Positions 1 to 64,000 of a DNA stretch of 64,000 nucleotides are shown in pieces. The notes below the pieces were generated by a model. That model was not told the DNA's origin and made no database searches. It saw only the letters and a program-made list of their open reading frames with translations. Source of the stretch: Leptospiraceae bacterium (GTDB lineage Bacteria; Spirochaetota; Leptospiria; Leptospirales; Leptonemataceae); contig JAOACE010000008.1 in assembly GCA_026418015.1 (NCBI GenBank), forward strand, positions 248,001 through 312,000. Reading direction: 5' to 3'. The number at the start of each line of letters is the position of its first letter. Position 1 is the first letter of the stretch. A program made the position numbers and the translations under genes.

Positions 1-41
1 TTCTTGTGTAAGATTTCATCAATAAAAAATATCGGAAACAC

Positions 42-71
42 TTGACGGCCGTATCATAAAAAAAATATCAA
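42..71 (+). promoter_or_regulatory. putative promoter of the bactofilin gene
   Basis: TTGACG (42-47), an 18-base spacer and TATCAA (66-71) stand 7 bases before the ATG at 79. Transcription would begin at or beside the start codon and no Shine-Dalgarno sequence is visible, so the message may be leaderless. The boxes are seen; the promoter role is inferred. Confidence 0.4.
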
Positions 72-78
72 AACTTAA

Positions 79-393
79 ATGGATAAACAAACGATTATAA
101 GCAAAGATATTAAATTTCGAGGTCATCTTAAATTTGATCATACAGTAAAAATTGACGGATCTTTCCAAGGAACGATAGAATCTTTTGGAAACCTGATTAT
201 AGGTCCAACTGGCGATGTAGAAGCAGATATTAAAACAAAAAATCTAGAACATTATGGAAAACTTAAAGGGAATGTAATCGCAGAAAATAAAATCATTATC
301 AGAAAAAATTCTTATTTAAGAGGAGATTTAACCTGCAAAGACTTAGAAGTAGAATCGGGTTCTAAGTTCACTGGAACCTGCATGATGGATTAG
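79..393 (+). CDS. bactofilin family cytoskeletal protein
   Basis: A 104-residue protein made almost wholly of the short beta-helix repeat of bactofilins: regularly spaced hydrophobic residues with turns such as KIDGSFQGTIES, LIIGPTGDVEADI and GKLKGNVIAENKIII. Bactofilins polymerise without nucleotide into filaments that scaffold cell-wall and shape machinery at the inner membrane; in Leptospira biflexa a bactofilin affects helical pitch. Length is normal for the family core, with only short tails. It lies 18 bases before homoserine kinase on the same strand, probably as co-transcription rather than shared function. The start is the only in-frame ATG near the putative promoter. Family call is firm; a role in shape is inferred. 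Confidence 0.9.
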   Translation: MDKQTIISKDIKFRGHLKFDHTVKIDGSFQGTIESFGNLIIGPTGDVEADIKTKNLEHYGKLKGNVIAENKIIIRKNSYLRGDLTCKDLEVESGSKFTGTCMMD

Positions 394-411
394 AATCTTT
401 TTAGGCTCATT

Positions 412-1398
412 ATGGAAAATTTTTTAATTCGTATTCCAGCAACAACCGCAAACCTTGGTCCGGGATTTGATGTATTTGGATTAGCTTTAAACCTATACAC
501 CTACATTGAATTTGTCTTTGACGAAAATTCACAATACGAAATCTTTAATATCGAAGGCGAGAAACTGCCTTTTTCTGAACTATCAAAAAATTTAATCTAT
601 CAATCTTACAAAAATGTTTTATTAAAATACAAATACAAGGAGCAAGACTTCCCTCGTTGGCGCGCTCATATTTATATGGATGTTTTTGTGGGAAAAGGGT
701 TTGGCTCTTCTGCTACTGCAATTGTTGCAGGCGTACAAGTAGCAAAAAGGGTTTTAAATAAAAAACATATTCATCTAACAATAGAACAAGAAATTGATTC
801 ATTTTTGGAATTAGAAAACCATCCCGATAATGTTGTACCTGCAAGAATTGGTGGTTGGGTATTTTGTTATAATTCCAAATATATTATAAAAAAACAAATT
901 CCCGAAGAATTAGGTTTATGTGCTTTAATTCCCGATTTCGAAATTTCCACAGATGACAGTAGAAAAAAACTAAAAGAATATTACCAAAGAGATGAAGTTT
1001 TATCCAACATGAAGGGTTGTCTGCTTTGGTTAGAATATATTCATTCCCAAAACCCAGAATATCTTATCTATGCTTTACAATCAGATAGAATCCATGAGCC
1101 GATTCGATTTACCCAACTACCCTATATCAAAGAAATAAAAGAATATATTTCTAACATTGGATGTTATGGGATTAGTTTATCTGGTTCTGGTCCTAGTATT
1201 ATGATCTACTACAATAGACAAAAAGAAGCATATTTTCAAGAGAAACTTTTTTATCTTAAAGATAAACTAAATCAAAACAAAAAACATCATTTTATCCTAA
1301 AATTTTGTTTACCAGATTATCAAGGTTTGATTGTTTATCCAGAAAACATGGAATTGAAAAAAATCATTTTTCAAAATTCCAATTCTTTATTAATTTAA
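412..1398 (+). CDS. thrB: homoserine kinase (GHMP kinase)
   Basis: Phosphorylates homoserine to O-phosphohomoserine with ATP, the committed step to threonine. All three GHMP motifs are visible: N-terminal IPATTANLGPGFDVFGLAL, the phosphate-binding loop GKGFGSSATAIVAGV near residue 100, and C-terminal GISLSGSGPSIMIYY near residue 255. At 328 residues it is slightly longer than typical bacterial ThrB (about 300-320). No Shine-Dalgarno precedes the ATG, which follows the bactofilin stop by 18 bases. No other threonine gene is nearby. The family and the specific ThrB assignment are supported by the PATxANLGPGFD start typical of this enzyme. Confidence 0.93.
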   Translation: MENFLIRIPATTANLGPGFDVFGLALNLYTYIEFVFDENSQYEIFNIEGEKLPFSELSKNLIYQSYKNVLLKYKYKEQDFPRWRAHIYMDVFVGKGFGSSATAIVAGVQVAKRVLNKKHIHLTIEQEIDSFLELENHPDNVVPARIGGWVFCYNSKYIIKKQIPEELGLCALIPDFEISTDDSRKKLKEYYQRDEVLSNMKGCLLWLEYIHSQNPEYLIYALQSDRIHEPIRFTQLPYIKEIKEYISNIGCYGISLSGSGPSIMIYYNRQKEAYFQEKLFYLKDKLNQNKKHHFILKFCLPDYQGLIVYPENMELKKIIFQNSNSLLI

Positions 1399-1417
1399 AA
1401 AAACAGGAGAATAAAAC

Positions 1418-2416
1418 ATGAAGTTTAAAAATATATTTTTTTTATTAATTATATTTAGTATAACTTTTTGTAAACAAGAAAGTGTATATGTAGAAATAGA
1501 TGGAAAAAAGATTACCGAAAGTGATCTAGCTAAAGAAATGCCTGAACGTTTTAAACAATTACGTAGACAATACGAAGAAAACGTAAAAGAATTATTAGTT
1601 GAGTTAGCTCACCAAAAAATGTTCGAAAAAGAAGCCAAATCGAAAGGCTTAACATTAGATCAATATATGCAAGAAATTCAAAAAAATGCAGAAAATCCCA
1701 CCCAACAAGAAATCGATGAATTCTACAATAAATTAAAAGAAGCTGGACAAATTCCCAAAGGGGTAGATAAAAAAGACATAGAATTTCGCATTATTAATTA
1801 CTTAAAACAAGGAAAAATCCAAGAAGCATTCGCAAAAGAAATTGCACGTCTAAAAGAAAAATATCGATTTATTGAACCTTTCGAAAGAGTCCAAGTAAAC
1901 ATCGAAGGAAGTCCTACAAGAGGTAATCCTAATGCCAAAGTTGTTATTGTAGAATTTTCTGATTTTGAATGTCCTTATTGTTTAAAATCCCAAAAAACCA
2001 CAAGAGAATTACGAGAAAAATACAAAGATAAAATTAAGTGGGTTTTTAAAGATTTTCCGTTAGATTTCCATCAAAACGCAATGAATATACATATAGCGGG
2101 TAAATGTATCTATAAGTTAAAGCCAGAAAAATTCTGGGATTTCTTCGATGCAATCTTTTCCGAAAAGAGAACACAAGAAGACTTTAAAAAAGAATCCTTA
2201 GAACGAAAAGCTTTAGCTTTGGGTGTAAGCCAAAAAGAATATCAAAATTGTGTAAGCGATCCAAACATTAAAAGCGAAGTTGATAAAAATATCCAAGAAG
2301 GTTCTAAGTTAGGTGTAAGTGGAACTCCAACCTTTTTTATCAATGGTAGAAGATTAGTCGGTGCTGTACCTATCCAAGAATTCGAAAAAATTATCCAAGA
2401 AGAGTTAGTAAATTAA
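1418..2416 (+). CDS. lipoprotein with SurA-N-like chaperone region and DsbA-type thioredoxin domain
   Basis: An exported 332-residue lipoprotein: a hydrophobic signal ends in ITFCKQ, so Cys18 is the likely lipidated residue. Residues about 24-150 (VYVEIDGKKITESDLAKEM and a charged helical stretch) resemble the SurA/parvulin N-terminal chaperone region. Residues about 165-332 form a DsbA-like thioredoxin fold with active site FECPYC and the cis-proline segment VSGTPTFFING. It probably handles thiol-disulfide exchange or folding of periplasmic substrates while anchored to a membrane. The ATG has a good AGGAG site at 1407-1411. It ends just before a bidirectional hairpin. Fold is firm; whether it oxidises or isomerises is unknown. 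Confidence 0.85.
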   Translation: MKFKNIFFLLIIFSITFCKQESVYVEIDGKKITESDLAKEMPERFKQLRRQYEENVKELLVELAHQKMFEKEAKSKGLTLDQYMQEIQKNAENPTQQEIDEFYNKLKEAGQIPKGVDKKDIEFRIINYLKQGKIQEAFAKEIARLKEKYRFIEPFERVQVNIEGSPTRGNPNAKVVIVEFSDFECPYCLKSQKTTRELREKYKDKIKWVFKDFPLDFHQNAMNIHIAGKCIYKLKPEKFWDFFDAIFSEKRTQEDFKKESLERKALALGVSQKEYQNCVSDPNIKSEVDKNIQEGSKLGVSGTPTFFINGRRLVGAVPIQEFEKIIQEELVN

Positions 2417-2417
2417 G

Positions 2418-2440
2418 TAAGAGCTCAAAAGGAGCTCTTA
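2418..2440. terminator. bidirectional intrinsic terminator hairpin
   Basis: Perfect 9-base stem TAAGAGCTC / GAGCTCTTA with a 5-base loop, followed on the plus strand by a T-rich tail (TTCTTATCGTTTT). It fills the gap between the DsbA-like lipoprotein gene and the convergent flgE and can serve both. Confidence 0.8.
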
Positions 2441-2443
2441 TTC

Positions 2444-3835
2444 TTATCGTTTTAATCCTAAGACCTCTTGTATCATTTGATCTGTTGTTGTGATTGTCCT
2501 AGAGTTCGCCTGAAAACCTCTTTGAGTCACAATCATATCTGTAAATTGATCGGTTAAATCCACATTCGACATCTCCAAAAGCCCTGCTAAGATTTTTCCT
2601 CTTCCTCCAGAACCAGCTTCTCCAATATTGGGTTCTCCCGAGTTCATAGAATAACTAAACTTTGTTTCACCTTCTTTGTTTAAACCAGCTGGATTGGTAA
2701 AAATTGCAAGTGCGATCTTCGCTAATGGTTCTTTAACTCCATTTGTGTAAGTTCCAATAATTGTTCCAGTATTATCGATGGTAAATGCTTCTAAATATCC
2801 CATGGGGTAACCATCTTGTTCTTTTGCCCGAGTAGTAAACTCAGAAGCAAATTGAGTTACACCATTTACAGTCCCAGCTTCTCCCATTTTTAACTTAATA
2901 GTTTGAGGTTCTGGATTTCCAGGGATTCTAAAAGTCACAAAGACATCTAAACTTCCCGAATTCAAAGTATCTGCACCATCACTAACAGAAGCAATCTTAC
3001 CATCACTAGTAAAACCAATTTCGAATTGATTATTTCCAGGTACATTGGTATCTACACCACCTGGACCTACAACATTCACAGTGATATTTTCTGCATTATC
3101 GATGTTCACCCTTCCACGCCAAAGGTTTTCGCCCACTTTATAGATCTCTAATCGAAGTTCTCTTTTATTTCCTTCGGGATCATAGATATTTATGGTAGTT
3201 AAATGTCCTCTACGTTTTTCTGGTGGACCTTGGATAAACTCGCGAATTTGATCTTCTGTTGCATCTGGTGGAACGATTTCTACTGCTTGGTTCAAATTCG
3301 ATTGATACACGACTTCTGTTGTTGCTTTTGCTGGTTTCTTTTGGTATAGAGGAATTCTTATATCTTCTATGGTTGTTGCTGTGTTAATATAAGCATTTCC
3401 ATTCTGATCTGTCCTTGCATTCCAACCTTGTACGCGTAAACCAGTGCCAGGATGAACATAAAAACCATCTTTATCAATATCAAAAAAACCTGCACGTGTG
3501 TAAAATTGTTTATCCCCATCTCGAATGATAAAAAAACCTTCGCCAGAGATCGCAACATCCGTATTTTTTCCAGTATTTTGTAAACTTCCTTGGGTCATCA
3601 ATTTATCGATTGAAGCAATCAAAGAACCTAATCCCACCTGTTGAGGGTTTATACCACCGATATTTTCTTTTGGTTCGGAAGCCCCAGAAAGTTCCTGACT
3701 CAATAAATCCATAAAATTGACCCTTTCTGCTTTATAGCCATGAGTATTCACGTTAGAAACATTGTGGCCAATCACATCCATTCGAATTTGATGATTTTTT
3801 AACCCAGATACACCAGAATATAAGGAACGCATCAT
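2444..3835 (-). CDS. flgE: flagellar hook protein FlgE
   Basis: Builds the hook that joins rod to filament; in spirochaetes it lies in the periplasm. The N-terminus ([22 protein letters not shown], then [17 protein letters not shown]) and C-terminus ([20 protein letters not shown], then [20 protein letters not shown]) are classic hook axial domains; the FlgE D1/D2 region lies between. Length 463 is normal for spirochaete FlgE. Downstream of fliK and flgD on the same strand; an AAGGGG site precedes the ATG pair. Odd: the translation contains no cysteine. The residue at the place of the spirochaete lysinoalanine cysteine is Ser179 (VVYQSNLN), 13 residues after Lys166, the same spacing as the Treponema denticola Lys165/Cys178 pair as I recall it. 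Confidence 0.96.
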
Positions 3836-3849
3836 AGTTTTTTACCCCT

Positions 3850-4425
3850 TTATTTTGTTAAAATATTTTGATTATATTGCTTTAATTGATTTTCTGTTTC
3901 GGAAGACTGTAATGGTTTTTGTGTTTCTCTGTTGGGAACATGGTTCTTGATAAAATTTTCTGGAAGCCCTACCACAATTACATTCGATCGATTTACTGCA
4001 TGATCCTTAACTTTAAGATAGGTTTCGCCAGATTCATCTTTAAAAATTGCCTCTACAACTCCTGCTACCTCTTCACCAGAAATACTATCTCTACCAATTA
4101 CATATTTTCCTAAATAATAAAAATTTTGACTTTGATTCATCGTATCGATAGATTTAGCAATATTTTGCATTTGTTCTAATGCAGAAAACTGAGCCATTTG
4201 AGCGATAAACTCTTGATCCGACATAGGTTTTGTAGGATCTTGGTGAGAAAGTTGAGCTATCAAAAGTTTTAAAAAATCGTCTTTACCAAGAGATTTCGCT
4301 TTATCTACAATATCAACATTTTGCAAGTTGTTTTTTTCTATGAATTCTTTTTGTTTTAGATGTTCTTGAATTTTAACACTTTTATCTTGGTTGATATAAT
4401 TCTTTTTGATTAAATTTACATCCAT
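3850..4425 (-). CDS. flgD: flagellar hook assembly (capping) protein FlgD
   Basis: Caps the growing hook and directs FlgE polymerisation. The conserved FlgD core is seen at residues about 45-100: LGKDDFLKLLIAQLSHQDPT, then KPMSDQEFIAQMAQFSALEQ, then M-N-I. A short C-terminal region follows with VSGxE/VEAI-like strands. The protein is 191 residues and lacks the long tandem Ig/Tudor-like part of enterobacterial FlgD, as in other short spirochaete forms. It starts 3 bases after fliK stops, with GGGGG before the ATG, and is followed 14 bases later by flgE, so the three genes form one hook operon. Confidence 0.93.
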   Translation of the reverse strand: MDVNLIKKNYINQDKSVKIQEHLKQKEFIEKNNLQNVDIVDKAKSLGKDDFLKLLIAQLSHQDPTKPMSDQEFIAQMAQFSALEQMQNIAKSIDTMNQSQNFYYLGKYVIGRDSISGEEVAGVVEAIFKDESGETYLKVKDHAVNRSNVIVVGLPENFIKNHVPNRETQKPLQSSETENQLKQYNQNILTK

Positions 4426-4428
4426 AAA

Positions 4429-5994
4429 CTACCCCCAATATTCCTTTTTTTGTTTTGTATTCATGGATAAAACTTTATTATACGTAAAATCTTCATCATC
4501 GCGATGATATTCAAAACTATCGCGTAAATCATTGCCAATTTCTTGCGTAGGATTACGATCTTCCTGATCTTTTAGAATATCACCAACAAAAAAATTGTTT
4601 TGATTTTGTTCTAAGTATAAATTATCGCGTTGGTTTTGATTATTGCCATTAAAATCAAAAGCGAAATGATTCTCCTGAAAGTTTCGATTCGCGAAGCTTT
4701 CTGTTTCTTTAAATTTGATTTCTAAGTTGTCTACGTTTATCCCTTGTTTTGCAAACTCAAATTTGATTGATTCCGAATTATCTTGTAATTTTTTAAATAC
4801 CTCTTGATTATCTACCAAGATTTTAAGAATCATCGAACCATTCTCGTATCGCATATCAACAGACATAAAGCCAAAAATAGATGGATTAAGCCTGATTTGT
4901 GCATTAAAATGATCTTTCCCTAATTGGATTTTTGCTTTGGAAATAATCTCTTCTAACGCAGATTTTATACTTTCTTGCAATTTCTCTTGGAATGTGGGAT
5001 TTACATCATTTTTTACGAAATTTTTTGTGTTGATGTTGGAAAAATGAAAATTTTGATCAAAGGGTCTATCGCTATGTTCTTTATGGGCAAACGATGGTTG
5101 TTTTGATAAACCTTCTTTAAGTTTTAACTCTGGCTTAACATAAACTTCGATTTTAGAAAAATTCTGTTGTTGATTTTTGATTTCGTTTTTATTTTCTGTT
5201 AAAATTTCTTGCGAGGTTGGTTTAGGATTTGATGTATTTTTGATGTTTTTGTCTTCTTTTTTGGGTTGTGCGAAGAATGTTTCTTCTAATAATTGTTTGG
5301 TATTTTTCTTTTGTTTGACCTCGAAAGAAGGAGGAAATAAATCCTTTTTAGAAGAACGAAGTTGTTCTGGATGAATGACAAAAGAATTTTTATTTATTTC
5401 TTGGGATGGAGTAATTTTAAAAGTACTTTTATCTATAATTGTTTGTTTGTTAAAAACTTCTACTTGTTTTGTAATGTTTAAAAATGCAGAAATGCCCGTA
5501 ATATCTTTAATCTCTTTTTTATTTTCTTCGGTCTTGGTTGTAATATTTTGCAAGTTTGATACGACTTGATTCGAAGGATTTCTATTTCTTAAAGAAGCTT
5601 CTGTTTGTAGGTTTTGTTTTTTTATGATTCTATCGTTATTTTGTATATGGTTTGATGATGGATTTGTATGGGGTGTTTGTATCTCTTTTTTTTGTTCTTT
5701 TTCGATTGATGAACTTTGAGGTTGTTCTTTTGAGTTTTGTGAACCTAAAACTTCTTGATTTTTGATTGAATTTTTTTCTTTTTCGGATTCGATTTTTGGT
5801 GGCTGTTCTATCTCCTTAGAAATTTTTTCAGATGTATTAACAGGTTTAAAATCTTCGCTATTTTGTTTAAACGATATTGCCTCTTCCAAGATATTTTTAA
5901 ACAACGAATTTTCTTGATGATAAAAAGAATTCGTTTTGTTTTGTTCTTCTAATACTTTTGGGCTGAATTTTAAATCTATGTTAAACAACTTCAT
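4429..5994 (-). CDS. fliK: flagellar hook-length control protein FliK
   Basis: Secreted ruler that sets hook length and switches export to filament substrates. The first ~330 of 521 residues are low-complexity, rich in Lys, Asn, Gln, Glu and Ser, as expected of the ruler part. The conserved C-terminal Flg_hook domain is at about 340-425: FNAQIRLNPSIFGFMSVDMR, then ILKILVDNQEVFKKLQDNSE and GINVDNLEIKF. An acidic, Asn-rich tail of about 90 residues follows. First gene of the fliK-flgD-flgE operon; its promoter must lie in the AT-rich gap 5995-6109, shared with the divergent gene. Identity rests on the C-terminal domain and on position. Confidence 0.88.
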   Translation of the reverse strand: MKLFNIDLKFSPKVLEEQNKTNSFYHQENSLFKNILEEAISFKQNSEDFKPVNTSEKISKEIEQPPKIESEKEKNSIKNQEVLGSQNSKEQPQSSSIEKEQKKEIQTPHTNPSSNHIQNNDRIIKKQNLQTEASLRNRNPSNQVVSNLQNITTKTEENKKEIKDITGISAFLNITKQVEVFNKQTIIDKSTFKITPSQEINKNSFVIHPEQLRSSKKDLFPPSFEVKQKKNTKQLLEETFFAQPKKEDKNIKNTSNPKPTSQEILTENKNEIKNQQQNFSKIEVYVKPELKLKEGLSKQPSFAHKEHSDRPFDQNFHFSNINTKNFVKNDVNPTFQEKLQESIKSALEEIISKAKIQLGKDHFNAQIRLNPSIFGFMSVDMRYENGSMILKILVDNQEVFKKLQDNSESIKFEFAKQGINVDNLEIKFKETESFANRNFQENHFAFDFNGNNQNQRDNLYLEQNQNNFFVGDILKDQEDRNPTQEIGNDLRDSFEYHRDDEDFTYNKVLSMNTKQKKEYWG

Positions 5995-6109
5995 GCTTAA
6001 TAAACTTTTCGGGTATTTAAAAAATTTCCTAATATCTTTTTTATAAATTATTTCGTATTAGAAAAAAATTATTTTATTCTATATGACATAATAAGATTTA
6101 TCCTTTCTA

Positions 6110-6673
6110 ATGAAAAAAATAAAAAAGCTATATTTTTACGCAAAAAACTTGATTTTTCCTATACCTACAAATGGTGTAAGCAAATTTCAGGTCCTAGCTA
6201 CTTTAAATAAAAACTCATTTTCTTTCGATTGTACCAAATGTGGTAAATGTTGTTATGGACCAGGGAATGTTTATTTCTCCCAAAAAGATTGTATCAACAT
6301 TAAAAAATACTTAAAATTAAACGAGGATCAATGGAATCAATTGGCTCAAAGAATATTTCATAAAAATCAAAATGGAATATATATTCATAAAACCTACAAT
6401 AAATGCTATTTTTTAGACGAAAAGAATCGTTGCAGTATTTATCCTATAAGACCTTTACAATGTAGAACATTTCCTTTCTGGCCTTCTTATTTTTCGAAAC
6501 TCAAAGAATTAGAAAATCTAATCCATTCCTGCCCTGGCTCAAAACTTGTAGATTTTCAAAAAAATGTAAAAACCTATTCCGTAGACGAAATCGTTTATTA
6601 TTGCAACAAGACGATAAAAAAATTTAATAGAAGCCAAACAAGTCAAAATAAAAATGACCTTATAAAATTATGA
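6110..6673 (+). CDS. YkgJ-type cysteine-cluster protein
   Basis: A 187-residue protein with the cysteine pattern of the YkgJ (zinc/iron-chelating) family: FDCTKCGKCCYGPGNVYFS near residue 40, then CYFLDEKNRCSIYPIRPLQC near residue 100, FPFWPSYF, and a last CPG. The cysteines probably bind a metal or Fe-S cluster; the biochemical role of the family is not settled. No signal peptide is seen, so it is likely cytoplasmic. It overlaps purC through ATGATG/TGA and is the first gene of that operon, divergent from fliK. Family call is firm; function unknown. Confidence 0.8.
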   Translation: MKKIKKLYFYAKNLIFPIPTNGVSKFQVLATLNKNSFSFDCTKCGKCCYGPGNVYFSQKDCINIKKYLKLNEDQWNQLAQRIFHKNQNGIYIHKTYNKCYFLDEKNRCSIYPIRPLQCRTFPFWPSYFSKLKELENLIHSCPGSKLVDFQKNVKTYSVDEIVYYCNKTIKKFNRSQTSQNKNDLIKL

Positions 6674-7560
6674 TGCCAAAACCATTTTATCAAGGAAAAG
6701 TAAGAGATTTATACGAAGTAGATAACGAAAAAATGTTGATTGTTTCTACGGATCGAATTTCTGCCTTCGATGTAATTTTTCGAGAAATCATTCCTAACAA
6801 AGGGGTTTTGTTAAATGCAATCACTGTATTATGGTTTAAATACATCAAAAACAAAAAATCGCGACTATTTCCTAACCAAACATTAACAGAAGCATTGGAT
6901 TTCAAAACCCATTTTATCACAGACGATATAAAGGAATTTCCTGAGCCATATTGTCATTACAAAGAATTGATGAATCGTTCTATGTTGGTTCACAAAACCC
7001 AAAGAATTGATTTTGAATGCGTTGTAAGAGGTTATTTAGCTGGCTCTGCGTGGAAAGAATACCAGAAAACCAAAAGTATCTGTGGCATTGCTCTACCCGA
7101 TGGTTTAAGTTTTGGTTCAAAATTACCTGAGCCCATATTTACCCCAGCAACCAAAGAAAGTTTAGGAAAACACGACATCAATGTTTCTTTCGAATATATG
7201 AAGCAAAAAATAGGTCCAATAGCCGATCGATTAAAAGAAATATCGATAGCAATTTTTCAAGAAGCATCTCTTTTACTAGAAGAAGCAGGTTTTTTATTGT
7301 GCGATACAAAATTCGAATTTGGCATAAAAGATAACAAAATCTATTTGATAGACGAAGTATTAACTCCCGATTCCAGTAGATTTTGGAAAAAAGACACATC
7401 AGTTCCCGAAAGCTATGATAAACAAATCATTCGCGACTATTTAGAATCTATTCAATGGAATAAACAGCCACCCCCACCTCCTTTACCACAAAATTTAATC
7501 CAAGATACTTATAAGCGATACGAAGAAATCTATCTTTCAATCAAAAAAATTCTTGTTTAA
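6670..7560 (+). CDS. purC: SAICAR synthetase (purine biosynthesis)
   Basis: Joins aspartate to CAIR with ATP to give SAICAR, step 8 of IMP synthesis. The N-terminal signature YQGKVRDLYEVDNEKMLIVS, then TDRISAFDV, is complete; the CVVRGYLAGSAWKEYQ motif is near residue 120, and LIDEVLTPDSSRFW near 220. At 296 residues it matches the longer Ade1-like form rather than the ~240-residue Bacillus form. The start overlaps the stop of the upstream cysteine-cluster gene by 4 bases; two tandem ATGs (6670, 6673) are possible. No other pur gene is in the window. Confidence 0.95.
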   Translation: MMPKPFYQGKVRDLYEVDNEKMLIVSTDRISAFDVIFREIIPNKGVLLNAITVLWFKYIKNKKSRLFPNQTLTEALDFKTHFITDDIKEFPEPYCHYKELMNRSMLVHKTQRIDFECVVRGYLAGSAWKEYQKTKSICGIALPDGLSFGSKLPEPIFTPATKESLGKHDINVSFEYMKQKIGPIADRLKEISIAIFQEASLLLEEAGFLLCDTKFEFGIKDNKIYLIDEVLTPDSSRFWKKDTSVPESYDKQIIRDYLESIQWNKQPPPPPLPQNLIQDTYKRYEEIYLSIKKILV

Positions 7561-7567
7561 TTTTAGG

Positions 7568-7610
7568 TTGACAATTGAATCCAACAATCTTTATTTAAAT
7601 CATATTGATT
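7568..7610 (+). promoter_or_regulatory. possible promoter and small operator before the TetR gene
   Basis: TTGACA at 7568-7573 is a perfect -35 hexamer; the best -10-like stretch (TATTTA, near 7592) is weak. A short inverted repeat, AATCA-TAT-TGATT (7598-7610), touches the ATG at 7611 and could be an autoregulatory site. No Shine-Dalgarno is seen. All of this is tentative. Confidence 0.3.
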
Positions 7611-8255
7611 ATGTTAAAAGAAACAAAGAAAAATAAAATAGAAACCAAAAAAAAGATTATGGAGGCTGCCTACAAAGAGTTTGCAGAAAGAGGTTTCGAT
7701 GGGGCACGAATGCAAAAAATCGCAGAACGAGCCAAAATCAATAAAGCAATGCTCCACTATTACTTTAAAGATAAAGAAACCTTATACGAAACCGTGATGG
7801 AATACTTTCATAACTTGTTCGATCAAATTATCGCAGAAAAAAACGTCGATGCAAAAGATAGAATTACTTTTTTAAGACAAACCGTCAACGCCTATTATGA
7901 AATCTTTTTCGAATACCCAGAATTCAAAAAAATATTTATGCAAGAAATTGCAAGTGGCTTAAAAACCATGAAGAAGATCTTTCTAAAACAAAACCCCAAA
8001 GAAATTAAAAACATCATGGAAAAGTTTTTTTTACTCAACAAAATTAGAGAATTACAAAAATCCCAAGAAATTCGAAACGATATAGAAGAAGAACACGTAA
8101 TGCTCAGTATTATAGGATTAATTGAATCTACTTTAATGCAAACTACAATTGCGAAACAGATCTTAGATTTTAACGAAAAAGAATTGAACGAATTTATCGA
8201 AAAAAGAAAAAATACGATTATCAAAATATTAGATAAAGGATTAGCACCTTCGTAA
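7611..8255 (+). CDS. TetR/AcrR family transcriptional regulator
   Basis: A dimeric helix-turn-helix regulator. The N-terminal DNA-binding domain is textbook: KIMEAAYKEFAERGFDGARM, then IAERAKINKAMLHYYFKDKE and LYETVM. The ~150-residue C-terminal ligand domain is helical and charged; its ligand cannot be read from sequence. I start at ATG 7611; an in-frame TTG at 7605 adds two residues but sits inside the possible operator. It ends 4 bases before the convergent DUF2452 gene. No adjacent efflux gene on the same strand suggests its target. Confidence 0.9.
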   Translation: MLKETKKNKIETKKKIMEAAYKEFAERGFDGARMQKIAERAKINKAMLHYYFKDKETLYETVMEYFHNLFDQIIAEKNVDAKDRITFLRQTVNAYYEIFFEYPEFKKIFMQEIASGLKTMKKIFLKQNPKEIKNIMEKFFLLNKIRELQKSQEIRNDIEEEHVMLSIIGLIESTLMQTTIAKQILDFNEKELNEFIEKRKNTIIKILDKGLAPS

Positions 8256-8259
8256 AATT

Positions 8260-8709
8260 TTAACTTTCGTCTTGAAAAGGATCGATTCGTTCAAAACTCA
8301 TATCAATATTTAATTTATAGCTTCCCAAAAATTTATGAGGTGGCGTACCCCATTCTTCGGGAGAAAGCAAAGAAAAATATTTTTCTCCTGTTGGTCTTTC
8401 GTAAAGATGTAGTATCATCCCTGGCTTTTTTTCGAAATTACAAGAAATTCTATGGAGTTTTGCATCTTCTTCTGCTTTTTCTATGATTTCTTTTGCAAGA
8501 TTTTGTAAAGAACGAATCTGTTTGAGTATAACATCTAATTTTTGGTTTACCCCAGCTTGTATCCATTGATCCGCTTTTTCAATTTCTTTTGCTCGATCTA
8601 CAATAGAAATCGGAGGGTCTAGCGTTCTTATAGGATATTCCAAAAAGGCTTTATTTTCTACTACGGGATCGTGATTGTATTTCGATTGATAAAATTCATT
8701 TTTATTCAT
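8260..8709 (-). CDS. DUF2452 protein, homologue of eukaryotic C1orf50
   Basis: A 149-residue soluble protein. The central helical part (RAKEIEKADQWIQAG, then LDVILKQIRSLQNLAKEIIE, then KAEEDAKLHRISCNF) and the following KKPGMILHLYERPTGEKYFS and LLSPEEWG match DUF2452, the family that includes human C1orf50, nearly block for block by memory. Function is unknown in any organism I know of. It follows the RetSat-like oxidoreductase gene by 8 bases on the same strand and is probably co-transcribed with it. No signal peptide or membrane segment is visible. The family call is good; no role is offered. Confidence 0.75.
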   Translation of the reverse strand: MNKNEFYQSKYNHDPVVENKAFLEYPIRTLDPPISIVDRAKEIEKADQWIQAGVNQKLDVILKQIRSLQNLAKEIIEKAEEDAKLHRISCNFEKKPGMILHLYERPTGEKYFSLLSPEEWGTPPHKFLGSYKLNIDMSFERIDPFQDES

Positions 8710-8717
8710 ATAACAAT

Positions 8718-10301
8718 TTAACCAAGTAATTTAAACAACGACAAAACACTTTTATAACCCATGATGGATGCCGTAGAAAGAAACCCTCCCATCATAGCTC
8801 CAGCAAAGCCCGGCGAAGAAGCGTCTGCACCTGTAATGTATAAATTCTTGATGGGTGTATAAGGACTTATCCAGGATTTTTCGAAACGTTTTACTGTACA
8901 AGGAATTCCATAAATGATCCCTTTGGGATGCATAGAAAAGAATTCATTGGTTATAGGAGTAGATAATTCTTTATATTCGATTAAAGAACCCAAGTTCGGT
9001 AAATATTGATTTGTAAATTCGATTAAGCTATCGGTAATCTTGTTTTTAAGCTCTTCGTAGGATGGACCTCTGTTTTTCCAATGAGAAGACTTCCATTTTT
9101 CGAAAGGTTCATATCCCACAAAACTAATAATTTCTGCTGTATGTGCTTTTGCATGAGAATTTTTTAACGATGGGAAGGATACATATACCCCTGTGGGTCT
9201 ACCTTCTAGAAGATCGTATTTTCTTTGGAAAGATTCATCATGATCTAAATAACGATAGATCCAATAATTTCTTCCTTCGATTTGATGATTTTCGGGATTA
9301 TCTTTTAAACCTAAATATAACGTAACATTGCTTAAAGTATCTGTTAATAAATCGTCCAGTTCTTTTTCCATTTCGTAAATCGTTTTTTGCATATTGCTGT
9401 CTAATTGGGATTTGGGAATCATTTTTTTTATTGTATTATAGATACCAGCATTAGAAACGATTATATCCGCATAAAATTCTTTTTGTTCTCTAATTTTTTC
9501 TCCTTGGATATGAGATACTTTTACCCCAATAGCTGTACCATTTTTGATGATAACTTCATCTACCCTATGGGATAATAAAACCTTTCCTCCGTTTTTATAA
9601 ATACTCGGCAAAATCAACTCTGCAATTTTCGAAGAACCACCATCAGGATACCAACCACCATTAAAATAATGTTCTTCTATAAGTGAATGGATAATAAATG
9701 TACTTTTAGAAGGAGGAAGACCATAATCTCCCCATCGCGAAATAATCGTTGATTTTAAAACTGGATCTTTAAAGCGAAAATCTAAATATTCTTTTGTTGT
9801 AATCAATGCATTTTTTACAAAATTTAAAGGAGATGGTAATACATTTAAAGGTTTTGGCAAGGTTTTTAAGCTTACATGCATCGCAAACCATTTAGAAGTT
9901 TTCTCTACATCTTCGAAATACTGAACAATGTTATCTTTTTCCTTAGGAAAATGATGAATCAATTCTTCTATATATTGTTCTTTACTTCCGTAGACTTTTA
10001 AACGTATCTTAGGGTTGATGAATTCTTCGAAGGGTTCTTTCATTTTATTCCATAAGAGATTTCCATCCGTAAGAAAGTCAATCAACCTTCTTAGAGAAGA
10101 ACCCTCATACATATTACCTATATAGTGTATACCTACATCCCATTCAAAATCTTTTCGTCTAAAAGTATGGGTAAAACCGCCAACTTTAAAGTGCTGCTCT
10201 AAAAGAAGAACTTTTTTTTGGAATAACTTAGACAACAAGGAGGCTGTGGTTAAGCCCCCTATACCTGTACCAATTACAATTACATCATAATGTTGATCCA
10301 T
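8718..10301 (-). CDS. FAD-dependent oxidoreductase of the phytoene desaturase / retinol saturase type
   Basis: A 527-residue flavoprotein. The N-terminal Rossmann dinucleotide motif is DVIVIGTGIGGLTTASLLSK, followed by LLLEQHFKVGGFTHTFRRK and DVGIHYIG, the signature shared with all-trans-retinol 13,14-reductase. The C-terminal FAD segment reads NLYITGADASSPGFAGAMMG. These enzymes saturate or desaturate polyene chains such as carotenoids; the substrate here is unknown and no crtB/crtE-like gene is nearby. A start ATG at 10301 gives a compact N-terminus directly at the FAD motif. It precedes the DUF2452 gene in a probable two-gene operon. Confidence 0.85.
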   Translation of the reverse strand: MDQHYDVIVIGTGIGGLTTASLLSKLFQKKVLLLEQHFKVGGFTHTFRRKDFEWDVGIHYIGNMYEGSSLRRLIDFLTDGNLLWNKMKEPFEEFINPKIRLKVYGSKEQYIEELIHHFPKEKDNIVQYFEDVEKTSKWFAMHVSLKTLPKPLNVLPSPLNFVKNALITTKEYLDFRFKDPVLKSTIISRWGDYGLPPSKSTFIIHSLIEEHYFNGGWYPDGGSSKIAELILPSIYKNGGKVLLSHRVDEVIIKNGTAIGVKVSHIQGEKIREQKEFYADIIVSNAGIYNTIKKMIPKSQLDSNMQKTIYEMEKELDDLLTDTLSNVTLYLGLKDNPENHQIEGRNYWIYRYLDHDESFQRKYDLLEGRPTGVYVSFPSLKNSHAKAHTAEIISFVGYEPFEKWKSSHWKNRGPSYEELKNKITDSLIEFTNQYLPNLGSLIEYKELSTPITNEFFSMHPKGIIYGIPCTVKRFEKSWISPYTPIKNLYITGADASSPGFAGAMMGGFLSTASIMGYKSVLSLFKLLG

Positions 10302-10312
10302 TAAGATGATTT

Positions 10313-10786
10313 TTAATTATAATATCCTTGTATCAAGAAATTTTTTATTTCTTCGTGGTTTACTGCACTTAAAAGTTCATTAAAATGAACTTTGTTTACA
10401 CGAGCTTCGCGAATTCCTTTTCCAATTCCGACGTAAGTCGCTGGATATGCTTTCCAGTTGTACAATCCATAGTTTCTTGCAATGCGGCCTACTTCTCTTA
10501 GATATTCATCCGATGGGATCGATTCTTTGATAGCAAAAACTGTAAAATATTTTACATCGTTGATGTATGCTTGTTGTTGTTTTTTTTCTTCTTTTTTGCT
10601 AGAGTCGCTTATTGATTCGCTAGAAGAACGAAAGGATTTAGATATAGATTCCAAAGAAGTAGATAGGCTGTTGAGCGAATTGGAAGCAGAATTCACACTA
10701 TTCGAAATAGAATCCAATGAGCTAGAAATTGCACAGTTTTCCAAAAATACTAAAATGGACAAAACGAGTATCAGTTTAAATTTCAT
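10313..10786 (-). CDS. serine/asparagine-rich lipoprotein of unknown function
   Basis: The true start is the ATG at 10786, chosen because GAGGAGGG lies just upstream and because it yields a signal peptide ending in LENCAISS; upstream in-frame codons would bury that signal. After Cys17 comes a ~45-residue tract with a roughly seven-residue rhythm (SISNSVNSASNSLNSLSTSL and on), then about 90 folded residues with YFTVFAIKES and NYGLYNWKAYPATYVGIGKG. The repeat looks like a short coiled coil or flexible stalk tethering the C-terminal domain to a membrane. I believe similar lipoproteins occur in Leptospira but cannot name one. It precedes the RetSat-like gene. Confidence 0.7.
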   Translation of the reverse strand: MKFKLILVLSILVFLENCAISSSLDSISNSVNSASNSLNSLSTSLESISKSFRSSSESISDSSKKEEKKQQQAYINDVKYFTVFAIKESIPSDEYLREVGRIARNYGLYNWKAYPATYVGIGKGIREARVNKVHFNELLSAVNHEEIKNFLIQGYYN

Positions 10787-10850
10787 AGTTCCCTCCTCAT
10801 TTTGTATAAATAATTTTTTTTGTATAAAAGTCAAGTTTTTTAAAAAAAAA

Positions 10851-11348
10851 TTATTCCCTATGTCCAAATTTTTTTAAAAGTGCATCGTTTATTTCTGGTG
10901 GGGCATATTCATCCAATACTCTACCGTATCGGGCAACTTCTTTAATAATTGTGCTGGATATAAACGAATATTTTTTACTCGCAAGAAGAAATACGGTATC
11001 TACCTCAGGAGCAAGTTCACGATTTACTTGATAAATAGCATATTCATAATCAAAATCTGTCACTGCTCTAATACCGCGAACAATTGCTGTTGCTTTAACT
11101 TGTTTTGCAAAGGTCGTTAAAAGTCCTGTAAAAATTTCTACTTCGACATTTCCATTGAGTTCTTTTCTGTTTTGAATTACTTTTTGAATCAATTCTTTTC
11201 TTTCTTCCATTGTAAATAATGTTTTTTTCGAAGAGTTTACTGCAATAGCAATGATGATTTTATCAAAGATTTCTTTTGCTCTATAAATAATATCTAAATG
11301 TCCGTTGGTGATGGGATCAAAAGAACCTGGATATACTGCTATTTTCAT
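10851..11348 (-). CDS. coaD: phosphopantetheine adenylyltransferase
   Basis: Transfers AMP from ATP to 4'-phosphopantetheine, the penultimate step of coenzyme A synthesis. The nucleotidylyltransferase signature VYPGSFDPITNGHLDII with its TxGH is intact, as are AIVRGIRAVTDFDYEYAI and the C-terminal KYSFISSTIIKEVA motif. Length (166) is standard. The ATG at 11348 is preferred over an upstream in-frame TTG. It follows flgB-flgC on the same strand with a 51-base gap, so it may ride on the flagellar transcript. The next enzyme, CoaE, is encoded near 55.8 kb. Confidence 0.95.
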   Translation of the reverse strand: MKIAVYPGSFDPITNGHLDIIYRAKEIFDKIIIAIAVNSSKKTLFTMEERKELIQKVIQNRKELNGNVEVEIFTGLLTTFAKQVKATAIVRGIRAVTDFDYEYAIYQVNRELAPEVDTVFLLASKKYSFISSTIIKEVARYGRVLDEYAPPEINDALLKKFGHRE

Positions 11349-11399
11349 CAAACAACCAAAAAATCCAAGAAATCTAATTGTAAATGATTATTTTTTGTA

Positions 11400-11864
11400 T
11401 TATGCCATTCTTCCAATTTCTAATGCTTTCTGAAACATCTGTTTTGAACCTTGAATTACTTGTGCATTAGCTTCGTAAGAACGCGAAGCAGAAATCATAT
11501 CGGTCATTTCTTCTACTATATTGACATTTGGATATTCCACGTAACCTTTCTTTGGACCAATTTTGATGGCATCGGGATGTTCCGGATCATATACCAACCT
11601 AAAAGGTCGATTATCTTCGATAATTTTAAGTACTCTAACACCTCTACCGATACCTGTATCCAACCCAGAAGGAAATATAGGAGCTCTCCAATTACTTCTT
11701 AGATTAATGGGAGTCATGACTACTTCTTTTCTTCTGTATGGTCCATCACCTTGGGCATTTCGCGTAGTGTTGATATTTGCCAAATTGTTTGCAATTACAT
11801 CTAGTCGAAGTCTTTGTGCTGTTAAACCTGTTGCTGCAATATTCATTGATGTAAACATTCCCAT
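11400..11864 (-). CDS. flgC: flagellar basal-body rod protein FlgC
   Basis: One of the proximal rod proteins crossing the periplasm. The N-terminal axial motif TGLTAQRLRLDVIANNLANI and the C-terminal helix EEMTDMISASRSYEANAQVI fit FlgC well. I start at ATG 11864: an AGGAGG site sits just upstream and the frame then begins MGMFTSMNIAATGL, as FlgC should; a longer in-frame start would overlap flgB. It follows flgB by 11 bases. Unusually, fliE and the fliF-fliG set do not follow; coaD does. Confidence 0.94.
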   Translation of the reverse strand: MGMFTSMNIAATGLTAQRLRLDVIANNLANINTTRNAQGDGPYRRKEVVMTPINLRSNWRAPIFPSGLDTGIGRGVRVLKIIEDNRPFRLVYDPEHPDAIKIGPKKGYVEYPNVNIVEEMTDMISASRSYEANAQVIQGSKQMFQKALEIGRMA

Positions 11865-11875
11865 CGTACTACCTC

Positions 11876-12295
11876 CTATGCCATTCGAATAATTTGATTC
11901 CACTCAGAAAACTTTCCGGATATTCTATCGGCAAGCAAACTATAATGAAGTTGTGTTCGTGTTAACTTCATCACTTCGTCTTCTATATCCACATTGTTAC
12001 CATTATTCCTCATCGTGGATAAATAATCAATATGCACCGTAGGTTGAATGTCTTTTTCATTCGGAACACTACGTTTAGCAATGTGTTCGGGATGAACAGT
12101 TCTTAATGGCGGTTCACTTTCGATTTGTTGTTTAAGTTCAATCGCTCTTTTTAACTTTACTTCAAAAGAGACCTCCGAACGTTTAAAACCAGGTACATCA
12201 ACATTTGCTATATTATTAGCGATTACCTCTTTACGGATTACATCTGTTTTTAGCCCAGCTGCTAATAAATCGATGGTTTCAAAACCTCTTATCAT
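11876..12295 (-). CDS. flgB: flagellar basal-body rod protein FlgB
   Basis: Proximal rod subunit next to the MS ring. ANNIANVDVPGFKRSEVSF near residue 25 is the conserved rod signature, and GNNVDIEDEVMKLTRTQLHY near residue 98 is characteristic of FlgB. Length (139) is typical. First gene of flgB-flgC-coaD and divergent from the lipoprotein gene at 12365 with a 69-base intergenic region that must hold both promoters. No clear sigma-28 motif was seen there, in keeping with housekeeping control of early flagellar genes in spirochaetes. Confidence 0.93.
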   Translation of the reverse strand: MIRGFETIDLLAAGLKTDVIRKEVIANNIANVDVPGFKRSEVSFEVKLKRAIELKQQIESEPPLRTVHPEHIAKRSVPNEKDIQPTVHIDYLSTMRNNGNNVDIEDEVMKLTRTQLHYSLLADRISGKFSEWNQIIRMA

Positions 12296-12364
12296 CGTTC
12301 TTATAAATCGGAATAATCCAAAAAAAGATTGAAAAATTTTTTCTATTAAAAACTTTGTTAATGA

Positions 12365-12877
12365 ATGTATCGATTTAGCATGATTTTCTTATGGATTCTA
12401 ATCTCTTGTAGTACGCAGCAACTGAAAAATAACGTACAAAGCAACGATTTTCTCGAAGAATTTAACGGAACCTGGGTAATTGATTACGAAAATACTACCA
12501 AAGCGTTATTGATAAAAAGTAAACTCGATCCAGAAATAGACGTAGATATTTACGAAAACTTTTTAAGCCAAATCAAAAAAGATATTCCCCAAGCAAAAAT
12601 AACTTTCGATGTAGAACGAAACGAAAATTCCCATCAATGGCAGTTCCAGTATACAAAAAAAGAAAACAATAAAACGATTTCGAAGAAACATCAAGGAACC
12701 TTTCAAATCTTAGATATAAAAAATCATTCGATCATCTTAGAATTGATCGAAGCAAAAGAAAAAGAAACGTTACAAATCGAACTATTAGAAAAAAACAGAT
12801 TAAAAATTTCTTTACATAATATGCAGAAAAAGGAAATTTTTAACGAAATATATTTTATTAAAAATGAAGTTAACTAA
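12365..12877 (+). CDS. lipoprotein of unknown function
   Basis: A 170-residue protein with a short signal peptide and lipobox LISCSTQ (Cys15). The mature part is mostly beta-prone: FNGTWVIDYENTTKAL, HQWQFQYTKKE, KHQGTFQILD and IILELIEAKE suggest a small lipocalin-like or META-like barrel that starts with a GTW motif, but I cannot name the family. It overlaps the next lipoprotein gene by 14 bases, so translation is probably coupled. First of three envelope genes ending with an SGNH hydrolase. Confidence 0.65.
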   Translation: MYRFSMIFLWILISCSTQQLKNNVQSNDFLEEFNGTWVIDYENTTKALLIKSKLDPEIDVDIYENFLSQIKKDIPQAKITFDVERNENSHQWQFQYTKKENNKTISKKHQGTFQILDIKNHSIILELIEAKEKETLQIELLEKNRLKISLHNMQKKEIFNEIYFIKNEVN

Positions 12878-13301
12878 AATATCAACCAACAAAATGATTC
12901 TTTTTTTCTTGATTTTTTTATCGTTATGTAAATCTCCCGCTGTTTATAGAAATTTTGAACAATATAAACCATTAGAAGAAATTGCAACATTAGAATTTGA
13001 TGGTTACGTACTTCGCATCAAAGAAAATTCGAATCAAGAATTTTACGATAAATTATATCTTCTAGAAGGTAAATATTTAATAGAATTTAAGGATCGAAGA
13101 ACCTTTATTAAAGGAGCTGCCTTATGTAACCTAAAAGCAAATAAAAGATACACGATAAAAATTATCTCACAAAAAGAATTTCCCCAGCATAATAAAATTG
13201 TATATATAGGCGAATGTATAGAAATTCCAAAAGAAGAGCCAGGCTTTTTAGAAAGATATCTATTAGATAAAAAACTCGAAGAAGAAAGTAAAAAAAATTA
13301 A
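12864..13301 (+). CDS. lipoprotein of unknown function
   Basis: A 145-residue product with an N-terminal signal ending LSLCKS. The mature region alternates short beta strands (ATLEFDGYVLRIKE, LYLLEGKYLIEFKDR) with two further cysteines in GAALCNLKA and YIGECIEIP that could pair. Its C-terminus is charged and helical. The start ATG lies within the end of the preceding gene, and its stop overlaps the next start as TAATG. The YLLEGKYLIEF region resembles a PEGA/carboxypeptidase-regulatory-like strand pattern, only weakly. Function not recognised. Confidence 0.62.
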   Translation: MKLTKISTNKMILFFLIFLSLCKSPAVYRNFEQYKPLEEIATLEFDGYVLRIKENSNQEFYDKLYLLEGKYLIEFKDRRTFIKGAALCNLKANKRYTIKIISQKEFPQHNKIVYIGECIEIPKEEPGFLERYLLDKKLEEESKKN

Positions 13302-14260
13302 TGAAATTTAAATTTATTTTGTTATTTTTATTTATAATATTATTTGATTTTATTTTAAATATTTTACCTACGATAAAAGAACAAAAAAATTACAGAAAAA
13401 TACATTGTTTCTACAAAAACGATTTGTTTTTATGTCCAGATAAAACCTATACCTTTACAAGACAAGATAATCAAAAATGGACTGTTTCTACGAATGCTTA
13501 TGGAGAAAGAATTTCCAAAAGCACAGATAAAAACCAAGAATACGAAAAAGAAATATGGTTTATGGGAGATTCCATTTCTTTTGGTTATTTGGTAAACAAC
13601 GAAGATACAGCACCTTATTTACTCAATCAGAAATTGAACATACCAACAAGAAACTTAGGCGTTGATTCCATCGGAACAATTGGAATTCTCAACAGACTTA
13701 ACAAAGCATTAGAAGATCATCCTAACACACAAATTCAAACCTTAATCTGGATCTATAATACATCAGATTTTACAGATGATTTAAAAGAACTCCATAGAAA
13801 TAACATAAAAAATCATATTTTTTACCTACACTATAATTTAGCAAAGATATCGAACATTTACAATGGTTTGCTACTTTTAAAAAAAACATCTCAACAAGAA
13901 TCTATAATACCAGAAACAACTATTGTGGATCCCACAATTTTGAACTTTGAACATATTACTTATAAAAATATCAAAAATTTATATCATTTTATTAATACCG
14001 AAAAACACATTAAAAATTTTCTTATATTAGTTTATCCCGGAATGAATATTGCAACCAAAAAACCTGATATTGATTCCCCTATTACATTGAGTTTACTAAA
14101 ATTTTTTCAAGAGCAAAAGATACCGCATAGAGATGTCTTCCAAGAATTCTTAAAGGCAAATCAACCTTATTTTACTTTTGATGGACATCCTTCCGAAGAA
14201 GGATATAAAATCTTTACTGAAGTTTTAATCGATCAGATAGTGCCGACGTTACAGAAATAA
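13301..14260 (+). CDS. SGNH/GDSL-like hydrolase with N-terminal membrane anchor
   Basis: A 319-residue protein with one N-terminal hydrophobic segment (about residues 3-22) that probably anchors it or serves as a signal. Block I is WFMGDSISFGYLVNN with the nucleophilic serine; block V is FDGHPSEEGYKIF with the likely catalytic Asp/His. IWIYNTSD may be the block III Asn region. Such proteins are esterases or acyltransferases acting on envelope sugars or lipids; the substrate is unknown. Starts by TAATG overlap with the lipoprotein gene. Its last 47 bases overlap the 3' end of the convergent GlgX-MalQ gene, so both C-termini are written on the same DNA. Confidence 0.75.
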   Translation: MKFKFILLFLFIILFDFILNILPTIKEQKNYRKIHCFYKNDLFLCPDKTYTFTRQDNQKWTVSTNAYGERISKSTDKNQEYEKEIWFMGDSISFGYLVNNEDTAPYLLNQKLNIPTRNLGVDSIGTIGILNRLNKALEDHPNTQIQTLIWIYNTSDFTDDLKELHRNNIKNHIFYLHYNLAKISNIYNGLLLLKKTSQQESIIPETTIVDPTILNFEHITYKNIKNLYHFINTEKHIKNFLILVYPGMNIATKKPDIDSPITLSLLKFFQEQKIPHRDVFQEFLKANQPYFTFDGHPSEEGYKIFTEVLIDQIVPTLQK

Positions 14261-17200
14261 AATACGGATTATTTTCGATTTCTTCTATGGGAACAGAAAG
14301 ACGAAGTCGCCAATTGGGATATTCGTTTACAGTTCCAGGCACATTCGGTTGATCCGATTCTCCCATCATATCGTAAATCGATGCAAGAACAATCTTCGAA
14401 GGAGTTTCCGAAAGCAATCGATAAAAATAATAGACAATTTCACTATCAAATATACTATCTTCTGTTAGTGGTTCTTTATCTTTAAAATATTGTTTTTTGT
14501 TGAACATTTCGATGATTTTGTTTCTTTCTTTGTTTCGTATTTCTAATAATTTTTTTGCTTCTTGTTCAGTTAATATGCCTATCTTGAATTTTTCTTCGAT
14601 ATCTTTACCGAGCCAATAGCCAGCCAATGTAGGTAAATCGTGTGTATTGATGGTTGCAACACAATTCAACGGATAAGAATTTGGATCGATAAATTCATCG
14701 TTGATTTTTTCGAAATAAAAGACTTTCCAACTTAGAATAGATTTTTCTTTTAAAATATTTCGAACTTCTTCTGGAACTGTTCCCAAATCCTCGCCAATAA
14801 TTATACCTTTGTTTAAATGGCTCTCTAAACTTAATATACCAAACAAATCCTTTTCTGGATAACGAACATACGTAGCAGTTTTTTCGCTTCCTTCTCTAAC
14901 TATCCAATACAACCTATAAAGCCACATTACATGATCAATTCTTAAAAAAGTATGATTAAACAGATTTCTTCTTAAAAGCAATATAAAAGGTTCATAATGA
15001 AATTTTTTTAGAATAAAAGGATTAAAAACAGTAATACCCCAATCTTGTCCATTGGGAGAAAACTGATCAGGTGGAGCACCAGCCCTTGCAGTCTTGGAAA
15101 ATATATAAGAATAGTTGTTATCAAAATATATATGTTCGATTTGATCTGGTGCACAACCAACTGCTAAATCTAAATATAGATAGATACCTTCTTTTTTTAG
15201 TTCTTCTACTAGGTTTAAAAATTGTTGCTCTGCTAAATAAAATATAAAACTATAAAACTCAATCTTGTCTTGGTATTCTTGGATAAATTGTTTTTGAAAT
15301 TCTGAATCCAATTTATAGAGTTCCCCAGGTATTTTGATTTTTCCAAAAACATCATTTGCGGTTTCGTAGAGTGCATGAAAAAATAACAAATGATTATTTT
15401 CTTTATATTTTATAAATTTTTTATATAAATCATTTTTATTATTTTCTATAATAAAATCTTTATAAATCTCATATATTATTTCTTTTTTAATTTTATATAT
15501 TAAAGAATAATTAATTACTTTACTATTTTTTTCTTGTTCGATTACATCAACGTACGCTTTCCATTTTTTTATGGCATTTTTTGATTTATGGAATTCTTCG
15601 ATAGAAAAAATATCTATATAAATTGGGTTTATCATCAATCTGCTAGCTGGGAAATAAGGACTAACCATATTTTCTTGATTTAAAACATAATGTAAAGGCG
15701 AAAGTCCTATAATATTGTAGCGATATTTTTTTAATATCAATGCTAATTTTTTTAGATCCCCAAAATCGCCTACACCCATATTTGTACTACTTCTTAAAGC
15801 ATAAAGTTGAACCCAAACCCCTGTATAGATTTTATCATCGTTATATGCTTTTTCTGGGGTAATCATCAATTTTCCTTTGGAATGTATCTCGGAATTATGT
15901 AGAACATAAATATCGTAATAGCCTACATCGAATTGAAAATTTAAATTTATTTTTGTTTTAATTAATTTTAATTTCTTAAATTTAGAAAATGCAATCGTAT
16001 GAGATTCAATAATTGGATAATCCTCGATTTCTTTCTCGAATACAGTAGCTTGATTTTTATCTTTAATTTGAATTTTAAATTTCTTGATAGTTTCTGGAAT
16101 AGTAAGTTCTAGATCTTTTTCTTGATTTATACTTAGAACAAACGAAGACTGAATACCTTGAAACCATAAATCATTTTTATAATTTTCATAAATAACCTCC
16201 AAAGAAGAAAGATCTTTAACAGGTAGATGCATTGCTCTTATAATCATAAAAATTTCACTATTACTTAGGTTATATTCTCTACCCATCAAATCAAAATATT
16301 GCTTTTGAATCCCTAAGTTATGGATCAAAATTTCTAGTAGTTTTAAACGATATTTTCGTTTTACGTGAGCTTCTTTCCAATTCTTATCTGCTTTTAGAAT
16401 CACAATAGAGTATTGATTGATTTTAATGTGTTCATTTGGCATGTAAAATAATCCATCAGACATGTAAATTTCCATTTCTTCTAAGAAATGATGATTCGAA
16501 CGATTTTTATAGATCTTTTGCAATATATGATCCATCTTTTCGATTTCGTCTTCTGTTTCTTCTGTGATAAAAAGATGCCTATCGGTAGAATAGATAATTT
16601 TCCATCGCGTTGTGATAATTTCTGGTATTTTAAATTGAATAGTTTCGTTCGAAAAATTTATTAGAATTAAAAATGTGTCTCCTTCTAAGGATGTATAGAA
16701 ATCAAACCTTTCTCCAAATTCCGAAGGAAGTAGAATACCTAAACATAACTCATTATGCCAATCTTCTTCTTGCATTTCTCTACCTTCTTTATGAATCCAG
16801 TAAATATCCTTAACTTCCATTACTTTTTTTTCTTCGCCTTCGAAAAATTCATTTCTTCGAAATACTTCGTTTTGTTTTCTTAACTGAATCAAAAATTTAG
16901 TTATCGTATGCAATTCCTGAGAATATTCATTTTCTTCCCAGTTGATGTAGCTTATTTCGTTATCTTGGCAAAAGGCGTTGTTGTTTCCTTTTTGAGTACG
17001 GTTTAATTCATCTCCTGCAAGAAGCATAGGAACACCCTGAGAAATAAACAACGTTGTTAAAAAGAGTTTTTGTTTTTTTAAACGAATTAGGTTGATTTTA
17101 ATATCATCTGTATCGCCTTCGATACCGTAATTCCTACTATAATTTACATCAGAGCCATCTAAGTTATTCAGTCCATTATCTTCGTTGTGTTTTTTTTCGT

Positions 17201-18599
17201 AGCTTACTAAATCTCTTAAAGTAAATCCATCATGGCATGTTATAAAATTAATACTGGAATAGGTTTTTCTATCGTCTTTCTTGTACAAATCGCTGGAACC
17301 AGCAATCCTTGTTGCAAAATCAGAAAGGTTGTTTTCGAATTCGTTAATTACCCTACGTACAGTATCGCGATACCTTCCATTCCACTCGGACCAACCAGGT
17401 GGAAAGTTCCCCACTTGATATCCATCTTTTCCTAGATCCCAAGGTTCTGCGATCAATTTAACTCTCGAAATGATGGGATCCTGCTGTATAATAGCAAAAA
17501 AGGATGTTAATCGATCTACTTCGTAAAGTTCTCTTGCTAATGCAGAAGCTAAATCGAAGCGAAAACCATCAACATGCATTTCTGTAATCCAATACCGTAA
17601 AGAATCCATCACTAACTGTAAAACATGATGATTCTGATGATTTAATGTATTTCCACAACCAGTAAAATCCACATACAGATCTTTTTTTTCTTCGTATACT
17701 CTGTAATAAGACAAATTATCGATTCCACGAAAAGATAACGTAGGCCCTGTATGATCTCCTTCTGCTGTATGATTATAAACAACGTCTAAGATTACTTCAA
17801 ACCCAGCTTGATGGAGAACCTTTACCATTGTCTTAAATTCATTTATAGCCCCCATTACACTTTTATCATAGGCATAACGGGGGTTAGGTGCAAAAAATGC
17901 AATGGGATTGTAGCCCCAGTAGTTCACCTTATTTTGTTTGTATAAATGATATTCTGTAATCGAATATTGAATGGGTAAAAATTCGATTGTTGTTATACCT
18001 AAATCTTTTAAGTATTTTATCACTTCGTCTGTTGTAAATGCTAAATAAGTACCTCTTAATTCTTCTGGAACATATGGGTTCAATTGTGTAAAGCCTTTTA
18101 CATGGACTTCGTAAATAATGGTATCTTTCCAAGGAATATCTAATTGTTTATCGTTACCCCAACTAAAAGCTGGATCTATAATTGCTCCTAAAATGGCTTT
18201 ATCTGCATTATTTCGATTGTCTTTTTCTCTAAAATTATAAGGAAATTTATAACCAAAATGTTCTTCGGACCAAATGAGTTCTCTTCCAATTGCAAGAGCA
18301 TAAGGATCCAATAAAACCTTGGAAGGATTAAAACGAAACCCATTCTCTGGATCATAAGGACCATCCACTCTATATCCATAAAGTTGGCCTGGTCGAATAC
18401 CTTCTACATAACAGTGCCAAATATAATGTGTTCGATTACGAATGGGAATACATAAACTTTCTTTGTAATCTTTATCGAAAAAACACAACATCACCGATTT
18501 CGCATGTTTTGAATACAGAGCAAAATTTACACCTGCACCATCCCATGTTGCACCTAAAGGATAGGGTTTTCCTTCTTTTATATTTACGTAGTTCTTCAT
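14214..18599 (-). CDS. glgX-malQ: bifunctional GlgX debranching enzyme / MalQ 4-alpha-glucanotransferase
   Basis: A 1461-residue fusion. Residues 1 to ~730 are GlgX: N-terminal CBM48-like domain (YPLGATWDGAGVNFALYS), then the GH13 barrel with DVVYNHTAEGD, nucleophile in DGFRFDLASAL, acid/base in AEPWDLGKDGYQ, and TCHDGFTLRDLVSY. Residues ~735-930 match MalQ N-terminal beta domains. Residues ~930-1461 are GH77: SSTNMGVGDFGDL, nucleophile in LRIDHVMWLYRL, acid in IIGEDLGTVPEEV, and NTHDLPTLAGYW. It should cut alpha-1,6 branches and then disproportionate the released glucans. The frame is unbroken. Divergent from the GT4/GH57 pair. Start ATG 18599 sits directly at the CBM48 domain. Confidence 0.93.
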   Translation of the reverse strand: MKNYVNIKEGKPYPLGATWDGAGVNFALYSKHAKSVMLCFFDKDYKESLCIPIRNRTHYIWHCYVEGIRPGQLYGYRVDGPYDPENGFRFNPSKVLLDPYALAIGRELIWSEEHFGYKFPYNFREKDNRNNADKAILGAIIDPAFSWGNDKQLDIPWKDTIIYEVHVKGFTQLNPYVPEELRGTYLAFTTDEVIKYLKDLGITTIEFLPIQYSITEYHLYKQNKVNYWGYNPIAFFAPNPRYAYDKSVMGAINEFKTMVKVLHQAGFEVILDVVYNHTAEGDHTGPTLSFRGIDNLSYYRVYEEKKDLYVDFTGCGNTLNHQNHHVLQLVMDSLRYWITEMHVDGFRFDLASALARELYEVDRLTSFFAIIQQDPIISRVKLIAEPWDLGKDGYQVGNFPPGWSEWNGRYRDTVRRVINEFENNLSDFATRIAGSSDLYKKDDRKTYSSINFITCHDGFTLRDLVSYEKKHNEDNGLNNLDGSDVNYSRNYGIEGDTDDIKINLIRLKKQKLFLTTLFISQGVPMLLAGDELNRTQKGNNNAFCQDNEISYINWEENEYSQELHTITKFLIQLRKQNEVFRRNEFFEGEEKKVMEVKDIYWIHKEGREMQEEDWHNELCLGILLPSEFGERFDFYTSLEGDTFLILINFSNETIQFKIPEIITTRWKIIYSTDRHLFITEETEDEIEKMDHILQKIYKNRSNHHFLEEMEIYMSDGLFYMPNEHIKINQYSIVILKADKNWKEAHVKRKYRLKLLEILIHNLGIQKQYFDLMGREYNLSNSEIFMIIRAMHLPVKDLSSLEVIYENYKNDLWFQGIQSSFVLSINQEKDLELTIPETIKKFKIQIKDKNQATVFEKEIEDYPIIESHTIAFSKFKKLKLIKTKINLNFQFDVGYYDIYVLHNSEIHSKGKLMITPEKAYNDDKIYTGVWVQLYALRSSTNMGVGDFGDLKKLALILKKYRYNIIGLSPLHYVLNQENMVSPYFPASRLMINPIYIDIFSIEEFHKSKNAIKKWKAYVDVIEQEKNSKVINYSLIYKIKKEIIYEIYKDFIIENNKNDLYKKFIKYKENNHLLFFHALYETANDVFGKIKIPGELYKLDSEFQKQFIQEYQDKIEFYSFIFYLAEQQFLNLVEELKKEGIYLYLDLAVGCAPDQIEHIYFDNNYSYIFSKTARAGAPPDQFSPNGQDWGITVFNPFILKKFHYEPFILLLRRNLFNHTFLRIDHVMWLYRLYWIVREGSEKTATYVRYPEKDLFGILSLESHLNKGIIIGEDLGTVPEEVRNILKEKSILSWKVFYFEKINDEFIDPNSYPLNCVATINTHDLPTLAGYWLGKDIEEKFKIGILTEQEAKKLLEIRNKERNKIIEMFNKKQYFKDKEPLTEDSIFDSEIVYYFYRLLSETPSKIVLASIYDMMGESDQPNVPGTVNEYPNWRLRLSVPIEEIENNPYFISVTSALSDRLKLQ

Positions 18600-18648
18600 A
18601 CTTTTTTGATTAAATCCAAAATTTAATTTTATACACGAATTTTTTTAT

Positions 18649-18681
18649 TTGACGTATAATATTTTTATAATAATAAGTCAA
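18649..18681. promoter_or_regulatory. divergent -35-like boxes between the alpha-glucan operons
   Basis: The 153-base gap between the fusion gene and the GT4 gene contains TTTGAC (plus) and GTCAAA (TTTGAC on minus) facing each other at 18648-18682. On the minus strand TTGACT, 17 bases and TATACG (18653-18658) form a plausible promoter for glgX-malQ with a leader of about 47 bases. The plus-strand TTGACG lacks a well-spaced -10. Partly seen, partly inferred. Confidence 0.35.
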
Positions 18682-18752
18682 ATAACTTATTTCGTAAGGA
18701 TAAATTACGTTATTCATAATTTATAAATATATTATTATTTTAAAGGTTTGTT

Positions 18753-20066
18753 ATGTCAAAAAGAAAAATACTCATGATCGGTTGGGAATATCCGCCCACG
18801 ATAATTGGTGGATTGGGAGTAGCAACACATGGTATATCAAAAGCTTTAGGAGAATTAGGTCATAAAATTTTATTAATACTTCCTCGAATTACTGGCAAAG
18901 AGCCAAAAGACAAAAATCTTTTTATCTTAGGTGTAAATTCTCGATATTTACCTTTTACAAAAGAAGAATTACAAAAATATTTATTAGAAACGATGCATTT
19001 ATCTAATGTGAGCACATACGAAAGTCAGTATTTTTTACCACCAGAAGAGGTATTAAGCTCCTTAGAACGTTCTTCGACTTTGGTTCAAGACGAATTGTTA
19101 GAAGTTCAACAAACTAGGATTTTAGAAGGAGGTTATACAAGTAACATTTACTTCGAGATCCAAGCTTTCGCAGAATTTGTTGCAAAAATTGCAGAAAAAC
19201 TTAAATCCATCGATCTAATCCATGCACATGATTGGATGACTTTTCCAGCCGCTCTTTATGCAAAACATTTAACTGGAATTCCCATCATATTACATGTTCA
19301 TGCAACAGAGTTTGATCGTTCGGGAGAACATCCCAACCTCTATGTTTACAACTTAGAAAAATACAGTTTCGAAAAAGCAGATGCCATTATCACCGTAAGT
19401 AATTACACAAAAAATATTCTAGTAGAAAAATATCAAATTCATCCCGATAAAATCTTTCCTGTTTATAATGCTATTGACTTTCAGTATATTGAAGATAAAC
19501 CTGTAAGAAAGCCAATAAAACAAAAGATCGTATTGTTTTTAGGAAGAATTACTTTTCAAAAGGGTCCAGATTATTTCGTAAGGGCTGCCAAGAAGGTCAT
19601 CGAGAAAATTGATCATGTAAAATTTCTTATGGTAGGTACTGGGGATATGTATTCGCGCATTATCGAAATGGCAGCAGATTTGGGAATTGGAAAGTATTTT
19701 CATTATACGGGTTTTGTACCAAGAGAAAAAATCGACGAAATCTTCAAAATGAGCGATGTGTATGTTTTACCGTCTGTTTCGGAACCCTTTGGATTAACAG
19801 TATTAGAAGCATTAAAAGCGGGAGTCCCAGTAATTGTTTCCAAACAATCAGGTATTTCGGAATTAATTCAAAATGCAATTAAAGTTGACTTTTGGAATGT
19901 AGACGATATAGCAAACCATATTATCAATCTTTTAAAAGACGAAGATTACAAAAATCAAATCAAGCAAAAATTAAACGAAGAGCAAATCCATCGAATTACT
20001 TGGTACGATAGTGCAAGAAAAATCGAGGAAATTTACGATCAAGTATTGAATAAAATAAGGAAATAA
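18753..20066 (+). CDS. GT4-type glycosyltransferase, glycogen synthase-like
   Basis: A 437-residue GT-B enzyme. The N-terminus MIGWEYPPTIIGGLGVATHG is the glycogen/starch-synthase-like donor/acceptor loop; LIHAHDWMTFPAALYAK and the GT-B linker follow; the C-terminal sugar-nucleotide motif EPFGLTVLEALKAGVPVIVS contains the intact E-x7-E pair. Likely elongates an alpha-glucan from ADP- or UDP-glucose in the cytoplasm, given the GH57 gene three bases downstream and the debranching fusion opposite. The donor cannot be told from sequence, and a trehalose- or lipid-directed role is possible. Confidence 0.82.
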   Translation: MSKRKILMIGWEYPPTIIGGLGVATHGISKALGELGHKILLILPRITGKEPKDKNLFILGVNSRYLPFTKEELQKYLLETMHLSNVSTYESQYFLPPEEVLSSLERSSTLVQDELLEVQQTRILEGGYTSNIYFEIQAFAEFVAKIAEKLKSIDLIHAHDWMTFPAALYAKHLTGIPIILHVHATEFDRSGEHPNLYVYNLEKYSFEKADAIITVSNYTKNILVEKYQIHPDKIFPVYNAIDFQYIEDKPVRKPIKQKIVLFLGRITFQKGPDYFVRAAKKVIEKIDHVKFLMVGTGDMYSRIIEMAADLGIGKYFHYTGFVPREKIDEIFKMSDVYVLPSVSEPFGLTVLEALKAGVPVIVSKQSGISELIQNAIKVDFWNVDDIANHIINLLKDEDYKNQIKQKLNEEQIHRITWYDSARKIEEIYDQVLNKIRK

Positions 20067-20069
20067 CAT

Positions 20070-21245
20070 ATGAATTCCGTTTGTTTTTATTTCGAAGTTC
20101 ACCAACCCTATCGACTCAAACATTATTCTTTCTTTGATATAGGAAATCCCCACTATTTTGATGATGAAAAAAACCGAGAAATTATCTTAAAAGTTTCGAA
20201 CAAATGTTATATACCTATGAATCAATTGCTCCTAAAACTAATCAAAAAATATAAAGGGGATTTTAAAGTTACCTTTTCTTTAACTGGGACATTGATTGAA
20301 CAACTCCAAAAATGGTCTCCTTTTGTGATTGATTTATTCAAAGCATTAGTAGATACTGGATATGTAGAATTATTAGCAGAAACTTATTATCATTCATTGG
20401 CAAGCATATATTCCGAAAATGAATTTCGCGAACAAGTTAAAATGCACATCAAACTGATGAAAGATGTCTTTGGTTATACACCCCAATCCTTTCGAAATAC
20501 AGAATTGATCTATAATAATCATATTGCTTGGGTTGCATCCACAATGGGATTTAAAGCAATTTTAACAGAAGGAGCAGAAAAGATCTTAGGATGGAGAAGT
20601 CCTAATTTTGTTTATAAACCTAAATATTCACCACAAATCAAATGCTTATTAAAAAACTATCGATTGAGTGATGATATTGCCTTTCGTTTTTCGAACAAGT
20701 ATTGGGAAGAATATCCTCTTACAGCAGATAAATTTGCTCATTGGGTTCATCATATTGCTGGAAATGGCCATGTTGTGAATCTTTTTATGGATTACGAAAC
20801 TTTTGGCGAACACCAATGGAAAGAAACAGGGATATTCGATTTTATGGAACACTTACCAGATTATATATTAAAACATCCAGACTTTAAGTTTTCCACAGTT
20901 TCGGAAGTTGCAACACTTTATGAACCTGTAGGAGAAATTGACATAGATTATACAATATCTTGGGCAGATATAGAAAGAGATCTTTCTGCTTGGACCGGAA
21001 ACAGTATGCAAAAAGAAGCATTGCAGTGCATTTACGAAATCGAAGAAAGAGTAAAAGCGAAAAATGATTCTTTTTTGTTAGAAAATTGGAGAAAGCTTCT
21101 AACCTCAGATCACTTTTATTACATGAGTACCAAATTTTGGCATGATGGAGATGTTCACAAATATTTTAGTCCTTATGATACGCCCCATCAAGCATATATC
21201 TATTTTATGAATGCATTAGAAGATTTAAAACATAGGTTAGAGTAA
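20070..21245 (+). CDS. glycoside hydrolase family 57 (alpha-amylase-like)
   Basis: A 391-residue GH57 enzyme of retaining mechanism acting on alpha-glucans. Visible GH57 blocks are YFEVHQPYRL at the start, TYYHSLASIYSENEF, the nucleophile region FRNTELIYNNHIAW near residue 156 and the acid region FMDYETFGEHQ near residue 240. It starts 3 bases after the GT4 gene, so the two are co-translated. GH57 covers amylase, amylopullulanase, branching and glucanotransferase activities; the short single-domain form next to a glycogen-synthase-like gene is common in other bacteria, and I call it only alpha-amylase-like. No signal peptide, so cytoplasmic. Confidence 0.88.
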   Translation: MNSVCFYFEVHQPYRLKHYSFFDIGNPHYFDDEKNREIILKVSNKCYIPMNQLLLKLIKKYKGDFKVTFSLTGTLIEQLQKWSPFVIDLFKALVDTGYVELLAETYYHSLASIYSENEFREQVKMHIKLMKDVFGYTPQSFRNTELIYNNHIAWVASTMGFKAILTEGAEKILGWRSPNFVYKPKYSPQIKCLLKNYRLSDDIAFRFSNKYWEEYPLTADKFAHWVHHIAGNGHVVNLFMDYETFGEHQWKETGIFDFMEHLPDYILKHPDFKFSTVSEVATLYEPVGEIDIDYTISWADIERDLSAWTGNSMQKEALQCIYEIEERVKAKNDSFLLENWRKLLTSDHFYYMSTKFWHDGDVHKYFSPYDTPHQAYIYFMNALEDLKHRLE

Positions 21246-21286
21246 AAAGATTGATATAACTCAATCATTAAATTTGTTGGTTGATA

Positions 21287-22267
21287 ATGAATCATAACCA
21301 AAGAATCTTAAATATCATTTTTTTTATCTTAATATTTTTTTATTTTTCTTTGAAACTTTTTATCACTTTTGACTTTGAAATCAATTTTAAAGAAGAAAAA
21401 CATTCTTTAAGTATAGAATTAAAAAATGGACTGATACAAAAATACAATATCGAAAAAAAAATCTATGTGGAATTGGATTCGGATTTTTTAGAAAGAGAAC
21501 ACATACCACAAAGGTTGTTTTTGCTCCTTTCTCAGGATATTAAAAAAAATTTATTTTCTATATTTATAATATTATTTTTAGATATTTTGATTCTATTATT
21601 TTTATATGCATTATATCATAATTTAACGTTTACGATTCCTTTCCAAAAATTATTGTTAATTTTGATATTGATGATTTTATTTATTAATCTTTATTTTGTC
21701 GAAAGGTACAATATCTCCGAAAAATTTCAGTTTTATCAAAATTATTTTTTATTTCTTCCTTTAATTTGGGATAGTATACTCATCTTTATATGCACTTGGT
21801 TACTTTTTGAACATTTCGACTTAAATATTAAAAAACCTTTTCTTGATTTTTATTATTCTAAAACCTTTGTATTTAAGACCAAATTGATCCAACTCACTTT
21901 GATTTTTCGAGATTTAACATTTTTAAGCTTAATTTCTGTTTTTGTTGTTAACTTATTTTTACTTCCGATTTATTATGCACAGATTAGTTATAAAATTCCC
22001 TTTGAAGGAATCTTTATTGCTTTTTTGGTTTTTTTGATTGTTTTCTATGTATATGCTTATTATTATGTTTCGAAAAATCGAGAAGAAAATCCTAAAATGC
22101 CTTTTGCAATCTCATTTTTAGGGTTTAAAATTTTAAAAAATCTTTTTCAATTCATTGTTTTTTTGATTTTTATAATAAGCATTGGAATGATCGCTTCTTT
22201 GTTTATCATCGCGAACCTTAATGTTTTAGAATCTTTAAAAATCCTTCAAGAAAGTAAAGGTTTATAA
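21287..22267 (+). CDS. multi-spanning membrane protein of unknown function
   Basis: Very hydrophobic; about 326 residues from the ATG at 21287 (a TTG at 21281 adds two). A first transmembrane helix (IFFILIFFYFSLKLFITF) is followed by a ~60-residue presumably extracytoplasmic loop with KEEKHSLSIELKNGLIQKYN, then about seven more helices in pairs. No transporter or enzyme motif was found. Composition is extremely rich in Phe, Leu and Ile. Its stop shares 6 bases with the convergent GHKL-type gene. It may belong to the alpha-glucan operon by position only. Confidence 0.6.
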   Translation: MNHNQRILNIIFFILIFFYFSLKLFITFDFEINFKEEKHSLSIELKNGLIQKYNIEKKIYVELDSDFLEREHIPQRLFLLLSQDIKKNLFSIFIILFLDILILLFLYALYHNLTFTIPFQKLLLILILMILFINLYFVERYNISEKFQFYQNYFLFLPLIWDSILIFICTWLLFEHFDLNIKKPFLDFYYSKTFVFKTKLIQLTLIFRDLTFLSLISVFVVNLFLLPIYYAQISYKIPFEGIFIAFLVFLIVFYVYAYYYVSKNREENPKMPFAISFLGFKILKNLFQFIVFLIFIISIGMIASLFIIANLNVLESLKILQESKGL

Positions 22268-23494
22268 AGTCATATCGATTTTAACTGTGGTTTTTTGAGT
22301 TTTAGGTTCGGGATATATAACACAACGATATTGTATTCCTTCTTTTTTACAAGCTTGTTCAAGATAAGAGTTATACAAAAGTCCAAGGCCAGCTCCTAGT
22401 TTACCTTCTTCTTGATCGCTATCATCGTAGAAACTTGCAATGCTAATGCCATCGACATCTGCCTTCATTTTCCTTCTAAGTTTTTGTGCCAAATCTTCGT
22501 TTATAGAACCATAATTAGAAATTTGAATTTGTAAACGAGATAAATGCCCCGAAGTCAATTTTTCTGGGTTTAAATTCCAAGAGATTTGAAGGTTTTGTTT
22601 TTGGTCGATTGCCAATTGTTTTAACTTTAATCGATTTTCTCTGTTTCGAATAAATTTATCCGCTTCTGATTTGGGTACTTTTAGAAACTTTGTTGCTAAT
22701 AGTTCAAAATGAGCTTTTTCTGCATTCTGTACAAATTCCATGATCAAGTTACTTAAATGAGTAGCAATCACAGTATGCTCCAAATAGCTATAAATCATGT
22801 TTTGAAATGTATAAAGCATTTGTTCTCTTAAATCTTCTTTTTGGTAGATGATAAAAAACAAAAACCAAACACGTTTATCGATCCATTCTAGAAACTTAGG
22901 AAGAGAGCGAATCCGAGCATACATATCTTCTTCTTCTAGATATGTATTTGCTAATACTTTTTCTGTAATCTTTTCTCTGATGGATTCTTTTATTTGTTCT
23001 AAGATAGGACCATATTGCTTAAACAATAATTCCACTTTTTGAGTAGAAATATGGTTGAGTTCTGTCATGGAATATTTGGGGTTTTTTCGGTTAAACTCTT
23101 TTACTACTTTGGATTCAAACAAAGCTTTTGCAAGAGATGGGGTCAACTTGCGATACAGAATTGCATAGATGATCAAATTATTCGTACTGATAATTTCTTG
23201 TCTTAAAGGTAAAAGCTCTGGTAGTGCAGCATAGATTTCTTCTATGTAAAACTTCATGATCAATTTTTGCATAACCTGAGCATTAAAGCTTTTAGAAAAA
23301 AATCCTTCTTTCGTAAATCCATTCATGTTTTGATAGCGTTTTAATACGATAGTTTGGTGGGCATTTTTACTAAAAAATTCTAATCCCATGGGGGTTAAAA
23401 AAATATAGGATGGTAAAGCAATCTCTGGGTTTTTAGGTGGTAAGTTGATTTTTTGCTCTATACTTTTGATTTGTTCTAATTTTTTGCTACTCAT
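22262..23494 (-). CDS. stand-alone GHKL-type ATPase protein, no kinase dimerisation domain
   Basis: About 410 residues; the ATG at 23494 is preferred to an in-frame TTG at 23506. The last ~165 residues carry GHKL features: an N box LIMEFVQNAEKAHFE (E and N of the ATP site), a middle block LQIQISNYGSINEDLAQKLR where histidine kinases have DxGxG, and a glycine lid KLGAGLGLLYNSYLEQA. The ~235-residue helical N-terminus has no phospho-acceptor His box or sensor that I recognise. The same three-part layout occurs in the proteins at 44420 and 61837. It may bind ATP to control a partner protein; activity is unproven. Confidence 0.62.
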   Translation of the reverse strand: MSSKKLEQIKSIEQKINLPPKNPEIALPSYIFLTPMGLEFFSKNAHQTIVLKRYQNMNGFTKEGFFSKSFNAQVMQKLIMKFYIEEIYAALPELLPLRQEIISTNNLIIYAILYRKLTPSLAKALFESKVVKEFNRKNPKYSMTELNHISTQKVELLFKQYGPILEQIKESIREKITEKVLANTYLEEEDMYARIRSLPKFLEWIDKRVWFLFFIIYQKEDLREQMLYTFQNMIYSYLEHTVIATHLSNLIMEFVQNAEKAHFELLATKFLKVPKSEADKFIRNRENRLKLKQLAIDQKQNLQISWNLNPEKLTSGHLSRLQIQISNYGSINEDLAQKLRRKMKADVDGISIASFYDDSDQEEGKLGAGLGLLYNSYLEQACKKEGIQYRCVIYPEPKTQKTTVKIDMTL

Positions 23495-23537
23495 TATTTT
23501 ATTCAATCTTTTTTTTTAATTATCGATATATTAAAAA

Positions 23538-25304
23538 ATGAATATTCAATTATCTTTGATAAAAAAAATGAATAAATTATTAAAATTATATATCATTTTA
23601 ATATTCATTGTATTCCCCCAGTTTTTTTTAATTATAAGAAAAGATCTACATAGTCAAGATAAAAAGAAAAATTTCGAAAGTCAAACAAATTTAAATTTAT
23701 TAGAACAAGAAAATTTTTTAAAAGGAGAAGATCATTTTTATAAGAAGCGTTTCTACACAGCAGAAATATTTTTTCAAAAGGTGATAGAAATTAACCCAGA
23801 GAATGCTTACGCACATTCCTATTTAGGAGATATATATCTTAATAAGAATGAACTCGATAAAGCAATTCATCATTTTAAAATTGCCTCAGAACTATTATCA
23901 GATTTAAAACTTTATAATAATAAAAACAATAATGATATTTTATTTTTAAAATCCATTAACCCAAAAGATGTTGATATTCCTTTAAAAGAATACTTTCGAT
24001 TAGCTCAGGCTTATTATCTAAAAAAACAACCAGAACAATCAGAATACTATTGTAAAATTATTATAAATAAATTTAAAGATTTTTTTCAATGTTATTATTA
24101 CTTAGGAATGATAGAATTAGAATTCCGAAAAAATAGACAACAAACAATCGAATATTTAGAAAAATATAAATCCGGATTAGAAAAATTTCTTCAAGAAAAC
24201 CCACAAAATGCGATTTCTCAAGAAAAAGAAAAAGTTGAAAATGTCTTAAAACTTTTAGCACAAAACGAAGATAGTTCTCTTAAAAATGATCTAAAAAAAG
24301 AATTAGATCCGTTGAATCTTTTTTATAAACCTCCCAAAAAAGAAGAAACATCTATTAACGAAATAAAAAATCAATCCCTTAATTTGATTCTTCCCACAGA
24401 AAAAAAGTTTGATCCTATGTGGGTAGATATACAATATTATAAAAAGCAAGATAGAAAAAAAGCCCTGGAACTGTTAAAAGAATACGAAACTTCTAATGAA
24501 CCCAAAACATCCAAAGATTATTATTTTATAAAAAAATTTTTATGCAATATCTATTTCGAAGTGAAAGATTTTTCTCAAAGCGAAAAAGAATGCTTAAAAG
24601 CACTTCAATATGATTTTGAACCAGAAATATTATTTTACTTAGGTTTAATCGCGATCAAACAAAACAAAAAAGACGAATTCTATCAATACATAAAAAAATA
24701 CTTAGAATATAAACAAGATATACAAGCATATTATTTAATGGGTTATGAACTTTTTCATGACAAAAAATATGATGAAGCACTAAACTATTTCGAAAAATTA
24801 ACTCAATCACAACCAAACCATAAAGAAGGACTATACTATCAATTTTTAATTTATAAAGAATTAAACCAGTTAGAATTTATGAAGCAATTAGCCCAGAAAA
24901 TTTTTTTGTATTATCCAAAGGATTTAGAAATTTTACGTTCTATTGTATTTGATTTATTAGAAAAAGATGAAAAAAATTTATCATCAAATTTATTAAATCA
25001 TATTTATAAAAATAGTCAATCATTAGATGATGGTTTGATTCTTGCTGGTTTTTATGTTCAAGAAGATAAAAATAATCAAGCCTTAGAAATACTTTCGGAG
25101 CTATATCAAAATTATCCAACAGATTATCGATTAATTAAAATCCTGATACTACTATTAAAACAAATGAATCGAAACTATGACACCATAGAACGCATAACAC
25201 AAAGGTTTTTAGATGCTAGTCAAAACCCAACAGAGAAAGAAGAGATTCTGAAAATACTACCCGAAGAAATACGTTTAAAAATGTTGGAAAAAAATCAAAA
25301 ATAA
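23538..25304 (+). CDS. exported tetratricopeptide-repeat protein
   Basis: A 588-residue protein with an N-terminal hydrophobic signal (LLKLYIILIFIVFPQFFLII); a second possible ATG is at 23568. TPR units are clear from residue ~60: AEIFFQKVIEINPENAYAHS, YLGDIYLNKNELDKAIHHF, and later YLMGYELFHDKKYDEALNYF. Two TPR blocks (about 55-215 and 300-560) are separated by a charged linker. TPRs scaffold protein complexes; partners are unknown. The 3' end overlaps the convergent SCO-like gene by 10 bases. The TPR call is firm. Confidence 0.82.
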   Translation: MNIQLSLIKKMNKLLKLYIILIFIVFPQFFLIIRKDLHSQDKKKNFESQTNLNLLEQENFLKGEDHFYKKRFYTAEIFFQKVIEINPENAYAHSYLGDIYLNKNELDKAIHHFKIASELLSDLKLYNNKNNNDILFLKSINPKDVDIPLKEYFRLAQAYYLKKQPEQSEYYCKIIINKFKDFFQCYYYLGMIELEFRKNRQQTIEYLEKYKSGLEKFLQENPQNAISQEKEKVENVLKLLAQNEDSSLKNDLKKELDPLNLFYKPPKKEETSINEIKNQSLNLILPTEKKFDPMWVDIQYYKKQDRKKALELLKEYETSNEPKTSKDYYFIKKFLCNIYFEVKDFSQSEKECLKALQYDFEPEILFYLGLIAIKQNKKDEFYQYIKKYLEYKQDIQAYYLMGYELFHDKKYDEALNYFEKLTQSQPNHKEGLYYQFLIYKELNQLEFMKQLAQKIFLYYPKDLEILRSIVFDLLEKDEKNLSSNLLNHIYKNSQSLDDGLILAGFYVQEDKNNQALEILSELYQNYPTDYRLIKILILLLKQMNRNYDTIERITQRFLDASQNPTEKEEILKILPEEIRLKMLEKNQK

Positions 25305-25837
25305 GAATCAAAAACATCTAGATATACATCTTCGGGATCTCTAAAAGAAAAAATATATCGAATATGAAAATCTTTATCGAGAAAAAAAGTCGAAGTTGTG
25401 TGTTCTACATGAATATGATCCATTTTTTTCTCTACGCGATAAAAGATCCCTAATTTTTTTGCAACTTGATCAATCTCTTGTTTTGATCCAGTTAAAGCAA
25501 TTATATCTGCGTTGAATTTTTTTATATATTCTTTTAAGACTTCGGGAGAATCTCTCTCTGGATCGATTGTAATTAGCACAATATAAGGTTTTTGTTTTTC
25601 GGGCAGTTTTTGATAAATTCTACTTAATTTAGAAAGTGTCGTGGGGCAGTAATCAGGACAATGGGTATATCCAAAAAACAATAAAATGGGTTTATCTTTT
25701 AAAGAATAAAGTTCTATTGGTTGGTTGTTGTGATTCGTGAGAACAAAATTATCTACTTTGCCATAATCTTTTAATTGAATGGGATTTTTGCATTGAAAAA
25801 AAATCAACAAAAAAAGAGTTATGATATATTTTAACAT
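25295..25837 (-). CDS. SCO1/SenC/PrrC-family copper chaperone lipoprotein
   Basis: Delivers copper or acts as a thiol reductase for the CuA site of cytochrome c oxidase. Seen: signal peptide with lipobox FFQCKN, thioredoxin fold with the metal-binding GYTHCPDYCPTTLSK (CxxxC), ITIDPERDSPEVL, and the conserved metal-ligand His in VEHTTSTFFLDKDF. Length (180) is typical. No oxidase gene is in the window; the copper ATPase gene lies 3 kb away on the same strand. It probably faces the periplasm. Start ATG 25837 has no evident Shine-Dalgarno. Confidence 0.9.
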   Translation of the reverse strand: MLKYIITLFLLIFFQCKNPIQLKDYGKVDNFVLTNHNNQPIELYSLKDKPILLFFGYTHCPDYCPTTLSKLSRIYQKLPEKQKPYIVLITIDPERDSPEVLKEYIKKFNADIIALTGSKQEIDQVAKKLGIFYRVEKKMDHIHVEHTTSTFFLDKDFHIRYIFSFRDPEDVYLDVFDSYF

Positions 25838-25985
25838 AAAAACAAAATAATAAATTGAAACAAAAAATCAAGAAAATTATGATAAAATTGCATCAATAAA
25901 TCTATCTCGGAATGATAAAAAAATAATTATAATAAATATATAATATAAATATAATATTTAAATTATTAATTAATTTTATTTAATA

Positions 25986-26495
25986 TCAAGAATATTCATC
26001 TAAAAAACTACAAATAATTTCTCTTGATTCGTAAATTCCTTGCTTCTCGTAAGAATAATTATTTATCCAATGTTCAGACAACGAAGGATCAAAAACATTT
26101 CTTGGCAATTGCGGTAATGCTACCAAGGGAATTATGTCGTATCCCTGAGATTGCATCTCCCATTCTATCATAATTCTTACCATTGCACTAATTGAATACC
26201 CTACAAAATGCCTTGTTTCGAACAACTTACTCCATAAAACGGGATTCATCTTGATGGTTCTTCTCTTGTATTGTTTGGTTCTGGGCTGATAGGTTGCAGT
26301 TTCTGTTAGTTTTGTCGGAGTAATTCTTATTTCATAAAGAAAATTCAAATATCGATTCAACAAATAAAAAATGGCACGATAAGAGCTTCCATCAAAACGG
26401 GTGTTGGCAATTTCTTTTAAGAATTCATAATGTCGTGGTTCTAAATTCAAACAAACAAAAGAAAATTTTTTTGTTGTGTATTGATCGACTCTCAT
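25986..26495 (-). CDS. small basic protein, possible DNA-binding (DUF1564-like)
   Basis: A 169-residue protein with no signal peptide. Its centre, KQYKRRTIKMNPVLWSKLFE, then TRHFVGYSISAMVRIMIEWE, has a strand followed by two helices and a basic face, which resembles ribbon-helix-helix proteins and, by memory, the Leptospira DUF1564 family. The N-terminal half has helical YEFLKEIANTRFDGSSYRAI. It is divergent from the DUF499 pseudogene across a 246-base AT-rich gap, so it could be a leftover regulator of that element. Function is not established. Confidence 0.5.
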   Translation of the reverse strand: MRVDQYTTKKFSFVCLNLEPRHYEFLKEIANTRFDGSSYRAIFYLLNRYLNFLYEIRITPTKLTETATYQPRTKQYKRRTIKMNPVLWSKLFETRHFVGYSISAMVRIMIEWEMQSQGYDIIPLVALPQLPRNVFDPSLSEHWINNYSYEKQGIYESREIICSFLDEYS

Positions 26496-26741
26496 ATAAA
26501 TTTATAACTTGATTTTGGCAAAAACTATCATATAAAAAATTAATTTTATTAAAATATTTTTTGACAAATAAATCAAGCTATTTTATCCCAACATAAAAAA
26601 TTATTTTATTGAATGCATGAACATTAATTAAATTCAAAATGAAAAAAGATAAATTCTTTTATAAATAAAAAAATTATTTTTCTTATTTTTTTTTAATTGC
26701 AAAGTAGGATTTCATAAAAAAATATATATAAAGAGAGATTG

Positions 26742-29034
26742 ATGATGATTCTGTTCCAAAGAGTGGTTATACCTCATGATGACATTCTAAAAGGGAATTT
26801 AAACTTAGATAAATTTGCAGAGGATTTAGAGCAAGTTTTTTTAACCAGGGACTAGTGGAATATAAAGATCCAAAGTGATTTTTCGAAAAAACCTATCAAA
26901 CATATGTATTAAGAAATCTACTTTCGAAGATTCAAAAACGTATCGAAGTCTTGGGTGGTGATTCCGTAATACAAATTAAAACCCCTTTTGATGGAGGAAA
27001 AACCCACTCTTTGATTGCTATTATGCACGAAGCAAGAGATTGGAATGCAACACCTGTTGTGATAGTAGGTACAACCTTAGAAGGAAAAACTCGTCTCTGG
27101 GAATTCATCGAAAAACAGCTTACTGGAAAAATTGAACTACTAAAAGATCCAACCTCACCAGGTAAAAACAAACTCAGAGAATTGTTAGGACAACATCAAC
27201 CCTTAGTGATCTTAATTGATGAACTATTAGAATACATTACCAAAGCAGCAGGAGTAAAAGTCGGCGAAAGCACCATCGCAAACCAAACATTTGCATTTAT
27301 CTAAAAACTGAGCGAAACAGTCTCTTCCCTCGAAAAGATCAGTCTTGTTGTTACACTGACATCGAGTGCACAAACAGAGTTATACGATCTAAACGCAGAA
27401 CAATTTCTTAAAAAATTAGAAAAAATCTTCGGAAGAATCGAAATCATCCAAACTCCCGTACAAGATTCCGAAATTACAAAAGTGATTCGGCAAAGGTTGT
27501 TTTCTAAGATAGATTATAAAAAAGTCGAAAAGATTGTAAGAAAATTTGTAGAATATGCAGAATTTGAAAACATCTTACCCACAGGAATGCAACCAACAGA
27601 ATATGGAGATCGATTTTTGGATTCCTATCCATTTTTACCCGAAGTAATCAATGTATTGTATCATCGATGGGGAAACTTCCCCAATTTTCAAAGAACGCGA
27701 GGTGTTTTGCGTTTACTTTCTTTGGTGATCCATTCTCTAAAAAACACAAGTCTAACTTATATAAGTTTAGCTGATTTTGATTTATCGAACTAAGAAATAC
27801 GGCAGGAGTTAATCAAAATTATCGAAAATGAATATAATAGTATCATCGCGCAAGATATTTCCGATAGAGATTCTGGAACAAGAAAAGTACAAGATTTGAT
27901 TAATAACAAATATCAAGGGATGAATTTTGCTTTGCGAACTTCTATAACAATTTTTATATATTCCCATTTGGAGGTATAGAAAAAGGTGAAACATTAAACG
28001 AAATCAAACGCTCTGCAACAGTATTAACAGCAAATCAAGAGTTCCCTTTAGTTATATTGTAGAAGTCATCGATAAACTAAAACGCAAATTTTTATCTACA
28101 ATTACAAAACGATAAATATTTTTTAACTTCAACCTAACCTCAATCAAATTATTGTCAATAAAATCGAAAACCTTAAAGAAGACACAACATTAAAACTTAC
28201 CCCAGAACAAAAACAAGAGGTAGAGAAAAAAATTTCGGATTTAGAAAAAGATTTATTCTATTTAGTTAAGACTACTTATAAAAATATTACCATAACGGTT
28301 CAAAATGGATTTAATACAGAATCATTGGGTATTCCTAATCGCGATGATATAAAATCATTAGATGAAATTTTCTACGAAAGACTCAAAAACGATAGACATA
28401 TTATCGAAAAAATTGATCCTTTGGTGATAGAAAATAGATATATTCAACAAAAAGATTTTATCTATACTCAACAACTATTCTTTTCTTTTTATCGAACCCC
28501 AGGCGAAACGCGATTAAAAAACAAAGAATGTTTGATTTGAGGAATCGAAGAAGGTGTAGAAAAAGGCATATTTGGATTAGGAGAACTCGATAATAATAGA
28601 ATCATTTGCCGATATTACGAAGAAAAACCTCCTATGATTCAATTTAGTAATAACGAAATTCTTATAAAAAAAAGATGTTTGTAAAAAATTATCGAATCTT
28701 CAATAAAAAATTCCCAATATGCTATTATTTTTACCACAGAAGAATCAAAAACAAGTTATCAAGCTAAAGATCAATCATCATCTCAAAAATCAACAACACT
28801 ACTAGAACCATCCCATCAAGAATCTCTTAAAGAAGAACAGAACTTTAAAAAGAATTAAACCTTCGTTTCGAATTGCCTATCGGAAAAGCCAACGATGTTG
28901 CAAAAATTCTAATCAACATACAAGAAAAATTTAAGAATATAAAAATTCAAATCAAAGCAACTGATGGTAGTATGACTCAACTAAACTTCCAAATGAAAAT
29001 AATGGAAACCTACATCAAATTAATGCAAAACTAA
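26742..29034 (+). pseudogene. decayed DUF499-family ATPase gene
   Basis: Translation in shifting frames recovers one DUF499-type protein. Opening: IPHDDILKGNLNLDKFAEDL; then FFEKTYQTYVLRNLLSKIQ; Walker A TPFDGGKTHSL; Walker B LVILIDELLEYI; FPNFQRTRGVLRLLSLVIH; and a C-terminal domain with ELPIGKANDVAKILINIQ. Stops inside the frame are TGA 26876, TAA 27302, TAA 27791, TGA 28538 and TAA 28682; frameshifts are needed at the T7 run 26836-26842 and near 27960, 28060 and 28857. DUF499 ATPases are often next to DUF1156 methyltransferases in predicted defence loci; no such partner remains. A GAGAGATTG sequence precedes the original ATG. The whole 2.3 kb holds no other gene. Confidence 0.82.
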
Positions 29035-29061
29035 AAGAATGATCCATCATCCATTGTTTTT

Positions 29062-31278
29062 TTATGATGATTTTTTATTTCCATTAGGACGTTGAATCAA
29101 ATACAAAAAGAGAGATGAAGTAACAACAGAAACAGAACTCATTGCCATAGCGAAACCAGCAAACATAGGGCTAAGATATCCCAATGCTGCTAAGGGTATA
29201 CCAATAACATTGTAAATAAACGCGAAAAATAGGTTTTGTTTGATTTTTCGAATCGTTTTTCGCGATAGCTCAATACTAAACACTAAGTCTTTTAGATCGT
29301 TGTGGATTAAGTTTATATCTGCTGCTTCTTTTGTGATAGAAACCCCTTGTCCCATTGCAAAAGAAACATTTGCTTTGGCAAGTGCTGGTGCATCGTTTAT
29401 GCCATCTCCCACCATACCAACAATAAAATTGTTTTTCTGAAATTCTTCGATGAGTTTTAATTTATCCTCTGGCTTAAGTTCATAATATACTTTTTCGATT
29501 CCGAGTTGTTTCGAAATGTTTAGGGCAATTTCTTTTTTATCTCCCGTGGCTAAAACGGGTTCAATCTTAGATTCTTTTAATGTTTGAATGATTTCTAACG
29601 ATTCTTCTCTAACAGAATCTTCTAACAAAAAAACTCCCTGAGTTAAATTTGGAATAGAAAAATAAACCGGAGTTTTATCTTGTTCAGCAGGAAAATTTAA
29701 AACCTGTAAATCTTTTACAAAATCTTTATTTCCGATGTAAACCTCCCATATTCGATTCGTTGATTTTTCGAAGATTTCGCCTTTTACACCATAACCAGGA
29801 TGATTGTCTAAATGCTTTAATTCTAAATTCTTATCGGGAATTTGCGAAAAAATTGATTGGCAGAATTCCGCGATAGATTTTGCGATAATATGTTCCGAAG
29901 AACTTTCTACTAAATAAATCATCGAATAAACCTTTTTTTGTTGATCCATGTTTAGGTTTGCATCAAAATAAGTCTTTACAACTTTTAGGTTGCCCAAAGT
30001 CAGTGTACCTGTTTTATCAAAGATTAAAAAATGAATCTTCCCTGCATTTTCGATTGCTTCTGCACTACGAAAAAGAATGCCATATTTAGCAGCAATACCA
30101 GTAGAGATTAAAATTGCAATAGGTGTTGCTAATCCCAAAGCACAAGGACATGCAATAACCAAAACCGAAACAGCGCGTAGAATCGAATCATTCAAATCGA
30201 TGTTAAAAATTAAATACGAAACCAAGAATGTAATCATACTTATAAAAATTACACCATACGCGAAATAACCAGAGATCAAATCTGCTAGTCTTTGTACTGG
30301 TGCTTTGGTATTTTGAGCAGCTTCCACCATTTTTAGAATATTTGCAAGAGTAGATGTTTCGGGCGATTCTAATACCTGAATTTTGAGCATTCCCGATAAA
30401 TTCATGGTTCCAGAATAAACTTTATCCCCAACAGTTTTTCTAAGAGGAAGACTTTCTCCGGTAATTAAAGACTCATTACATTCTGATGCTCCTTCTACCA
30501 CCAATCCATCTACGGGAATATTTTCTCCTGGACGAACTAACAACAAATCATTTTTACGAACTTCTGTTATATCGATATCTTTTATGATTCCATTCTGCCA
30601 CAAATGACATACCAATGGTTGCAAAGAAAACAAATCTTCGATTGCTTGGTATGCCCTTCGCTTTGTAATTCCCTCGAGAATTTTTCCCAAAAGAACAAAT
30701 GTGATTACAATGGCAGAAGATTCAAAATACAAATGCGAATTGTGATGCGAAAAAAACATCATATAAACACTATAAAAATAACTCACATTCGTTCCCAAAG
30801 AAACAAGAACATCCATATTCGCTCCACCTGTTAAAATGGTTTTAATAGCACCTCGATGAAACCTATAACCAGCAATAAACTGTACAGGTGTTGCAAGTAA
30901 GAACTGAACCCAAGAAGGAATATAGATCGAAAAAATCATGGTTAAAACTAAAGGTATACTGAGTAAAATACTAAAAATAAATAATAATATTTCTTTTTTA
31001 TTTTTTTGTCTTTCTTTCTGGATTTTTAACAAACGATCTTTTGCGAATAAGTTGTCTTTTTTTGTTGCATCATAACCCAATTTTCTAATTTTCGATGTAA
31101 TTTCTTCGAGTCCAATTGTATCTTTGTTGTATTTTAGGATTGCTGTTGACGTTGCAAAGTTTACTTTTACTTCGTCTATGCCAGAGGTTTTTTTTAACAC
31201 ATTTTCAATTCGTGCTGCACAACCGGCACAATACATTCCTTGTACGGCTAATGTTATTACTTCTTCTTTTTGTTCCAT
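29062..31278 (-). CDS. copA: copper-translocating P1B-type ATPase
   Basis: Exports Cu(I) from the cytoplasm using ATP. Order: N-terminal HMA domain with GMYCAGCAARIE; eight predicted helices; actuator TGESLPLRKTVGDKVYSGT; CPC in VIACPCALGLATP; phosphorylation site DKTGTLTLG; hinge MVGDGINDAPALAKANVSFA; C-terminal helices with YN and MSSVSVVTSS, the Cu(I) signature of TM7-TM8. Length 738 is normal with one HMA. Odd: the nucleotide-binding HP motif, normally SEHP, reads SSEHIIAKSI, so the proline is replaced. Five bases after mutS; forms gyrB-mutS-copA. Confidence 0.94.
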   Translation of the reverse strand: MEQKEEVITLAVQGMYCAGCAARIENVLKKTSGIDEVKVNFATSTAILKYNKDTIGLEEITSKIRKLGYDATKKDNLFAKDRLLKIQKERQKNKKEILLFIFSILLSIPLVLTMIFSIYIPSWVQFLLATPVQFIAGYRFHRGAIKTILTGGANMDVLVSLGTNVSYFYSVYMMFFSHHNSHLYFESSAIVITFVLLGKILEGITKRRAYQAIEDLFSLQPLVCHLWQNGIIKDIDITEVRKNDLLLVRPGENIPVDGLVVEGASECNESLITGESLPLRKTVGDKVYSGTMNLSGMLKIQVLESPETSTLANILKMVEAAQNTKAPVQRLADLISGYFAYGVIFISMITFLVSYLIFNIDLNDSILRAVSVLVIACPCALGLATPIAILISTGIAAKYGILFRSAEAIENAGKIHFLIFDKTGTLTLGNLKVVKTYFDANLNMDQQKKVYSMIYLVESSSEHIIAKSIAEFCQSIFSQIPDKNLELKHLDNHPGYGVKGEIFEKSTNRIWEVYIGNKDFVKDLQVLNFPAEQDKTPVYFSIPNLTQGVFLLEDSVREESLEIIQTLKESKIEPVLATGDKKEIALNISKQLGIEKVYYELKPEDKLKLIEEFQKNNFIVGMVGDGINDAPALAKANVSFAMGQGVSITKEAADINLIHNDLKDLVFSIELSRKTIRKIKQNLFFAFIYNVIGIPLAALGYLSPMFAGFAMAMSSVSVVTSSLFLYLIQRPNGNKKSS

Positions 31279-31283
31279 ATATT

Positions 31284-33794
31284 CTAAAATAATTCAATCT
31301 GATTTTCGAGTAAATTGGTTTTTTTTCTTTTAGGAGTTTGTTTTTTAAATTCTATTTCTTCTTGGTATGTAAAATTTTTTTGTATTGCATTGTGTAAGAA
31401 TGACGAACGCGATTCAAATTCTTCTAAAAGAGACTGAGCGTGAAAGATGACCTTTTTGGGTAAACCAGCTAATTTTGCGACATGAATTCCATAAGATTTA
31501 TCCGCAGCACCTTCTTTTACTCTATGAAGAAAAATTACCTCTTCATCTTTTTCGATTACATCCATTGTTAGGTTAAATATACCTTCTTTTTCTGCTAGTA
31601 CAGTTAATTCGTGGTAATGTGTTGCAAACAATGTTTTTGGCTTTTTTTCTAGAAGATATTCAACCACAGCCCAAGCAATGGCTAATCCATCGTAGGTAGA
31701 GGTTCCTCTTCCCACCTCATCCATAATAATTAACGAATCTTCGGTAAAATGATTCAAAATTTGTGCTGTTTCGGTCATCTCTACAAAAAACGTAGATTCT
31801 CCTTTTGCAAGGTTATCCGTTGCTCCTACGCGTGTAAAGATTCTATCTACAATCGATAAACTTGCCTTTTCTGCTGGTACAAAACATCCCATCTGTGCAA
31901 GGATTTGAATAATTGCAACCTGACGAATATAAGTCGATTTTCCTGCCATGTTGGGTCCGGTAATAATGGCAATCGCTTTATCGCTAGTATTAAGATAAAC
32001 GTCGTTGGGAATAAAGTCCTGATTTTTGGGTAAAAATTTTTCTACGATTGGATGACGCGAATTTTTTAAATAGAGTTCTTTTTTTTCGTTCCAGCTTGGT
32101 TTAATCCAGCGATTTTTTTTCGAAACATAAGCGAAATCTAAAATTACATCGAGCAATGCTACATCATACAAAGATTGTTTTAATTCTTTTTTTTGTTCTA
32201 ATACTGATTTTATCAACTCTTCGAAATATTTTTTTTCAATTTCTTCAATAATTTCGTCTGCTAACAATATCTTTCTTTCGATTTCTTTTAATTCGAAATT
32301 GGTAAATCTTTCGTAATTGATAAGGGTTTGTTTTCTTTCGTATTCTTTTGGTGCATTTTTTGCCTGAACCTTAGATATTTCTATGTAATATCCAGTTATT
32401 TTATTGTATTTCACTTTAAGAGATGATAATCCTGTTTTTTCGCGCTCTTTTTTTTCGAATTCTAAGATCCATTCTGTTCCTTTTTCTTTGGCAAAGAATG
32501 CTTCGTCATAATCTTTATCCACTCCTTTTTTTAAGAAAGGTTGATTTCCTAAGATTGCTGGTGGATTTTCTACAACACAACGATCCAATGTTTCTTTTAG
32601 TTGAATCAGATTTGGATTTAATTCCACAGAATAACTGCATTGGATTTCTTTTAAAAAATGGTGTAACTTTTCTAATGCTTCTATGGTAGAAATAATATTA
32701 CGAAAATCTTTGGGGCTTGCTTTATTATATTGCATTCGCGTTAAAATTCTCTCTACGTCGCTAATTTCGGATAAGATATCTCGAATTGTATTTATCAAAA
32801 TATCATTGTTATAAAAGAATTCTACGAGATTTGATCTTTCTTGGATAGCTTTTAAATCTTTTAAAGGATGTAATAGAATTTCTTTAAGAAGTCTCTTTCC
32901 TTTTGGTGTTACTGGAGAAAACAAAGAAAAAAGAGAGGTTTCTTTTGGTTCAAAAAGGTTTAGGTTTTTGATAGTTTTTTCGTCTAAGATTAAGAATTCG
33001 TTATCGAACCGCATCAATCGCGGAATTTCGAGATGGATTTTTTGATCGAGAAAATTCTTTTCTAAATAATAAAGAATCAAGCTAATAGCACCCAATACAA
33101 TTTCAGCATCTTGCTCATTTAAAAGATATTGTAATTTTATTTTATAAAATTCTTCTAATTTTCGCTTACCTTCTTCGGTTGTAGCTTTCCAAGATTCTAA
33201 ACTAGAAATAATCACAGGAAGATTTTTAAACTTTTCTGATATAAAAGATTCTAGATGCGATGGAATCACAATTTCTGTGGGAAAATAACTGTAAAATAAA
33301 TCCATTAAATCCAACGATTCTTCTTTTAAGATATAACAAAAAAAATCTCCCGTAGAGAAGTCCGCGAAGGCTATTCCTAATTCATCCGTACGAAAGTCTT
33401 TATCGCATATAGCCATTAGGTACTGAGAATCTGCACCCTTTAATAAATTCTCTTCGATGATTGTTCCAGGCGTGATGATTCGAACAACCTTTCTTTGCAT
33501 CAATCGTGGGTTTTTGGGATCAGAAACTTGTTCCGCGATGGCGATCTTTTTACCAGCCGAAAGCAACCTTCCTATGTAGATTTCAGCGCTATGATATGGA
33601 ACCCCTGCCATAGGAATGGAATTCTGTCTACTTGTTAGAGCAACGTCCATTATGGGTGCTGCAATTTTTGCATCATCTAAAAAGAGTTCGTAAAAATCCC
33701 CCATACGAAAGAATAAAATTGCATCTGGGTATTGAGCTTTAAGCTCCAAATATTGCTTCATTACGGGGGTATTTAGAGGTTCTTGGGATTTCAC
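31284..33794 (-). CDS. mutS: DNA mismatch repair protein MutS
   Basis: Recognises mismatches and starts repair. N-terminal mismatch-binding motif DAILFFRMGDFYELFLDDA is intact; connector, lever and clamp follow; the ATPase has GPNMAGKSTYIRQVA (Walker A), IIMDEVGRGTSTYDG (Walker B and signature) and FATHYHELTVLAE. Length 836 is typical. It begins with GTG 33794, 4 bases after gyrB stops; the second in-frame start (ATG) would lose the first 11 residues. Close packing suggests translational coupling with gyrB. No mutL is in the window. Confidence 0.96.
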   Translation of the reverse strand: MKSQEPLNTPVMKQYLELKAQYPDAILFFRMGDFYELFLDDAKIAAPIMDVALTSRQNSIPMAGVPYHSAEIYIGRLLSAGKKIAIAEQVSDPKNPRLMQRKVVRIITPGTIIEENLLKGADSQYLMAICDKDFRTDELGIAFADFSTGDFFCYILKEESLDLMDLFYSYFPTEIVIPSHLESFISEKFKNLPVIISSLESWKATTEEGKRKLEEFYKIKLQYLLNEQDAEIVLGAISLILYYLEKNFLDQKIHLEIPRLMRFDNEFLILDEKTIKNLNLFEPKETSLFSLFSPVTPKGKRLLKEILLHPLKDLKAIQERSNLVEFFYNNDILINTIRDILSEISDVERILTRMQYNKASPKDFRNIISTIEALEKLHHFLKEIQCSYSVELNPNLIQLKETLDRCVVENPPAILGNQPFLKKGVDKDYDEAFFAKEKGTEWILEFEKKEREKTGLSSLKVKYNKITGYYIEISKVQAKNAPKEYERKQTLINYERFTNFELKEIERKILLADEIIEEIEKKYFEELIKSVLEQKKELKQSLYDVALLDVILDFAYVSKKNRWIKPSWNEKKELYLKNSRHPIVEKFLPKNQDFIPNDVYLNTSDKAIAIITGPNMAGKSTYIRQVAIIQILAQMGCFVPAEKASLSIVDRIFTRVGATDNLAKGESTFFVEMTETAQILNHFTEDSLIIMDEVGRGTSTYDGLAIAWAVVEYLLEKKPKTLFATHYHELTVLAEKEGIFNLTMDVIEKDEEVIFLHRVKEGAADKSYGIHVAKLAGLPKKVIFHAQSLLEEFESRSSFLHNAIQKNFTYQEEIEFKKQTPKRKKTNLLENQIELF

Positions 33795-33798
33795 TTTT

Positions 33799-35836
<2,038 letters not shown>

Positions 35837-35867
35837 CCAAAATCTCACTTATCAAATATTTATATGT

Positions 35868-36242
35868 TTAGGATCTTTTCTTTTTTGATTTATTCAACTT
35901 TTCTGCATATTCCACTGTATAAAGAGTCCAAGGTACAGCTCTTAATCTTGCTTCTGGTATTGGTTGACCTGTTCCTTCGCAGATTCCATAAGTTCCTTCT
36001 TCGATTTTTTCCAGTGCTCGATCGATTAAACGAAGTTTTTCAATTTCAAAATCCGAAAGTCTATTGAGCATATCGTTATTTAAACTAACATCTGCTAAGT
36101 CGCCTTCATCTCCTTCGCTCTGATTGATGTATAAATCCTCTTCTTCGGATAAATTTGCTAATATTTTTGCCTTTTCTTCCAATAAGATTTTTTTAAATTC
36201 TTCTAATTTTTGCTTAGACAAATAGGTATTCTGCTTTTTCAT
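35868..36242 (-). CDS. DksA/TraR-family protein with a degenerate zinc finger
   Basis: A 124-residue protein: a coiled-coil N-terminus (QKLEEFKKILLEEKAKILAN) with acidic EGDEGDLADVSLNNDM at the tip, then the family C-terminus YGICEGTGQPIPEARLRAVP and WTLYTVEYAEKL. DksA binds RNA polymerase with ppGpp; the tip acids fit that role. Usually four cysteines bind zinc here; only the first remains (C-E-G-T, then Y-T-V-E-Y), as in zinc-independent DksA2-type proteins. A GAGGAAAT site precedes ATG 36242. It stands alone, 65 bases upstream of gyrB on the same strand. Confidence 0.85.
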   Translation of the reverse strand: MKKQNTYLSKQKLEEFKKILLEEKAKILANLSEEEDLYINQSEGDEGDLADVSLNNDMLNRLSDFEIEKLRLIDRALEKIEEGTYGICEGTGQPIPEARLRAVPWTLYTVEYAEKLNKSKKKRS

Positions 36243-36335
36243 ATTTCCTCAAATTAAAATAAAATTTTTAAATTGCAAATATATTTAACAATAATAATTT
36301 GAAAATAATTTTTTAGATTTTTTCGGAGTTTAGGC

Positions 36336-36830
36336 ATGAATTATTTAGAACAAATTAAAGAAAGCATTGAAAAATATTTACAACAAACATCACAGAATGT
36401 CAATGAATTCTTAAACCAAGTTTCTAACAATATAGTGCAAACGTATGAATTGTACAAAAAAAAGGGAGAAGAAGACATGTCACAAGAAGCACAAAAGCTC
36501 CATCAAAGTCTGGACGAATTCTACCATAATGTGGAAAATTTTCTGAAAGAATTCGACCGAGGATTGACAGAATTTCTAATCGAAGCACAAAAAAGTTCAG
36601 AATATATTTTTCAACAATTTCAAACATTTTTTAGCGAAAAAAATATCGTAGAATTTCAACAAAAAATTCAAGATTTTACCAAACAGTTAGAAAAACAAAC
36701 ACCACAATCTCTCTTCAATGCAATCCAACAAATCTTTAATAAACAAACAAATCTCAACGAAGAAGAAATTAGTATAATATTTTCAGAATCCGACAGAAAA
36801 GAAAAATCCAACAAAGATGCTCCCAAATAG
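36336..36830 (+). CDS. amphipathic helical protein, phasin-like in layout, function unknown
   Basis: A 164-residue soluble protein that is almost entirely amphipathic helix, rich in Gln, Glu, Lys, Asn and Phe (KESIEKYLQQTSQNVNEFLN; HQSLDEFYHNVENFLKEFD; FQQKIQDFTKQLEKQ). No cysteine, membrane segment or signal peptide. The pattern of Phe and Leu on one face suggests a surface-coating or coiled-coil protein, as in phasins, but no diagnostic motif is present. Preceded by CGGAGTTTAGGC before the ATG. Ends 4 bases before the convergent pheT. Function not assigned. Confidence 0.6.
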   Translation: MNYLEQIKESIEKYLQQTSQNVNEFLNQVSNNIVQTYELYKKKGEEDMSQEAQKLHQSLDEFYHNVENFLKEFDRGLTEFLIEAQKSSEYIFQQFQTFFSEKNIVEFQQKIQDFTKQLEKQTPQSLFNAIQQIFNKQTNLNEEEISIIFSESDRKEKSNKDAPK

Positions 36831-36834
36831 TGTT

Positions 36835-39363
36835 TTACATTCTTAATGGATATCCTTTATCGTTAAGGATTTTGACCACTGTATCGAGCATCTCTTGCAA
36901 ATGTTCACTACTAATGGGTTTTTGATCTATGCAATGTACGCGATAACTAACAGATTTTTTTTCTTTGGGTATAGGATCTCCTACATAGATGTCTATTAGT
37001 TCAATTTCTTTAAATTCGCTAAAAAGATCTTTAATAGATTCAATTACTTTATAGGTGGATTCGTTTTTATCCATTAAAATAGTAAAATCAAAGGTTGATT
37101 TGGGTGCAGAAGAAGGAATCTGATATTCGCTTTCTTTACTCGCTCTTTTTTTATCCCAAACAGAAAATAAAGCATCAAAATCCATATCCACCAATACAAC
37201 CTGTTTCGAAGGTGGAAAATTATATTTTTTATACCATTCTGGATGAAGCAACCCTAAAACTCCTAAAAGCATTTCTTTATGATAGATCTCTATCTGACAT
37301 TTTGGATGAAGAAAAAAATATTCTTTCTGTGGAAATTTTAAAGAATATTCTATACGAAAATATCTTAATAAATTTTCGATTAAACTTCTAAGATAGAGAA
37401 CAACCCCTAATCGTTCATCATCTCCAGGCAAAAGAAAATTTTTGTATTTTTTTAGATCCATTGTAAAATAAGCAATCGTTAGTTTTTTTATTTCCTTAGG
37501 CAGGTTTTCTTTTAGGTTTTTTGATTTTTTTTCGCGCGGAATAAAAATTTTATCTAACTCGAACAAACCGACTTCTTCGTAGCGATGGATGTTCAAATAC
37601 ACTTGTTCTAATAAACCGGGGATTAAACTTACCCTCATTCTATCTTTTTGTTTTTGTGCAGGATTTTTTAATTGAATGCCATCATATCCGAAGAGTTCAT
37701 TATCTTCTTTTTTGGCAAAAGAATAATTCATCGTTTCGTAAAAAATTCCATAAGAGCTAATAAACTGTTTTACCTCACGTTCAAAATATCTATGATATGG
37801 CAGGGTGGGCTTTTTTATTTCTACTATGGGAGCAATGGGTTGAATATTATCATATCCATAAATACGCCCAATTTCTTCTACGATGTCTTCGGGAATTGTG
37901 ATATCGTAATAAGATCGAAAAGAAGGTACTTTTATCGTAAGGTTGTTTTTTTGTATTTTTACGTTAAAATACAATCGTTGTAAGATGGATTGAATTTCTT
38001 GTGCCTTAATGGGAAAGCCCAACTTCATTTGAATAAAATCTATCGTTGTTTTGATGGTATTTTCTTTTTTTTCCGGAACCGTAAAATTCGACTGGATTTT
38101 ACCAACTTTTAGGTTTGGGCAGATTTCTTTTAATAATTCGATAAAACGATAGATAGCCATCTTAGAATTTGCTGGATCTAAACCTTTCTCGAAACGTCTT
38201 GCAGATTCTGTACGTATGCCTGTTGACGAAATAGTTTTTCTTATAAATTCGCGTGGGAATGTTGCAGATTCGATAAAGATTTCTTTTGTATCGCTTTTTA
38301 TTGCACTGTTCATCCCACCGATAATCCCCCCTAATGCAACAGGAGTTTTTCCATCGTAGATAATAATACTTCCAGCGGGTATTTTGTAGGTTTGTTCATC
38401 CAACGCAGTAAATTCCATTTCTTTTTTCGATAAATCACAAATCACAGTATCGGATTTTAAATTGTTGAGATCAAAAGCATGATTGGGTTGTCCTAAATCG
38501 TACATAACATAATTAGAAATATCGACAACATTGTTGATTGTTTTTTGTCCAATCGCACTTAATAAAATTCTCATCCATAAGGGGGATGGTTGAATTTCTA
38601 TGTTTGTACAAACTACTCCATTGTATGCCAATGCAGATTGATTTCGAATTTCGATCTTTTTTATTGGTAAAGTTGGATCTTCTTTTATTTTTGGTTTTTT
38701 GTCGAATGATTGAAATTTTCTTTTAAAAATAGCAGAGAGTTCGCGTGCAAAACCATAATGTCCCCATAAGTCTGGTCGGTGGGTAATAGATTTATTGTCG
38801 ATATCTAATACAATATCTTTGTATGGAAATAGTTCTTCTATGGGTTTACCAGGTTTAAGGATGGATTTTTTAATCTTCGACAAGTCTTTTTCTTTTTTGT
38901 TTGCAAAATAAAAGATTTCATCAGGTAGTTCTTCGAGAAGAAGTATACCTCCATTGTCTCCTAAGATTGGATCAAGACCTAGTTCTTTTGCAGAACAAAT
39001 CATACCATAAGAATCTACTCCTCGAATGTTTCGCTTTTCTATGGTTAAGGTTTCGTCGTTAATTTTAAGCTTTGAACCTATTTTCGCAAGTACAACAAAA
39101 CTTCCTTCTTTTACGTTTTTTGCTCCACATAGTATTTGTAAGACATTCTTTCCATCGTCAACTTTACAAATAGTTAATTTATCGCTATTGGGATGTTTTG
39201 TACATTCTAATACTTTCGCGATAACTAAATTTTTATCAAAACTAAAAACTTCGTAAATGGATTCGATTTCGCAAGTCGACATTGTAACTCTATTTGCCAA
39301 TTCTTTTATATCAATATCTTTTAAGTCGACATATTGATTTAACCATTTTAAAGATAATTTCAT
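36835..39363 (-). CDS. pheT: phenylalanyl-tRNA synthetase beta subunit
   Basis: Beta chain of the (alpha-beta)2 synthetase; binds tRNA-Phe and edits Tyr. N-terminal OB-fold VIAKVLECTKHPNSDKLTIC with LQILCGAKNVKEG; B3/B4 editing region with GIRTESARRFEKGLDP; B5 region around EEIGRIYGYDNI; catalytic-like core; C-terminal FDX-ACB domain beginning SSAPKSTFDFTILM. Length 842 is a little above average. A GAGGTGA site lies upstream of the ATG, 12 bases after pheS. The 3' end abuts the convergent helical-protein gene. Confidence 0.95.
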   Translation of the reverse strand: MKLSLKWLNQYVDLKDIDIKELANRVTMSTCEIESIYEVFSFDKNLVIAKVLECTKHPNSDKLTICKVDDGKNVLQILCGAKNVKEGSFVVLAKIGSKLKINDETLTIEKRNIRGVDSYGMICSAKELGLDPILGDNGGILLLEELPDEIFYFANKKEKDLSKIKKSILKPGKPIEELFPYKDIVLDIDNKSITHRPDLWGHYGFARELSAIFKRKFQSFDKKPKIKEDPTLPIKKIEIRNQSALAYNGVVCTNIEIQPSPLWMRILLSAIGQKTINNVVDISNYVMYDLGQPNHAFDLNNLKSDTVICDLSKKEMEFTALDEQTYKIPAGSIIIYDGKTPVALGGIIGGMNSAIKSDTKEIFIESATFPREFIRKTISSTGIRTESARRFEKGLDPANSKMAIYRFIELLKEICPNLKVGKIQSNFTVPEKKENTIKTTIDFIQMKLGFPIKAQEIQSILQRLYFNVKIQKNNLTIKVPSFRSYYDITIPEDIVEEIGRIYGYDNIQPIAPIVEIKKPTLPYHRYFEREVKQFISSYGIFYETMNYSFAKKEDNELFGYDGIQLKNPAQKQKDRMRVSLIPGLLEQVYLNIHRYEEVGLFELDKIFIPREKKSKNLKENLPKEIKKLTIAYFTMDLKKYKNFLLPGDDERLGVVLYLRSLIENLLRYFRIEYSLKFPQKEYFFLHPKCQIEIYHKEMLLGVLGLLHPEWYKKYNFPPSKQVVLVDMDFDALFSVWDKKRASKESEYQIPSSAPKSTFDFTILMDKNESTYKVIESIKDLFSEFKEIELIDIYVGDPIPKEKKSVSYRVHCIDQKPISSEHLQEMLDTVVKILNDKGYPLRM

Positions 39364-39375
39364 AAATCACCTCGA

Positions 39376-40410
39376 TTAAAATTGTTCTAAAAAGCGAATG
39401 TTGCCCGAAAGAAAATGACGTATATCTTCGATGGAATGCCGCATCATCACCAATCGACTTAGCCCCATTCCAAAAGCAAATCCTGTCCATATTTGTGGAT
39501 CAATTCCACCAGCTTTTAATACATTTGGATGGATCAAACCACAGGGTAAAAGTTCTACCCATCCCGAATATTTACAAACCTGACATCCTTTACCAGAACA
39601 AATCAAACATTGAATATCCAACTCAAAACCAGGTTCAACAAATGGAAAATATCCTGGACGCAAACGAACAGTGACATCTTTTTCGAAAAACGTCGATAAA
39701 AATGTCTTCATGATGTAAATCAAGTTGGCAGTAGAAACATTTTTGTCTACCATCATACCTTCTAACTGATAAAACGTATTTTCGTGAGAAGCATCGGTTT
39801 CTTCGTATCGAAAGACTCTACCAGGTACAATAATCTTAAAAGGTGGTTTTAAAACTTCCATTGCGCGAACTTGAACAGAAGAAGTATGGGTTCTTAACAA
39901 AAATCCTTCTTCTGTCCAAAAGGTATCTTGCATATCTCTTGCTGGATGATCATCTGTAAAATTCAACTTACCAAAATTGTATTCATCTAATTCCACTTCT
40001 GGACCTTCCATGATCTGAAAGCCCATGTTGATAAAAATGTCTTCTACTTCGTATTGAATCTGCGATAAAGGATGGATTCTTCCCACACGATTTTTTATAG
40101 GTCTAAGAATATCGAAAAATTCTTTTTGTAAACTTTCTTGGATTTCTTTTTTTTCTAGTTCGACTTGCTTTTCTTTGAATAAAACAGTTAGTTGATCTTT
40201 TAGCTGGTTTGCAATAATACCTATTTCTTTTTTCTCTTCTGGACTAAGGTCTTTTAATTGTTTTAAGATTTCTGTAATTCTTCCTTTTTTACCCAAAATG
40301 TCTTGGTATAATTCTTTTAAATGTTCTACGTCAATAATCGATGATATTTTTTCTTGAATTTCTTTTTCTAAGTTTATCAGTGATTCTTTAATAGATTGAT
40401 AATTTTGCAT
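39376..40410 (-). CDS. pheS: phenylalanyl-tRNA synthetase alpha subunit
   Basis: Catalytic class II chain that activates phenylalanine. N-terminal coiled coil binds tRNA; motif 2 is [20 protein letters not shown]; motif 3 is [20 protein letters not shown]. Between them a four-cysteine cluster ([16 protein letters not shown]) may bind zinc, as in many bacterial PheS. Length 344 is typical. It leads the pheST operon. The 139-base region upstream of it, shared with rpmF, shows no leader peptide with a phenylalanine run and no T-box-like structure that I could find. Confidence 0.96.
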
Positions 40411-40549
40411 TTTAAGTTCAGAGTTTTTTAATTTTTTTTTGTGTCTATTAGAATTTAAGAAATTTAAATAAATGAATTGATCATTTTTTTTATTGTCTTA
40501 TAGTTTAGAAAAAAATTTATGGATATATTATTATTTCTGGTGGTGATTT

Positions 40550-40744
40550 ATGGCAGTACCCAAAAGGAAAATATCCAAACAAAAGAAAAGACAAAGACGA
40601 TCTCATCATGCATTAGGTAAACCAAGTTTAGTGGCATGCAAAAATTGTGGTGCACTAATTAAACCCCATCGTGTTTGTCCAGAATGTGGATTTTACAAAA
40701 ATCGCATTGTATTACCTCCCAAAAAAATGGTCACCCAAATATAA
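40550..40744 (+). CDS. rpmF: 50S ribosomal protein L32
   Basis: A 64-residue basic protein: [20 protein letters not shown] at the N-terminus, then the zinc-binding pairs CKNC (about 30-33) and CPEC (about 43-46). This is the C+ (zinc) form of L32. A GGTGGTG stretch before the ATG can serve as ribosome-binding site. Unlike many bacteria, plsX, fabH and acpP do not follow; an envelope protein gene does, after a hairpin that begins in the last codons of rpmF. Confidence 0.97.
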
Positions 40745-40775
40745 TGTAGGGTGATCATTTTGATAATTTTTTCCT
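40727..40775 (+). terminator. intrinsic terminator overlapping the end of rpmF
   Basis: Stem ATGGTCACCC (40727-40736) pairs with GGGTGATCAT (40749-40758), one G-U pair included, with a 12-base loop, followed by TTTGATAATTTTTTCC. The left arm is made of rpmF codons and the loop holds its stop codon. Confidence 0.65.
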
Positions 40776-40831
40776 CATTTTTTTTGATTAAAAATTGACT
40801 TTTTATCAACTTTACTTTACTTGACATCATA

Positions 40832-41632
40832 ATGAGTTTTATTTTATTAAAAAAAATATTTTTTTTGTTTTTTATTGTTAGCTTTTCGCAATTATTTGCA
40901 GATATAGTTTACTTAAAAAACGGAAAAAAAATCGAAGGAAAAATCGTAAATCAAAGTAGAACACAAATACAGATCGAAATTAATGGAAAATTAGAACTAA
41001 TCGATAAGCAAAACATAAATAAAATTGAATTTGAGAATTTAGAAGAGCGTAAAAAACAAGAAGAACTTAAACGCCAACAAGAAGAAGAGCGTAAAAAACA
41101 AGAAGAATTAAAAAGAAAACAAGAAATAAAACCACCTAACACAGAATTTGTTTATTTAAAAACAGCAGTATTACCTGGTTGGGGCGAATATTCTATAAAC
41201 AATTATTATCGATCCGCCATTTGGGGTGGATTATTCTGGATTTCTTTAGGTGCAACTATTTCCGAGATAAATAAACTTAAAACCTTTCAAAAAGAATATA
41301 ACAATTTAAATAATTTATATCAAGTATCTCCACCAGATTACGAATTCTATTTTATTAGTCAGATCAATAACAAAAAGTCTTTAGCAAAATCTTCTTATAA
41401 CAAAGCAAATGGATTAGCAATATTAACTATACTTGTCTATTTTTTGCAATTCCCTTTTTTGTATTACGATTTAAGAGAGATAAGCTATGCTGATCCATCC
41501 AAACCTACATTAGCATCACAAATAGAAAATGTACACGAAATCAACCTTTTAAATATAGAAAAAAACCTTCGATTTGGTTATAACAATTTCTACCCAGAAC
41601 AGCTGATATTTATCTACGAAAGTCGATTTTGA
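40832..41632 (+). CDS. exported protein with LA_0442-like N-terminal domain and membrane helices
   Basis: A 266-residue protein. Signal segment to about residue 24 (FSQLFADI), then DIVYLKNGKKIEGKIVNQSR and IEINGKLELIDKQNINKIEF, a small beta domain that I associate with the Leptospira LA_0442/LA_0875 N-terminal family. A charged tract with a 14-residue duplicate (KKQEELKRQQEEER) links it to a C-terminal part beginning TAVLPGWGEYSINNYYRSA, the DUF5683-like start found in Leptospira membrane proteins, with two hydrophobic segments. Likely in the cell envelope. Function unknown. Confidence 0.65.
   Translation: MSFILLKKIFFLFFIVSFSQLFADIVYLKNGKKIEGKIVNQSRTQIQIEINGKLELIDKQNINKIEFENLEERKKQEELKRQQEEERKKQEELKRKQEIKPPNTEFVYLKTAVLPGWGEYSINNYYRSAIWGGLFWISLGATISEINKLKTFQKEYNNLNNLYQVSPPDYEFYFISQINNKKSLAKSSYNKANGLAILTILVYFLQFPFLYYDLREISYADPSKPTLASQIENVHEINLLNIEKNLRFGYNNFYPEQLIFIYESRF
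41042..41110 (+). repeat. 42-base tandem duplication within the charged linker
   Basis: GAAGAGCGTAAAAAACAAGA begins at 41042 and again at 41084, a 42-base (14-codon) period. The two copies differ only by a few silent or conservative changes, consistent with slippage in a coiled-coil linker. Confidence 0.8.
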
Positions 41633-41814
41633 ATTTAAGGATTTTTTTTATAAAAATCATTTTTTTTGTTTGATTTATTGTTTAGTTTGTTTTATTAGTT
41701 TAATTATTTCTTAAAATGAGCAAGATAAAAAAATCTAAAATATATGGGGCAACATAAAACTAATTAAAGAGAATGGGGGGGAATAAAATTCTTATTAAAA
41801 TAAAAGAGAAAAAT

Positions 41815-42990
41815 ATGAAAAAAGTCAAAAAATTGATTATGATTATTATAGGACTAATAGGTTTTTTTTCTTGTATTAAATTTCAAGAGCATCCATTAGA
41901 TCCTACAACACCACAGGGTTTTTTATTTAAACTTTTAAGAGAGCAAAAGATCAAAGAATATTTGATTGGTATGGATAAAAAAAGTGTATTTGTGATCGAT
42001 TTAGAAACAAAAGAAGTTTACTTTAAACAGATCATTGATATAAACAATTCTAACGACGATTTGATGCAAGCAACGCAGTCAAAAGATAATCCATCGATAC
42101 TCTATTTTCTAAAATACGATCCTGATCCACCCTTAACAAGTGTTCTAAAATACGATATTATCCACGATTTTTATGAATCTTCTCCGGAAACATTTAACAC
42201 AGGTAGTAGTTATGATAAAGGTTTTTATTACGACAATGGATATTTATATTTTATATCAACTAATGATGGTAGCAATTGTAATAATACTATTTGTTTACAC
42301 AAAATTGATGCTAACACATTTAATCGAACTACTAGCAGCAATGCAGTTAATTTTAATGATATTTCAAATCTATCAGTAGGCAAAGATTATGTATTCTTGG
42401 TAAATTATTATACAAAATTTTCTCACTATTTTGAAAAAAATAATTTAAATAATTTTAACAATATTAACCTTAATAGTTCTTTTTCATATTTAAAATCTGT
42501 CTATACATTTACAAATGGAAACAATCAAAACTTCGTGGTATATGTAGGTAAGGACTATATTTATTCTAATCCAAGTTTAAAATTAGATTTAGAACTCAAT
42601 ACTCCTTATACAAACCCAACTATTATTAATGATTATAATTACTCCCCCATACCAATCTTAATCCATAGAAATTCTACCAATGAGCTCTATGGTTTTATTT
42701 ATTTGGGAAGTAACAAAAAAAGTTATCGTTATAATATAAGCAACAATACCGTCGATATTGATCCTTTAATCTTAAACAATTACGATAATTTGTTTCTACT
42801 TACACAAAATACAGACGAAAGTCAATTCTATGTTGCATTCATAGACAATCTCAATGGCTGTTATGTTGCAGTTCTTTCTCCCTACACAGAAATTTTCCGA
42901 GTGCAAGTAAATAACGATCCGAATTTATGTACGATCAATTATCTGCAGTATTTTAAAACACAACAGTTAGATTTATCGTCTTTTAATTAA
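41815..42990 (+). CDS. lipoprotein of unknown function, possibly beta-propeller
   Basis: About 391 residues from ATG 41815, chosen over an in-frame ATG at 41773 because it puts the signal peptide at the start (KKLIMIIIGLIGFFSCIKFQ). After the lipidated Cys comes HPLDPTTPQGFLFKLLRE, a segment of the kind seen after the lipobox of many Leptospira lipoproteins. The rest is beta-rich and Asn/Tyr-rich with repeated motifs such as KKSVFVIDLETKEVYF and KDYVFLVNYYTKF, which would fit propeller blades. Ends at a strong terminator. No enzyme motif found. Confidence 0.65.
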   Translation: MKKVKKLIMIIIGLIGFFSCIKFQEHPLDPTTPQGFLFKLLREQKIKEYLIGMDKKSVFVIDLETKEVYFKQIIDINNSNDDLMQATQSKDNPSILYFLKYDPDPPLTSVLKYDIIHDFYESSPETFNTGSSYDKGFYYDNGYLYFISTNDGSNCNNTICLHKIDANTFNRTTSSNAVNFNDISNLSVGKDYVFLVNYYTKFSHYFEKNNLNNFNNINLNSSFSYLKSVYTFTNGNNQNFVVYVGKDYIYSNPSLKLDLELNTPYTNPTIINDYNYSPIPILIHRNSTNELYGFIYLGSNKKSYRYNISNNTVDIDPLILNNYDNLFLLTQNTDESQFYVAFIDNLNGCYVAVLSPYTEIFRVQVNNDPNLCTINYLQYFKTQQLDLSSFN

Positions 42991-43018
42991 AAAAAAGCAC
43001 CATAATGGTGCTTTTTTT
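42991..43018. terminator. strong bidirectional intrinsic terminator
   Basis: AAAAAAGCACCA and TGGTGCTTTTTT form a perfect 12-base stem around a 3-base loop, with A and T tracts on both sides so it works in either direction. It separates the convergent lipoprotein and thiolase genes. Confidence 0.9.
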
Positions 43019-44336
43019 ATGCTCGTTCAATCATCAATGCACCTGCAACACCACCATGTGCACATGCAGTACAGATTACGCGATTTACAGATGGATCGTG
43101 CTTCATATCCATGATTGCATTCGCAATCAAACGAATTCCAGTTGCTCCAAAGGGATGACCAATTGCAATAGAACCACCAAAAGTATTGATTTTTTTCTCT
43201 TCGAAACGTTTCTGCCAATCAAACCCTGTTTGAATTCGAATTTCTTCTAGTGCACCTACCGCAGTTGCTGCAAATGCTTCGTGAATTTCGATTACATCAA
43301 CATCTTGGGGTTTTAACCCAAAGTCTTGCAATAATCCTAAGGTTGCAGCAGCTTGACCAATTCCCATTAAATTGGGATGTACACCTTTCATTTTCCAACC
43401 TGTTAAATAAGCTTGAATTTCTAGACCTAATTCTTTTGCTCTTTCTGGTGTAGTTAAAATTAACCCAGAAGCACCATCAGAACGAGGAGATGCATTAAAA
43501 ATCGTTACAGTTGGTCCTACATCGTTTTTTAGATCTTTACCATATTTTTGTTTAAATTGATCCCACTTCATACCAGGATTATCAAAAAGAAGCATTGCTC
43601 TTTCCATTCGAGAAGGATTTTCTACAATACCTTTTCTTAGAAGAACTGCTTCGTCTGCTTTAAGGGGATTTCCTTCGTCATCGATTACTTCCATAATATA
43701 GGGATCGTATAATCCTTGTGTTGTTGCTTCGTAAGCTCTTTTAAAACTTTCGTAAGCTAATTTATCTTGAATTTCTCTAGATAATCTATAATTTTGAGCA
43801 ACAATTTCTGCTGTAACTGCCATACCATAACTTGTTTCTCCGTCAGCTAATCCATCTTCTAATAGATCTCGAACTTCTACCCCTTCGGGCAATTTATCGG
43901 GAAGAAGGGAAAGCAATCGATCTAAACTACTGGTTTTTTTGTTCATCCTTGCATTTTTAATAACAAATGGCATGGAGGTTTGAGATTCTTCCCCAATAGT
44001 TAGAAAAAGTTTTCCTTCTCCTAGTAAAATTCTTCTTGCACTTTCTACAACAGCTTCCATTGCAGAAACACAGTTTTGATTGACTGTTAGTGCAGGAATT
44101 TCGTCAGGCAATCCTATTAAGTTTGCAATAACCCTTGCAGAGTTGGGAGCAAAAGGAAAACCTTCACCAACTATTACCCCATCAACATTTTTTTTATCTA
44201 TACCACTCAATTTTAAAATATCTTCTGCTACCATCTTACCTAAATGGTGAGCGGGAAATCTACCTAACGCCTTTGCAATCTGTGCAAAAGGTGTTCTTCG
44301 AGTAGTACAGATAGCCAATTTCTTTTCTAACTTCAT
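43017..44336 (-). CDS. acetyl-CoA acyltransferase (thiolase)
   Basis: Thiolase that cleaves or forms 3-ketoacyl-CoA. I start at ATG 44336 (MKLEKKLAICTTRRTPFAQI); a 20-residue upstream extension in frame is hydrophobic and unlikely. Nucleophile Cys in LTVNQNCVSAMEAV, catalytic IHEAFAATA, GGSIAIGHPFGATG and C-terminal ICTACAHGGVAGALMIE. The last motif usually reads CxGGGxG; here AHGG replaces GGG. Length about 439 is longer than PhaA/AtoB (~390) and suits FadI/FadA-like enzymes. No fadB-like partner is adjacent. Minus TTGACG lies 29 bases before the ATG. Confidence 0.88.
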   Translation of the reverse strand: MKLEKKLAICTTRRTPFAQIAKALGRFPAHHLGKMVAEDILKLSGIDKKNVDGVIVGEGFPFAPNSARVIANLIGLPDEIPALTVNQNCVSAMEAVVESARRILLGEGKLFLTIGEESQTSMPFVIKNARMNKKTSSLDRLLSLLPDKLPEGVEVRDLLEDGLADGETSYGMAVTAEIVAQNYRLSREIQDKLAYESFKRAYEATTQGLYDPYIMEVIDDEGNPLKADEAVLLRKGIVENPSRMERAMLLFDNPGMKWDQFKQKYGKDLKNDVGPTVTIFNASPRSDGASGLILTTPERAKELGLEIQAYLTGWKMKGVHPNLMGIGQAAATLGLLQDFGLKPQDVDVIEIHEAFAATAVGALEEIRIQTGFDWQKRFEEKKINTFGGSIAIGHPFGATGIRLIANAIMDMKHDPSVNRVICTACAHGGVAGALMIERA

Positions 44337-44419
44337 AATGGTAAAAACATAAAGAATGATTTTTACGTCAAATAAAAGTTTTGACAATTTTATCAAATCA
44401 AAAAAAATTTCTACGATCG

Positions 44420-45205
44420 ATGAACACCAAAATAGAAATCTATACTTATAGTTCTAAGTCACAAGATTTGATCACTAAAACCATCGAAAAATATACAAAG
44501 GATACGTGGTTATTCTCTTACAAAGAAAATATTTTACACATATGCGATGAATTGATCAAAAATGCAATCAAATCCAACTATAAACTAATCCTAATTTTAT
44601 TCGAACTAAAAAATCTATACAAAAGTTCATTAGGAAATATCGAATCCCAAGAATTGATGGATTGGCTAAAAGAAATATTATTTTCTGGCGAACACCAGCT
44701 AATTCATCATAACTTAAAAAAAATCAGTCACGAAGATATTTCGAAAAAACTCAAAGAACTGATGCATTACGAAAGATTTTACATTGAATACAAAGAAAAT
44801 AAATCCAATTCGCACTACCTTAAAGAAATTCGAACCATTGCGAAAATCAAACAAATTCTAAAAAAATTTGGAATCTATACTCTTGTAGAATTTTATCAAA
44901 ACCCAGAATTTATCCATATTTTAATTCAAAATGGATCTCCTATACTCGAAGAAGATTTTCTAAGAATCGTAGAAAAAAGAAAAACATTTTCTGAATATGT
45001 AAAAAACCAAAAAAAAGAAGAATTTTTCGTAGAGAACATCGATACCTCTGGTGGAGGACATGGATTAGGTTATCCTCTAATGGATGCACTACTTTTAGAA
45101 ATGGGACTTAAACCCGAAGAACATCTTTATTTAGTTTCTGCTAAAAGGACGATGGTGCTATTAAACCTACCATTAAAACCAGTCCAGGAAAGCGTAAATG
45201 CATAA
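44420..45205 (+). CDS. stand-alone GHKL-type ATPase protein (second copy)
   Basis: About 261 residues from ATG 44420; an upstream in-frame TTG at 44381 coincides with a TTGACA hexamer and is probably the -35 rather than a start. Near residue 43 an N-box-like LHICDELIKNAIKSNYKLI; near 171, HILIQNGSPILEEDFLRIVE; near 210, DTSGGGHGLGYPLMDALLLE. This N-box / N-G-S-P-I / GGGxGxG order is shared with the proteins at 22262-23494 and 61837-62658. No His-kinase dimer domain, sensor or transmembrane segment. Likely an ATP-binding regulator; divergent from the thiolase gene. Confidence 0.62.
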   Translation: MNTKIEIYTYSSKSQDLITKTIEKYTKDTWLFSYKENILHICDELIKNAIKSNYKLILILFELKNLYKSSLGNIESQELMDWLKEILFSGEHQLIHHNLKKISHEDISKKLKELMHYERFYIEYKENKSNSHYLKEIRTIAKIKQILKKFGIYTLVEFYQNPEFIHILIQNGSPILEEDFLRIVEKRKTFSEYVKNQKKEEFFVENIDTSGGGHGLGYPLMDALLLEMGLKPEEHLYLVSAKRTMVLLNLPLKPVQESVNA

Positions 45206-45270
45206 TTGTTATTTCTACTAAAAAGATAGAAAAAGTTTGAATTTATAACTCAAAATTTTTTTTTATCCTT

Positions 45271-46404
45271 ATGATAATAGAAGATCCCTATAAAAGTTTA
45301 AATCCACCCATTTATCCAAGTGCTGTATATTTGTTTGATTCTATCGAAGAACTCATCGATTTTGTTTCTTCGAAGGAAAAACGTCGATTTGAATATGGCC
45401 GTTATGGAAATCCTACGAATTCCTATTTAGAATTGATCATTGCTCAGTTAGAAAAAGCAGAATCCGCCTATGTAGTATCTTCTGGTATGAGTGCTTGTAC
45501 AATTCCCCTTTTAACATTCTTGGATTCGGGAGATCACGTAATCCTAACATCGGATATGTATCTAAAAACGCGAAACTTTATAGAAAAAACTTTATCAAAA
45601 TTCAACATACAAAGTACAGTGGTTTTTCCTTCTAACGAAGAAATTCTTGGAGCAATTCGACCCAACACAAAAATTGTTTTTTCGGAGCTACCTACCAATC
45701 CATTTTATTATGTAATAGATTTAAAGCCACTAAGCGAAGAGTTAAAAAAAAGAAATATTCTACTTTTTATCGATAGCACTCTTGCATCGCCCATCAATTG
45801 TCGACCATTAGAATATGGTGCAGATTTAGTCATACATTCTCTTACCAAATATTTTAGTGGACAAAATGATTGTATTGCAGGAGCCATTGCTGGTTCTAAG
45901 CAACTAATAGAAAAAATACGCGAATTCAACGGTGCTATTGGTGCAATTTTACCTGCGGAATTAAGCTATAAGATTTTTCGAAGTACAAAAACAATGGCAT
46001 TAAGGATGGACTATCATAACAAAACTACTTTAGAAATTGCTGATTTTTTATCGAAACATCCTAAAATAAAAAGGGTTTATTATCCCCTCCATCCATCCCA
46101 TCCTCATTACGAAATTGCCAAAAAATATCTTAAAGGTGGTGGTTGTTTGTTGACCATAGAACTCGATGGAAACCTCGAATCGCTAAAAAGATTTTGTAAT
46201 TCCTGTAAAATCTTTAAAATCGGACCAAGTTTTGCTAGTTATGAATCATTATTAGACCCACCTTATATTATGTCCCATTGGGATGTGCCAGACGAAGAAA
46301 GAAAAAAAATGAATATTTTTGAATATACCCTTCGTATTTCTATTGGATTAGAAAACAAAGAAGATTTAATGCAAGATTTAGATCAAGCATTAAAAAAAAT
46401 TTAA
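45271..46404 (+). CDS. PLP-dependent trans-sulfuration enzyme (Cys/Met metabolism family)
   Basis: A 377-residue fold-type I PLP enzyme. YGRYGNPTNSYLELIIAQLE binds phosphate, SSGMSACTIPLL follows, DSTLASPINCRPLEYGADLV carries the PLP-binding Asp, and VIHSLTKYFSGQND has the Schiff-base Lys. The C-terminus FEYTLRISIGLENKEDLMQD is typical. It could be cystathionine gamma-synthase, cystathionine lyase, methionine gamma-lyase or O-acetylhomoserine sulfhydrylase; sequence alone does not decide, and no met gene is adjacent. No Shine-Dalgarno; TTGAAT is 28 bases before the ATG. Confidence 0.87.
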   Translation: MIIEDPYKSLNPPIYPSAVYLFDSIEELIDFVSSKEKRRFEYGRYGNPTNSYLELIIAQLEKAESAYVVSSGMSACTIPLLTFLDSGDHVILTSDMYLKTRNFIEKTLSKFNIQSTVVFPSNEEILGAIRPNTKIVFSELPTNPFYYVIDLKPLSEELKKRNILLFIDSTLASPINCRPLEYGADLVIHSLTKYFSGQNDCIAGAIAGSKQLIEKIREFNGAIGAILPAELSYKIFRSTKTMALRMDYHNKTTLEIADFLSKHPKIKRVYYPLHPSHPHYEIAKKYLKGGGCLLTIELDGNLESLKRFCNSCKIFKIGPSFASYESLLDPPYIMSHWDVPDEERKKMNIFEYTLRISIGLENKEDLMQDLDQALKKI

Positions 46405-46449
46405 TTTTTTTTAGATATTTTTTTAATTATATTTATTATAAAAAAATTT

Positions 46450-47943
46450 TTAATTTTCTTTTATGATTTTGATTTTATCTAATATTATTGGCAAAACATA
46501 GTCTTCAACATTTTGGTTCGAAAATGCTCTTTCGAAGTGATATTTTATTTTATTGTATACGATATCATTATTCAAAAAAGGTAAACCTAACATCGTCCAA
46601 AAATAAAAGGTTTTATCATCTTTAAGGTTGAGTAATGTACTAGAAAATACATCCAACTTCCCTTTGTAAAAATCTTCTATATCGTTAAGCCAATAGGTTT
46701 CGTAAAATTCGTTCAGAGATTCTTTTTGTCGAAAATTCCAACTAGAAAAATCCAATTGATAAAAAATTGGCGTAGATTGAATACTATCGCCATACAAAAA
46801 TTTTAACGAATATTGTTTCTTAAAAAGATCGATAACAGGAATTTGAGGATTTGACGTTAAATAGACATAAAATCGATTGAGCAATAATTCTAATATTTTG
46901 GTTTGTTCCTCTCGATTTCTTTTGTGATTAAAAACCGGTCGATCTTGAATGGTTTTAATAAAATTCAGATCGCGAAAAAAAGTTGGATAATATTCAAATG
47001 CGAAAGAAAAAATGCTTTTACGAATCACCTTCCCCTTTTGGATTTCGAAAGTATATCCAACCTCTTGATTTACCGTTGGAAAATTATACGAATAATGGGA
47101 TTTAACTTGATTTTCGTATTTGCAAAGAGTTTCTAAAGAAAATGGTGCAGAAATATGGAGTAAATCTTTACTTAGTTTTATGGGATAAATCATTCCTTGA
47201 CCTATATAAATTTTGATAAAATTTTTTAAACGATAAATGTTTTTCCACTGGGGATATTCCAGAAACTTTTCATATTCCCATTCGATTTCTTTTTTTCTTT
47301 TTTGGATATACAGACGAACTTTTTCTTTTCTTTTTTGGGTATCTTGCTCATCCGTTGATAAAAAAAATCCTTCTAGTTCGTTTCTAATGGCTAAATAGAT
47401 TCTATTTTCGTATTGCTTTTTTGTAAAGTTTCTGTACAAAAACTCATGATTTTCTTCTTCGTCTGGTATTGCACAATCTTCTTCGATAAAAATGACTTCT
47501 CTGTCGTTAGAAATAAACAACGTCATCACATCCCTTTCGTTTGTTTCGTAGGTAGGGTTAAAAGTTCTACCAAGAAATGTAATTCCCTCTAATTTTAAGG
47601 GTTCTTGATTTTTTAAAATATGGATTTGTGTTTTAAGTAGATAGTGTTTAAAAAGTGGTACCAAAAAACTTAAATTTTCGGGTAGAATAATCTCCGGGTT
47701 TTGCTTTTGATAAATCCAAAACAAAGAATAGGGATCCAGATGATCGCAATGAGGATGAGAAATATAAATAAAATCCAATTTGCCCAAAAAATTATCCGAA
47801 AAATTCCAAGTAGGGTTTCTTTGTAAAAAATCTCCAAAAGCAAAGTCTGTTAACCATACATCGTTTAAAATGCGTACAGTTTTCCTTTGAGAATTTTCGA
47901 GTTCTACGATAAATTGTGAATGTCCTAAAAAAGAGATTTTCAT
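46450..47943 (-). CDS. MBL-fold metallo-hydrolase-like protein
   Basis: A 497-residue protein. The N-terminal half has MKISFLGHSQFIVEL, IYISHPHCDHLDPYSL (the HxHxDH metal motif reads HPHCDH) and LKLEGITFLGRTFNPTYETN, consistent with an MBL fold; a later FIEEDCAIPD may give a metal Asp. The C-terminal half (about 250-497) is not recognised. No signal peptide. The ATG overlaps the stop of the upstream glycosyltransferase gene by one base (TGATG), so the two are translationally coupled and may act on the same glycan or nucleotide-sugar pathway. Substrate unknown. Confidence 0.72.
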   Translation of the reverse strand: MKISFLGHSQFIVELENSQRKTVRILNDVWLTDFAFGDFLQRNPTWNFSDNFLGKLDFIYISHPHCDHLDPYSLFWIYQKQNPEIILPENLSFLVPLFKHYLLKTQIHILKNQEPLKLEGITFLGRTFNPTYETNERDVMTLFISNDREVIFIEEDCAIPDEEENHEFLYRNFTKKQYENRIYLAIRNELEGFFLSTDEQDTQKRKEKVRLYIQKRKKEIEWEYEKFLEYPQWKNIYRLKNFIKIYIGQGMIYPIKLSKDLLHISAPFSLETLCKYENQVKSHYSYNFPTVNQEVGYTFEIQKGKVIRKSIFSFAFEYYPTFFRDLNFIKTIQDRPVFNHKRNREEQTKILELLLNRFYVYLTSNPQIPVIDLFKKQYSLKFLYGDSIQSTPIFYQLDFSSWNFRQKESLNEFYETYWLNDIEDFYKGKLDVFSSTLLNLKDDKTFYFWTMLGLPFLNNDIVYNKIKYHFERAFSNQNVEDYVLPIILDKIKIIKEN

Positions 47944-49100
47944 CAGTTAATTCGTTCCGAAATATTATAAATACTTCTTTCGATAGAAAATTCTTTTATT
48001 ATCTTTTCTTCTGCATATTGTCCCATCTTTGCTCTTAATTTAGGGTTTTCTATTAATTCTTTGATTTTATATGCCATACCTTCGTAATCTTCGTAATCCA
48101 AGATAAAACCTGTAATATTGTTTTGTATTACATCTTCTATCGCGGCTCCCATACCAGATACAGAAGGTAGAGAGGTAAACCCTGCTTCTAAAAGAGTTGT
48201 GCTATAACCAGAGTATTGATCCTTGGGCATACCACCTGGATGATAATATATATCCGAAAAATAGAATAAATATCCCAATTCCCTGTTGTTCAAAAAACCT
48301 GTTAATTTTATATAATTATCAAGATTGTATTGTCGGATTAATTCGTTTAAATAATGATATTCACTACCACTACCAGCGACAAACCAAATCATTTCTTCGA
48401 TGTTGATAAGTTTTTTTAGATGTTCTAATGTATAAACAATTCTATCTAAACGCTTTTTTTTTGTTAGGGGTCCAACAGTTAAGATTTTGTGCTTATTTTT
48501 ATGCTGATTTAGGAAGGATTTAAAATCGTCGCGAATTTTTTGTTTATTATCATTCCAACGAATATATAATCCAAAAGGTATTTTAACAAGTTGCTCTTGC
48601 GAAATCCCTTTAACCAATGCAAGCTCATAAAAATAATTTGTATAGATAAAAATATAGCGAGCATTTTTTAAGAACTTTAAAGTATTTAAGCGAAAAAACG
48701 AAATTGTCTCTAAATCAAAAGGATGTAAAATTACCGAATAGGGTATTTGCAAATTCATGATGGTCTGAAAGAGTAATTTGGTCGTTAAAGAAATATTTCC
48801 TAATAAAATATGTTTTACGTGATGATGTTCTTTAATATAATTTATTAATGCAATGATTTCTTTTAATTTATCTTTTTGGTTAAAAATATTGTTATTCGAA
48901 ACATCAAAGCGATATAAAGTCTTTTCGAAATGATTGTTAAAAAAATTCCATTCGTTTTCATCCACATATATATGATGATCAAAACATATTGTTATGATGT
49001 TATTTTCTTGCCAATTTTTGATAATTCCTACATGAAAGTTTTCTATTCCACCAGGATTGGGACCAAAGAAATCTGTAATAAAAATTATTTTTTCGTTCAT
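47943..49100 (-). CDS. GT4-type glycosyltransferase
   Basis: A 385-residue GT-B protein: DFFGPNPGGIENFHVGIIKN at the N-terminus, HILTVGPLTKKKRLDRIVYT at the nucleotide-sugar domain, and a C-terminal YHPGGMPKDQYSGYSTTLLE then AGFTSLPSVSG. Family members transfer sugars in envelope glycan or glycolipid synthesis. Odd: in the usual E-x7-E pair the second Glu (LLEAG) is kept, but Ser replaces the first (SGYSTTLLE), which may affect donor binding. Coupled to the MBL-fold gene; divergent from the lipoprotein at 49165. Confidence 0.8.
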   Translation of the reverse strand: MNEKIIFITDFFGPNPGGIENFHVGIIKNWQENNIITICFDHHIYVDENEWNFFNNHFEKTLYRFDVSNNNIFNQKDKLKEIIALINYIKEHHHVKHILLGNISLTTKLLFQTIMNLQIPYSVILHPFDLETISFFRLNTLKFLKNARYIFIYTNYFYELALVKGISQEQLVKIPFGLYIRWNDNKQKIRDDFKSFLNQHKNKHKILTVGPLTKKKRLDRIVYTLEHLKKLINIEEMIWFVAGSGSEYHYLNELIRQYNLDNYIKLTGFLNNRELGYLFYFSDIYYHPGGMPKDQYSGYSTTLLEAGFTSLPSVSGMGAAIEDVIQNNITGFILDYEDYEGMAYKIKELIENPKLRAKMGQYAEEKIIKEFSIERSIYNISERIN

Positions 49101-49164
49101 ATCAAAATAAACAACTAAAAAAAAATCGAATATTTTTTGCTTAAAACCACATATTATATTATGT

Positions 49165-52011
49165 ATGAAAAATCAATTACATATTATAATATATAATTTT
49201 TGGGTATTTGCTTATGTTTTGTTAATTTTGTTTTTCGATTGTAAAAAAAACCCAAAAGTTTCTTTTTTGTTAAACAATGATGCAAAATCCAATTCTTTTT
49301 ACGAAATTCGATTTCTTCAAAAAACACCAAAAGAATTAGAAGAACTTCCCTTCGAAACTATCCTATTACCCAAAGAATATAATCAAATTGGCATACCTAC
49401 AAACCAAAGACCCTATTTTTCTTCTGATGGCTGCTTTTATTATCTTGATCCGTTTTATTATTACAACGAGTTTGGATTAGTTGTTAAATACTGCCATAGA
49501 GAAATTCTCGAAAATTTTGATCAATTGAATTATTTAATCAATCATATAGACAACGAACTTAAAATCCCATTAAGTACAAATACGATTAAGGTTCAAAAAA
49601 CGACAATAAATCAACTGGAAAAAGAAAATTATGTATTAATCTATAATACATTTTTGGAAAGTAGTATTTCCGAAAAATTAAAAAATCTTAAAACTTCGTA
49701 TTACTTTTATTCCCAGAAATTTTTTAAAAAACAAGATACTTTTTTACCTAAGCGATTTTACGAAACAGAATATGCAATCCTCATTAAAAACCAAGAAATT
49801 AATTTTTTATACAAAATAGAAAATAAACTAGTAATTATAACAATAAAAGACATAACTTTTTTAAACGATTTATTAAATTTATTTTATAAATTAAATATAA
49901 ATTTTACAACAACTTTTAAAACATCAAAAGATATATATCTTGACATGATTCTATTCAATAAGAAACAACTAGAAAAAATCCGTCTTGCATCATTAGAAAA
50001 TTTTGTAGTATTGTACAATCCCAAAAATCAATCGTATAGTTTTCTTTTTCCTTATAGCTATCTGATATTTGATCTAAACGAAACCGAACATTCCATATCA
50101 AAAAGTGACTTAACAATTTATTTCCAAGATTCTTACAACTTTAAGATAAATCATCAAGGTATAATATCAGAGAATTGGATGTTCTATGATGGTTTTTATA
50201 AACCAAACGAAATCTGTTTATGGAAAGAATGCTCGATAAAGGATTTGGATAGAAGTATATTTACCCTTAAAACAGAAACAAACTGCACATTAGAAGATTT
50301 TGTTTTAACAGAAATCAATCCTTGGGGAATCGTAGAAAACAATCAAACTTCCAGTTATGGTAAATTTATCGAAATCAAGAGCAATCAAAATTGCGATAAC
50401 AACACAAATCAGATTTATTTAAGTATAAACGATGTCCTTATTTCTTTGCCGAAAGAAATCAAAGATATCGTATATTTATTTTCTGCTTCGAATCAATATT
50501 ACTTTTACGAAAATCAAATCGTCAATTTTAATATAACTTCTTTTAAAATAAATCAATCGATAAAATTAAAACGTTTTTTCCCTTTCGAAGAAAGATTGTT
50601 ATTTTCTGGAATTGAGGATCAAAATTCTAGTTTTATCTACGGTGATTCTAAAAACAAAATTTTTAAAAAAATACATTCGATTAAAGTATTGTCGAAGGAT
50701 GAGTGGGAATTTCATTCTACTTTTTGTAAAGGCACACAAAATTGTGAGGATTATGCATTCTCTCCTGGATACGAAGATACACCTAAACAAGATAATTATG
50801 AATGTAGTATCTCCGAATTATTGATTGGTGGTCCATTTGATTCGAACAACAAAAGAATTCCCGAAGATGAATTTATTGAAATAGATTGCCAAAGTAAACA
50901 AAATATTAATAAAAATTTTATTAATATTATTTATAAAAATAATTATAAATATTATTATTTTCCGTCACCAAAAATTCCTAGAAGATTTTTGTTATTACAC
51001 GATAAACCTAAATGCATCCAACCAGAAAATTATATTGTTGTAAGCACTTTAACCATCCCAAATTCAATGAGCGAATATAGAACATCAAACCAAAAAATTC
51101 GCATCGGTAAGTACGAACTAAAACATTTTATTCATACAGATTTTCCAAAATCCCTAAATTACATAAAAAATTATGATTTTCTCTTGCCAACAGATACAAG
51201 CGAAAACTTCCATAATTGCAGAGGGTATGCAACTCCCGAAAAAAATAACAAGCCAATTCCTTATTTATACATAAACGATTATAGCGGACAAACTATTACA
51301 AGTATTTTTGAGCAACCATACCAAGTAAAAATCTATAACGAAAATAATACACTCATAGAAGAACGAATCATATCACCAAACCAAACATTTGGAATTAATA
51401 CGAATTTTTCTTATCCTTATCAAAGAAGAATCTTGAAATTTGTCATCAATAACTCCGTAGAACAATACATAGAAATTTTTAACGAAAAACCTTTGTGTTT
51501 TATAGACTCTTTGTACATCGATTCTCCAGAATCACTTCGTATCTGCTTTCTAGAAGATGGAGACTACAAACTCTACTTAAAAGACAATAGCACAGAAATA
51601 AGGATTTTACCTTATAAAAATAAATTTCTTAATCCCATCATAGAAACTAATTATCTGGATAATCTAGAAAAAAATTATTATAAAACCAAAAAACACGAAT
51701 GTATTGTATTGATTGAACCTACTTCAACAATTAGAGAATTTTATTTAAAGCCACCCAAGGAACCATTTATCGATGTTTATCTTACTACCGCGGATAAAAA
51801 TAAAATTGGCAATGGATTAAGTAATAATGAATACATAGAAATATATACATATATTGATAATCAAAAGATTTCTTTATGTTCGTATGGTTTTCCAGAATTC
51901 AAACTTGCTCCTTTCGAAATAAAAAACCAAGAGCTTATTCTTCATCATCACTATTTTAAAGATAACTCTTTTTATTTTGGCTTGAACTACTTTGACGGAG
52001 AAATCCAATGA
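49165..52011 (+). CDS. large lipoprotein with three lamin-tail-like motifs
   Basis: A 948-residue exported lipoprotein: hydrophobic signal then LFFDCKKNP (Cys26). The mature part is mostly beta and Tyr/Asn-rich. Three segments share the LTD hallmark of an ISE-like strand followed by an acidic FIEI-like strand: FVLTEINPWG ... GKFIEIK (about 377-402), CSISELLIGG ... DEFIEIDC (about 546-575), and VYLTTADKN ... NEYIEIYT (about 874-896). LTDs in bacteria are extracellular binding modules often next to nucleases or PLD-like enzymes. Overlaps the next gene by 4 bases. LTD call is by eye. Confidence 0.6.
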   Translation: MKNQLHIIIYNFWVFAYVLLILFFDCKKNPKVSFLLNNDAKSNSFYEIRFLQKTPKELEELPFETILLPKEYNQIGIPTNQRPYFSSDGCFYYLDPFYYYNEFGLVVKYCHREILENFDQLNYLINHIDNELKIPLSTNTIKVQKTTINQLEKENYVLIYNTFLESSISEKLKNLKTSYYFYSQKFFKKQDTFLPKRFYETEYAILIKNQEINFLYKIENKLVIITIKDITFLNDLLNLFYKLNINFTTTFKTSKDIYLDMILFNKKQLEKIRLASLENFVVLYNPKNQSYSFLFPYSYLIFDLNETEHSISKSDLTIYFQDSYNFKINHQGIISENWMFYDGFYKPNEICLWKECSIKDLDRSIFTLKTETNCTLEDFVLTEINPWGIVENNQTSSYGKFIEIKSNQNCDNNTNQIYLSINDVLISLPKEIKDIVYLFSASNQYYFYENQIVNFNITSFKINQSIKLKRFFPFEERLLFSGIEDQNSSFIYGDSKNKIFKKIHSIKVLSKDEWEFHSTFCKGTQNCEDYAFSPGYEDTPKQDNYECSISELLIGGPFDSNNKRIPEDEFIEIDCQSKQNINKNFINIIYKNNYKYYYFPSPKIPRRFLLLHDKPKCIQPENYIVVSTLTIPNSMSEYRTSNQKIRIGKYELKHFIHTDFPKSLNYIKNYDFLLPTDTSENFHNCRGYATPEKNNKPIPYLYINDYSGQTITSIFEQPYQVKIYNENNTLIEERIISPNQTFGINTNFSYPYQRRILKFVINNSVEQYIEIFNEKPLCFIDSLYIDSPESLRICFLEDGDYKLYLKDNSTEIRILPYKNKFLNPIIETNYLDNLEKNYYKTKKHECIVLIEPTSTIREFYLKPPKEPFIDVYLTTADKNKIGNGLSNNEYIEIYTYIDNQKISLCSYGFPEFKLAPFEIKNQELILHHHYFKDNSFYFGLNYFDGEIQ

Positions 52012-53384
52012 TGCGATATATAATAATTTTTTTATTGAGTTTTTCTAGCATTTGGGGGGAAAATTTTTACTTCCAAACGGGCTTTTTTTTAAACCATATT
52101 CTATCTTATTATAAAGAAGCTCAACAAAAAGAAATTCCTATACAAAATATTTTTAACGTTGGCATTCCATTAAACATAAAATTTTCGAGGGATTATTCCC
52201 TCTTTTCTTTAAATCAGATCTATTGGTTTAACATCGACATAAAAGAAGATAAAGAAGTCTTATACCGAAAAGATAATGACAATAAACCCAAGTTCTATTT
52301 GTACCATAGAGACAATACCTTTGGGGGTATATACTATCAAAACATCTTTCTACTTATTGGTTATATAAACCCATACGAAAGTTTATTCAATCAAACTTCG
52401 TATCCTTTGATTCAATACGTATTTCCTAGTGTAGATTTTCGAATTGATTTAGAAAGTCATATTCTAACAATATCGCCTTATTTTATCTACGATAAAGAAC
52501 AAATCTTTTTTAAAGAAGACGAAGAATACAATAAAATCGTGAATCATTATTATATTCAAGAAATACAAAAAAAAGAAAACAAAAACTTAAACAAAAATTA
52601 TAAATTACATTATACATTTTTAAGTTCCTACATCGATTTTAACTTTGGTTATTATTTTATTGATCAAAAAAATATTTACTCCAACATAAAAAATATTATT
52701 CAAATGAATTTTTATGAATATGCACTTTTACTACATTCGAAGTATTTCTTTTTAAAAGGACATATTTCTAAAAGCGATGGAACATTTTATAAGGCAAATC
52801 AATTCTATAAAATTGATGGTTATAAGTACAAGGTTGGGATACTAATTCGTTATGAGCCTTTTTATTTATTATTAGAAGGAGCAAAAACAACCAAATCCAA
52901 ATGGAATTATTTAACCAATCGATGGGAATATTTTGGATATACCTCGATTTTCGACGAATTTCTTCTAACACCACAATTAAGTACTACTTATAGAATCAAT
53001 CCTCAATACCAAATTTGCTATAACCCAGAAGATATATGCGAAGGTATTTCTTTTATAGATAACGAAAATCATTTTATCTTACCAGCAGATACACTCTATC
53101 TTAAAGCCAAATACAATTTTACTTTTTTAGAATTGATACTTCGTGTAGGATACATAAAAAAAGAAATTATCACCCAAAACCTTTTTGATATAAATAATAT
53201 TCGATTATTCGAAAAAAACGAAGACAAAAAAATTACTCATTACTTAGAACCAGCATTAGAAATTTTGTTTAAATACCAAAAATCAAAGTTTCTTTTATCT
53301 TATTCTGAACTCTACAAAAAACAAGAAAAAAATTATAAATATATTTCTAAAAATTTTCATCTATTTTTTATCTATTATATTTAG
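52008..53384 (+). CDS. exported beta-rich protein, possible outer-membrane barrel
   Basis: A 458-residue protein with signal peptide MRYIIIFLLSFSSIWGEN. The mature region is rich in aromatic-ended amphipathic strands (FYFQTGFFLNHILSYY, YSLFSLNQIYWFNIDI, YKVGILIRYEPFYLLLEGA, LSTTYRINPQYQICYNPE) spaced like beta-barrel hairpins, and it ends in an aromatic HLFFIYYI, as porins end. This suggests, but does not prove, an outer-membrane barrel. It overlaps the LTD lipoprotein gene by ATGATG and precedes the PLD lipoprotein by 8 bases. No homologous family recognised. Confidence 0.5.
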   Translation: MMRYIIIFLLSFSSIWGENFYFQTGFFLNHILSYYKEAQQKEIPIQNIFNVGIPLNIKFSRDYSLFSLNQIYWFNIDIKEDKEVLYRKDNDNKPKFYLYHRDNTFGGIYYQNIFLLIGYINPYESLFNQTSYPLIQYVFPSVDFRIDLESHILTISPYFIYDKEQIFFKEDEEYNKIVNHYYIQEIQKKENKNLNKNYKLHYTFLSSYIDFNFGYYFIDQKNIYSNIKNIIQMNFYEYALLLHSKYFFLKGHISKSDGTFYKANQFYKIDGYKYKVGILIRYEPFYLLLEGAKTTKSKWNYLTNRWEYFGYTSIFDEFLLTPQLSTTYRINPQYQICYNPEDICEGISFIDNENHFILPADTLYLKAKYNFTFLELILRVGYIKKEIITQNLFDINNIRLFEKNEDKKITHYLEPALEILFKYQKSKFLLSYSELYKKQEKNYKYISKNFHLFFIYYI

Positions 53385-53392
53385 GAGGTTTT

Positions 53393-55084
53393 ATGAAGTT
53401 TATTTTAATAATCTTAATAATATTTTTGTCCTGTAAGAAACCCGATCCATTAGACGTTTTTAACAATCTCTTATTGCAAAATAAAAGAATTGAGTATTAT
53501 TTTTCTAACCCTTATGATAGCATAAACAACGATAAAATCAAAAAAGAAATTCTTGATGTTATCTTAAATGCAAAAGAGAATCTATATATATTCTGCTACG
53601 AACTACAAGAAGAAGATATCGTTCATGCTATTTATGAACAATATAAGAAAGGTATAAAAATCAAAATTATTGGTTCCAAAGATCAAACTTATGATTTGTT
53701 AAATCATTATAAAATTCCCTTCGAAATAAGACAAGATACCCAATTGCAACACATCAAAATGATTCTTTCGGATTATACAACCCTATTTGCTGGAACAGGA
53801 AACTTTACAAAAAGTGATATTTATTATAATTCTAATTTATTTTTTAAAATTCCTCTACCCAAAGAAATGGGAAATCTTATCATAAAAAAATTTTATTATT
53901 TGGACTACCCCTATCCTATTATAATTTATAGCGATTTTTACAAAATCAAAATTCTTCAATCACCAGAAAATGGTAAAGAAATCCAAAGTATTATCAATAA
54001 TTCCATTTTAAATGCAAAACAAAATATTTCTTTTTATCTATATAGTTTTTACGATCCCACTATAATGAATAGTTTGGTTTATAAGAACGAAAATTCTTGG
54101 ATGATTTCTGGTATAGTAGACAAAACTACATTAGATAACAATCCATTTTTGGAAGAAGTCATCAACTACATAAATATTTATAAAGAGAATTTTGATTTTC
54201 AGTTCCAAGATAATCATGCCGTTAATCGAGGAGGAAAATTGCACCATAAAACATTCTTAATCGATGATTTTCTATTAACAGGTTCATATAATATGAGTAT
54301 CAATGCACGCGACAATAATGCAGAAATCTTTTTTTGGATAGAAGATCCTTTAAATATTTCTATGATCAAGAAAAAATATAGAGAACTTTATCAATATGCA
54401 TCGATCACTGTGCCAAAACAAAAAATAATGATTATAAACGATTCTTATATAGACAATACATTTTGTCAGGAAACCGCAGGTAATAATTTTTATCTACAAG
54501 GCAAAAATGCCTTTTTCTTTGTAGAATATATAAAAAGCGCCTCTTGTCCCAACCGAAGTTCTTATTCTTCTGGTATTGTGTCTAGTTCGAGTGATGGATT
54601 TATCTATATAATAGGAGATAGCTTAAAAGATTTTAATTCCCAAAAATTGCATAGAAAAAACCCAAATTTTTTGGGTTGTAATGATGTCTTTTGTGATCCT
54701 TGCGAAATCAATGATTGTAATTTTATAAATTTATTTAACATAAATTTTAATACAAGATTCTTTATCTTAAAAGAAGATTTATCTTTGGAGAATCCTTTTT
54801 ATTTATGGGATGGAACAAAATTTTTAAAAATCAAAATCGATTCAAAACAATTCATAGACGATAAATATTATTATTTCTTTAGAGTCGTGAACTTAAACGA
54901 TACACCATACACCAATACAGTTAGTAGTGGTATTCTGTTCTATACTTCTAAAAACCAATTATTATTTTCCTGTTTTTATAAGACAGAACTAAGAAATAAC
55001 CTAAAAACCTTTTTAAATTTAATGGAATGGTATAACGAAAAATACTTGTATTTATTGAATCAATGCACAAAAATTACCTTATAA
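53393..55084 (+). CDS. phospholipase D-like lipoprotein with two HKD motifs
   Basis: A 563-residue lipoprotein: signal ending FLSCKKPD (Cys14). First PLD domain has QHIKMILSDYTTLFAGTGNF (H-x-K-x4-D); second has KLHHKTFLIDDFLLTGSYNM with the HxK...GSxN signature. Two HKD motifs in one chain make a complete PLD active site for phosphodiesterase or phosphatidyl transfer. The C-terminal ~190 residues, with cysteines at CNDVFCDPCEINDC, form an extra exported domain I do not recognise. Preceded by GGAGG. Sits between the barrel-like protein and another exported protein; it probably acts in the periplasm or on the surface. Substrate unknown. Confidence 0.83.
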   Translation: MKFILIILIIFLSCKKPDPLDVFNNLLLQNKRIEYYFSNPYDSINNDKIKKEILDVILNAKENLYIFCYELQEEDIVHAIYEQYKKGIKIKIIGSKDQTYDLLNHYKIPFEIRQDTQLQHIKMILSDYTTLFAGTGNFTKSDIYYNSNLFFKIPLPKEMGNLIIKKFYYLDYPYPIIIYSDFYKIKILQSPENGKEIQSIINNSILNAKQNISFYLYSFYDPTIMNSLVYKNENSWMISGIVDKTTLDNNPFLEEVINYINIYKENFDFQFQDNHAVNRGGKLHHKTFLIDDFLLTGSYNMSINARDNNAEIFFWIEDPLNISMIKKKYRELYQYASITVPKQKIMIINDSYIDNTFCQETAGNNFYLQGKNAFFFVEYIKSASCPNRSSYSSGIVSSSSDGFIYIIGDSLKDFNSQKLHRKNPNFLGCNDVFCDPCEINDCNFINLFNINFNTRFFILKEDLSLENPFYLWDGTKFLKIKIDSKQFIDDKYYYFFRVVNLNDTPYTNTVSSGILFYTSKNQLLFSCFYKTELRNNLKTFLNLMEWYNEKYLYLLNQCTKITL

Positions 55085-55797
55085 TGAAAAAACTATTATT
55101 GATTTTTATTATACTTTTAAAACCAGTTTTTTCGGATGATTTTATTCATATATATTATTATCCATTAAAATATGATTCCAACAAAATCGATACGATAAAA
55201 AAATATTATAATATATTCTACGAACACGAAAAATCTATACATAGCAAATCCAAAGAACAGAGTATTTTTATTTTAAATTATTTTCCCAAAGAAGAACCCA
55301 TCGATAATTATTTATATATTCTAAAAAATTTTTATTATGATTTTATGAATTATTTTGATCAAGAAGAAGAATCACTTAAAGAATTTAAAGAAAAACTTTA
55401 TTGTTTTAATTGTTTAGAAAAAAATAGTTATATATATAATAAATTTAAACCTATCTTTCTTAATAACATCAAAATGATGACTCTATTTTTTAAAAATTGT
55501 AAAATCATCGAAGAAGAACTAAAAAAATTCTTGTACTTAAACGAAGATACGAATTTATGGATTTTCGCATTCCCCGAAGATAATTGCGAATTAAATATAT
55601 TAAAAGAATTTTATAAAGAAAAAAATATATTTATTATACTAACTATGAAAGAGAATCAAGAATTTTATAAGCAAGGAAAAAATATATTTTTTTGTAAAGT
55701 ATACAATAATATATGTTACATAAAGATAAAATTTAGAGAAGGAGAGCTTTTAAACCTCCATCAATTTTTTATTAAAATAGATCAATATTATGAATAA
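55084..55797 (+). CDS. exported protein of unknown function
   Basis: About 237 residues from ATG 55084, which overlaps the PLD stop as TAATG; an earlier in-frame start at 55063 would only add seven polar residues before the signal. Signal MKKLLLIFIILLKPVFSD is followed by a mature part rich in Tyr, Phe, Lys, Asn and Glu, mostly helical, with five cysteines in LYCFNCLEKN, FFKNCKI and EDNCELN that might pair. No known domain. Fourth exported gene of the operon; it overlaps coaE by 8 bases. Confidence 0.6.
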   Translation: MKKLLLIFIILLKPVFSDDFIHIYYYPLKYDSNKIDTIKKYYNIFYEHEKSIHSKSKEQSIFILNYFPKEEPIDNYLYILKNFYYDFMNYFDQEEESLKEFKEKLYCFNCLEKNSYIYNKFKPIFLNNIKMMTLFFKNCKIIEEELKKFLYLNEDTNLWIFAFPEDNCELNILKEFYKEKNIFIILTMKENQEFYKQGKNIFFCKVYNNICYIKIKFREGELLNLHQFFIKIDQYYE

Positions 55798-56467
55798 TTT
55801 AAAAAATTTATTTAATTTAGAATACGAAAAAGTTCCCGAAAAATTTCCTTGGAAAAAAAATTCCTATCTTATAGGGTTAACTGGAACACTTGCAGCTGGA
55901 AAAAGTACTGCTTCGGAAATTTTTAAAAATCATCATTGTACTGTATTAAATGCTGATGATATTGCAAAAAAAATGTATTTAAGACCAGAAATAAAAAAAA
56001 TCATTATTGACAAATTTGGTGAAGAAAGTTATGATGGTACAGATAAAGTCAATTTAAAATATTTATCTAAAAAAATATTTAGTAAAAAAGAAAATGTCCA
56101 ATGGATTAACCATCTTTTACATCCATTGGTAAAAGAAGAAATAAAACAATATTTAAAAAATGCAAAGACGGGGGAAATCATTCTTTATGATGTGCCATTA
56201 TTGTTTGAAAGTAATTCTCACAAAGAAAATGATTATGATCTTATCATTGTTGTTGATGCTCCAATCGAATTGAGGAAAAAAAGAGCTTTTGAAAGAAACC
56301 AATGGACAGAAGAAGAATTTATGTTAAGAGAAAAGAATCAAATGGATCCTTCTACAAAAAAAATGCTTGCAAATTGTGTTTTATGGAACGATCAAGATAA
56401 AGAAACACTTGAAAAAAAGATATTATATTTAATAGAACAAATACAAAAAAATCAACCCAAAAGATGA
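55790..56467 (+). CDS. coaE: dephospho-CoA kinase
   Basis: Phosphorylates dephospho-CoA to coenzyme A, the final step of the pathway. Walker A LIGLTGTLAAGKSTASEIF, then LNADDIAKKMY, HPLVKEEIKQYL, LYDVPLLFES and the C-terminal RAFERNQWTEEEFMLREKNQ are all family blocks. Length 225 includes about 20 extra N-terminal residues before the P-loop strand. It overlaps the exported-protein gene by 8 bases and precedes the SPOR gene by 8. Its place in an envelope operon is probably incidental. Confidence 0.92.
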   Translation: MNNLKNLFNLEYEKVPEKFPWKKNSYLIGLTGTLAAGKSTASEIFKNHHCTVLNADDIAKKMYLRPEIKKIIIDKFGEESYDGTDKVNLKYLSKKIFSKKENVQWINHLLHPLVKEEIKQYLKNAKTGEIILYDVPLLFESNSHKENDYDLIIVVDAPIELRKKRAFERNQWTEEEFMLREKNQMDPSTKKMLANCVLWNDQDKETLEKKILYLIEQIQKNQPKR

Positions 56468-56475
56468 GGTAAAAT

Positions 56476-57105
56476 ATGAAAAAGAGAATATTTTATATAA
56501 TTCATTTAGACAAAGAAAGAATTATATTACTTTCGACAATTTTTATCGCTGTTGTATTAACCAGCTTTACGATTGGATATAAAATAGGTAAAGACAAAAC
56601 GATTCAAGATAGTAATTTAGTTCAGATAGAATCTCCAGTAATACCTAAAATATCTAAACCAGAAGAAATAAAACAAGAACCCAAAGAAGAAAAACCTACC
56701 ATTTCTATTGAAGAACTAAAAAAAGCAGAAAAGATCTCTTCGGTCACAAGAATCATGAAAGAAAATACAATAGATAATTCTCCTACAACATCACAAATCA
56801 TAGAAAACGACAAAGAAATCGAACACCCCAAAAAAGAAGAATGGAAAGTTTACAAAAAACCCTTCTCTAACGAAAAAAAAGAAGAGAAATATTTAATACA
56901 AGTATCTGCTCATAAAAGTGAAGAGGATGCACAAAAACTAAAAAACAAACTCGAAGAAAATGGAATTAAAGCATATTATAAGAAAAAAAATAAATACTAT
57001 GTTCTATATACTACCTCTAATTCGAGCGAAGAATCGAAAGAAATCAAAGAAAAATTAAAAAGCCTTAACATAGAAAAAGTTGTTATAAAAAAATTAAATA
57101 ATTAA
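56476..57105 (+). CDS. SPOR-domain membrane protein
   Basis: A 209-residue bitopic protein: short cytoplasmic start, one transmembrane helix at about 17-37 (IILLSTIFIAVVLTSFTIGY), a Pro/Glu/Lys-rich linker, and a C-terminal SPOR domain YLIQVSAHKSEEDAQKLKNK, then LEENGIKAYYKKKNKYYVLY. SPOR domains bind denuded peptidoglycan at division sites, so this may be a septal or wall-associated protein. A GAGGTAAA site precedes the ATG. Last gene of the operon begun at 49165. Confidence 0.85.
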   Translation: MKKRIFYIIHLDKERIILLSTIFIAVVLTSFTIGYKIGKDKTIQDSNLVQIESPVIPKISKPEEIKQEPKEEKPTISIEELKKAEKISSVTRIMKENTIDNSPTTSQIIENDKEIEHPKKEEWKVYKKPFSNEKKEEKYLIQVSAHKSEEDAQKLKNKLEENGIKAYYKKKNKYYVLYTTSNSSEESKEIKEKLKSLNIEKVVIKKLNN

Positions 57106-57173
57106 GTTTAATTTTTAACTATTTAATATAAAAATAACTTGCAAGTCTTAATATAATTCTGAAATTTCGACTT

Positions 57174-57839
57174 GTGAGTCAAAATCACGAATTAGAGATT
57201 GCAAAGCAAATCGTAGTAAACCAGATAATTGAACGGTTAGAACAGCATTACGAAGATTATATAAAAAATGTTAAAGGTTTTAACGAAATTCCATCTTTTT
57301 TTCGCCAACATCTCTATGCACCTGCTAATAAACAAGAAAGAGACAAAGCTTTAGAAGAACTCTACCAAAAATTAAAAACGATTGTAGGTCAGGATTTAGT
57401 AGAAAATATTTATAAATTAATTCAATTAATCAAAATATCTGATGAGTTAGATTACGAAATTGCCGAAGAATTGTTAAAAAATTACCTAAAAGATAGAGAA
57501 TACAACGAAAAAACGAATTTAGATTTCGAAATTATAGAAAAGATTATTCACGAAAAAAATCAATACGAAAAAAGAAAACAACAAATAGAATTAATCTGTG
57601 AATCCCTTGCTTTTTTCTTTGCACTATCTAAACTACCACTAATTAAATTGGTGATGGCTCCTATAAAAGTAGCTGCGAATTTAGTTGGTGCAGATGCCCT
57701 AATAGAAACCATGGAAGAAGGATATCGTATATCTAGAAATATAAAAGATATGAAGCCTTTTATAAAAGACTTTCGAGAAAGAGAACTAATTTATTTAAAC
57801 AACATACAAAAGAAATTTTCTAATGTGAATAATAATTGA
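57174..57839 (+). CDS. FFLEELY-motif-like protein
   Basis: A 221-residue protein starting with GTG 57174; no ATG exists near. The N-terminal third has IPSFFRQHLYAPANKQERDK, then the pattern KIVGQDLVENIYKLIQLIKI and ELDYEIAEELL, which match the proteobacterial FFLEELY-motif family (FFxxxLYxPxxxxERD) by memory. The C-terminus is helical with no recognised domain. TATAAT at 57152-57157 lies about 16 bases before the GTG. It is followed directly by ppk; a TTGACA for ppk overlaps its last bases. Function unknown. Confidence 0.55.
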   Translation: MSQNHELEIAKQIVVNQIIERLEQHYEDYIKNVKGFNEIPSFFRQHLYAPANKQERDKALEELYQKLKTIVGQDLVENIYKLIQLIKISDELDYEIAEELLKNYLKDREYNEKTNLDFEIIEKIIHEKNQYEKRKQQIELICESLAFFFALSKLPLIKLVMAPIKVAANLVGADALIETMEEGYRISRNIKDMKPFIKDFRERELIYLNNIQKKFSNVNNN

Positions 57840-57863
57840 CAAAATCAATTTATGTACTATCTT
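57836..57863 (+). promoter_or_regulatory. possible ppk promoter overlapping the upstream stop codon
   Basis: TTGACA (57836-57841) begins within the last four bases of the upstream coding region; a 16-base spacer leads to TATCTT (57858-57863). The ppk ATG at 57877 would have a leader of about 6 bases. The -35 is perfect, the -10 is moderate (4/6). Confidence 0.4.
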
Positions 57864-57876
57864 ATTTCTAATTATT

Positions 57877-60183
57877 ATGCTAGAATTAAAAAAGGAATTT
57901 GAGGAACACAATGAATTTTCTAAAGATAAAATTATAGAATCAAAGAACGAAATATCTACAAATAATCCTAAAAAAAAAGCTAATAAAATTACCAAAAACA
58001 ACCATTTATTAAGCATAAATAACTATGATCTCTTTTTTAACAGAGAATTATCTTGGTTAGAATTTAATTATCGCGTATTAGAAGAAGCAATACGGAAAGA
58101 TAATCCTTTGTTAGAACGACTTAAATTCATTGCAATTTATGATAATAACATGAACGAATTTTTTATGGTTCGCGTTGCTGGTTTAAAACAAATTGTAGCT
58201 TCTTCTATTAACGAAATCCAATTAGATGGTAAGACAGCAGAAGAAACATTAAAAGAAATACATAAAAAGGTTCATCAATTAGCTATCATTAAATATAATG
58301 TTTTAAACGAAATATTAGAACAACTAAAATCCAAGGGTATAGAAATCTATCAAGATACACAAAATATAGAAAAGCTCTTAGACAATAAAGATAAAAAATT
58401 TATCAAGGATTTTTTTAAAAAGGAATTGTTCAAAATACTAACGCCTTTGGCAATTGATCCATCGCATCCTTTCCCAAGAATTTTAAACGGTAAATTAAAC
58501 TTAGCTATTAAACTAAGATTAGAAAGAAACCCAAACAAAATTTCTTATGCAATTGTAGAAGTTCCCTCGGATGTTTTACCAAGATTTATCGAATTACCAC
58601 CAAAAAATAAATTTTCTTTAACAATTCGAAGATTTATAACAGTAGAAGAAATCATCAAACTACACATAAAAGAACTCTTTGGAAACAACGAAATCATCAG
58701 TATTCATGGTTTTACAATTAACAGAAATTCTGAACTTTCTATCGAGGAAGTTAGCTCAGAAAACCTGCTTTCTACGATAGAAGAAGAACTAAAAAACAGA
58801 AAATGGGGCGAAGCAGTTCGTCTAAACTATAGAAAAGGAATGCCCAATGATTTAAAAGATTTTCTTCGCAAGCAACTAGACCTTAAAGAAGAAGAAACTT
58901 ACGAAAAAAATGGTATGTTAAACTTATTCAACCTTATGGAAATCTACGAAAAAATTCAAGACCGTCCAGATCTTCGCGATGTTCCATTTATACCAAGAAA
59001 TACAATCACACTAGAAAACCTAAGTGATATTTTTGAATTGATAAAACAAAAAGACATTTTATTACATCATCCTTATGATTCCTTTCAACCTGTAATCGAT
59101 TTTTTACAAGCAGCAGCAACAGACAAAGATGTTTTAGCCATAAAACAAACCCTATACAGAACCAGTGGTGATAGTCCAATTGTCAAATTACTTATAGAAG
59201 CAGCTGAAAGAGGAAAGCAAGTTACAGCACTTGTAGAATTAAAAGCACGTTTTGACGAAGAGCGAAACATTGTATGGGCAAGAGAAATGGAAAAGCACGG
59301 AATTCACGTTGTTTATGGTCTTGTGGGACTTAAAATACACGCGAAAGTTTTACAAGTTATTCGTAGAGAGAAAGACGGTGTTCGCTCTTATGTCCATCTT
59401 TCTACGGGGAATTATAATCCTAATACTGCAAAGATTTATACAGATTTAGCTATTTTAACTGCGGATCCAGAAATCAACAATGATGTATCCAATCTTTTCC
59501 ATGCATTAACAGGATATGCAAGCATTCCTAAATTTTCTAAGATTTCTGTTGCTCCAATTGATTTACGTCAAACATTAACGAAACTTATAGAAAAAGAGAT
59601 CGCGAATGCACAAGCAGGAAAACCAGCTTCTATAAAAATTAAAATTAATTCACTCGTAGATGCAGATATGATTCTACTTCTCTATAAAGCTTCTATGGCT
59701 GGTGTGAAGATCGATTTGAATGTGCGTGGTATATGTTGTCTAAAACCAAATCTACCTGGAATTAGCGAAAATATCCGAGTAATTTCTATCGTTGGAAGAT
59801 TTTTAGAACATAGTAGAATTTATTACTTCGAAAACAACGGCAATCCTAAGATTTTTTTATCTTCCGCAGATTTAATGCCCAGGAACCTTAATCGTCGTGT
59901 AGAAATATTATTCCCCATAGAAGATCCAGATTTAAAAAATAAAATCATTCATATATTAGATGTTATATTTCGTGATAATCATAATGCAAGACTATTATTA
60001 CCAGATGGAAAATATATACGTTTAACTCCTAAGAAGAATGAACCACGCTTTTCTTCGCAAAGATATTTTAGAGAAGAAATACTAAAAGAATTCGAAGAAA
60101 AAGAGCGAAACAAAGAAGAAAAAAGAAGAAGTATCTTTCAACCTCTAACGAACTTTGAACAAATAATACAATCCAAAAATTAA
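57877..60183 (+). CDS. ppk: polyphosphate kinase 1
   Basis: Polymerises phosphate from ATP into polyphosphate, reversibly. A Lys/Asn-rich extension of about 45 residues comes first, then LFFNRELSWLEFNYRVLEEA, NNMNEFFMVRVAGLKQIVAS, HHPYDSFQPVIDFLQAAATD and the autophosphorylated His507 in YVHLSTGNYNPNTAKIYTDL. A second catalytic His645 is in RFLEHSRIYYFEN. The C-terminal LMPRNLNRRVEILFPIEDPD is intact. Length 768 (usually ~690-740) reflects the N-terminal tail. Membrane-associated or cytoplasmic. Its stop overlaps the convergent DUF2905 gene by 4 bases. Confidence 0.95.
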   Translation: MLELKKEFEEHNEFSKDKIIESKNEISTNNPKKKANKITKNNHLLSINNYDLFFNRELSWLEFNYRVLEEAIRKDNPLLERLKFIAIYDNNMNEFFMVRVAGLKQIVASSINEIQLDGKTAEETLKEIHKKVHQLAIIKYNVLNEILEQLKSKGIEIYQDTQNIEKLLDNKDKKFIKDFFKKELFKILTPLAIDPSHPFPRILNGKLNLAIKLRLERNPNKISYAIVEVPSDVLPRFIELPPKNKFSLTIRRFITVEEIIKLHIKELFGNNEIISIHGFTINRNSELSIEEVSSENLLSTIEEELKNRKWGEAVRLNYRKGMPNDLKDFLRKQLDLKEEETYEKNGMLNLFNLMEIYEKIQDRPDLRDVPFIPRNTITLENLSDIFELIKQKDILLHHPYDSFQPVIDFLQAAATDKDVLAIKQTLYRTSGDSPIVKLLIEAAERGKQVTALVELKARFDEERNIVWAREMEKHGIHVVYGLVGLKIHAKVLQVIRREKDGVRSYVHLSTGNYNPNTAKIYTDLAILTADPEINNDVSNLFHALTGYASIPKFSKISVAPIDLRQTLTKLIEKEIANAQAGKPASIKIKINSLVDADMILLLYKASMAGVKIDLNVRGICCLKPNLPGISENIRVISIVGRFLEHSRIYYFENNGNPKIFLSSADLMPRNLNRRVEILFPIEDPDLKNKIIHILDVIFRDNHNARLLLPDGKYIRLTPKKNEPRFSSQRYFREEILKEFEEKERNKEEKRRSIFQPLTNFEQIIQSKN

Positions 60184-60413
60184 CGAAATCTACTGATAAA
60201 ATACAAGAGTATAGACAGTAAAATACTCAATAATATAGACGTTGTAATAGGAAAATAAAACCTAAAATTTTCTTTTTCAATATAGATGTCTCCAGGCAGC
60301 TTACCCAAAAATTTTAAAAATGGAAACTGATGGGAAGAAAGTAAATAAAATAATCCACCCAATACAAAAAAAATTAATCCTAAAATTAAAAACATTCTTG
60401 CAATGGATTCCAT
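60180..60413 (-). CDS. DUF2905 small membrane protein
   Basis: A 77-residue protein with two transmembrane helices around the family signature LGKLPGDIYIEKENFRFYFP. I start at ATG 60413 (MESIARM); the in-frame TTG at 60416 is less likely. DUF2905 proteins are widespread in bacteria and their role is unknown. It is 47 bases downstream of the MFS gene's start in the sense opposite to ppk, and its last 4 bases overlap the end of ppk. Confidence 0.85.
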   Translation of the reverse strand: MESIARMFLILGLIFFVLGGLFYLLSSHQFPFLKFLGKLPGDIYIEKENFRFYFPITTSILLSILLSILLYFISRFR

Positions 60414-60462
60414 CAACGATCAAAAAAATAAAAGTTCAAAGTTTGAAAATCAAAAATTATCA

Positions 60463-61758
60463 TTACAACCTAAAAGTTAAATAAAGAGCAATCAATAATA
60501 TAAAAATAAAAATCAAATAAGAAATTTGAATTCCAAACATCCAATATAAACTTCCTCCTACAAATGGGCCAATCGCTCGCGATAAAGAACCTAAGGAACG
60601 CATTAACCCCAATACATAACCTTGCTCTTCTTTTTTAGAGTGTAAACTCGTATAGCCATTAACAGCTGGTTGGAATAAAGAATTTCCCAATGCTAATGGT
60701 ATAAGCGTTAACAAAGAAAAAAAGATGTTTTGCTTTAAAATAGGTTGCAGTAAAAATGTTGTAGAAATGCTGACGATTCCTAATTGCATCATTGTTTTTT
60801 CGGATATTTTACCAGATAACATTCGCGATAAAGAACCTTGACCTAGTGCTATCAATAAACCTAAATACAAAAAAATAAAACCAATCTCTTTTGGTGTTAA
60901 ATTAAAAGTAAATTTATAAAAAAATGTAAATGTAAATTCATACGAAGTAAATATTAACATATAGACTAAATTTAGCAATATTCCTAATTTAACAGGAGTA
61001 TTTAACTGATTGATTTGCATAATCGAAATTCTTTCTCTGGTTGTTTTTTGCGATGTTTGATGCGTTTCTTCTAAAAAGAAAAAATTGAATAAAATACTTA
61101 TAAGAGATAAAGAAAAAGACCCCAAAGCACAAATCGAAAAAGGATGAAAAAAACTATTTTGTAGCAAATCGCGCAAATATTCATTACCAATATAATATAA
61201 TAGACCACCAAAAACAGGACCTATTACAAACCCTAAACCAAAAGCCATTCCAACAAGCCCCATATACACAGTTCGATTTTCTTTGTTCGACATATCTGCC
61301 ATTGCAGCAGAAGCTACCCCTAAATTTCCCGACATGATTCCACCAATGATTCGCGATATCAAAAACATCGAAAAACTTTTTGAAAATAACCAAAATAGAT
61401 AAGAAAGACCTAACCCAATATTTGTATAGATTAAGATCTTTTTTCGTCCATAAAAATCAGAAAGTTTCCCCCAATAAGGAGAAAAAATAAATTGTAAAAC
61501 AGAAAAGATGGAACTAATAATACCACCTACAATCAATACAACATCTCCATTTAAATTATTACTAAAAGGAATCAATTGTTTAAAAGTTCTATCGATTAAA
61601 AGAAAGAAATGGATGATTACTTCATCACTTTTATAGATAGGATGATTTAAATAATATAACAATAAATCTGGTACAAGAGGGAAGATCAGAGTAAAACCAA
61701 TAAAATCAATCATAATAATAAAAACGAGAACAAAAAGATTCTTTTTTTGTTTGAACAT
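60463..61758 (-). CDS. major facilitator superfamily transporter (TetA/multidrug type)
   Basis: A 431-residue membrane protein with about 12 helices. Motif A is SDFYGRKKILIYTNIGLGL between TM2 and TM3, with RIIGGIMSGNLGVASAAMAD and GMAFGLGFVIGPVFGGLLYY (motif C-like, antiporter type). The first loop is unusually long (about 60 residues) between TM1 and TM2. Likely a proton antiporter for drugs or metabolites; substrate unknown. TTGACG on the minus strand lies 28 bases before its ATG and no Shine-Dalgarno is seen. The following minus-strand gene is DUF2905. Confidence 0.88.
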   Translation of the reverse strand: MFKQKKNLFVLVFIIMIDFIGFTLIFPLVPDLLLYYLNHPIYKSDEVIIHFFLLIDRTFKQLIPFSNNLNGDVVLIVGGIISSIFSVLQFIFSPYWGKLSDFYGRKKILIYTNIGLGLSYLFWLFSKSFSMFLISRIIGGIMSGNLGVASAAMADMSNKENRTVYMGLVGMAFGLGFVIGPVFGGLLYYIGNEYLRDLLQNSFFHPFSICALGSFSLSLISILFNFFFLEETHQTSQKTTRERISIMQINQLNTPVKLGILLNLVYMLIFTSYEFTFTFFYKFTFNLTPKEIGFIFLYLGLLIALGQGSLSRMLSGKISEKTMMQLGIVSISTTFLLQPILKQNIFFSLLTLIPLALGNSLFQPAVNGYTSLHSKKEEQGYVLGLMRSLGSLSRAIGPFVGGSLYWMFGIQISYLIFIFILLIALYLTFRL

Positions 61759-61836
61759 AGATACATTTTTTTTAAAAATGAAATTACGTCAAAAATATGT
61801 TGATTTAATAACATTCATAAATTGTTTATAATTTAA

Positions 61837-62658
61837 ATGGATTTAAAAACAGAAATCGAAAAAATGCATAAACAGGATTTAGTTTTTTCTGTCGATAAAA
61901 ATTATATTCCAGACGGCGAAAAACATTTAAGAGAAATTGTATTCTATATATTTTCTAATCCAAATAATCCGGATGATATGGATTATTATCTATTAGCAGA
62001 AGCAGTCTTTTGGTCAATTGGAGAATTGATCAACAACGCAAATAAAGCCAACAATCGTTGGGCAATCTTAGAAAATGCATTATTCCAAAGAGTTATGAAG
62101 GATTCCCCAGAACTAAATCCAGAAGATGTAAAAGAAGACATAGAATATGCAATAGAAAATAATCAATCTGATTTATTAAAAAAATATAATTTAGATAACA
62201 TCGATTTAACTGCATCAATTCTAAATTTAATAGAAAAATATAAAACCAACTCTTTTGCACTATCAGAAAAATTTAATAAAAAAATTACGGTTACTTTAAG
62301 AATTATTCCTAAAAATGAATTGAATTTTTTTTTAGTGAATGTTATCAATAATTCTCCCATCACAGTTATAGACAAACAACGTGTTGAATATAATTTAAAT
62401 AAAATCAAAGAAGATTTAATAAATGCGAACAAAAATCCTTTCGAAACTGCCTTATCATTATACCAAAAAGAAGCAGATACTGCTGGCGGAGGATTCGGAG
62501 CTGGCTTAAGAAGTATTGTATTATTCCTAAAATCGGGTTATGAACCTTTTGATGTAGAAATCATTTATACAAAATTGATTCAATATCGTTCCGCGATGAA
62601 GAATACAATTTTTACTATTGAGATTCCTATACCCAAAAAGAAAAAGTTAAATCAATAG
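61837..62658 (+). CDS. stand-alone GHKL-type ATPase protein (third copy)
   Basis: A 273-residue soluble protein. N-box-like VFWSIGELINNANKANNRWA (about 57-76; E63 and N67), then FFLVNVINNSPITVIDKQRV (about 164-183), then DTAGGGFGAGLRSIVLFLKS (about 214-233) with a full glycine lid. These blocks and their order match the proteins at 22262-23494 and 44420-45205, though the rest is divergent. No kinase phosphoacceptor, sensor or membrane segment. An ATP-dependent regulator is plausible; a dead GHKL fold is also possible. It is divergent from the MFS gene. Confidence 0.65.
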   Translation: MDLKTEIEKMHKQDLVFSVDKNYIPDGEKHLREIVFYIFSNPNNPDDMDYYLLAEAVFWSIGELINNANKANNRWAILENALFQRVMKDSPELNPEDVKEDIEYAIENNQSDLLKKYNLDNIDLTASILNLIEKYKTNSFALSEKFNKKITVTLRIIPKNELNFFLVNVINNSPITVIDKQRVEYNLNKIKEDLINANKNPFETALSLYQKEADTAGGGFGAGLRSIVLFLKSGYEPFDVEIIYTKLIQYRSAMKNTIFTIEIPIPKKKKLNQ

Positions 62659-62686
62659 AATATTTTTTTATAAAATTTTTTAATAA

Positions 62687-63139
62687 TTATTCCAATCCTC
62701 TTAAACCTAATTTTTTACATAATTTATAGAATGTTTCCACTTCTTTTTTGTTAAAAACAGAAAATTCTTTTTTAATGTCTTCTAAATGAATGGGAAACAG
62801 TTCTTTTATAAGCTTTTCTCCTTCCGGTGTTAGATAAACTAATGTATTTCTTCTGTCTTTTTTGTTTGTTTCTCGTCTAATCAATCCTCTTTTTTCTAAA
62901 TTTTCTAAAACTGTACAAATGTTAGAAGCAGATTTTAAGATCTTTTTAGAAACTGTTTTTTGATTCATTGGACCTAAAAAATAAAGAGCTTCTAATACTC
63001 CAAATTGACTAAACGTTAACCGTTCTTTTGTTAATAAATCCGAAAGTCTTTCTAGAACGGAATTATAAGCTCTTAAAAAAGCGATATAAGCATTCAGGAT
63101 TAATTTTTCTTCTTCTGTTCCAGGATATTTAGTTGGCAT
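62687..63139 (-). CDS. MarR-family transcriptional regulator
   Basis: A 150-residue winged-helix regulator. LLTKERLTFSQFGVLEALYF leads into the recognition helix KILKSASNICTVLENLEKRG and the wing RRETNKKDRRNTLVYLTPEG. Length and helix order are typical. A perfect 13-base inverted repeat lies 16 bases before the ATG and is a candidate autoregulatory operator; doxX is immediately upstream on the same strand, headed by another palindrome. A redox or phenolic signal is common in this family, but no sensing cysteine stands out (one Cys in SNICTVL, in the recognition helix, and one in YKLCKKLG). Confidence 0.92.
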   Translation of the reverse strand: MPTKYPGTEEEKLILNAYIAFLRAYNSVLERLSDLLTKERLTFSQFGVLEALYFLGPMNQKTVSKKILKSASNICTVLENLEKRGLIRRETNKKDRRNTLVYLTPEGEKLIKELFPIHLEDIKKEFSVFNKKEVETFYKLCKKLGLRGLE

Positions 63140-63154
63140 ATTAAACCAATTTTT

Positions 63155-63184
63155 ATAAATGATGGACTAATGTCCATCATTTAT
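63155..63184. promoter_or_regulatory. perfect inverted repeat before marR, candidate operator
   Basis: Arms ATAAATGATGGAC and GTCCATCATTTAT are perfect over 13 bases with a TAAT spacer. The repeat lies between doxX (stop at 63195) and marR (start 63139), 16 bases before the marR ATG. There is no T-run in the direction of transcription, so an operator fits better than a terminator. Confidence 0.6.
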
Positions 63185-63194
63185 TTATGTAAAA

Positions 63195-63584
63195 TTATTT
63201 TATTTCTGCTTTAAGTGTAAATAAACTTTTAAAATACTCTCGATAAGTATATCCTAAAAAGATCATCAATAGAACTAAAACAATGGCTATGGGGAGACCA
63301 TTTGGATCCAAAAAAAGATGAAATAAAAAAATATTGATAACAATTGGCGACAAAATTACCAATGCCAATGGAACATAAATACCCGCTAATAGTAAAGCTC
63401 CGCTAATTGTTTCAAATGTCTTTAAAAAAGGAAAAAAATATCCTGAACTTGCAAGTCCCATCATAAACTTTGCTACTTCTTCTCCCATTGGTGGTTGGGG
63501 AATAAAATGAAAAAATCCATTCAAACCCATAACAAAAAAAATCAACCCTAATAAAATTCTAACAATCAATGTTGCTATCTTCAT
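63195..63584 (-). CDS. DoxX-family membrane protein
   Basis: A 129-residue protein with four predicted helices: RILLGLIFFVMGLNGFFHFI, then GYFFPFLKTFETISGALLLA, PLALVILSPIVINIFLFHLF and AIVLVLLMIFLGYTYREY. The GLxFxxxGxxxxF start and LKxFExxxGxLLLxG core match DoxX/DoxD-like proteins, sometimes tied to quinone or thiosulfate metabolism; role here unknown. AGGAGG precedes the ATG and a 36-base palindrome sits immediately upstream. It is followed by marR on the same strand, suggesting a small regulated operon. Confidence 0.85.
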   Translation of the reverse strand: MKIATLIVRILLGLIFFVMGLNGFFHFIPQPPMGEEVAKFMMGLASSGYFFPFLKTFETISGALLLAGIYVPLALVILSPIVINIFLFHLFLDPNGLPIAIVLVLLMIFLGYTYREYFKSLFTLKAEIK

Positions 63585-63598
63585 AAATTTCCTCCTGA

Positions 63599-63634
63599 AA
63601 TTAATTCAATATTTAATTAAATATCGAATTAATT
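63599..63634. promoter_or_regulatory. 36-base near-perfect palindrome upstream of doxX
   Basis: The two 18-base halves (AATTAATTCAATATTTAA and TTAAATATCGAATTAATT) are reverse complements except one position. The palindrome ends 14 bases before the doxX ATG, just above its Shine-Dalgarno, an ideal position for repressor binding. MarR-type operators often have such AT-rich dyads with a TCGA-like edge; binding by the adjacent MarR is inferred. Confidence 0.65.
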
Positions 63635-63662
63635 TTCGACTACAAAAATTTATAAAATTTTG

Positions 63663-64000
63663 TTATTTTTTGACGTTGGAATTCGATAATTGAGGAGGCA
63701 TTGTGGAATCATCTACGTTTTTATTCATAAAAATTAAATATAAGCGATTGAGCATTTTTTCTGTTGCTTTTACAGCAGCCAATATCTGATCACTATCTAC
63801 ACCAACTGTTCGAAAAATAGTACCGTCGAAGGGACTTTTCCAAGTGATAATTGTTTCTACTAATGCATCGGTTTTTCCGCCAGGTGGTATACGAACTTCG
63901 TAATCTACTAATTCTGCTATATGCATCTTGTTTTTCTCTGCAATTTTTCTTAATGCATTCATAAAGGCATCGTATCCACCATCTCCGGTTGCTTCTTCTG
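63663..64000 (-). CDS. cimA: (R)-citramalate synthase, C-terminal part (cut by window end)
   Basis: The frame is open to the window edge; only the last ~112 residues are seen. EATGDGGYDAFMNALRKIAE, then LVDYEVRIPPGGKTDALVET, TVGVDSDQILAAVKATEKML form the LeuA-type regulatory dimer domain. The LVDYEVRIPPGGKTDALVET segment reads very like the Leptospira citramalate synthase, which condenses acetyl-CoA with pyruvate for threonine-independent isoleucine synthesis. 2-isopropylmalate synthase is the alternative. The catalytic domain lies outside the window. The DTGxxR-type active site cannot be checked here. Confidence 0.78.
   Translation of the reverse strand, partial: EEATGDGGYDAFMNALRKIAEKNKMHIAELVDYEVRIPPGGKTDALVETIITWKSPFDGTIFRTVGVDSDQILAAVKATEKMLNRLYLIFMNKNVDDSTMPPQLSNSNVKK

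Follow-up and report, generated by a model that had tools for sequence, protein, structure and literature searches.

Organization of the gene cluster

In the window, which is the whole 64,000-nucleotide stretch of DNA analyzed here, four open reading frames for exported proteins lie head to tail on the same strand with coupled starts, occupying positions 49165-55797 (Table 1). At the gene 1/gene 2 junction, the ATGATG at 52008-52013 overlaps the TGA stop codon at 52009-52011; genes 2 and 3 are separated by an 8-base gap with a TAGGAGG Shine-Dalgarno (TAG-GAGGTTTT-ATG); and genes 3 and 4 meet in a TAATG at 55082-55086. All three junctions were read directly, confirming an earlier sequence-only reading that had described four exported, translationally coupled products. 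Gene 4 has two possible starts, as the listed open reading frame begins at an ATG at 55063 (244 aa) and the ATG at 55084, within the TAATG, gives a product of 237 aa with a normal signal peptide.

Table 1 Coordinates of the genes, domains and motifs at the locus (window positions)
Feature	Position	Strand	Description
Gene 1	49165..52011	+	948-aa lipoprotein: PLD-fold-like N-terminal domain and four LTD-like domains
Lipobox cysteine C26 (gene 1)	49240..49242	+	Invariant in 23/23 orthologs; lipidation predicted
PLD-fold-like domain without HKD motifs, tentative (residues ~80-250)	49402..49914	+	Fold and weak profile matches
LTD-like domain A, degenerate (residues ~255-360)	49927..50244	+	Profile match to LTD C, E 1.2e-6
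LTD B (residues 367-490)	50263..50634	+	Lamin B1 Z 6.9; profile match to LTD C, E 9.4e-8
LTD C (residues ~540-660)	50782..51144	+	PF00932 E 9.9e-5 on same-genus ortholog (G002)
Ig-like beta-sandwich (residues 695-775)	51247..51489	+	Fold match, Z up to 8.5
LTD D (residues 773-918)	51481..51918	+	Lamin A/C Z 7.7; PF00932 E 8.3e-10 on L050 ortholog
Gene 2	52008..53384	+	458-aa predicted outer-membrane barrel, 18-strand OprD/AlgE-like
Gene 3	53393..55084	+	563-aa PLD-superfamily lipoprotein, two HKD motifs, nuclease-like
HKD motif 1, H120-K122-D127 ... G134-T-G-N137	53750..53803	+	Invariant
HKD motif 2, H284-K286-D291 ... G297-S-x-N300	54242..54292	+	Invariant
PLD C-terminal region (residues 345-563)	54425..55081	+	Conserved cysteines, no family found
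Gene 4	55084..55797	+	237-aa exported protein, degenerate UshA-like family
coaE (dephospho-CoA kinase)	55790..56467	+	Overlaps gene 4 by 8 bases

The same reading had called the cluster a four-gene operon, which is too short. As coaE starts inside gene 4 and a SPOR gene comes next, beginning at 56476, the transcription unit probably runs on into both and is open at its 3' side. The order PLD, gene 4, coaE, SPOR, a 215-aa protein and ppk recurs across family f1. Scans for promoters and terminators gave signals no better than those in shuffled sequence, and no RNA families were found in the window. Divergently upstream of gene 1, the minus strand at 46450-49100 encodes a metallo-beta-lactamase-fold protein and a family-4 glycosyltransferase.

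Predicted functions of the four products

The gene 3 product scores 79.6 bits in PF13091 against a cut-off of 27, over two stretches, and both HKD motifs with their GTGN/GSxN residues are invariant in all 27 orthologs, as is the lipobox cysteine C14, at which lipidation is predicted; its earlier description as a two-HKD PLD lipoprotein is therefore upheld. In a profile search of the PDB, the best solved relatives were nucleases, namely NucT (6ehi, 1.1e-19), MitoPLD (1.7e-19) and Nuc (7.6e-18). Among NCBIfam models, those for NucT match 27 of the 27 orthologs (best 3.8e-24), and that for cardiolipin synthase matches 14 of them (best 1.4e-8). Judged by these profiles, gene 3 appears nearer to nucleases than to lipid enzymes, although the PLD fold does not in itself reveal the substrate. 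The protein is not a NucT equivalog (PRK13912, 42.6 bits against a curated cut-off of 297), and it does not fall in a ClsO-like class, as its nearest relatives are not cardiolipin synthases. The C-terminal 220 residues gave no match to LTD profiles, and an LTD origin for this region was rejected. A role in defence was likewise rejected, as matches to DrmC and DpdK profiles reflect the common PLD domain and the proteins are exported. Small PLD proteins related to gene 3 (365-430 aa) also occur in Chloroflexota MAGs (L101-L106, L109 and L113); in L101, L102, L105, L109 and L113 the PLD gene is followed by a large open reading frame of 830-1070 aa with a similar N-terminus.

For gene 2, the AlphaFold2 model has about 18 strands (pLDDT 77.7, pTM 0.80) that form a closed barrel spanning residues 17-458, and the start of the product resembles a signal peptide. 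Its neighbours in the PDB are OprD/Occ porins and AlgE at Z 21-23.6, with the top rows tied, and the best structural match has Z 23.6 and rmsd 4.3 over 344 aligned residues (fold-search E 2.5e-11). The barrel has no Pfam match. The model thus gives substance to what had been proposed as a possible outer-membrane barrel, and its fold is of the 18-strand OprD/AlgE type, a predicted fold class that implies no sequence membership in either family. Gene 2 differs from OprD/Occ porins and AlgE in having only 6-12% sequence identity to them and in being coupled to two lipoproteins. By a rough strand-parity count, the net charge of the barrel interior is zero or above in 20 of 22 orthologs; this mildly positive interior is at most suggestive of anions.

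The structural model of gene 1 (pLDDT 72, pTM 0.49) contains lamin-type folds matching at Z 6.9-7.7. PF00932 matches 7 of 23 orthologs (best 8.3e-10) and exceeds the Pfam cut-off of 34.3 bits on those in L050 (39.5) and L051 (36.8); the window protein itself has no Pfam LTD match. Backed by Pfam on orthologs together with the predicted fold, the assignment of gene 1 as a lamin tail domain (LTD) protein agrees with the sequence-only reading, with the correction that four LTD-like domains take the place of the three lamin-tail-like motifs counted there; the third of those motifs (about residues 869-895) is probably the end of the fourth LTD. The N-terminal part (residues 42-292) resembles PLD proteins at Z of about 7, below the safe level of the tool, with vaccinia F13 (Z 7.0) and PLD3 (Z 6.9) as fold neighbours and NucT at prob 0.92 and E 0.056. 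A sub-profile of this part matches PLD weakly (hhalign E 0.047, equalled by 1 of 100 shuffles), and direct comparison of the whole-length gene 1 profile with the gene 3 PLD profile gave no match. A dead-PLD plus LTD architecture is nevertheless plausible in this lineage, as an LTD protein of a paralogous module (L163:7936-10818) joins a PLDc_2 trace without any HKD to three clear LTDs.

Homologs of gene 4 lie near the PLD gene in other f1 genomes, and the family profile matches the N-terminal phosphoesterase domain of UshA (E 3.1e-10). Unlike UshA, the family has degenerate metal-binding motifs, with TNDHHG changed to TSDFAG or similar and GNHE lost, and intact motifs were not found in the family alignments. 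Because these motifs are degenerate, gene 4 probably represents a non-catalytic relative of 5'-nucleotidases. Few members of the family are as reduced as the window copy: the profile built from its genus aligns with the others only across ~55 residues at the C-terminus.

Conservation across the order

Of the 30 genomes of the order, 27 yielded a full-length ortholog of gene 3 in a PLD profile search. In five of these the region is cut by contig ends, and they were left out of the count of linked genes; in all 22 genomes whose contigs span the region, the trio of LTD lipoprotein, barrel and PLD lipoprotein is intact. The barrel gene lies directly upstream of the PLD gene and the LTD gene upstream of the barrel gene, the median gap being -4 bases at both junctions (n = 22). 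This conservation is far beyond chance, and the synteny check proposed with the sequence-only reading gave a positive outcome throughout the order. Outside the genus, identity falls to 10-16% for the barrel and 15-21% for the LTD protein and the trio still holds together, so the linkage has outlasted most of the sequence similarity. The class-level genome set has no member recognizable as Leptospira, and a pattern scan returned no Leptospira genome, a result that does not prove absence from that genus. Carriage as mobile or plasmid cargo was rejected, as the gene 3 PLD had no tblastn match in 72,556 plasmids.

Several genomes of the order carry a second module, composed of an LTD lipoprotein, a barrel and a PLD-LTD fusion of about 930-1060 aa, so that PLD and LTD also occur fused. 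In two class-level relatives, putatively Turneriella-like and belonging to sister families, genes for a barrel, an LTD lipoprotein, an HKD-less PLD-like protein, a PLD-LTD protein, a protein of ~335 aa and Endonuclease I are contiguous on one strand (L160:3118-11828 and L161:2248-11519; PF04231, 7.6e-44 and 3.6e-38). Endonuclease I is a secreted DNase family. In three further genomes (G035, G039 and G042), its gene and a PLD match share a strand and are about 3 kb apart, and overall Endonuclease I adjoins the paralogous module in at least five genomes. No other observation points as strongly to the substrate as this position, although it concerns the paralogous module and not the one in the window; the window genome also has an Endonuclease I gene, which is unlinked to the module.

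A proposed role in degrading extracellular nucleic acid

We consider it somewhat probable that the module forms a machine in the outer membrane by which extracellular nucleic acid is degraded, probably for scavenging. The two lipoproteins and the barrel would sit in the outer membrane, exposed at the surface and assembled in a complex, where gene 1, with four LTD-like domains and a PLD-like domain lacking catalytic residues, may bind and hold DNA or RNA. Gene 3 would cut it by the phospho-histidine route typical of PLD-superfamily enzymes, the barrel of gene 2 may pass the fragments inward, and gene 4, as a dead 5'-nucleotidase relative, could bind nucleotides or assist in the periplasm. The computed elements of this proposal are gene content, synteny, the intact HKD motifs, the nuclease-type profile, the LTD and barrel folds, and Endonuclease I by the paralogous module. 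The sequence-only reading had envisaged a complex for binding and cutting either a phosphodiester polymer or phospholipid; the polymer part would stand in outline, narrowed to nucleic acid, and the phospholipid part is disfavoured by the profile matches and by the Endonuclease I of the paralogous module.

The nucleic-acid reading draws on the fact that bacterial LTDs repeatedly accompany extracellular nucleases and phosphoesterases, including ExeM (PMC6085458) and the DNA-degradation loci of Izemoplasmatales (PMC8289736), as well as ShfP (PMC11488536) and a haloarchaeal ComA-like protein (PMC5118699). ExeM with its LTD deleted kept considerable activity (PMC6085458), so that the LTD is only a candidate for the binding role. 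Also against the nucleic-acid reading, the window module has no linked nuclease or nucleotide gene other than the degenerate gene 4, and the barrel resembles an exporter, AlgE, as well. A CNT nucleoside transporter is present in all four genomes of the genus, including that of the window, which also has purF and its own cardiolipin synthase; none of these three decides the substrate. Purine auxotrophy as a driver was rejected, as purF is present and gives no evident sign that the organism depends on external purines.

The main rival to nucleic-acid degradation is surface phospholipid remodelling, with gene 3 as an outer-membrane PLD-family lipid enzyme, the LTD protein as a membrane tether and the barrel in a structural or lipid role. 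It has a precedent in Acinetobacter ClsO, a surface lipoprotein with two HKD motifs that acts as the main cardiolipin synthase in its host (PMC12846801), and LTDs have been proposed to direct proteins to membranes (PMC6085458). We regard it as unlikely, as the match of 14 orthologs to the cardiolipin synthase model is weak and nuclease models match all 27 with much better scores, Endonuclease I sits with the paralogous module, and cardiolipin synthase is encoded separately in the window genome (G000:C26, E 9.7e-68), although ClsO too coexists with others. Rather improbable is a role in a surface polysaccharide with phosphodiester links, in which an AlgE-like barrel would export the polymer, the PLD protein cut or transfer it, and the LTD protein hold it. 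The alginate exporter is among the best structural neighbours of the barrel, but OprD-type uptake porins score as AlgE does (Z within 1); most genomes of family f1 have the divergent glycosyltransferase gene in the same place, but it was not observed in family f2. According to one proposal, LTDs bind DNA or surface polysaccharides of analogous chemistry (PMC11488536), yet the module is without a polymerase, synthase or flippase, and the links to Endonuclease I and to UshA are indicative of nucleotides.

Natural transformation would have the nuclease and an LTD receptor bind and nick incoming DNA that the barrel then admits. In H. pylori, NucT has been tied to transformation in addition to purine salvage, but the effect of nucT mutations on transformation is only mild (PMC5714352); in addition, no competence gene was seen among the neighbours of the module, and a barrel of OprD size would not obviously pass duplex DNA, which leaves this explanation very improbable. 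Within the preferred reading of nucleic-acid degradation, a more elaborate and rather doubtful version is a nucleic-acid-utilization machine of the spirochaete outer membrane with Sus-like logic, in which a dead-PLD/LTD holder, a PLD nuclease, a dedicated channel and, for nucleotide binding, a dead 5'-nucleotidase subunit would be accompanied by a second, PLD-LTD-fused version beside Endonuclease I.

Relation to known systems

Gene 3 resembles Helicobacter pylori NucT, an exported membrane-associated PLD-superfamily protein with the HxK(x)4D(x)6GSxN signature that serves in purine salvage. NucT is a small, single-HKD, dimerizing protein without an LTD partner, barrel or operon, whereas gene 3 carries both HKDs on a single chain and has, in addition, a lipobox and a C-terminal region of 220 residues. 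ExeM and other LTD-bearing nucleases of Shewanella and Vibrio, together with the Izemoplasmatales loci, link an LTD to an exported nuclease that degrades extracellular DNA, but the catalytic domain of ExeM is an EEP domain with an OB-fold region and not a PLD domain, and the accessible portions of these reports describe no barrel or dead-enzyme subunit (PMC6085458, PMC8289736). A Pfam search found no EEP catalytic domain in the four module proteins, which are thus not of the ExeM type. Like gene 3, ClsO is an outer-membrane PLD-superfamily lipoprotein with two HKD motifs; it is most similar to E. coli ClsC, with no LTD or barrel partner described in the available part of its report (PMC12846801), and the gene 3 family is nearer to nucleases.

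The single parts are therefore known, and their combination and order-wide conservation were not found described in the searchable literature, where no paper combined "lamin tail domain" with "Leptospira"; the earlier remark that no described system has this composition holds to that extent. If the proposed role is correct, genes that nearly all sampled members of an environmental spirochaete order carry as a block would gain a function, LTDs would be seen acting as partners of a PLD nuclease, and DNA would suggest itself as a nutrient of these spirochaetes. The module would also offer a concrete system in which to ask what bacterial LTDs bind, a question that the literature leaves open.

Two further arrangements were observed around the paralogous genes. 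Very LTD-rich large proteins, with a frame of up to 1554 aa, adjoin second modules (G006:C2:55533-58718, G005:C20:52474-54540 and G007:C1:1942323-1944472). In one genome (L066:1752-8393), the neighbours of a PLD-LTD gene are a TonB receptor and a lipoprotein that has the C-terminal domain of 5'-nucleotidase alone, an arrangement that speaks for the nucleic-acid reading.
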